A stretch of 30,658 bases of DNA from assembly GCA_031262135.1 (NCBI GenBank), contig JAISIG010000005.1, forward strand, positions 1 to 30,658. Direction: 5' to 3'. Below, piece by piece: positions 1 through 30,658 of this stretch (positions are counted from its first letter, which is position 1; each line of letters begins with the position of its first letter). The stretch comes from Endomicrobium sp. (GTDB taxonomy: Bacteria > Elusimicrobiota > Endomicrobiia > Endomicrobiales > Endomicrobiaceae). The notes below the pieces were generated by a model. That model was given only the letters and a program-made list of their open reading frames with translations. It searched no databases and was not told the DNA's origin. The translations under genes and the position numbers were made by a program.

Positions 1-239
1 CCAGGTGTATCAATTAAATTAAATATATATCTAGTATTATTTGAATGAATATAATCCATTCTAACAGACTTAGCTTTTATTGTAATTCCTCTTTCTTTTT
101 CAAGTTGCATATTATCAAGAATTTGATCTTTTTTAGTATTTTTTATGATGACTTTAGTATATTCTAAAAGTCTATCAGCTAAAGTACTTTTACCATGATC
201 TATATGAGCTATAATACAAAAGTTTCTTATATTAGACAT
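1..239 (-). CDS. lepA: Elongation factor 4 (LepA), N-terminal fragment cut by the window edge
   Basis: Ribosome-associated translational GTPase that back-translocates stalled ribosomes. The 79 visible codons start with [19 protein letters not shown], whose AHIDHGKST segment is the P-loop (G1). They continue through [14 protein letters not shown] (G2, switch I) and reach NLIDTPG (G3, DxxG) at the window edge. The opening residues are typical of LepA rather than EF-G or TypA. The start codon sits directly against the broken end of the ptsI remnant, and the nearest purine-rich stretch (AGAGAG, about 15 bases upstream) is still part of that remnant, so translation signals may have been rebuilt after the deletion. 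The frame is clean as far as it can be seen. Confidence 0.93.
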
Positions 240-240
240 A

Positions 241-1080
241 ATTTATAAAATGCTCTCTATAATTTCTATTAAGATATCTATATTCAGTTCTATATAATCC
301 AATTCCAGAGATTCCATTTTTTTAAACAGATTTAATATCATTTACATTATCAATATTTGCATAAATAAAAACATTATGATGATCTAACATGTCATGAGAA
401 AAATTTTTTAGTTTCTCTATTTCTTTCCTTTTTTTATTGTTTGTAATTTATTATTCATTTTGAAGATGGATTTATAATTACTTTACCATTATCTACATCT
501 ATAATCATAGTATCACCTGTCTTAACATATAAAGAGACTATCTTTAACCCAACCACAGCTGTAATATCTAACCATCCTTATGCTAAAAAAATTGCTGTAT
601 AAGAAGTTTTTCTTTCAACATCTATCTATAGCGAAACTTTTAATTGATTTCTCTCTTATCTGAATGTGTCGCTTAAATTTAATATATGTGCCACTACGAT
701 TGTATTATTGTATTCTAACAATCCTTTAGGATAATGTTGCCACAATAAATTATATAATATTTTTTCCTTCTTCTTGTATATCAATTTGCCTTTCTTGTAA
801 ATAATTATCTTGAATACTTAGAAATGAATGAATTATTTTATTAATCACTTTGAAAACAGAATATTCAGCATTAAATCCACGATAAATCAACTTTACAACA
901 TTCTTAATTATTGCTGGATCATCTAAAATTTATGATCTGTGCATAGTATTCTCCAAGTAGATTATTTAGTTTTTTATGCATTTTTAGGAATCCATGTTTA
1001 GTGTTAAGAATAGCTTGATAGAAACGTTTTCATTCCAAATTAATTCTAGCAGCAGGAATTTCTTAGAATTTACCATAATT
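241..1080 (-). pseudogene. ptsI: Decayed PTS enzyme I (phosphoenolpyruvate-protein phosphotransferase)
   Basis: Enzyme I passes phosphate from PEP to HPr to drive sugar uptake. Pieces of it can be read in shifting frames with stops. From about 1040 to 910 comes a helical part (LNTKHGFLKMHKKLNNLL); from about 930 to 760 the swivel-domain lead-in ending NYLQERQIDIQEE; from about 615 to 480 the phospho-histidine region and ITAVVGLKIVSLYVKTGDT followed by GKVIINPS; from about 420 to 243 a linker and GISGIGLYRTEYRYLNRN. In the active-site motif (usually GGRTSHTAI) the sequence reads RKTSYTAI, so the phosphorylated histidine is tyrosine (codon 599-601), and a stop follows four codons after this segment. 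The entire PEP-binding barrel after the RTE motif is missing, and lepA starts right at the break. The gene is clearly dead. Confidence 0.85.
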
Positions 1081-1089
1081 GTGTATTAA

Positions 1090-1588
1090 TTAATAATATG
1101 TATATACTGACGCCAAGTCTTTCAAAATATCAATAAATTTTTCTTTAGTAATTAATTTAATTATTGCATTTTTACTAGTTGATTCTTCTTTCATAGTTTT
1201 CCTTATAAATTTATTTTTGAACGATTTAGATATTCTTGATAATGCTTTTAAATGCTCAACAATCTCATAAATTAGCACAAATATTAAAAAAATTATATAA
1301 AAAGGTCTACATCAAGGGAATTTAATTCTATGCTTTTACAAGAAATGCCCAGGATACCTATTTGTTGTTTGACAATATTTGTTTTAGCATGTGGAATTGC
1401 AATTCCTTGCCATATACCATACCTGTTGATCCAAGTTGTTCACGTTCTAATATAATATTTACTATATCATTAGTGATATTACTGTCATGTTGTATTAATT
1501 GAATAAGTTCAATTAGTACTGCAGTTTTATTTTGTGATTGTACATCTAAGATAATATTATCTTGGTTTAGAAAATCCATAATTTTCAT
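1090..1588 (-). pseudogene. ptsN: Frameshifted PTS IIA-Ntr regulatory protein
   Basis: PtsN is the nitrogen-PTS phosphocarrier. The start MKIMDFLNQDNIILDV has a good ribosome binding site (AGGAG, six bases before ATG). The frame runs through IILEREQLGSTGMVYG and then shifts near 1407. In another frame it resumes as GIAIPHAKTNIVKQQIGIL, which contains the phosphorylated histidine (codon 1389-1391), and ends soon after NSLDVDLFI. A third frame gives the C-terminal part, including IYEIVEHLKALSRISKSF and ending at 1090. All parts match PtsN in order, so this is one gene broken by at least two frameshifts. It lies between the lptB and ptsI remnants, which fits the proteobacterial lptB-rpoN-hpf-ptsN gene order with rpoN and hpf already deleted. 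Confidence 0.88.
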
Positions 1589-1639
1589 CTGTTACTCCTA
1601 TTCTTAATAATAAGTTGTTAAATAATTACTAAATTTCTA

Positions 1640-1926
1640 ACATTAATGGATAGATAGCAACTGTTACATGCGAAAAAATTATTATCACAATATAGTTTTT
1701 TTAGCTACTTTATACATAAAAAGACATAGAAACTTGGGAATATCTATTTAATCAATAAATACAGCTACGCTATTTTTGGATTAACCAACCCACCAACTAA
1801 TAGCATGGATGTTCATGCTCCATAATCCCATAATAAACCTACTATTTCTACTTGATATAATCTTTACTTTCTTAACAACTTTTTAGATTTATATCTTTTT
1901 AATAAATTAGTTCCTATAAGTTTCAT
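1640..1926 (-). pseudogene. lptB: Remnant of the LPS-export ABC ATPase LptB (N-terminal part only)
   Basis: LptB powers lipopolysaccharide transport from the inner membrane. Reading leftward from the ATG at 1926 gives MKLIGTNLLKRYKSKKLLRK and a stop, which matches the LptB opening. After a short loss comes VEIVGLLWDYGA, a stop, then TSMLLVGGLVNPKIA. This lines up with the LptB Walker A region (EIVGLLGPNGAGKTTT followed by GLVKP): the second P-loop glycine is a TGA stop and the lysine is threonine. Farther on the similarity fades, and the signature, Walker B and C-terminal parts are absent before ptsN begins. The identification rests on this local alignment by eye plus the position beside ptsN. 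A different ABC ATPase is possible but less likely. Confidence 0.6.
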
Positions 1927-2255
1927 AATACTTTGTTATTTTTTTTACCAAAGCTTAATAGTATACTGAATAGATTTATGTATGACAATTTTATTTATGT
2001 TCAGATAAAATAATATTATATTGCATTTTCCTTATAAAAATTTTATATTTTTATACAAAATATACGCAAAATGGGGTTTTGTGGTTGTTGTGAACATTGC
2101 AAGATCTTGCTTAATAAATGCATTATTTAATTCAATGACTTCATAATTATTGAAGCTATATTAGGAAGACTTAGAAGTTTACTAAATTACTTTAGTACAA
2201 TCTTTTTTAAAGAGTATTTATCTTTATTATATCTCAGTATCTCTTCGAATAGCAT
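1927..2255. other. Non-coding stretch between the lptB remnant and ftsB
   Basis: No open frame longer than about 25 codons and no family resemblance were found on either strand. In proteobacteria lptA and lptC often precede lptB, so this may be eroded lptA/lptC sequence, but nothing in it can be aligned by eye. Confidence 0.4.
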
Positions 2256-2555
2256 TTATTCTATATTTTCATCATCTGTTACAGTTGTGTTAAGATTAAA
2301 TCTATATTCTATCTCACCTGGAGCTATCATATTTAACTCATTACGTATGATACGTTCTAAATAATAGGTGTTATTCTCTAGAAAAAATATCTTCTTTTTT
2401 AAATATCTATTTTGAGTCTTAAGTACAATTATATTTTTTCTCAATTGGTTTCGTTCAATAAGACGCATAATAAGCATTCTATTCCCTTTGTTCAATAACA
2501 AAACAAGAGTTATTATAAAATATAGTATATATTCGTAATTAATTTTTTTTATCAT
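2256..2555 (-). CDS. ftsB: FtsB/DivIC-like septum formation protein
   Basis: Small bitopic divisome protein that links FtsL and FtsQ and helps trigger septal peptidoglycan synthesis. From the ATG at 2555 it is 99 residues: a short basic N-terminus, one membrane segment (YILYFIITLVLLL, residues about 8-20), a coiled-coil stretch rich in Leu/Ile/Lys (about 35-65), then the family hallmark YYLERIIRNELNMIAPGEIE (about 63-82). The frame extends 15 codons upstream to a TTG, but the ATG start puts the membrane helix where the family has it. Neither start has a convincing ribosome binding site. It stands alone between decayed DNA and nadA, so its survival points to continued cell division through the FtsQLB complex. 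Confidence 0.82.
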   Translation of the reverse strand: MIKKINYEYILYFIITLVLLLNKGNRMLIMRLIERNQLRKNIIVLKTQNRYLKKKIFFLENNTYYLERIIRNELNMIAPGEIEYRFNLNTTVTDDENIE

Positions 2556-2991
2556 AAAAAATAGATTATTTTTTTCTTTTGTATAACAAATGATTTGCAA
2601 ATTGAATATAAATTAATTGAGATAGTATTTTTAGATATTATAGTCATTCATTATCGTACTATTCTTCTTTTTTACTGTACCAAATATGGATTAAGCAACA
2701 TTTAAACCTATTATAGAAATGACTTGCAAGTATATATCCTTTTCAAAAATTTTTTAATGACTTTAGATTTAATCAGATCAATAAATAATAAAATCTTTTT
2801 AAAACAATAATTTTTTTGTATATTAGTTATTTTACATAAAATTTATATTCTCCTTATGATGTATACAACACTACGCATGATCAAAAATTAAAAGTATAAT
2901 GAATGTTGTAACATTTATGAATGTCATAATATAAATAATATAATAATTATTAAAATTTTTATATATTCTAATAAGGAATCAAAAATTAATA
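2556..2991. other. Intergenic stretch between ftsB and nadA
   Basis: About 435 bases between divergent genes. Apart from a promoter-like element and a small dyad close to nadA, no gene, tRNA or recognisable remnant was found on either strand. The base composition is even more AT-rich than the flanking genes. Confidence 0.4.
2902..2935 (+). promoter_or_regulatory. Possible sigma70 promoter with overlapping dyad, upstream of nadA
   Basis: TTGTAA at 2906-2911 and TATAAA at 2930-2935 are 18 bases apart, about 55 bases before the nadA start. A perfect 6-base inverted repeat, AATGTT-GT-AACATT (2902-2915), overlaps the -35 box and could be an operator. In DNA this AT-rich, promoter-like matches arise by chance, so confidence is limited. 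Confidence 0.35.
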
Positions 2992-3912
2992 ATGGAAGAT
3001 CTAATTAAAAAATTAAACAAAATAAAAAAAGAAAAAAAGGCTGTGATACTAGCTCACATATATCAATTACCAGAGATTCAGGAGGTTGCAGATTTTATAG
3101 GAGATTCATTAGATTTAAGTAAAAAAGCCCAAAAAATTGGGAACTCTAGAAATATTATAGTTTTTTGTGGAGTACGCTTTATGGCAGAAACTGCTGCTAT
3201 CCTTAACCCTAATAAAAAAATAATAATACCAGATATTAATGCTAAGTGCCCTATGGCTGACATGATAGATTTAAATAAGTTAAAAAATATCAAATCTAAA
3301 TATAACAATCCAATAATTATTAGTTATATAAATACTCCTGCTATTGTAAAAGCTGAAAGTACTATATGTTGTACTTCATCTAATGCTATAAATGTAGTTA
3401 AAAGTGTTTCACATAATAAAGATATTGTATTTTTACCTGACCGGAATCTTGGATTATATGTAAAAAAACAGTCAGGTATAAACATGGATATCTTTGATGG
3501 ATTTTGCCCAACACATAATAATTTTATTTTACCACAACATGTACTAATCTTAAAGAAAAAATATCCTACAGCAGAAATTTTGGTACATCCTGAATGCAGA
3601 ATAGAGGTAAGCAACTTAGCAGATCATGTAATGTCGACATCTCAAATATGTAAATATGTTAAACAAAGTACAAAGAGAAAGTTTATTATAGGCACAGAAG
3701 TTGGCATAATATACAAACTAAAAAGAGATAATCCTAAAAAAAGTTTTTTTCCAATATCTTCCTTAGCAATATGTCCAAATATGAAAAAAATCACGCTTGA
3801 GAAATTAGTAGATGCATTAGAAAAAGAGGAAAATATAATTTCATTATCTGAGACAATACTGGAAAGAGCATACTATCCACTAAAAAAAATGCTAGACATT
3901 CCTACTTTTTAG
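2992..3912 (+). CDS. nadA: Quinolinate synthase A
   Basis: Cytosolic [4Fe-4S] enzyme that condenses iminoaspartate with dihydroxyacetone phosphate to form quinolinate for de novo NAD synthesis. The 306-residue length is typical of the family. Recognisable motifs are FCGVRFMAETA (59-69), the cluster cysteines at 86 (NAKCPMA), 172 (GFCPTH) and 261 (AICPNM), LVHPEC (197-202), and a DHVMSTSQ stretch near 211-218. All three cluster ligands are present, so the enzyme is probably active. No nadB or nadC is seen nearby, so the iminoaspartate source is unknown. An AAGGA lies about 14 bases upstream of the ATG, which is rather distant. The 3' end overlaps the convergent metH by 11 bases. Confidence 0.95.
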   Translation: MEDLIKKLNKIKKEKKAVILAHIYQLPEIQEVADFIGDSLDLSKKAQKIGNSRNIIVFCGVRFMAETAAILNPNKKIIIPDINAKCPMADMIDLNKLKNIKSKYNNPIIISYINTPAIVKAESTICCTSSNAINVVKSVSHNKDIVFLPDRNLGLYVKKQSGINMDIFDGFCPTHNNFILPQHVLILKKKYPTAEILVHPECRIEVSNLADHVMSTSQICKYVKQSTKRKFIIGTEVGIIYKLKRDNPKKSFFPISSLAICPNMKKITLEKLVDALEKEENIISLSETILERAYYPLKKMLDIPTF

Positions 3913-6334
3913 GAATTTTCATAAAACTTTTTATGTGTATAACAGCTTCCATGGCATCTTTAGCATAAGCATCTGCCCCTATATCAATGGAATATTGTTT
4001 AGTTACAGCTGCTCCTCCAATAATTACTTTGGTTTTTATTTGACTAAGGTTTCTTAAATGTATCACTGTCTTCATTTCAGGCATTGTTGTTGTCATTAAT
4101 GCAGATAGTCCTATAGCAATCGGATTAATTTGTTTGGCTTTTTTTATTATTGAATAAGGATCTACATTTATGCCCATATCAATAACATCAAACCCATAGC
4201 TTTCGAATACTGCTCCTACAATATTCTTCCCTATATCATGTATATCTCCTTTAACAGTAGCTATAATAATCGTACCTAAGGATAGGATAGTGTCCTTTTT
4301 GAGAATATTTTTTACAGTAGCAAAAGCAAGTTGTGCTACCTTAGCAGACATAATAATCTGAGGTAAAAAGTATTGTCTAGATGCAAATCGTTCTCCAACA
4401 ACGTTTAAAGCATTAATTATACATGAGCTTATTTTCTGAAAGTGATTGCAATCCCCTGAATTATTTGTAATAATTTGTTGGATAAGATCAATTATTCCAT
4501 CATCATCTCCATAGATAATAGCATTATAAAGTTGAGTATTAGGAGATAAATGTTTACTCCCGTTTGTTTTGGCTAAGTTATATTCAACATGTTGTTTATT
4601 AAAACTTTGCATATATTGTAAAATTGCATTTTCACTTTTATTTAACAGTAAATTTCTAGCTAAAATGTTATCAATACTCCAATCAGTATATGGATCTAAT
4701 ATAGCGAAATCAAGTCCAGATTCAATAGCCATTTTAAGGAAAGTAGAATTAAGTATTTGCCTTGAAGGTAATCCAAACGATATATTAGATATCCCTAATA
4801 TAAGAGAACATTCAGGATACAATTGTTTAGATAACTTCATAGCGTGTAACGTTTCTAACGCTTGAGTTTTAGATGCACTAATTGCAAGTACAAGATAATC
4901 GAAAATAACATTATGTCTATTGATTTTATATTTATCTACTAATTTAATAATATTTCCTGCTATTTGCAATCGTTCTTCAGACGTTTTAGGAATCCCATGT
5001 TCATCTGTTGTTAAAGCAATTACCATAGCTCCATATCGTTTAATTAATGGTAATATAGTATTTAATTTTGAAATATCTCCATTAACAGAATTTATAATTG
5101 GTTTTCCTGCACAATTTTTCATAGCTTCTTCTAGAGCTAAGATATTACTAGAATCTATACATATGGGTACTGATACCATTTCTTGGATTTTATTTACAGC
5201 ATTTTTTAAAAGTTTTACTTCATCTATATTAGGAACCCCAACATTCACATCTAATACTTGTGCTCCTGATTTAACTTGTGTGCGAGCTTCATATATTATA
5301 GATGATAGATTGTTTTGAGATAATTCTAACTGTAATTTTTTTCTATTAGTAGGATTAATGCGTTCTCCAACAAAGATAGGTTTTTTTAAAGAACTTATAT
5401 CAAAAGATAAAGTTCTTGTTGATAAAAAATATTTACTTTTATTATTACGTATTATTGGTCTTTTATTTTTTAATCTCTTCGACAATTCTAGTATAAAATC
5501 TGGGGTTGTTCCACAACAGCCTCCTAAAATATTAACTCCATAAGAATAAGCTTTTAAGCTAGATTCTACAAATTCATTTTTAGATTCTGGAAAAATAGTT
5601 TCATTGTTTATTAAGATAGGCATTCCTGCATTTGGTTTAAATGATATAGGCAAATTGGTATTAGCACATACAAATTTTATTAATTTAGCTAAATCTCTAG
5701 ATCCTATTGAGCAATTTAACCCTAAAACATCTACTCCAAGACTTTCAGCCATCACAATAAAACTTTGTAAATCTGTTCCTGTTACTGTAGTTCCATCTTG
5801 TAAAAATGTCATTTGTGCAATAATAGGGCCATCAAAATTATCCTTTGTAGCAAGGATAGCTGCCTTTAACTCTTTGATTTCAGTTATAGTTTCAATAACT
5901 ATTATATCAACTCCGTATTTATTTAATAAAGAAGCTTGAAATGAAAAAGATTTATATGCCTCATTAAAAGATAATGTTCCTAATGGTTCAATGTACACCC
6001 CTAATGATGAAATATCTCCTGCAACTATAACATCAGAGGATAGTGTTCGTATAATACTAATACCAGCCTCGAATATAGCATCAGCTTTTTCTAGTAAGTT
6101 AGATTCTTTTAGCTTCATTGGATTTAATCCAAAAGTATTTGCTAAAATTATATTTGATCCAGCTTGAATGTATGAATTGTATATCTCTTTAATTTTTTCT
6201 GGAAACTTTATATTTAATTCTTCTGGAATCTTAACATTATCAAGATATTTTTTTCGTTGTAACTCAGTGCCAGTAGCTCCGTCCATGAGTAAGACACGAC
6301 TAGATATTATATTTAAAAAAGTTTTTTTATCCAT
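3902..6334 (-). CDS. metH: Cobalamin-dependent methionine synthase, short form without activation domain
   Basis: Transfers a methyl group from methyltetrahydrofolate through cob(I)alamin to homocysteine. Its 810 residues hold, in order: the homocysteine-binding barrel (about 10-290) with zinc cysteines C208 (GLNCS) and C273/C274 (GGCCGTTP); the pterin-binding barrel (about 315-575, beginning FVGERINPTNR); the helical cobalamin cap (about 600-680); and the B12-binding Rossmann domain with GDIHDIGKNI (697-706), where H699 is the cobalt ligand. The C-terminal S-adenosylmethionine-dependent reactivation domain of the E. coli enzyme (about 1,220 residues) is absent and is supplied by the gene five bases upstream. 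AAGGA about ten bases before the ATG supports the start. All key residues are present. Confidence 0.95.
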   Translation of the reverse strand: MDKKTFLNIISSRVLLMDGATGTELQRKKYLDNVKIPEELNIKFPEKIKEIYNSYIQAGSNIILANTFGLNPMKLKESNLLEKADAIFEAGISIIRTLSSDVIVAGDISSLGVYIEPLGTLSFNEAYKSFSFQASLLNKYGVDIIVIETITEIKELKAAILATKDNFDGPIIAQMTFLQDGTTVTGTDLQSFIVMAESLGVDVLGLNCSIGSRDLAKLIKFVCANTNLPISFKPNAGMPILINNETIFPESKNEFVESSLKAYSYGVNILGGCCGTTPDFILELSKRLKNKRPIIRNNKSKYFLSTRTLSFDISSLKKPIFVGERINPTNRKKLQLELSQNNLSSIIYEARTQVKSGAQVLDVNVGVPNIDEVKLLKNAVNKIQEMVSVPICIDSSNILALEEAMKNCAGKPIINSVNGDISKLNTILPLIKRYGAMVIALTTDEHGIPKTSEERLQIAGNIIKLVDKYKINRHNVIFDYLVLAISASKTQALETLHAMKLSKQLYPECSLILGISNISFGLPSRQILNSTFLKMAIESGLDFAILDPYTDWSIDNILARNLLLNKSENAILQYMQSFNKQHVEYNLAKTNGSKHLSPNTQLYNAIIYGDDDGIIDLIQQIITNNSGDCNHFQKISSCIINALNVVGERFASRQYFLPQIIMSAKVAQLAFATVKNILKKDTILSLGTIIIATVKGDIHDIGKNIVGAVFESYGFDVIDMGINVDPYSIIKKAKQINPIAIGLSALMTTTMPEMKTVIHLRNLSQIKTKVIIGGAAVTKQYSIDIGADAYAKDAMEAVIHIKSFMKIPKK

Positions 6335-6339
6335 CTAAT

Positions 6340-6999
6340 TTAAATCCTTTTTGTACTTAAAGACATATTTTTTTTGTTTACTCCAAGTATAGCTGAAATA
6401 GATTTTTCAGGTAACATTTGATAAGATTTGTTTACATAAATTCCTATTTCACGTGCACCGATCCAATTCAATAATGCTTCATTTCGCTTGAGCAGCCAAT
6501 CTCCATATCCAGGGGAATATCTTTTAGTTAGTAAATTGTTATTGATATTCTCATAATGTTTAATTTGTGAATGTATATTCACTATTAAGTTTTCTACAGC
6601 TACTGAGCCAGCAGCATCTAAAATTACAGCATTCACAAGCTCTCTTTTAACAATAAAATCATGTACTTTTTTCTCTAAATCAATTCCTATTGTAACAGCA
6701 ATGCCATAAATTTTAAAACAGTGTTGAAAAAGTTTGCTCACATCACAACTAGTAATAACATACCCATTATCAAGCATAATACTAGTTTTACTAAACTTTA
6801 ATAAATTAGCATAAGCTAATGAACATTTTGGATGAATGATCTTTAATGCTAAAAGTCTAATATCTTCTATTAAGGTTAATATTTTTTTTGTTAAATAGGT
6901 TTTATTTTGTATATATCCAAGTCTTTTTAATAACTCATCATAAGAAATAGATATATTATTAAAGTTATATTTCAACATTCGTTTATGATAACAAAACAT
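6340..6999 (-). CDS. Stand-alone methionine synthase reactivation-domain protein
   Basis: A 219-residue protein resembling the activation (reactivation) domain normally at the C-terminus of MetH, which binds S-adenosylmethionine and helps remethylate oxidised cobalamin. The clearest motif is RYSPGYGDW (160-168), followed by a segment ending MLPEKSISAILGV (195-207), the typical close of this domain. An alanine/glycine-rich stretch AVILDAAGSVAVENLI lies at 124-139. It sits immediately upstream of metH on the same strand with a five-base gap, so the two are very likely co-translated partners, as in the split methionine synthases of Thermotoga and several clostridia. A second possible start is M8 (6978); neither has a clear ribosome binding site. 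Confidence 0.85.
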   Translation of the reverse strand: MFCYHKRMLKYNFNNISISYDELLKRLGYIQNKTYLTKKILTLIEDIRLLALKIIHPKCSLAYANLLKFSKTSIMLDNGYVITSCDVSKLFQHCFKIYGIAVTIGIDLEKKVHDFIVKRELVNAVILDAAGSVAVENLIVNIHSQIKHYENINNNLLTKRYSPGYGDWLLKRNEALLNWIGAREIGIYVNKSYQMLPEKSISAILGVNKKNMSLSTKRI

Positions 7000-7009
7000 T
7001 CATTGATAA

Positions 7010-8302
7010 TCAAATACTATTGATTAATATTTGACTTATATCATCTATGAATATTTTAGTTTGAGATCTAGTTCTCATATTTTTAATGATAATTTGCTTA
7101 TTATCATATTCTCTTTGAGCAAAAATAATGGTTTTTGTTATACCCATTTTATTTGCAAACCTTAGTTGATCATTCAAATTATTACTAATAATGGGTGGAA
7201 ATAAAACAATCTTAGGATTGTTTTGACATATCATTTGACTAAGAGTTGCATAACAACTGAAGGCATTCTTAAAAAGTATTTTATCAGTAACAGCAATAAA
7301 AATTTTTTCTGGCGGTACAAGTGTTTTATTATGCAATATACCTATTGTTTTTGCTAGTATTAAGATTCGTTCTACTCCAAATGCAAATCCAACTGCAGGT
7401 ATATTATATTTATTGTAACTTAACTCACTAACAAGATTATCATATCTACCTCCAGCAGCTATAACATTTTGTAAGCCAGTTGTTTCATCTTTAGCATATA
7501 TTTCAAAAATAGTTTTTGTATAATAGTCTATCCCCCTAACAAGTTGATTGTTAATATAATATTTACATTTAACACTTTTTAGTAATCTTTGCAATGTATC
7601 AAAGTGTATTTTACAATGATCGCATAAATAATTTATTAATTTTGGACTCCCTAAAAATTTATTTGAATCAATTTTACAATCAAGTACTCTAAACGGATTT
7701 TTGTACAATCTTTTGATACAATCTGAACATAAATTATTTTTTACTGTATGAAAATATTGTATAAGTTTTTTTTTAAAAAAAGGCCTGCAAGTTTTACAGC
7801 CTAAAGAATTTATATTTATATTTATATTGTGTATGCCTATATAAGAAAGAATATTTTTTGCAAGTAAAATAAGTTCAGCATCTGCGGTAGGATTTTCATT
7901 CCCAAAATATTCTACACCGATTTGATGGAATTGCCTATATCTTCCAGCTTGTGGTTTTTCGTAACGAAACATTTCGCCTATATAGAAAAATTTGCTAATA
8001 GATTTCATTATATCCTGTCTATGTTCGATAAATGCTCTTACAATAGAAGCTGTTCCTTCTGGGCGTAAAGACAATGTTCTTCCCTTTTTATCGGTAAAAA
8101 TATACATTTCTTTTTCAACAATATCAGTAATTTCACCGATAGCTCTAATGAATAAATCAGCATTTTCAAAAATAGGAGTTCTTATTTCTTCAAATCCATG
8201 CTTTATAAAAACTTCTCTAGCATATCGTTCTAAAAAATTAATAAAAACAACATCGGCTCCTAAAATATCATGTGTTCCACGAGGAGCTTTATATAGTATC
8301 AT
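7010..8302 (-). CDS. hisS: Histidyl-tRNA synthetase
   Basis: Class II synthetase that charges tRNA-His. At 430 residues it has normal length. Visible features are the N-terminal RGTHDIL (8-14), motif 2 (EMFRYEKPQAGRYRQFHQIG) and LRPEGTASIVRA just before it, the histidine-specific loop VRGIDYYTKTIFEI, GGRYDNLV, motif 3 as VGFAFGVERIL, and a C-terminal anticodon-binding domain from about residue 330. A cysteine-rich insert around 165-215 (CKTC, CSDC, CDHC pairs) is more pronounced than usual and could bind a metal; that is inference. It lies 31 bases downstream of the DUF502 gene and 10 bases upstream of the methionine synthase reactivation gene, so all four leftward genes may form one operon. 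Confidence 0.96.
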   Translation of the reverse strand: MILYKAPRGTHDILGADVVFINFLERYAREVFIKHGFEEIRTPIFENADLFIRAIGEITDIVEKEMYIFTDKKGRTLSLRPEGTASIVRAFIEHRQDIMKSISKFFYIGEMFRYEKPQAGRYRQFHQIGVEYFGNENPTADAELILLAKNILSYIGIHNINININSLGCKTCRPFFKKKLIQYFHTVKNNLCSDCIKRLYKNPFRVLDCKIDSNKFLGSPKLINYLCDHCKIHFDTLQRLLKSVKCKYYINNQLVRGIDYYTKTIFEIYAKDETTGLQNVIAAGGRYDNLVSELSYNKYNIPAVGFAFGVERILILAKTIGILHNKTLVPPEKIFIAVTDKILFKNAFSCYATLSQMICQNNPKIVLFPPIISNNLNDQLRFANKMGITKTIIFAQREYDNKQIIIKNMRTRSQTKIFIDDISQILINSI

Positions 8303-8333
8303 TATATATCCATTACAGTTTTGTTGTTTTTGG

Positions 8334-8945
8334 TCATTTGTTCATAGTTATTATACCAATAGAAATAATAATTTTAAAGGCTTCTTCTACTGTATAATAT
8401 GTATATATTATATCTGTTTCTTTAAAAAATAATAAGAATCCAGTAGTAGGATTTGGAGTAGTTGGCATAAAAATAGATAAATATCGTTCCCCATGAATGT
8501 ATTGTTCTCCTGTCACAAAAGCTACACTATAAACTTTATTATTTGGATATGGAATAAAAACTACTTTTTTAAATTGATTACTTTTATCCTTGCAACAGAC
8601 AAATTTTATAAATTGTCTTGACGCTATATGCAATGTTCCTAAAATTGGAATTTTTCTAATTATGTATTCTATTGAGGTAACTATTTTATTCCCTACATTT
8701 GTCTTGACAATAATCCCTATAATAAATATAAATATAGTAGGAAGTATATAAGCAAGTAAACGAAAATGTGGAGATACAATACGTATATTTGGGTTAATCC
8801 AAAAAATATTCATTAGGTATAGACTGCAGTTTCTTAGCCATTTAACTAGAATATTTATAACAGTTAATATGGTAAGTATTGGAAAAACAACTATAATACC
8901 AGCTACTATGTTGGTTTTTAAAATATTATTGTATTTATTAATCAT
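8334..8945 (-). CDS. DUF502 family membrane protein
   Basis: A 203-residue inner-membrane protein of the DUF502 (LIKE-COV) family, found in many Desulfobacterota, other bacteria and plants; the bacterial role is not established. Two membrane helices are visible: IVAGIIVVFPILTILTVI (about 13-30) and an Ile/Phe-rich one at about 66-82 (LLAYILPTIFIFIIGIIV). The soluble part carries family hallmarks IPILGTLHIASRQF, FIPYPNNKVYSVAFVTGE and the C-terminal FMPTTPNPTTGFLLF. Length and motif order are normal and the frame is clean. It is divergent from PBP1A, with 85 bases between the two starts. Confidence 0.88.
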   Translation of the reverse strand: MINKYNNILKTNIVAGIIVVFPILTILTVINILVKWLRNCSLYLMNIFWINPNIRIVSPHFRLLAYILPTIFIFIIGIIVKTNVGNKIVTSIEYIIRKIPILGTLHIASRQFIKFVCCKDKSNQFKKVVFIPYPNNKVYSVAFVTGEQYIHGERYLSIFMPTTPNPTTGFLLFFKETDIIYTYYTVEEAFKIIISIGIITMNK

Positions 8946-9030
8946 AACGTATCATATGTAAATTAGATATATCAAATATTTACAATCATTATACATAAAT
9001 TTTATATATAATAAGATATTAATTGATTTT

Positions 9031-11061
9031 ATGTTGAAGAAAAACAGTTTTATAAAAATAGTAATCAGTTTATTTATTATAATATCAATATATATACTAA
9101 CTGAAGTATTAATGACAATAAATAAAAATTTGCCCTCTATAGAAAAATTGGCTTATTACGTTCCAAATTTATCTACCAAAATATATGATAGAAACAATAT
9201 TTTAATAGCAGAGATATTTAATGAGCGAAGATCCATTGTTGCAATACAAGACATACCAGATAATTTGATAAATGCTTTGATTTCTATTGAAGATAAAAAT
9301 TTTTTTAAACATTGTGGAATATCAATACAAGGATTACTTAGAGCATTATGTAAATTAATTTTAAAAAGAAAGATTGTAGAAGGTGGATCAACAATAACTC
9401 AACAACTTGTTAAAAGCTTGTTTTTAAATAGAGAACGGACTTTAACTAGAAAAATCAAAGAAATAATTTTGGCTATTAGACTTGAAAGATATTATTCTAA
9501 GAATGATATTTTACAACTATATCTGAATCAAGTATATTTTGGCAATAGAGCTTATGGGGTACAAGAAGCTTCAAGAGTATATTTTAATAAAGATGTAAAA
9601 AATCTCAATCTTGCAGAATGTGCAACCCTTGCTGCAATTCCTAAATCACCTAATTATTATAATCCTTTTAACAACCCTAAAGCAACATTATTACGTAGAA
9701 ATATTGTTTTATCTAGAATGAGAGCTCTAAACTATATTACAGAACAACAAGAAAAAATAGCTAATAGACAAGACTTGCTTAAATATATAAATGCATTCCA
9801 AGGCAATAATAAATATGGGCAATATATTATAGAAATTATCAGAGTATTCCTTGAACAAAAATATGGAAGAGATAAATTGTTTAACTCTGGGTTGTCTATT
9901 TATACTACTATAGATATAAAATCTCAAATCTTAGCTGAAACAATACTAAACGAATACTTATTAAAATTTGATAATAATCAAAAAATAAAATTTAGACCTC
10001 ACAAAGTTCAAGGGGCACTTATATCTATTGATGTTAATAATGGCGAGATAATAGCCATGGTTGGTGGCAGAAATTTCCAGGAATCACAATTTAATAGGGC
10101 AACCCAAGCAGCAAGACAAGCTGGATCATCCTTTAAACCATTTATATATGTAGCTGCTCTGGAACATGGATTGACTGCAGCTACCATATTGAATGATAGC
10201 CCTTTAATATTTATATATAATAATGGAAAGTGGAACTTTCTATCTAGAGATATTCATGTTTTAGATAAAATAGAATCAGAAAACTTAATTAAACACAATA
10301 AATTATGGATTCCAAAAAATTATAATAAGAAATATATAGGCCCTATCATCTTAAAGTTGGCTTTAGCATGGTCTATTAATACTTGTGCAGTTGAACTTAT
10401 TAACAGAATTACTCCTAATAAAGTCATCACTCTTGCAAAAAGATTAGGAATATCTACTAATTTAATTAATTCTTTAACTTTAGGATTAGGAGCTAGTGAT
10501 GTTATTTTACAAGAAGTTGTTTCAGCTTTTGCAATATTTGCTTCTGGAGGCATAAAAAGTAAACCTTATATAATACGAAAAATAGTTGATAGAGATGGAA
10601 AGATAATAGAACGTTGTTATACAAAACAAAGAAAAGTACTTTCAAAGAAGATATGTTTTATAATAACTGACATGCTAAAAGCAGTAATAGAAAAAGGCAG
10701 TGGATGGGATGCAAAAAGATTGCATAGACCATGTGCTGGAAAAACTGGAACGACAAATAATTCAACAGATGTTTGGTTTATAGGGTATACGCCACAACTT
10801 GTGACAGGGGTATGGATAGGTTATGATGACAGATCCTCCCTTGGAAAAAAAATTACTGGTGGAACTCTTGCATGTCCGATATGGACTGACTTTATGATAG
10901 GAGCTTTAGCAGATTATCCAATTGTTGATTTTAATAAACCTAAAAATATCGAAATGATATTGTTGGATATAAAAACAGGATTACCAATCATAAACAGTAA
11001 TAATAATAATCCATCATCATTGGAAGTATTTATAAAAGGAACTGCTCCAAAAGAAATTTAA
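9031..11061 (+). CDS. mrcA: Class A penicillin-binding protein 1A (bifunctional transglycosylase/transpeptidase)
   Basis: Polymerises lipid II into glycan strands and cross-links them at the outer face of the inner membrane. Its 676 residues show an N-terminal membrane anchor (about 8-30), the GT51 glycosyltransferase domain with catalytic E87 in EDKNFFKHCG and GGSTITQQLVK (118-128), then the transpeptidase domain with SSFK (S366 nucleophile, K369), SIN (448-450) and KTGT (571-574). It is shorter than E. coli PBP1a but all catalytic motifs are intact. Its presence argues that a peptidoglycan wall is still made, in contrast to the decaying lptB. It ends one base before the convergent rng gene. 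Confidence 0.95.
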   Translation: MLKKNSFIKIVISLFIIISIYILTEVLMTINKNLPSIEKLAYYVPNLSTKIYDRNNILIAEIFNERRSIVAIQDIPDNLINALISIEDKNFFKHCGISIQGLLRALCKLILKRKIVEGGSTITQQLVKSLFLNRERTLTRKIKEIILAIRLERYYSKNDILQLYLNQVYFGNRAYGVQEASRVYFNKDVKNLNLAECATLAAIPKSPNYYNPFNNPKATLLRRNIVLSRMRALNYITEQQEKIANRQDLLKYINAFQGNNKYGQYIIEIIRVFLEQKYGRDKLFNSGLSIYTTIDIKSQILAETILNEYLLKFDNNQKIKFRPHKVQGALISIDVNNGEIIAMVGGRNFQESQFNRATQAARQAGSSFKPFIYVAALEHGLTAATILNDSPLIFIYNNGKWNFLSRDIHVLDKIESENLIKHNKLWIPKNYNKKYIGPIILKLALAWSINTCAVELINRITPNKVITLAKRLGISTNLINSLTLGLGASDVILQEVVSAFAIFASGGIKSKPYIIRKIVDRDGKIIERCYTKQRKVLSKKICFIITDMLKAVIEKGSGWDAKRLHRPCAGKTGTTNNSTDVWFIGYTPQLVTGVWIGYDDRSSLGKKITGGTLACPIWTDFMIGALADYPIVDFNKPKNIEMILLDIKTGLPIINSNNNNPSSLEVFIKGTAPKEI

Positions 11062-11062
11062 A

Positions 11063-12250
11063 TTAAATAATCCCTATGCCTTTACATGTTGGACATATGT
11101 TATTTAAAATTGACACTAATGATTTAGTTTTCCTTTCTCTTGTCATTTCAATTAATCCTAAATGAGTTATAGGCCATATTTTTATTTTTGCTTTATCATC
11201 TTTGGTATATTTACGTAACATTTTAAATACTTTTACTCTATTCATTAAATTCTTCATATCAATAAAATCTATAATAATTATCCCTCCTATATTTCTTAAG
11301 CGTATTTGTTTTGCTATTTCTTTAGTTGCTTCAATATTTGTTTGAAGTGCAGTATCTTCTTGTACTAATTTAGATGTAAATTTCCCACTATTAACATCTA
11401 TAACAGATATAGATTCTAATTCTTCTATTATTAAATATCCTCCAGAACTAAGTTGTACTTTCTTTAAAGAAAGGTTGTTTATCGTTTGTTCAAGATTATA
11501 TGCTTTCAGTATTGGAATATTATTATCATATAAAATAACTTTCTCATAGCACTGTGATTTAAATAACTTTAAGTAGTTTAAAGTAGTTTTGAATATTTTT
11601 TTAGAATCTATATGTATAATTGATACATTATTAGAATAATAATCACGTATCACTTTAACAACAGTATTAAAGTCTTCATATAAGATATCAGGATATTGCA
11701 TTTTTTGAAATAGTTTAAATATTGATTGATAAAGATTAAATAAATATTTAAACTCATATTCTATTTCTTGCTCTTTAGCTTGAGCTGCATTCGTTCTAAC
11801 AATGATTTTGCCTTTCATAGATAAAACATTTTGTAATTCTAGTATTAAATCTATTAAGCGCTTTCTATTACTATTATCAATCTTTTTAGATATTTTAATT
11901 CCATTGGCAAAAGGCATATAGATTAAAGACTTTCCTGGAATAGCAATGTTTGTTGTAACTTTAGGACATTTAGAGCCTATAGCTTCTTTACATATTTGTA
12001 CTAATATATTTTGGCCTATGTTAACGTTATGCATTTTATTGATAGTCAAATATGCAGTTATATTATGCCCAAGATGAACAAAAGCAGCACCCAAAGCTGG
12101 TAAAATATTTTTTACTGTTCCCTTATAAATATTATTCAATATACTTTTATTGTCTATTAGTTCAAGAAAAAAATATTTTAAAACATTATTGTCAAGAACT
12201 GCTACTTTAATTTCATTATATGTAGCATTAACTATTATTTCTCTTTTCAC
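11063..12250 (-). CDS. rng: Ribonuclease G/E family endoribonuclease, minimal form
   Basis: Endonuclease that cuts AU-rich single-stranded RNA in rRNA maturation and mRNA decay. It has 395 residues: an S1-type RNA-binding domain (about 35-120), a middle RNase H-like/5'-sensor part, and a DNase I-like catalytic part with the two magnesium aspartates D285 (VIDVNSGKFT) and D328 (IIIIDFIDM), 43 residues apart as in E. coli RNase E. It stops just after the zinc-link motif CPTCKG (C386, C389), so the small C-terminal domain of RNase G is missing. The start is GTG with no obvious ribosome binding site. It lies 18 bases downstream of the fused radical SAM gene, a pairing common in clostridia and deltaproteobacteria. 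Confidence 0.92.
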   Translation of the reverse strand: MKREIIVNATYNEIKVAVLDNNVLKYFFLELIDNKSILNNIYKGTVKNILPALGAAFVHLGHNITAYLTINKMHNVNIGQNILVQICKEAIGSKCPKVTTNIAIPGKSLIYMPFANGIKISKKIDNSNRKRLIDLILELQNVLSMKGKIIVRTNAAQAKEQEIEYEFKYLFNLYQSIFKLFQKMQYPDILYEDFNTVVKVIRDYYSNNVSIIHIDSKKIFKTTLNYLKLFKSQCYEKVILYDNNIPILKAYNLEQTINNLSLKKVQLSSGGYLIIEELESISVIDVNSGKFTSKLVQEDTALQTNIEATKEIAKQIRLRNIGGIIIIDFIDMKNLMNRVKVFKMLRKYTKDDKAKIKIWPITHLGLIEMTRERKTKSLVSILNNICPTCKGIGII

Positions 12251-12268
12251 AGTTTTTATTAGATATAT

Positions 12269-14755
12269 TTATATAGTATATAATTCCCCACACTCTGTTT
12301 CAATAAATAAGTTACTTCGTTTTATATTAAATAGTAAATCATCATATCCAAGTATATTTAAAATAACCTTTGGCCTTAGAAATTTACCATTTATAAGTCG
12401 TACCTGTAATATTAAAATTTCATTTTCTTTTTTTAAATATTTAATTATTGGTTTAATATTTATTTTGATATTTTTATCATTAACAATTTGATCAACTACA
12501 ATTACTTCCTGCTTAAGTAAGTTAATAATTTTTTCTTGAGATATAACATTATTTCTATCATATATTTCATATTCTGCTACATTAATTAAATTATTAATAC
12601 TTGGAAATACTAATGGTACAACTTGCACTTTAATAATTTTCATTCCATACGGCAATACTTTTGAGAAAGATTTTTTAAAATTACAAATACTAATCTTTTT
12701 AGTTAAATATATATCCATATATTCACTACAACTTTCATATCCAAGAGGCAGTGGTGGGCCATAAGATGATTTTACTTTTGGACTAAATCCACCAGTAAAT
12801 GCTATAGGTAATCCTGACATTCTAGCTAATCGCCTGAGCAAAGTTACTTGATCTAAATGAGAAATAAATTTTATAGGACCAATTTTTGAAAAACATAATT
12901 GGTATCTCATCATAGGTTCTTCGGGATGGTATTGCATATTATTTACTACAACAATACTTTTATTATAATAATGATCATTAAACGAAGGATTATAAGTAGA
13001 ATTTTGTCTTATATTGCAACTATTTTGATATTCCTTAAATAATGCTTCTTTTGGCACTCCAAAAAATAAATGATCCCATGGGAAAATTGTATTATAGTCC
13101 CTTTGTTTGTATAAATCTAAAGATAAATTGATATTATGTTTAATTAATATTTTATCCCATACAGTCAGTGAAAAATCATCTAGACAGTGATTAAATCTTA
13201 CTCCTTGTTGCCATGCTTCATAAATAATTTGTGATAATTTTCTATTACCTCTTGCTATTAATGCTTCAATAATACTTGCTTTATAATTATGTATTCGTAC
13301 TTTTTTTGTATACGGAGAAAGGATTTTTTTAATTAAAATTATTTTTCGTTGTAGCTCTTCAAGTGTATTCATTTCTACCCATTGGAATGGAGTTTGTGCT
13401 TTTGGAATAAAAGGAGAAACTGTTACATTAAAATTTAGAGTTTTTGCTTGTTTTTTAATGATTTTTAACAATTCGCCTATCTTGAGAATGTCATCATCAG
13501 TTTCCGTAGGGAGTCCTATCATAAAGTAAAGTTTTATTACTTTCCATCCCATTTCATGCGCTGTTAAAATAGTTTTAATAATTTGACTATCGGAAATATA
13601 TTTTCCTATAACATTCCGTAATCTTTCAGTTCCTGCCTCAGGAGCAAGTGTTAATGTTGGTTTCTTAAATGAGTGTTGGTTAACGTATTTTAAAATTCTT
13701 AACACTTTCGTATTACATCTTAATGATGGTAAGGCAATGTTCCAACAATAATGTGAGCTAAGAAATAACTGTCTTGTACGGATTAGTAACTCTTCAAATT
13801 CTTGATAATCACTGCAGGATAATGATGAAAAAGTAATATTTTCAAATCCCATATTAATATTACTTTTAACAATATCTAGGATTGCATTAATAGATCGTTG
13901 TCTCCATGGATAGTAATATTTTGATGCCTGACAAAATCTACATTTCCCTAAACATCCACGTGCAATTTCAATAATCATTCTATTATGAATAATGTCCATA
14001 AAGGGTAATATTTTTTTCTTAGGGATATATATATTATCTAAGTCAGAAATACGCTTTTTGATAATTGTTTTTGGTGTATTCAATATTGAACAAATAGATG
14101 TGATACTGTTAATTGAACTATTACCATATGTTACCTTATACAAAGAAGGAACATAAACTCCTGCTATATTAGCTAATAGTTTTAACCTATCCCTTTTTGA
14201 TCGAGTACAATACTTTATATTTTTATACATTGTTAGTATATCTTCTATTACTTCTTCTCCGTCTCCCAATACAAATAAATCAAAAAAGTCACAAAATGGT
14301 TCTGGATTTGTTAGTGCAGGTCCTCCAGCTATTACTAATGGCTCATAATCTTTCCTATCTTTTGCAAAAATGTTGATATTAGATAAACTAAGAATGTTTA
14401 TAATATTTGTAACTACAAGTTCATACTGAATTGTAAAACCTATAATATCAAATTTGTTTAAAGGGGTTTTGGACTCTAATGAAAATAATTGTATATGATG
14501 TTGCTTTAACATAAGCTCCATGTCTTCCCCTGGAGCAAAAACTCGTTCACATCTAGCAAGTCGTTTTTCATTAATTAAATGATAAAGGATTTCAATCCCT
14601 AAATTTGATGCTCCAATTTCGTAAAGTTCAGGGTAACACAATACTATTGATAACTCAATATCATTTTTATTATTGTGATAAGAATTAATTTCTCCATTAA
14701 TATATCTTGCTGGTTTTTGAACAGAATTTAGGATTCTATCTATATTGATTAACAT
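12269..14755 (-). CDS. Fused radical SAM protein (TIGR03960 type) with C-terminal DUF2344 domain
   Basis: A conserved protein of unknown substrate, 828 residues from the chosen start. The N-terminal part resembles a cobalamin-binding-like domain, then comes the radical SAM core with CLGKCRFC (C268, C272, C275), followed by an ASKYYYPWR segment. Later landmarks are LAPEAGTERLRNVIGK and YFMIGLPTETDDDI. The last 200 or so residues form the DUF2344 (TIGR03936) domain with FSKIGPIKFISHLDQ and a conserved GFSPKVKSSYGPPLPLG stretch. The frame extends ten codons upstream to TTG, but ATG at 14755 has GGAAG nine bases upstream and opens with the family-like N-terminus. Association with RNase G suggests an RNA- or ribosome-related role; this is inference from neighbourhood. 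Confidence 0.9.
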   Translation of the reverse strand: MLINIDRILNSVQKPARYINGEINSYHNNKNDIELSIVLCYPELYEIGASNLGIEILYHLINEKRLARCERVFAPGEDMELMLKQHHIQLFSLESKTPLNKFDIIGFTIQYELVVTNIINILSLSNINIFAKDRKDYEPLVIAGGPALTNPEPFCDFFDLFVLGDGEEVIEDILTMYKNIKYCTRSKRDRLKLLANIAGVYVPSLYKVTYGNSSINSITSICSILNTPKTIIKKRISDLDNIYIPKKKILPFMDIIHNRMIIEIARGCLGKCRFCQASKYYYPWRQRSINAILDIVKSNINMGFENITFSSLSCSDYQEFEELLIRTRQLFLSSHYCWNIALPSLRCNTKVLRILKYVNQHSFKKPTLTLAPEAGTERLRNVIGKYISDSQIIKTILTAHEMGWKVIKLYFMIGLPTETDDDILKIGELLKIIKKQAKTLNFNVTVSPFIPKAQTPFQWVEMNTLEELQRKIILIKKILSPYTKKVRIHNYKASIIEALIARGNRKLSQIIYEAWQQGVRFNHCLDDFSLTVWDKILIKHNINLSLDLYKQRDYNTIFPWDHLFFGVPKEALFKEYQNSCNIRQNSTYNPSFNDHYYNKSIVVVNNMQYHPEEPMMRYQLCFSKIGPIKFISHLDQVTLLRRLARMSGLPIAFTGGFSPKVKSSYGPPLPLGYESCSEYMDIYLTKKISICNFKKSFSKVLPYGMKIIKVQVVPLVFPSINNLINVAEYEIYDRNNVISQEKIINLLKQEVIVVDQIVNDKNIKINIKPIIKYLKKENEILILQVRLINGKFLRPKVILNILGYDDLLFNIKRSNLFIETECGELYTI

Positions 14756-14805
14756 ATTGTTTTTCTTCCATAATTTATTATGCAAAATAATAAATTTAGT
14801 TTAAT

Positions 14806-15747
14806 TTATAATGGATATAGGCTCAACCATTCTTGTTTTTTCAAAAATTTCCATTTTTGATCAACGTTTTTTTGAATTAACTCAATAATGTATTTATTTT
14901 CTTCCTTTAAAAGATGTTTAAACCTTCCCTGTTTTTTTAAAAATTCTATTACTGGTTTTTTAGGTTGTGGCTTAATATTTATCCTATAATTTCCATTTTC
15001 TACCTCATAAGCAGGCCATACACATGTTTCCACTGCAAGCCTTCCTATATCCATTGTGTCTTCTGGAGGATAGCCCCAACCTAGTCTACATGGGGTTAAA
15101 ACATTAATAAAAGAAGGCCCATTTATTTCTAAAGCTTTTTGTACTTTCTGGATTAAATCTTTCCAATTGCCAACATAACTTTGTGCTACATATGGAATGT
15201 TATGAGCTATCATAATTTGAGTTAAATCCTTCTTGTCTTCTTTTTTCCCTTGATAAATTTTACCTACAGGAGCAGTAGTTGTTCTTGCTCCAAAAGGCGT
15301 AAGCCCTGACCTTTGAACTCCAGTATTCATATACGCTTCATTATTATAACATACATAGAGTATTTTATGGCCTCTTTCCATAGCTCCTGATAAAGCTTGT
15401 AATCCTATATCTGCAGTGCCTCCATCGCCACCAAAAGCTATAAATACTATGTCATCTGTGATTTTCCCTTTTTCTTTTAATTGATTATAGGCCACTTCAA
15501 GACCACTGCACGTTGCTGCTGCATTTTCAAATGCACTATGTATAAATGAATCTTTCCAAGCTGTATAAGGGAAAATTGTAGTAGATACTTCTAAACACCC
15601 AGTAGCGCTTGTGACAACTACATGTTTATCCCCAGCTGCTATTAGAACTTGTCTAGCAACTATAGCAGCTCCACATCCTGCGCATAATCTATGCCCTCCA
15701 GTTAAGTGTTCTCTGGTTTTACTTAATGTTTGTAGATTTATTATCAT
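14806..15747 (-). CDS. porB: 2-oxoacid (probably pyruvate):ferredoxin oxidoreductase, beta subunit
   Basis: Thiamine-diphosphate subunit of the CoA-acylating, ferredoxin-reducing oxidoreductase. It is 313 residues long. The thiamine-binding motif GDGGTADIG (108-116) is followed by NNEAYMNTG (135-143). The cysteines that hold the proximal [4Fe-4S] cluster are visible as C22 and C25 (LCAGCG), C51 (TGCLEV) and C220 (LTPCRLGW). A ribosome binding site (GGAG, about eight bases upstream) supports the ATG. It is the last gene of the porC-porD-porA-porB group. Pyruvate is the likeliest substrate; 2-oxoisovalerate enzymes share this architecture and cannot be excluded from sequence alone. Confidence 0.93.
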   Translation of the reverse strand: MIINLQTLSKTREHLTGGHRLCAGCGAAIVARQVLIAAGDKHVVVTSATGCLEVSTTIFPYTAWKDSFIHSAFENAAATCSGLEVAYNQLKEKGKITDDIVFIAFGGDGGTADIGLQALSGAMERGHKILYVCYNNEAYMNTGVQRSGLTPFGARTTTAPVGKIYQGKKEDKKDLTQIMIAHNIPYVAQSYVGNWKDLIQKVQKALEINGPSFINVLTPCRLGWGYPPEDTMDIGRLAVETCVWPAYEVENGNYRINIKPQPKKPVIEFLKKQGRFKHLLKEENKYIIELIQKNVDQKWKFLKKQEWLSLYPL

Positions 15748-15766
15748 TAATGTTGCTCCATGTACT

Positions 15767-16969
15767 TTATTTTCTTAAGTTAATATAGTTAATTTTGTTA
15801 TATTGTTCTTCTTTGTCTAATAGAATTTTATTTAATGTATTATAAATACTTTTAATGTGCTCGATATTGATATCTCTGCCTCCTAAGCCATAAATATAAT
15901 TTATAACTTTAGGTGTAGTAATCCCCTCTGAATACAGAGCAGAAACAACGTCAGAATAAAGTGGGGCAAAGGCTCCTGAACATGAATCTACTCTATCTAA
16001 TACAGCAATAGCTTTTATATGTGCTAAATCTTTAATTATATATTCTCTTGGAAATGGTCTATACACTCTTACCTTGAGTAATCCAACTTTAAGATTTTTA
16101 GATCTTAACTCATTAATTGCCATTTTAACAATACCAGCAGCAGATCCAATGATAATTATTCCTAGTTCTGCATCATCCAACTTATACTTTTCATATAAAT
16201 GATATTCATGTCCAAAAATATTGTTAAAATCATTAGCTATTTGAAGTATTGTTTTGTTAGCATGAGACATCGCTTGAGCTACTTGATATCTATGTTCAAA
16301 ATAATAATCTTGTAAATCTAATGAACCTAAAGTATATGGATGTTTTATATCTAAAAGATATCTTGTTGGTTTATACTCTCCAATAAATAGTTTTACTGCA
16401 TTATCATTATAAATTTCTGCTATTTCCATACAATGAGAAATGATAAACCCATCCATAGCTACAAGTACAGGTAATTGTGTTTTTTCAGCTATGTTAATTG
16501 CTTGAATAATATTATCATATACCTCTTGAACATTTTCAGAATAGATTTGTATCCATCCTGAATCTCTAGCCCCCATTGTATCAGAATGATCTCCATGAAT
16601 ATTTATAGGAGCTGCAATAGCTCTATTCACCTCCACCATAACTATAGGTAATCTTAAGCCTGAAGCAATGTATAACATTTCCCACATAAAACACAATCCT
16701 TGTGAAGAAGTTCCAGTCATAGCTCTTACCCCAGCAGCAGAAGCAGCTATTGTAGCAGACATTGCTGAATGTTCGCTTTCAACTGCAATATATTTAGTTT
16801 TTACAATTCCATCTGATACAAATTGTGAAAAGATTTGCACTATTTCAGTAGCAGGAGTAATAGGATATGCAGCTACAACATCTGGTTCTATTTGGCGCAT
16901 TGCTTCTGCTGCAATTTCATTCCCAGTTTTAGCAACGATTGTCCCTCTACTGGAGATAGGTTTAATCAT
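15767..16969 (-). CDS. porA: 2-oxoacid (probably pyruvate):ferredoxin oxidoreductase, alpha subunit
   Basis: Alpha subunit of the four-subunit enzyme, completing the thiamine-diphosphate active site and the transketolase-like domain that binds substrate. It shows the typical opening with GNEIAAEAMRQ and AAYPITPATEIVQ, then KYIAVESEHSAMSA and GTSSQGLCFMWEML, and a C-terminal domain with VGLLKVRVYRPFPRE. A longer frame begins at a GTG (16978) that overlaps the Shine-Dalgarno AAGGAG; the ATG at 16969 has this site at eight bases and is therefore chosen, giving 400 residues. It lies 19 bases upstream of porB and 20 bases downstream of porD. Confidence 0.93.
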   Translation of the reverse strand: MIKPISSRGTIVAKTGNEIAAEAMRQIEPDVVAAYPITPATEIVQIFSQFVSDGIVKTKYIAVESEHSAMSATIAASAAGVRAMTGTSSQGLCFMWEMLYIASGLRLPIVMVEVNRAIAAPINIHGDHSDTMGARDSGWIQIYSENVQEVYDNIIQAINIAEKTQLPVLVAMDGFIISHCMEIAEIYNDNAVKLFIGEYKPTRYLLDIKHPYTLGSLDLQDYYFEHRYQVAQAMSHANKTILQIANDFNNIFGHEYHLYEKYKLDDAELGIIIIGSAAGIVKMAINELRSKNLKVGLLKVRVYRPFPREYIIKDLAHIKAIAVLDRVDSCSGAFAPLYSDVVSALYSEGITTPKVINYIYGLGGRDINIEHIKSIYNTLNKILLDKEEQYNKINYINLRK

Positions 16970-16989
16970 ATATTTCACTCCTTAGAAAT

Positions 16990-17304
16990 TTATTTTATTT
17001 CTTCTTCCATAATTATTGCATTAAGTTTACATTCCTTAGCACATATACCACAGCCTTTGCAATATTTGTAATCTATTCCATTTATAATGTTTTGTTTGAT
17101 ATCTGATATAGTAAGTTTTATGGATGAATCTGGACAATAAATCCAACAAGTTAAACAATTAATACATTTTTTACTATTCCATATTGGTTTCTTTACTCTC
17201 CAATCTCCAGTATAGAATTTTGATGCAGTTCCAGCTTCAACAATATCACCAATAGGTAAGGTAGTTGCTGTATATATATATTTTTTATCATCATTTTTAT
17301 TCAC
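16990..17304 (-). CDS. porD: 2-oxoacid:ferredoxin oxidoreductase, delta (ferredoxin-like) subunit
   Basis: A 104-residue 2[4Fe-4S] subunit that carries electrons from the thiamine site to external ferredoxin. Both cluster motifs are complete: CINCLTCWIYCP and CKGCGICAKECK. The start is GTG at 17304, with AAGGAG and a spacer of about nine bases, which is stronger than any alternative downstream. The approximately 40 residues before the first cluster motif are usual for PorD/VorD. It lies between porC and porA, 20 or so bases from each, so the four subunits are probably translated from one transcript. Confidence 0.93.
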   Translation of the reverse strand: MNKNDDKKYIYTATTLPIGDIVEAGTASKFYTGDWRVKKPIWNSKKCINCLTCWIYCPDSSIKLTISDIKQNIINGIDYKYCKGCGICAKECKLNAIIMEEEIK

Positions 17305-17325
17305 TTGTTTATACTCCTTGATGTA

Positions 17326-17916
17326 TTATCTTGATACTTCATTAAAAGCACTACTTATAGCATTTAAATTACCATGTATAACTTCTGTTTTATTTCTAAA
17401 TTTTTCTAATAATTTTTTCTCAACGCTATTCAATGCTTGATTAAGATTTATATTCCCTATAATTTTTAGTAAAGCTCCAAGCATAGGCGCATTAGGAATA
17501 TATTTACCTATCGTTTTTAGAGAAATTTCACGTGCATTGACTACATAAACATTATTTTTATTAATATTTAACTTAAGTGCTATATCAGTTACACTTAGAG
17601 AAGTATTAATAATAATCTTACTATTGATTGTAAATCCATTAATAATTATATTATAATCTTCTAGTAAAGATGGATCTAATACTACAATATAGTCTGGAGA
17701 AGTAATACTAGAATGAATTGTTATAACTTGTCGACTAATTCGATTGAATGCTTGTACCGGTGCACCCATTCTTTCAGGACCATATTCAGGAAAAGCTTGA
17801 ACATAATAGTTTCCCGTTCGTAGCATAATTTCAGCAAACAGAAGTGAAGCAGTTTTTGCTCCTTGCCCTCCACGGCCATGCCAACGAATTTCAGTTATTG
17901 TATCATTTATTGCCAT
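17326..17916 (-). CDS. porC: 2-oxoacid:ferredoxin oxidoreductase, gamma subunit
   Basis: Gamma subunit of the four-subunit oxidoreductase, which binds coenzyme A in related enzymes. At 196 residues it is normal. The family opening EIRWHGRGGQGAKTAS (about 9-24) is followed by a QAFPEYGPERMGAPVQAF segment (about 40-57). A strong ribosome binding site (AGGAGGG) precedes the ATG. It is the first gene of the por cluster and begins 37 bases after the end of dnaX. The separate gamma, delta, alpha and beta genes are the archaeal-type arrangement, also found in many strict anaerobic bacteria, in contrast to the single-chain enzyme of Desulfovibrio. Confidence 0.93.
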   Translation of the reverse strand: MAINDTITEIRWHGRGGQGAKTASLLFAEIMLRTGNYYVQAFPEYGPERMGAPVQAFNRISRQVITIHSSITSPDYIVVLDPSLLEDYNIIINGFTINSKIIINTSLSVTDIALKLNINKNNVYVVNAREISLKTIGKYIPNAPMLGALLKIIGNINLNQALNSVEKKLLEKFRNKTEVIHGNLNAISSAFNEVSR

Positions 17917-17953
17917 TATTGTTTTGCCCTCCTAACATAATTTAAATTTAAAT

Positions 17954-19468
17954 TTAGTTTTTAACTTTCTCTTTAATATCAACATGTTCCACTCCAAATT
18001 GTTTTGCTATATCTAATACATATTGAGGCATATTATCATTTTCAATATTATGTTTATGTATCAAGCTTGCATCATTTTTTTTGATTTGTATTTTTATATT
18101 TAAATTATTAGTCATTTTTTTTAACATACTTAAGATTATATCTTTAAATTCTATAATGGTATTAAAGTCAAGTTGAGAGGTATATGACAACTCTAAAATA
18201 TTATGATCTGTTATTTTTATTGCTATATTTTTTAAAGATTGAGCAGTCAGTGGATTCTTATTGATTATTTCATCAACTATATTGTGCCATATTGTTTTTA
18301 TGTGTGCTAAGGGAAATTTGTTTTTAATACTGTTTTGTTTTATCATATGATCAATTTTTGCAATAAGTTCATTAATATTGTAATATGGTTCAGCTATTTT
18401 AATAATATACATTTCTAAAATAATATTTATATCATCACTACTATTTTTTATTTCTTGAATTGCTTTTGAAAGAAGATTAGATATACGAATATGTCTATTA
18501 ATAGAAAATACATGACCTTGGGTAATAATAAAATTTTTATCTTCAATAGATAATTTAAGTAAATCTGGGTTTATTGAATAAATCATAATTGTTCTTAAAT
18601 AATTTCTTAAATCTTTTGCAAATTGTAATATATTATAACCATTTTCATAAAGTTGTGTTAAATCTTGTAAAATAGTTTTTATGTTATTAGTTGCAATACT
18701 ATTAATTATAGAAAATAGTATTTGTTTTGGAGCAATACCTAACATCTGCCTTATAGCGTCTCCATTGATTAAAAAATTTTCTGTTTTCATATTTAATATT
18801 TGATCTAATATATTGAAAGCATCTCGTATAGATCCATTAGATAATGAAATAATTATATTAATAGCATCTACTGTTAGTTTTAAGTTTTCTTTGTTAGCTA
18901 CACGTCGAATAACATAAGTTAAACCTAAAGAAGATATTAAACTAAAGGGATATATTTGACATCTTGATAAAATCGTAATAGGAATTTTACTTTGCATAGT
19001 GGTAGCTAAAATAAAAATAACATGGTCAGGAGGCTCTTCCATTATCTTCAATAAAGCATTAAAAGCTTGTATTGTTATTTGATGAGCTTCATCTATAATG
19101 TAAATTTTATAACGTGAATGAGTATTTGAAAACTTAGAATTATTTATTAATGCCCTTATTTCATCAATGCCATTGTTTGAAGCTCCATCTATTTCTAATA
19201 CATCTAAATTAGTCCCTTTCGTAATACTTTTGCAAATAGAACATATTCCACATGGATTGATTGTTGGCCCTTTTTCACAATTTAAAGCTTTAGCAAAAAT
19301 TCTTGCCATTGTTGTTTTTCCACAACCTTTATTCCCACTAAATAAATAAGCATTAGCAATACGACCTGTTTTAATAGAATTTTTCAGGATTTTGCATATA
19401 TAATCTTGCCCAATAATTTCATCAAATGTCTGTGGCCTTAATTTATTTGCTAAAACTGTATATGACAT
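17954..19468 (-). CDS. dnaX: DNA polymerase III subunits gamma/tau
   Basis: ATPase of the clamp loader that places the sliding clamp on primed DNA. Its 504 residues show Walker A GNKGCGKTT (45-53), zinc cysteines C64, C73, C76 and C79, Walker B/DEAH (126-129), the arginine-finger SRC motif (168-170), and the collar domain. After about residue 370 the sequence is poorly conserved and short, so the tau extensions that contact helicase and polymerase are reduced or absent. AGGAGG lies upstream but with about 17 bases to the ATG, longer than optimal; no better in-frame start exists. The neighbour tRNA-Ala lies 64 bases away on the other strand. Confidence 0.95.
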   Translation of the reverse strand: MSYTVLANKLRPQTFDEIIGQDYICKILKNSIKTGRIANAYLFSGNKGCGKTTMARIFAKALNCEKGPTINPCGICSICKSITKGTNLDVLEIDGASNNGIDEIRALINNSKFSNTHSRYKIYIIDEAHQITIQAFNALLKIMEEPPDHVIFILATTMQSKIPITILSRCQIYPFSLISSLGLTYVIRRVANKENLKLTVDAINIIISLSNGSIRDAFNILDQILNMKTENFLINGDAIRQMLGIAPKQILFSIINSIATNNIKTILQDLTQLYENGYNILQFAKDLRNYLRTIMIYSINPDLLKLSIEDKNFIITQGHVFSINRHIRISNLLSKAIQEIKNSSDDINIILEMYIIKIAEPYYNINELIAKIDHMIKQNSIKNKFPLAHIKTIWHNIVDEIINKNPLTAQSLKNIAIKITDHNILELSYTSQLDFNTIIEFKDIILSMLKKMTNNLNIKIQIKKNDASLIHKHNIENDNMPQYVLDIAKQFGVEHVDIKEKVKN

Positions 19469-19532
19469 TTTTTTTATTTATAATACCTCCTATTCTTAGA
19501 TCAAAAAAATTATATAATAAATAATAAGAGAT

Positions 19533-19606
19533 GGGGCTATAATTTAAATAGGAAAAATATATCGTTCGCAACGATAATATTGCGGGTTCAAGTCCCGCTA
19601 GCTCCA
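19533..19606 (+). tRNA. tRNA-Ala with anticodon CGC
   Basis: All arms can be folded: acceptor GGGGCTA/TAGCTCC with the alanine identity pair G3-U70, D stem ATTT/AAAT, anticodon stem TATCG/CGATA, loop TTCGCAA giving CGC, a five-base variable region, T arm GCGGG-TTCAAGT-CCCGC, and discriminator A. CCA is not encoded. The acceptor and T arms resemble ordinary bacterial tRNA-Ala, but the D stem is entirely A-T and the C34 anticodon reads only GCG, which is unusual for an AT-rich genome. It ends two bases before the feoB stop codon of the opposite strand. It may be functional or beginning to decay. Confidence 0.8.
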
Positions 19607-19607
19607 T

Positions 19608-21668
19608 TTATTTGCCTATATATATATACCTAGATAGCACTGTGCCTATATTAAAAACAATAAATGACAAACTCCATGCAAGTATAGTATTACCAAAAAG
19701 TATACCAATTAACCATTTGTATTTTTTTTTTCCTACTTCTTTACAAAAGATTAATATTGATGTTATACATGGAATATAGGTTAAAAAAAATATTAGAAAT
19801 GTAATACCTTGTAAAGGATCCCACTCTCTGTTAGTATTATCATGTAAGTATATATTATCCTTACAGTTAGTTAAATTTAAAGTGCTAATTACAATTTCCT
19901 TAGCTATTATTCCAGTTAATAAAGAGATTGCTTTATTTCCATCAAGCCCTATAGGAGTAAATAATGGATTAAGAATTTTTTTAGGAATATCTAATACATT
20001 TTTATTATGATATGTTAATGTTGACATACTCCAAACGAATATCGAAGTAAAAATGACAATAGTCCAAGCTTTTCGGATATATATCCAACTTCTTTCCCAC
20101 ATTTTTAATAGTAAACCTCTAAATTTAGGTAAATGATATGGAGGTAATTCCATAATAAAATGACTTGAATGCTCTTGCGAGATCATTGAACTTAGAATTT
20201 TAGATACAGTTAAAGCTATTAGAATACTAAAAATATACAATAAAAACATAACTATAGATTGATATTTATGAGCAAAAATTACTCTTATAACAAACATACA
20301 AACTGGAAATTTTGCACCACAAATCATAAATGGAACGATCAACATAGTTAGAATACGTTCTCGTTTGGACTCTAAAATTCTTGTTGCAATAATTCCTGGT
20401 CCTGCACATCCATTTGTTGCAATCATTAACGGTAAAAATGATTTCCCAGTAAGCCCAAATCTACTTAGTAATTTATCCATTATAAATGATGCCCGTGCCA
20501 TATAACCTAAATCTTCAAAAAATGCTATTGCAAAGAACATAAAAAGTAATATGGGAAAAAAACTTAATACTCCCCCCAGCCCACCAATGATTCCATCAAT
20601 AATGAATGATTTAAGTATACTGCTAGCAATTGCGGTAGAGATTTTAAATGAAACGAATTTAAAAAATACAACAAATAAATTAACAACTGGTGTGGAAAAA
20701 AAGAATGTGAATTTAAAAATTATATACATAATACAAAGAAATATGGGAATACATAAATATCTATTTAGAACATAATTATCTATAATTTCATTATAATCTA
20801 TTGTTTTAATTTTTTTCTTATTAACTATCATTTTAACAATTGCTCTAGCGAATCCATATCGTCTATTTGCTATTTCTACTTCAATTTTAGTGTTAAAATG
20901 TTCTATTATATGGTTTCTGCTTCTCTCAATTTGTTTTAAGATTTCTATTTTATTATTACTTAAATTGATGAGTTTTATTGCGCTAGGATTGTTTTCTAGT
21001 AAGTTAATCATTAACCAATTTTTAGATATTTTATTACTGATGTTACTTTGTATTAACAGTTGAGAAACTTTTCCTATTTCTCCTATGATATCTTCTCCAT
21101 AATCTACTTGAACTGGCATAACATATTTTTTATCTCTAGAATTCTTTTTATAAATATCCAATATATAATCTAAAATTATATTTATATTATCTTTATTTTT
21201 TATTCTATTTGTTGCTATTACAGGGAATACATATGTTCCTAATAAAGCAGACATCTTATTTATATTAATTGTTTTATGTTGAGATTTAAGAATATCTAAC
21301 ATATTTAAAATAATTATGATATTTTTATTAAGTTCTATGATTTGTGTAAAAAGATAAAAATTTCGTTCTAAATTTGAAGCATCCATAACATTGATTATAA
21401 TATCTACGTTATCATATAATAAGAAACGTGATGTGATTTTTGCATCCTCAGAACAAGAAGATAAACTATAGATTCCAGGCAGATCTACAAAATGTATATC
21501 ATAATTTTTATAGCATCTAATCCCTATTGTTTTATCTACAGTAACACCTGGGTAATTTCCAACATATTGCTTAGCACCTGTTAAAATATTAAAAATAGTT
21601 GACTTTCCAACATTAGGATTTCCTAAGAGAGCTGCTGTTATAATGGGATGATTTAAATGTTTCTTCAT
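19608..21668 (-). CDS. feoB: Ferrous iron transporter FeoB
   Basis: Inner-membrane Fe(II) uptake protein with a cytosolic G-protein domain. The 686 residues begin with G1 GNPNVGKST (16-24), G2 region NYPGVTVDK (38-46), G3 DLPG (62-65) and G4 NMLD (122-125), then the helical regulatory domain and a membrane region from about residue 300 to the end with two gate-type repeats (for example FFEDLGYMARASFIMDK followed by GCAGPGI). It is slightly shorter than E. coli FeoB (773). The four-base gap after feoA shows a feoAB operon. Ferrous uptake suits an anoxic habitat and the many iron-sulfur proteins in this window. Confidence 0.95.
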   Translation of the reverse strand: MKKHLNHPIITAALLGNPNVGKSTIFNILTGAKQYVGNYPGVTVDKTIGIRCYKNYDIHFVDLPGIYSLSSCSEDAKITSRFLLYDNVDIIINVMDASNLERNFYLFTQIIELNKNIIIILNMLDILKSQHKTININKMSALLGTYVFPVIATNRIKNKDNINIILDYILDIYKKNSRDKKYVMPVQVDYGEDIIGEIGKVSQLLIQSNISNKISKNWLMINLLENNPSAIKLINLSNNKIEILKQIERSRNHIIEHFNTKIEVEIANRRYGFARAIVKMIVNKKKIKTIDYNEIIDNYVLNRYLCIPIFLCIMYIIFKFTFFFSTPVVNLFVVFFKFVSFKISTAIASSILKSFIIDGIIGGLGGVLSFFPILLFMFFAIAFFEDLGYMARASFIMDKLLSRFGLTGKSFLPLMIATNGCAGPGIIATRILESKRERILTMLIVPFMICGAKFPVCMFVIRVIFAHKYQSIVMFLLYIFSILIALTVSKILSSMISQEHSSHFIMELPPYHLPKFRGLLLKMWERSWIYIRKAWTIVIFTSIFVWSMSTLTYHNKNVLDIPKKILNPLFTPIGLDGNKAISLLTGIIAKEIVISTLNLTNCKDNIYLHDNTNREWDPLQGITFLIFFLTYIPCITSILIFCKEVGKKKYKWLIGILFGNTILAWSLSFIVFNIGTVLSRYIYIGK

Positions 21669-21672
21669 TTCC

Positions 21673-22047
21673 TTACTTCACCAAAATCTTTTTAGCTACA
21701 TTATAATTAATAGCTATTCTGGTTCCCATTATTTTAATGATTATACTTCCTCCTAGTCCATTATTATTAATAATAATTAACTCTGTACCAGGAATAAACC
21801 CCATTTCAAGAAGCTTATTCTCTAAATTATTATCACAACCACATACAGTAACAAATGTATAACTACCAAAGGTTACGTCACTTAGTTTTATTATAGATTT
21901 CTGATTTGAACATTGTAAACATCGATTAAAACATCTAACTTTTTTTCTAAAGTATATCAACACGAAACGTTTATAACATTTTCTATTAAAAGTTTGATAT
22001 AAGTTTTGTATATATTGTTGTACAAGATGTATAAATTTGAATTTCAT
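21673..22047 (-). CDS. feoA: FeoA-domain protein with basic, cysteine-containing N-terminal extension
   Basis: Small SH3-like partner of FeoB. The FeoA domain is residues about 51-124 and shows the usual pattern, including LENKLLEMGFIPGTELII and a C-terminal GTRIAINYNVAKKI. FeoA proteins are normally about 75 residues; here about 50 extra residues precede the domain, rich in Lys, Arg, Tyr and Cys. They include C39-x3-C43-x2-C46, spacing that could bind a metal or cluster. The start has no obvious ribosome binding site and no methionine occurs between it and the domain except the first, so the extension seems to be translated. It is followed by feoB after four bases. Confidence 0.87.
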   Translation of the reverse strand: MKFKFIHLVQQYIQNLYQTFNRKCYKRFVLIYFRKKVRCFNRCLQCSNQKSIIKLSDVTFGSYTFVTVCGCDNNLENKLLEMGFIPGTELIIINNNGLGGSIIIKIMGTRIAINYNVAKKILVK

Positions 22048-22057
22048 TTATGTAAAT

Positions 22058-23272
22058 TTAATGCTTGATTTTCATTTTGCTCTCAATTAAATTTTTATGT
22101 AAAACATTTATAGCTTGTTCAGTGTCTGATTCTTTTACTATAAATGATATTCTTATTTCACTTGTCGAAATCATAAAAATCTCTATATTATTTTTATGAA
22201 GCATATTAAATATATCAGCTAAAAGTGTTGTATTATTTCTTAATCCTATCCCTATAACAGATATTTTAGTAATGCAAGGCCTACAAATAATATTTGATGT
22301 TTTATGCAAAACATTTTTTAATTCTGTATTTGTTTGATTCATATCTTTTTTACTCACAGTCAATGCTAGTATATTATTAATTGGTTGTTCAATCATATCA
22401 ACATTTATATTACATTGTGCTAATTTATTTAAAATTTTGCTTACTAACCCGAATGCATTATTATCAGAACTTGTTATACTAAACTGTACTTTATCTTTAT
22501 CACTAGTTATACTAGAAATTGATAAACTTTCCATGTAATTTCTCCTGTCGGTTATTAATGTTCCACAATCATTACTAAAAGTACCTTTTGAGTATATGTC
22601 AATGTTAAACTTTTTTGCGATTAATACACTTCGTGTTTGTAATACCTGAGCTCCTGTACTTGCCATTTCTAGCATTTCATCATAAGAAATAATATTTAAT
22701 TTAATTGCATTTTGGTTTATTCTTGGATCTACTGAATAAATTCCATCAACATCTGAATATATTTCACAATAATCAACCTTTAATGTTGCTGCTAAAGCTA
22801 CAGCAGTTAAATCTGACCCACCCCTGCCTAAGGTTGTTATATCACCAAGATTATTTAATGCTTGAAAACCAGCTACTATGACAATATTCCCTTGTTTTAA
22901 CTTAGTCATTATATTGTTTGTATTAATTTGTGTGATTTTAGCATTTGTATATTCATTATTTCCAATAATACCAGCTTGTGGGCCAGTTAAAGCAACAGCA
23001 GTCTCTCCAAGAGAATTTAATAGTATAGATAAAAGAGAAATTGAAATGATTTCCCCTGTTGATAATAACATATCGAGTTCTCTTAAAGAAGGAGTTGATG
23101 TTATATTATGTACTATATCTAATATTTCATCGGTTTTATCTCCTGGAGCAGATACGACAACTATAACTTTGTTATGTGAATGCTTTTTTTTTATAATTAA
23201 CTCAGCAACATGTCTTATTTTTGTTAAATCTGAAACAGATGAACCTCCAAATTTCATCACTACTAAAGCCAT
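22058..23272 (-). CDS. lysC: Aspartate kinase
   Basis: Phosphorylates aspartate, the first step to lysine/diaminopimelate, threonine and methionine. The 404 residues show the amino acid kinase opening MKFGGSSVSD (6-15, with K7), VVVSAPGDKTDEI near 39-51, LLSTGEIISISLL near 69-81, and FQALNNLGDITTLGRGGSDL around 136-155, followed by two ACT domains from about residue 265 for feedback control. Length is typical of the stand-alone form. AGGAG lies about 13 bases before the ATG. It starts 38 bases after the nfu-like gene and is followed 10 bases later by feoA. Diaminopimelate supply for the PBP1A-built wall is one plausible reason for keeping it. Confidence 0.95.
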   Translation of the reverse strand: MALVVMKFGGSSVSDLTKIRHVAELIIKKKHSHNKVIVVVSAPGDKTDEILDIVHNITSTPSLRELDMLLSTGEIISISLLSILLNSLGETAVALTGPQAGIIGNNEYTNAKITQINTNNIMTKLKQGNIVIVAGFQALNNLGDITTLGRGGSDLTAVALAATLKVDYCEIYSDVDGIYSVDPRINQNAIKLNIISYDEMLEMASTGAQVLQTRSVLIAKKFNIDIYSKGTFSNDCGTLITDRRNYMESLSISSITSDKDKVQFSITSSDNNAFGLVSKILNKLAQCNINVDMIEQPINNILALTVSKKDMNQTNTELKNVLHKTSNIICRPCITKISVIGIGLRNNTTLLADIFNMLHKNNIEIFMISTSEIRISFIVKESDTEQAINVLHKNLIESKMKIKH

Positions 23273-23310
23273 TTTTTATTTTTTTCTCCTAAAAAAGGTT
23301 TTAATTTCAA

Positions 23311-23541
23311 TTACACTGTATATATCTCTTTAATTTCTGGGGCGTATTGTTGAATTACTTTTTTTATTTTATTTTGTACAGTTATATGTGACATAGGACA
23401 TTTATTACATGCACCTGTTAATTTAATTTTAACTATTCCATCTTTACAATTGACATCTATTAACTCAATATCACCTCCATCTGCTTGTAAATGTGATCTC
23501 AAGCTATGTAATGCTTGTTCTACTCTTTGTTTTACTGTCAT
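23311..23541 (-). CDS. nfu: NifU C-terminal-domain (Nfu-type) iron-sulfur carrier
   Basis: A 76-residue single-domain protein that corresponds to the NifU C-terminal domain and carries clusters to target proteins as a dimer. It opens with a helix leading to LQADGGDIELIDV and has the cluster motif ACNKCPMSHITV with CxxC. No other domain is present. GGGAG upstream of the ATG is a suitable ribosome binding site. Together with the separate IscU-type protein at 27905-28294 it represents the two ends of NifU on different genes. It lies between tRNA-Arg and lysC, both on the same strand. Confidence 0.93.
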   Translation of the reverse strand: MTVKQRVEQALHSLRSHLQADGGDIELIDVNCKDGIVKIKLTGACNKCPMSHITVQNKIKKVIQQYAPEIKEIYTV

Positions 23542-23575
23542 AATATCAACTACTCCCTTTTTATTATTAAATCAC

Positions 23576-23648
23576 CGCGCCCAAGAGGACTTGAACCTCT
23601 AACCTTTTGATTCGTAGTCAAATACTCTATCCATTGAGCTATGGGCGC
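23576..23648 (-). tRNA. tRNA-Arg with anticodon ACG
   Basis: Acceptor GCGCCCA/TGGGCGC, a standard D arm (GCTC/GAGT), anticodon stem TTTGA/TCAAA with loop CTACGAA giving ACG, T arm GAGG with TTCAAGT, discriminator G; CCA is not encoded. A34 would be converted to inosine by TadA to read CGU, CGC and CGA. It follows tRNA-Glu after 31 bases on the same strand. Confidence 0.95.
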
Positions 23649-23679
23649 AAAAAAAACTAAAAAGAAAAAATCAATCAAA

Positions 23680-23753
23680 TGCTGTCAACGGGATTCGAAC
23701 CCATGATCTTTGCCTTGAGAGGGCAATATCCTAAACCACTAGACGATGACAGC
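23680..23753 (-). tRNA. tRNA-Glu with anticodon CTC
   Basis: Acceptor GCTGTCA/TGACAGC, the tRNA-Glu type D arm (GTCTAGTGGTTTAGGA), anticodon stem TTGCC/GGCAA with loop CTCTCAA giving CTC, T arm with GGTTCGAATCC, discriminator A; CCA is not encoded. C34 restricts reading to GAG, a rare codon in this AT-rich DNA, so a second tRNA-Glu (TTC) is expected elsewhere in the genome. Confidence 0.93.
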
Positions 23754-23763
23754 CCATAAATAT

Positions 23764-23790
23764 ATTATATAATAAATAATAATTTAACAA
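23764..23790 (-). promoter_or_regulatory. Possible promoter of the tRNA-Glu/tRNA-Arg pair
   Basis: Reading leftward, TTGTTA (23785-23790) and a perfect TATAAT (23764-23769) lie ten bases before the mature tRNA-Glu end. The spacer is 15 bases, shorter than the optimal 17, so the -35 assignment is weak. Confidence 0.3.
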
Positions 23791-23870
23791 TATAAAAGAT
23801 CGCTTGAATAATATTTAGTAAATTCATAGAATAAAAAACTATAATAAAGGAATAATACAGGAATTTCTAA

Positions 23871-25355
23871 ATGAGATGCAAAGTTAAGAAATTTTTAGGC
23901 AAATCAATAACTTTTGATGACGTTTTATTGATTCCACAATATTCTAATATCTTACCTAAAGATGTTAACTTAACAACTAATTTAACAAAAAACATTAGAT
24001 TAAACATTCCAATCGTCAGTGCTTGTATGGATACAGTTACAGAGTCAGAGTTAGCCATAGCTCTTGCAAGAGAGGGAGGAATAGGAATTATTCATAAAAA
24101 TATGTCTATTGATTTACAAGCTAGAGAAGTATATAAAGTAAAACAATCAGATCATTATATTATCTATAATCCAATTACTTTACAGAAAAATTCTTCTATT
24201 AGAGACTTGAAGCATCTTCTTATGAAATATAAGATTACGAGTGTTCCTATAGTTGATAATGAAAAAAAATTGTTAGGTATTGCTACTAGTAGAAATGTGC
24301 GTTATGAGCTTAATAAAAATAAAAAAGTTTGTGAAATCATGCAAAAACAACAAGATTGTATCACTACTAGACTAGAATCTTTACAATACGCTCAAGAAAT
24401 ATTAAAGAAAAATAAATTAGAAATACTGCCTATTGTTAATGATGAATTTATATTACAAGGAATTGTTACAAATAAAGATACAGAGAAAAAATTTTATTCA
24501 CCTAATGCTGTCACTGATCAAACTGGCAAACTATTAGTAGGGGCATCTATAGGAATTACAAATGATATGTTTGATCGTATAATACAGTTAAACGAAGTTA
24601 ATGTAGATGTTTTAGTAATAGATACTGCCCATGGATATAGCTCCAAAGTACTTAATGCTATAGAAAAAATCAAAGGAACATTTTCTAATATTCAGTTAAT
24701 TGTTGGAAATATTGCTACTGCCTCAGCAGCAAAAGCTTTAATTAGTGCAGGGGCAGACGCAATCAAAGTAGGAATAGGGCCTGGGGCTATATGTACCACA
24801 AGAGTAATAACAGGAGTTGGAATTCCTCAAGTAACAGCAATTTACAATTGTGCTAAAGTAGCACTCAAATATAATATTCCCTTGATAGCCGATGGAGGAA
24901 TGAAATATTCTGGAGATCTTGCGAAAGCATTAGCAGCTGGAGCTGACACTTGCATGATAGGATTTTTATTAGCTGGAACAGATGAAAGTGCTAGTAAAAC
25001 ATTATTTTATAAAAATAAACCTTTTAAAGCATATAGAGGTATGGGCTCAAGAGCTGCTATGTTATCTGGAAGTAGAGATAGATATTTTCAAGACGAGAAT
25101 GAACAACAACAAAACAAATCATCAAAACTAGTAGCAGAAGGCGTAGAAGGATGTGTCCCATGTAAAGGAAAGCTAAGCGATGTGATATATCAATTAGTTG
25201 GAGGCATTAAAGCTTCAATGGGATATTGTGGAGTTAATACGATAAAAAAATTTCAAGAAAAAAGTCAATTTGTTGAAATTACTTCATCTGGATTAATAGA
25301 AAACCACCCGCATAATATTTTCATTACAAAAGATGAATTAAACTATTCTAAATAA
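23871..25355 (+). CDS. guaB: Inosine-5'-monophosphate dehydrogenase
   Basis: Oxidises IMP to XMP with NAD, the committed step to guanine nucleotides. The 494 residues have the barrel opening [11 protein letters not shown] (15-25), SACMDTVTE (50-58), [11 protein letters not shown] (69-79), a pair of CBS domains (about 95-205), and the catalytic loop [10 protein letters not shown] with C308, followed by ADGG, the YRGMGS motif and the flap near SGSRDRYF. Length is normal and every motif is intact. AGGA lies about eight bases before the ATG. It is divergent from the tRNA-Glu/Arg pair and ends five bases before the convergent rpsI. Confidence 0.97.
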
Positions 25356-25360
25356 CCAAA

Positions 25361-25750
25361 CTATCTTTTTGAAAATTGGAAACGTTTTCTAGCTTTTGGT
25401 CTTCCTGATTTTTTCCTTTCAACTTGTCTAGCATCTCTAGTTAGTAACTTTTCTTTTTTTAGAGTAGATTTTAAGGATATATCTAATTTTAATAGTGCTC
25501 TTGCTAATCCATGGCTAATAGCTCCAGCTTGTCCACTTAATCCACCACCAAATACATTGACAAAGAAACTATTGTGATTATTACATATTATGATTGGTTT
25601 TAAAGCTAGAGTCTTCAATCTGTTTAATCCTCCAAAGTATTCCTCCACTGTTTTTCCATTTATAAATAGCTTCTTCTTATCATCATATTTAGTTTTTACT
25701 CGTGCTACAGCTTTCTTTCTTCTTCCTGTACTTATATATATAGAATCCAC
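25361..25750 (-). CDS. rpsI: Small-subunit ribosomal protein S9 (uS9)
   Basis: Binds the 3' major domain of 16S rRNA; its C-terminal tail reaches the P-site tRNA. The 129 residues include TGRRKKAVARV near the start, VNVFGGGLSGQAGAISHGLARAL in the middle in pieces, and the characteristic basic tail GRPKARKRFQFSKR. Start is GTG at 25750, directly after the rplM stop codon; the end of rplM supplies GAGAGGGG as ribosome binding site, so the two are translationally linked. Length is standard. Confidence 0.97.
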   Translation of the reverse strand: MDSIYISTGRRKKAVARVKTKYDDKKKLFINGKTVEEYFGGLNRLKTLALKPIIICNNHNSFFVNVFGGGLSGQAGAISHGLARALLKLDISLKSTLKKEKLLTRDARQVERKKSGRPKARKRFQFSKR

Positions 25751-26194
25751 TTATCCCCTCTCTAATTTATAATTTATATTATGAATTTGGGCCATATGTT
25801 TAGAACAATCACCATATTTAAATAATTTAAGTCGTTTTATTTGTTTATGAGCAAGTTTATTTTTTTGGAGCATTCCTTTTACAGCTGAAAATAAAGCTTT
25901 TTCTGGACTTTTACTCATCAATTCTGAATAAGGTATTAGTTTACATCCACCAGGGAATCCAGAATAGGTGAAATATGTTTTTTGCTTAAGTTTCTTCCCA
26001 GTTAAAAGTATTTTACTTACATTAATGACTATAACAAAGTCACCGCAATCTATGTGTTTAGTATAAAATACTTTATTTTTACCATTAAGTATTTGTACTA
26101 TTTTTACTGCTAGTCTACCTAAAATTTTTGAATCTGCATCTATAATATGCCATTGTCTATTTACTTTTTTTGGTATATAAGTCTTTAATATCAT
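25751..26194 (-). CDS. rplM: Large-subunit ribosomal protein L13 (uL13)
   Basis: Early-assembly 50S protein. It has 147 residues (E. coli 142), with WHIIDADSKILGRLA near 16-30, GDFVIVINVSKILLTGKK around 51-68, KTYFTYSGFPGG and the C-terminal KLFKYGDCSKHMAQ. It forms the usual rplM-rpsI operon. The upstream neighbours are tRNA-Gly and tRNA-Leu on the same strand, 33 bases away, so the tRNAs may be processed from a transcript that also covers the ribosomal genes. Confidence 0.97.
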   Translation of the reverse strand: MILKTYIPKKVNRQWHIIDADSKILGRLAVKIVQILNGKNKVFYTKHIDCGDFVIVINVSKILLTGKKLKQKTYFTYSGFPGGCKLIPYSELMSKSPEKALFSAVKGMLQKNKLAHKQIKRLKLFKYGDCSKHMAQIHNINYKLERG

Positions 26195-26227
26195 TTGGTT
26201 TAATCCTATTAAAATTTAAAATCAAAA

Positions 26228-26301
26228 AGCGGGCGATGGGACTTGAACCCACAACCTTCTCGTTGGCAACGAGATATTCTACCAAATTGAACTACACCCG
26301 C
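26228..26301 (-). tRNA. tRNA-Gly with anticodon GCC
   Basis: Acceptor GCGGGTG/CGCCCGC (one G-U pair), D arm GTTC with GG in the loop, anticodon stem CTCGT/ACGAG with loop TGCCA core giving GCC, T arm TGGG-TTCAAGT-CCCA, discriminator T; CCA is not encoded. It lies 21 bases after tRNA-Leu on the same strand. Confidence 0.95.
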
Positions 26302-26322
26302 AAAAGAAACAAAAGAAATAAG

Positions 26323-26410
26323 TGCTGAGGGCGGGACTTGAACCCGCATCCAAAAAAATATTAGGACACGCCCCTCAAACGTGTGCGTATACCTATTCCG
26401 CCACCTCAGC
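26323..26410 (-). tRNA. tRNA-Leu with anticodon GAG
   Basis: Class II tRNA of 88 bases. Acceptor GCTGAGG/CCTCAGC, leucine-type D arm (TGGCGGAATAGGTA), anticodon stem CACGT/GCGTG with loop TTGAGGG giving GAG, a long variable arm with a T-rich loop, T arm GCGGG-TTCAAGT-CCCGC and discriminator A. G34 reads CUU and CUC. CCA is not encoded. Confidence 0.93.
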
Positions 26411-26422
26411 AAATGAGTATTT

Positions 26423-26647
26423 TTAGAATATTTTAACTAAAAACAAGGTATTTAAAATAAATATGCATGATATGGCTGCAGTCATTTTCTTAATAAACAA
26501 TGTGCCTGATGGGATATTAAATATTTGCTTAGAACCACTACCAAAAATATTACTTAATCCAGCCTCATCTCCTGCTTGAAGCAACACTAAACAAATTAAT
26601 AAAATACATATAGAATAATGAATACATTTAAAAAAAATAATTTTCAT
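26423..26647 (-). CDS. secG: Protein translocase subunit SecG
   Basis: Small inner-membrane subunit of the SecYEG channel. The 74 residues contain a first membrane helix (about 9-24), the conserved cytosolic LQAGDEAGLSNIFGSGSKQ loop (about 23-41), and a second helix (about 54-72) preceded by a KKMTA stretch. It is shorter than E. coli SecG (110) because the C-terminal tail is missing, which is common. It lies between the flavodiiron gene and tRNA-Leu on the same strand. Confidence 0.9.
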   Translation of the reverse strand: MKIIFFKCIHYSICILLICLVLLQAGDEAGLSNIFGSGSKQIFNIPSGTLFIKKMTAAISCIFILNTLFLVKIF

Positions 26648-26673
26648 AGTTACACTCGTGATATTGATATTAA

Positions 26674-27888
26674 TTATATAATATTATTATTTTTGATTCT
26701 TATAGCAAACTGTTTCGCAATATTATAACATTCATTTAATTCATCATTAGTAGGATTAAAAACACAACTAAAACAAAATTGATTTAATGTTAATGTAATA
26801 TTTGAGAGTACTTTTTTTATATCATCTATTGCCTCTCCACTCCAGCCATACGAACCAAATACAGAAGATAATCTAGTATTTACCTTATTGATATATTTAA
26901 TACAATTTAATAAAGTTGACATTACGGGTAACATTTGCCTATTGTTAGTTGATGAGCCAATAATCCATCCTTTTGAATCAAGCATATGTGATAAGATATC
27001 TGTTTTATCTATTTTTGTGACATTAAATAAATAAGCATCAAGGTGTTCTGAAGTAACACCTTCAAGCATACTATAAGCTATTTTTTCTGTAGAATGCCAC
27101 ATTGATTCATAAATTATTGTAACTTTATCTTTTAATAAATTTGATGCCCAATTAATATATTGTTGAGTAATCCTACATATATATTTCCGCCATACTAATC
27201 CATGACTTGGAGCAATTAATTTAATTGGTAATTTTACTAAAATATCTAATTTACTTAGAATTACAGGGTTAAATGTCCACAATATATTTGCATAATATTT
27301 TTTTGCTTCTTCAAATAATATAGAACAATGGATACCTAAATCATCATCAAATATTTGATTTGTTGCATAATGTTGTCCAAATATATCATTGGAAAATAAA
27401 ATATTATCTAACTTGGAATATGTGACCATACTATCTGGCCAATGCATCATAGGAGTTTCTATAAATTGTAAAGTTCTTTTCCCTATAGTAATCTCTTGAA
27501 AAGATGAAATAGTTCTCCATTCAATATTATATAACATAACATTATCATTATAATATTTTAGGAATCCTTCTTTTGCTTTACGTGTACTATAAATAATAAC
27601 GTTATAGGAACATGACGCTAAGACTTGCATAATAGCTCCAGAATGATCAGGCTCAATGTGATTAAGAATTATAATATCTATTTTTTTAGGATTTATAATC
27701 TTTTTAATGTTAGAAATAAATTGATTTTTATAAGATTGATGTACACCATCAATTAAAACATTTTTTTTATCAAGTACTAAGTAGGAGTTATATGTTGTTC
27801 CTCTTCTTATTTTATAAGTAGATTCATGAAATTCTCTATTGTTCCAATCAATGACTCCTACAGAATACACATTATCTTTTAATAACAT
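26674..27888 (-). CDS. fprA: Flavodiiron protein (rubredoxin:oxygen oxidoreductase type)
   Basis: Reduces O2 to water (or NO to N2O) with electrons from rubredoxin, protecting anaerobes. It has 404 residues: a metallo-beta-lactamase-like domain (1-250) with diiron ligands H77, E79, D81 (HIEPDH), H149 (MHWPDS), D168 (FSNDIF) and H229 (APSHG), then a flavodoxin domain (about 255-404) opening IIYESMWHSTEKIA for FMN. All metal ligands are present. No C-terminal rubredoxin or flavin reductase domain is fused; the separate rubredoxin three genes upstream is the likely donor, as with Roo of Desulfovibrio. It lies 16 bases after iscU. Confidence 0.95.
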   Translation of the reverse strand: MLLKDNVYSVGVIDWNNREFHESTYKIRRGTTYNSYLVLDKKNVLIDGVHQSYKNQFISNIKKIINPKKIDIIILNHIEPDHSGAIMQVLASCSYNVIIYSTRKAKEGFLKYYNDNVMLYNIEWRTISSFQEITIGKRTLQFIETPMMHWPDSMVTYSKLDNILFSNDIFGQHYATNQIFDDDLGIHCSILFEEAKKYYANILWTFNPVILSKLDILVKLPIKLIAPSHGLVWRKYICRITQQYINWASNLLKDKVTIIYESMWHSTEKIAYSMLEGVTSEHLDAYLFNVTKIDKTDILSHMLDSKGWIIGSSTNNRQMLPVMSTLLNCIKYINKVNTRLSSVFGSYGWSGEAIDDIKKVLSNITLTLNQFCFSCVFNPTNDELNECYNIAKQFAIRIKNNNII

Positions 27889-27904
27889 ATTATATTTAAA
27901 TAAT

Positions 27905-28294
27905 CTAAATTTCCTTTTTATTTTTCATTTTCAATTTATAATTTTGAATAGCTTTATGTAATGCATTTGCCCCTAAATTTGAACAATGTATTTTATTTTT
28001 TGGTAATCCATCTAATGCTTGTGCAACATCTTCATTTGTTAACTTTTGTACTTCATCAAGAGTTTTTCCTAATACCATCTCTGAAGCCATAGATGATACT
28101 GCTATTGCGGCTGCACATCCAAACGTTTGAAATTTAACGTCTATTATTCTATTATTATGTACTTTAATATAAAATGTCATCATATCACCACATATGGGAT
28201 TCCCAACTTGTCCAACACCATCAGGATGATCAATATACCCAACATTTCTTGGATTCATAAAATGATCCATTACTTTTTTAGAATAAAATGACAT
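27905..28294 (-). CDS. iscU: Iron-sulfur cluster scaffold IscU/NifU N-terminal type
   Basis: Scaffold on which [2Fe-2S] clusters are built. From the ATG at 28294 it has 129 residues. The three cluster cysteines are C35 (GNPICGD, with D37), C60 (TFGCAAAIA) and C104 (KIHCSNLG). The HCS form of the last motif is that of NifU rather than of E. coli IscU. A longer frame starts at TTG (28306), but MSFYSKKVMDHFMNPRN is the normal beginning. It directly follows the iscS-like gene (23 bases). All ligands are present, which contrasts with the altered active site of the adjacent iscS-like protein. Confidence 0.93.
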   Translation of the reverse strand: MSFYSKKVMDHFMNPRNVGYIDHPDGVGQVGNPICGDMMTFYIKVHNNRIIDVKFQTFGCAAAIAVSSMASEMVLGKTLDEVQKLTNEDVAQALDGLPKNKIHCSNLGANALHKAIQNYKLKMKNKKEI

Positions 28295-28317
28295 TTTTCT
28301 TACCAACTTTTATTTGA

Positions 28318-29523
28318 TCAATTATTTATATTATTATCAATTCCTTTGGAAACATTTAAGTGTAAAGAAGATATTTTCCTTAGCTTAGAGACACATTTTG
28401 GTAATTCTATCAAAACAGAACGAATGTCAGCCATAGTATTAAATTTTGATAAATTAAATATAATTGTTCCTTGTTGTAGCATCCTATCTACTTTGATTGC
28501 CTTTAATACATGTGACCCTTTTAAATTATAACTAGAACATGCAGATCCACTAGATACAATAATTCCTAAGGCATCTAATAATAATACTAAAGATTCTCCC
28601 TCAACAAATTTTACAGACAGATTTATATTAGAACATAGCCTGTTTTTAATAACAGGTCCATTTAAACTAATATAGTCTATCTTTTTAGTGATTCCTACTA
28701 ACATTTTATCTCGTAATGCTATGATTTTAGCATTATTTATTTTAAATTCTGTTCTTGCTATTTCACATGCTTTTCCGAATCCAACAATTGCAGGTACATT
28801 TTCAGTCCCAGCACGTTGTCCAAATTCTTGTATACCACCATGTATTTGTTGGCTTAGCTTTACTCCTCTTCTAATATACAATGCTGCGGCACCTTTTGGC
28901 CCATGAATAACAGAACTTGAAACAGTTAACATATCAACATCTAAATCTTTAACATTAATTTTAACTTTTCCACATGCACTAACTGCGTCTGTGTGAAAAA
29001 TAATATTATTGTTAGACTGTTCTCGAACTATAGATACAAGTTCTTTTATATTTTGTATTGTTCCAATTTCTGGATTAGCATATTGTATAGATATTAGAAT
29101 TGTATTGTCTAAAATACTATTTTTCAGTGCAGTCCTATCTATACTCCCATATTTATTCACTGGAAGAAATGTCACCTGAACTCCTTGTTGTATGAGCAAT
29201 TTTAATGTTTGAAGAATAGATATATGTTCTATTGAAGATACTATTATATGCTTAATGGGATTTCTCGATAATTCCACAATTCCTTTGATAGCTAAATTAT
29301 TAGCTTCTGTTCCACAAGACGTAAAGATAATTTCATCAGGGTATGCATTAAATAACTTAGCTACATTATATCTTGCTTTTTCAACTGCTTTTTTAACAAC
29401 TATTCCAAAGGAATGAATACTTTGTGGAACTCCATAATTATTACAAAAAAATGGTAACATTTCATCTAAAACTATATTATCAAGTTTACTACTGGATTGA
29501 TTATCAAAATATCTCTTTTTCAT
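28318..29523 (-). CDS. iscS: IscS/NifS-like protein lacking the PLP lysine
   Basis: A class V aminotransferase-fold protein of 401 residues, matching cysteine desulfurase along its entire length: TSCGTEANNLAIKG (68-81), H100 in IEHISI, HTDAV (177-181), GPKGAAALYIRRG (208-220), RAGTEN (237-242), and the mobile-loop cysteine C329 in SSGSACSS. The usual SxHK motif that ends in the PLP lysine, just before I/F-x-GPKG, reads SSSV (202-205): histidine is S204 and lysine is V205. Other cofactor contacts differ too: NNE is NPE (P151), the Gln of DAxQ is S182, and QER is QEF. The frame is intact, so this is not ordinary decay. Desulfurase activity is unlikely; a scaffold role for IscU is proposed. Confidence 0.9.
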   Translation of the reverse strand: MKKRYFDNQSSSKLDNIVLDEMLPFFCNNYGVPQSIHSFGIVVKKAVEKARYNVAKLFNAYPDEIIFTSCGTEANNLAIKGIVELSRNPIKHIIVSSIEHISILQTLKLLIQQGVQVTFLPVNKYGSIDRTALKNSILDNTILISIQYANPEIGTIQNIKELVSIVREQSNNNIIFHTDAVSACGKVKINVKDLDVDMLTVSSSVIHGPKGAAALYIRRGVKLSQQIHGGIQEFGQRAGTENVPAIVGFGKACEIARTEFKINNAKIIALRDKMLVGITKKIDYISLNGPVIKNRLCSNINLSVKFVEGESLVLLLDALGIIVSSGSACSSYNLKGSHVLKAIKVDRMLQQGTIIFNLSKFNTMADIRSVLIELPKCVSKLRKISSLHLNVSKGIDNNINN

Positions 29524-29537
29524 ATAAGCATATTTGT

Positions 29538-29705
29538 TTACTCATTTTCTACTTTTTCAAAAGCATTTTTAGAAGCTCCACATATAGGACATACCCAATC
29601 ATTTGGTAATTGCTCAAACTTAGTTTGAGCAGCTATTCCACTTTCTGGAATACCAAATTGAGAATCATATGTATATCCACATGCCATACATATCCATTTT
29701 TCCAT
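29538..29705 (-). CDS. rd: Rubredoxin
   Basis: A 55-residue cytosolic one-iron electron carrier. The Fe(Cys)4 site is C6 and C9 ([11 protein letters not shown]) and C39 and C42 (WVCPICGA). The segment [17 protein letters not shown] has the normal rubredoxin pattern. GGAG lies nine bases before the ATG. It is the first gene of a leftward run rubredoxin-iscS-iscU-flavodiiron protein; the iscS start follows its stop by 14 bases. The likely role is electron supply to the flavodiiron protein. Confidence 0.95.
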
Positions 29706-30239
29706 GACATTAACTCCAAATATTTTATTAATAATAATTATTACATCTTTTTGAAAGAATTTGCAAACAATAATTCATCTATCGATCAATACATATCTTT
29801 ATTCATTCTTTATAGCTTTTTACATTCTCTTGTATTATTTTTATAAAAAATTAACATTTAATAAAAACTAGAAATCATTTTACTCTAAAAAATTTTTAGT
29901 AATAACCATATCTAATTCATGTTTACATAGAGACTCTTCTAAATAATATAAAAAATCTTTTTATTATAAATTTATTTATTATAATCTATTAAACTTTAAC
30001 TTACACAATAAAAGCTACAATTAAATTTTCTTAAGTTATCTAAAATGCTTTTTATTAAACAGTAATTTTCCTTTTGTCTTTGATGTAAATATATGATTTT
30101 TCATTCAACAATAATTTTTTTCGTTTCAAACTATTATTGATATTTTAATAAAAATAGTTTCTTGATTTCCTATGTAAAAAAAACATTTACTATACAAAAT
30201 GATAAGTAATATTTTTTAAAGTCATATATAAATTGCATA
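29706..30239. other. Long intergenic stretch upstream of rubredoxin
   Basis: About 530 bases with no gene, tRNA or recognisable pseudogene on either strand, apart from the promoter-like element near rubredoxin. An 8-base inverted repeat (AAACTATT...AATAGTTT, about 30128-30160) has a 17-base loop and no U-tract, so it is not a clear terminator. The stretch may be fully eroded gene sequence. Confidence 0.4.
29738..29766 (-). promoter_or_regulatory. Possible promoter of the rubredoxin-iscS-iscU-fprA run
   Basis: Reading leftward, TTGCAA (29761-29766) is followed after 17 bases by TAATAA/T (29738-29743). This is about 33 bases before the rubredoxin start. Matches are moderate, and no IscR- or Fur-like operator is evident by eye. 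Confidence 0.35.
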
Positions 30240-30658
30240 TTATTTCTTGACATGCAATTTCTTTGTTATAAAATCATTAACAAGTTTTGGATTTTCCCTA
30301 CCATTAGATTTTCTAATAACTGTTCCTATAATAGCATCAATAGCTTTTATATTGCCTGATTTTACTTCTACTGTAGCTTGATATTTTTCCTGAATAGCTT
30401 CATCACATAATTGAGTGATAATTGTCATATCTGATATTTGACTGATATTCATTTTTGCTATTAGTATTTCAGGATCAATAGATGTTTTAAACATTTCATC
30501 AAATATTTGTTTTGCTATTTTCCAAGATATTTTTCCAACAATAATATTATCTATTAGTTTAGATAAATGTTCACTACTAATAGGTGATTTATTAATATCT
30601 AATTTTGCAACATGTAATTTATTAGCTAATTCTGTAGATATCCAATTAGCTAATAATT
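30240..30658 (-). CDS. gatB: Aspartyl/glutamyl-tRNA amidotransferase subunit B, C-terminal part cut by the window edge
   Basis: GatB is the kinase/transfer subunit of GatCAB, which converts misacylated Glu-tRNA-Gln and Asp-tRNA-Asn. The open frame runs without a stop from the window edge to 30240, about 139 codons. It begins with LANWISTELANKL, continues with SPISSEHLSKLIDNIIVGKI, and ends with the YqeY-like tRNA-binding tail, including DAIIGTVIRKSNGRENPK. These match the GatB helical and tail domains. The ATG at 30494 is internal, not a start. Its presence implies that glutaminyl- and/or asparaginyl-tRNA is made by the indirect route. Confidence 0.9.
   Translation of the reverse strand, partial: LLANWISTELANKLHVAKLDINKSPISSEHLSKLIDNIIVGKISWKIAKQIFDEMFKTSIDPEILIAKMNISQISDMTIITQLCDEAIQEKYQATVEVKSGNIKAIDAIIGTVIRKSNGRENPKLVNDFITKKLHVKK

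Follow-up and report, generated by a model that had tools for sequence, protein, structure and literature searches.

The closest described counterparts of the protein considered here are archaeal IscS proteins without the PLP Schiff-base lysine. Archaeoglobus fulgidus IscS, represented with IscU by PDB entries 4eb5, 4eb7 and 4hvk, is described as inactive because Asp replaces this Lys (excerpt of PMC7585200), and the cluster of that complex is held by three IscU cysteines and Cys321 of IscS (excerpt of PMC9769115). Methanosarcina acetivorans IscS1 likewise lacks the catalytic lysine and, in the same excerpt of PMC7585200, is proposed to act like A. fulgidus IscS; it too is archaeal, has a Lys-bearing, active IscS2 with IscU2 beside it, and is likened to our protein by description, not by sequence. 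Escherichia coli IscS is a desulfurase with Lys206, Gln183, Asn155, His205 and Arg354, and E. coli IscU has Ser69 and Ile108. The excerpted part of PMC9978102 reports that the K206A, Q183E and H104Q variants of E. coli IscS have no desulfurase activity, that K206A still binds some PLP, and that R354K keeps activity. The minimal IscS-IscU pair (MIS) is the same two-gene unit as the locus below, whose IscU scores above the TIGR03419 cut-off, but MIS is described with a cysteine desulfurase (PMC12192291, in part), which the IscS of our locus is predicted not to be. No description of a bacterial clade of Lys-less IscS was found among the open-licence PMC papers that the searches listed.

The window analysed is a stretch of 30,658 nucleotides, contig C45 of an Endomicrobium sp. 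assembly of 446,572 bases in 49 contigs; at an estimated completeness of 63%, the absence of a gene from this one genome is weak evidence. The genus is very probably a termite-gut endosymbiont genus of Elusimicrobiota. A sequence-only reading of the window had described an IscS-like protein with a clean frame of 401 codons, the whole fold kept and the PLP lysine replaced. We find a single open frame, on the minus strand, which that reading had not specified, and the residues S202-S203-S204-V205, Pro151, Ser182 and Cys329 all stand as it gave them (Table 1). The predicted protein retains the class V fold of the IscS kind (AlphaFold2 mean pLDDT 91.0, pTM 0.89); the Cys329 loop has a pLDDT under 50 in this model of the monomer alone, which is therefore silent on the reach of Cys329 to IscU. 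Relative to cysteine desulfurases (EC 2.8.1.7), the lysine of SxHK, the substrate Arg and the PLP-contacting Gln and Asn are all missing (Val205, Ile355, Ser182 and Pro151), the change of the substrate Arg and that of His205 to Ser204 being additions to the earlier description. Curated desulfurase cut-offs are reached by none of the 19 NCBIfam matches (best, TIGR03402, 451.3 bits against 530.75).

Table 1. Features of the Lys-less IscS locus, in window coordinates.
Feature	Position	Strand	Product or equivalent	Support
iscS, Lys-less	28318..29523	minus	IscS/NifS-family protein, predicted non-desulfurase, 401 aa	
Val205 codon GTT	28909..28911 (28911-28909 as read)	minus	PLP Schiff-base lysine position, E. 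coli K206	
Ser182 codon AGT	28978..28980	minus	E. coli Gln183	
Pro151 codon CCA	29071..29073	minus	E. coli Asn155	
Ile355 codon ATA	28459..28461	minus	E. coli Arg354, substrate-carboxylate Arg	
Cys329 codon TGT	28537..28539	minus	mobile-loop cysteine; E. coli C328, A. fulgidus IscS C321	
iscU	27905..28306	minus	IscU with Val69/Asn108 signature (HCSNL)	TIGR03419, 195.9 bits, above cut-off 187.9
rubredoxin	29538..29705	minus	55 aa, directly upstream of iscS	NF045768, 80.7 bits, below cut-off 90
FprA-like	26674..27888	minus	flavodiiron protein, directly downstream of iscU	best NF008887, 367.8 bits, below cut-off 635

On the minus strand the cluster runs from rubredoxin through iscS and iscU to the FprA-like flavodiiron protein, and the IscU is intact as claimed, with equivalents of C37, D39, C63, H105 and C106. 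Elsewhere in the window, positions 3902-6334 encode a MetH-like protein of 810 aa whose match to the 1182-position metH model stops at position 858, and the adjoining 219-aa gene (6340-6999), which has no NCBIfam match, might, as a guess, be a split activation domain.

The active-site pocket was compared between 41 Lys-bearing and 59 bacterial Lys-less rows; a further Lys-bearing row, on a long branch, and both archaeal rows were excluded. In E. coli numbering, Lys206, His205, Gln183 and Arg354 occur in all 41 Lys-bearing rows and Asn155 in 40, whereas the Lys-less rows have Lys206 and Arg354 in none, His205 in 12, Gln183 in four and Asn155 in seven, with L, V, I or T in place of Arg354 in all 59. 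Equivalents of His104, Asp180 and Cys328 are kept in 59/59 Lys-less rows and that of Thr243 in 58. Four further residues are new and near-fixed among the 59, namely Asn75 (57), Ser102 (59), Lys335 (56, with Arg in the other three) and Gln351 (53), and the window protein carries all of them. The Phe of QEFG, which had been listed as a further altered cofactor contact, is present as residue 234 rather than 233, and was discarded as a contact because the equivalent of E. coli R237 varies among Lys-bearing IscS (R in 22, N in eight, K in five and F in two of the 41). Given the lost pocket residues and the inactivity of the E. coli K206A, Q183E and H104Q variants (PMC9978102, in part), it is close to certain that this IscS would lack desulfurase activity, in agreement with the non-catalytic role first proposed. 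The likeness to A. fulgidus IscS drawn by that proposal is borne out in the missing lysine, the retained mobile-loop Cys and the neighbouring IscU with HCSN. The two differ, however, in several residues: A. fulgidus IscS has Asp at the Lys position, where the bacterial Lys-less copies here have Val or Gln, keeps Asn155 (NNEIG) where the window protein has Pro151, and, like the archaeal row L061 (Methanoperedenaceae), has Glu at the position of Lys335. A. fulgidus IscU shares Asn108 with the window IscU, but has Thr69 instead of Val69.

Two other explanations of the missing lysine were rejected. First, a Lys codon would require three base changes from GTT, and among 39 genus genomes searched, 33/33 copies read at this position lack Lys (Val in 26, Ala in three, Thr in two, Ser and Ile in one each), so a sequencing error is excluded and the original observation stands. 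The remaining six genomes hold a partial gene (G002) or no Lys-less copy (G008, G018, G029, G034 and G060). Other genera of Endomicrobiaceae have V, A or S at the Lys position in the 18 copies read, and Lys-less copies from other families of Elusimicrobiota have Q, with one M. Second, endosymbiont decay is disfavoured by the same state in relatives with larger genomes and by dN/dS values of 0.10-0.20 (14 closest pairs among 18 Lys-less genus copies), which indicate purifying selection. The corresponding range for Lys-bearing copies is 0.13-0.48 (14 closest pairs of 11 copies), and the window gene differs from L006 by dN 0.26 and dS 0.91.

Loss of the lysine had been attributed to this bacterium, but it is common to the family, to other families of Elusimicrobiota and to other phyla, and by these alignments the Lys-less state of Endomicrobium IscS is inherited from an old lineage present in several bacterial phyla. 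Among the best 80 named-locus matches listed for a Lys-less profile, a choice that by design favours Lys-less copies, 50 carry the Lys and 30 do not; L035 and L036, which are counted in the 30, repeat genus genomes. The other Lys-less loci belong to Dehalococcoidia and further Chloroflexota, Nitrospirota, Omnitrophota, Margulisiibacteriota, Acidobacteriota, Clostridia, WOR-3, Methanoperedenaceae and additional groups. At one of them (L040, Dehalococcoidia, CP070693.1) the IscS-IscU pair is flanked by a thiC/Thi4-like stretch on one side and a DsrE-like gene on the other, all named by eye; thiazole synthesis and cluster assembly supplied with sulfide would make plausible neighbours. A protein search with the Lys-less profile returned no Lys among the best 120 of 7,999 matches, a selection likewise biased toward Lys-less proteins, and Cys329, His100, Asp179 and Arg237 in all of them. 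Where databases name the Lys-less genes listed, the name given is cysteine desulfurase. A phylum tally of Lys-less genes by bit score was dropped because the scores of the two kinds overlap (563.6 for Lys-bearing L130, 547.6 for Lys-less L022).

An unrooted IscS tree was determined from 103 rows, which comprise the window protein, E. coli IscS, five database proteins and 96 of the 151 locus rows, with A. fulgidus IscS left out, after removal of the trait columns, duplicates and copies under 300 aa. The Lys label requires two changes on this tree, and a branch of SH-aLRT 97 separates the 59 bacterial Lys-less rows from all others. Both archaeal Lys-less rows sit on an open fork in the unconstrained quick tree, and constraining all 61 Lys-less rows together, A. 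fulgidus not among them, gave a tree better by 20.8 lnL (AU p 0.771). One ancient loss of the lysine would be the simplest reading of these trees. Elusimicrobiota are mixed, with Lys-bearing IscS and its own IscU in families f12, f13, f16 and others (L130, L133, L154, L182-L185, L187, L189-L192), and with no Lys-less copy among the copies read from f13 and f16.

The partner genes follow the Lys-less IscS. A rubredoxin frame, IscU and the FprA-like gene are found within the fetched stretch at 31, 30 and 24 of 33 genus loci (the window included; some stretches end early) and at 10, 15 and nine of 18 Lys-less loci of other family genera. In a first sample of the phylum, iscU lies directly downstream of 41/49 Lys-less copies; it is 685 bases away at one, one reaches a contig end, and none was seen at six. 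In that sample 20/24 Lys-bearing copies have no IscU within the fetched stretch, and in a later sample, chosen from other families, IscU stands beside 9/10. Residues 69 and 108 were then compared across 128 IscU adjoining an IscS. Within Elusimicrobiota, Val69 with Asn108 occurs in 57/58 IscU beside Lys-less IscS, the remaining one being cut, and Ser/Thr69 with Val108 in 12/12 beside Lys-bearing IscS; a single IscU beside both kinds is of the Val69/Asn108 type. In other phyla this type accounts for 16/19 beside Lys-less copies versus 0/38 beside Lys-bearing ones (two of the 38 have Asn108 with Ser69). These counts are not independent, the Val69/Asn108 label requiring three changes on the IscU tree. 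The ligands C37, D39, C63, H105 and C106 are in every row except the cut one. In two genomes both kinds of pair occur at different loci, and each IscS there has the type of IscU that goes with it (L034 and L130 in G054, L185 and L186 in G067). Because of this adjacency, the residue match and the matching IscU in the two-pair genomes, the Lys-less IscS and its IscU are, judged from these comparisons, a pair that travels and evolves together.

Apparent IscS-IscU fusions in some phyla were ruled out: large negative distances reflect overlapping stop-to-stop frames, and no fused frame was found among ORFs over 300 aa matching IscU, the three listed (309-406 aa) having their IscU match at the start and falling short of the combined length of IscS and IscU. 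IscU of the Val69/Asn108 kind also occurs in three incomplete genomes (L200 in G029, L201 in G018, L202 in G008) with no Lys-less IscS adjoining or elsewhere, a possible loss of that gene. Within the genus, IscU was found in 38/39 genomes, never with more than one strong match per genome, and SufB/D in none of the 39. Many genus genomes also encode a protein of some 240 aa that matches NifU_N weakly (18-24 bits; here at G000:C31:3817-3987).

We favour, with a probability of roughly 0.7, the reading that the window protein is a non-desulfurase of an old lineage without the PLP lysine, serving with IscU as half of a scaffold. It would be the structural half of an Fe-S assembly complex and bind its co-specialised IscU, with Cys329 of the mobile loop providing the fourth ligand to the [2Fe-2S] cluster as it forms; this ligation is inferred by analogy with A. 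fulgidus IscS. The sulfur would not come from cysteine in its own pocket, and would arrive as sulfide, from anoxic surroundings and/or released by a separate Lys-bearing desulfurase, which would also feed tRNA thiolation through MnmA. At the level of sequence, support comes from the lost catalytic set, the retained Cys329, purifying selection, the signature IscU and a second desulfurase with its catalytic residues.

That second NifS-type protein is encoded in the same genome (G000:C25:6298-7455), with NNEIG, HTDAIQ, SAHK, GSIR and GSAC present; it scores 513.1 on TIGR03402, below the cut-off of 530.75, and passes NF002806 (334.1 against 304). All 15 genus copies of this gene that were read have the Lys. 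MnmA is above cut-off in 37/39 genus genomes, the copy here running off the end of contig C2, so the loss of persulfide-dependent pathways predicted by the sequence-only reading does not follow. ThiI presence is unsupported, since its matches are weak (best 31.3 bits) and several lie within mnmA. No operon of the Lys-bearing gene and mnmA is proposed for G028, where the two are on opposite strands, some 700 bases from each other, and a further open frame intervenes. Cysteine synthase (cysK, TIGR01136) is above cut-off in only 5/39 genus genomes, and stops interrupt it in several of the rest, as though the genus were losing cysteine synthesis.

Sulfide as the source of sulfur, the earlier claim, is possible; its wording as sole source is unsupported. 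A Lys-bearing desulfurase shares the IscS-IscU cluster in six loci of relatives. Five of these (L160-L164, all of the sister genus g22 of Endomicrobiaceae) have the order Lys-bearing desulfurase, Lys-less IscS, IscU, with abutting frames in L161, and the sixth (L151, G053) has the order Lys-less IscS, IscU, Lys-bearing desulfurase. This clustering speaks for supply by the desulfurase. In favour of sulfide, H2S rescues E. coli cells without iscS, though not cells without iscU (PMC13015791, in part). Among 20 genomes of other phyla with the Lys-less IscS, of unknown completeness, the matches read include in 18 a class V protein of the desulfurase kind that has the Lys (that of G184, of 519 aa, was judged by eye). 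In G180 both of the matches read are Lys-less. G168, a Dehalococcoidia MAG with a single chromosome of 1.12 Mb, encodes MnmA and a SufB-like protein besides the Lys-less IscS and an IscU with HCSN, and shows no Lys-bearing desulfurase in the 5/6 PF00266 matches seen. The sulfide and desulfurase routes may both exist.

The six shared clusters also fit a stricter division of labour, clearly short of even odds in our judgement, in which the Lys-bearing desulfurase is the obligatory donor, passing persulfide to Cys329 or to IscU, perhaps within a mixed dimer, and free sulfide plays no part. Each of the 14 genus genomes at least 90% complete shows two score bands for PF00266 with a single match in each (Lys-less state read in all 14, Lys-bearing in five), and the Thr243 equivalent, which we take to reach into the active site of the other subunit, is nearly always kept. 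Against an obligatory donor stand the many Lys-bearing copies of the first sample with no IscU in the fetched stretch, and the gene content of G168.

A lysine-independent PLP protein, holding the cofactor non-covalently through His100, Asp179 and the phosphate site for another reaction or for cysteine/PLP sensing, would agree with the retained H104, D180 and T243 equivalents, with the PLP left in E. coli K206A (PMC9978102, in part) and with the naming of PLP in a figure legend of the A. fulgidus IscS-IscU structure (excerpt of PMC9769115); it is unlikely, however, as the losses extend to Gln183, Asn155 and the substrate Arg and, in most rows, to His205. That the protein is a relic or degenerating duplicate doing nothing specific is highly improbable: the endosymbiont genome is reduced and AT-rich, cysK seems to be eroding and five genus genomes show no Lys-less copy (none of them among the 14 that are at least 90% complete), but the low dN/dS, the same state in larger genomes of the family and in other phyla, the four new near-invariant residues and the retained gene cluster and IscU signature all speak against it.

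Lys-less IscS is found in Elusimicrobiota, Chloroflexota, Nitrospirota, WOR-3, Omnitrophota, Margulisiibacteriota and archaea, among others. More broadly, and not far short of even odds, it may mark a second ancient ISC branch, in which IscS is no enzyme but one half of the scaffold, co-evolved with an Asn108 IscU, and clusters are made from sulfide, some organisms doing so without any cysteine desulfurase. By the sequences compared here, the Lys-less state is no archaeal oddity: bacteria have it in conserved form, together with an IscU of its own kind. A cultivated Endomicrobium exists, and the question can now be tested in bacteria. A set of genes named 'cysteine desulfurase' probably do not encode desulfurases, which affects how the sulfur metabolism of anaerobes and the origin of Fe-S clusters in a world before oxygen are to be modelled.
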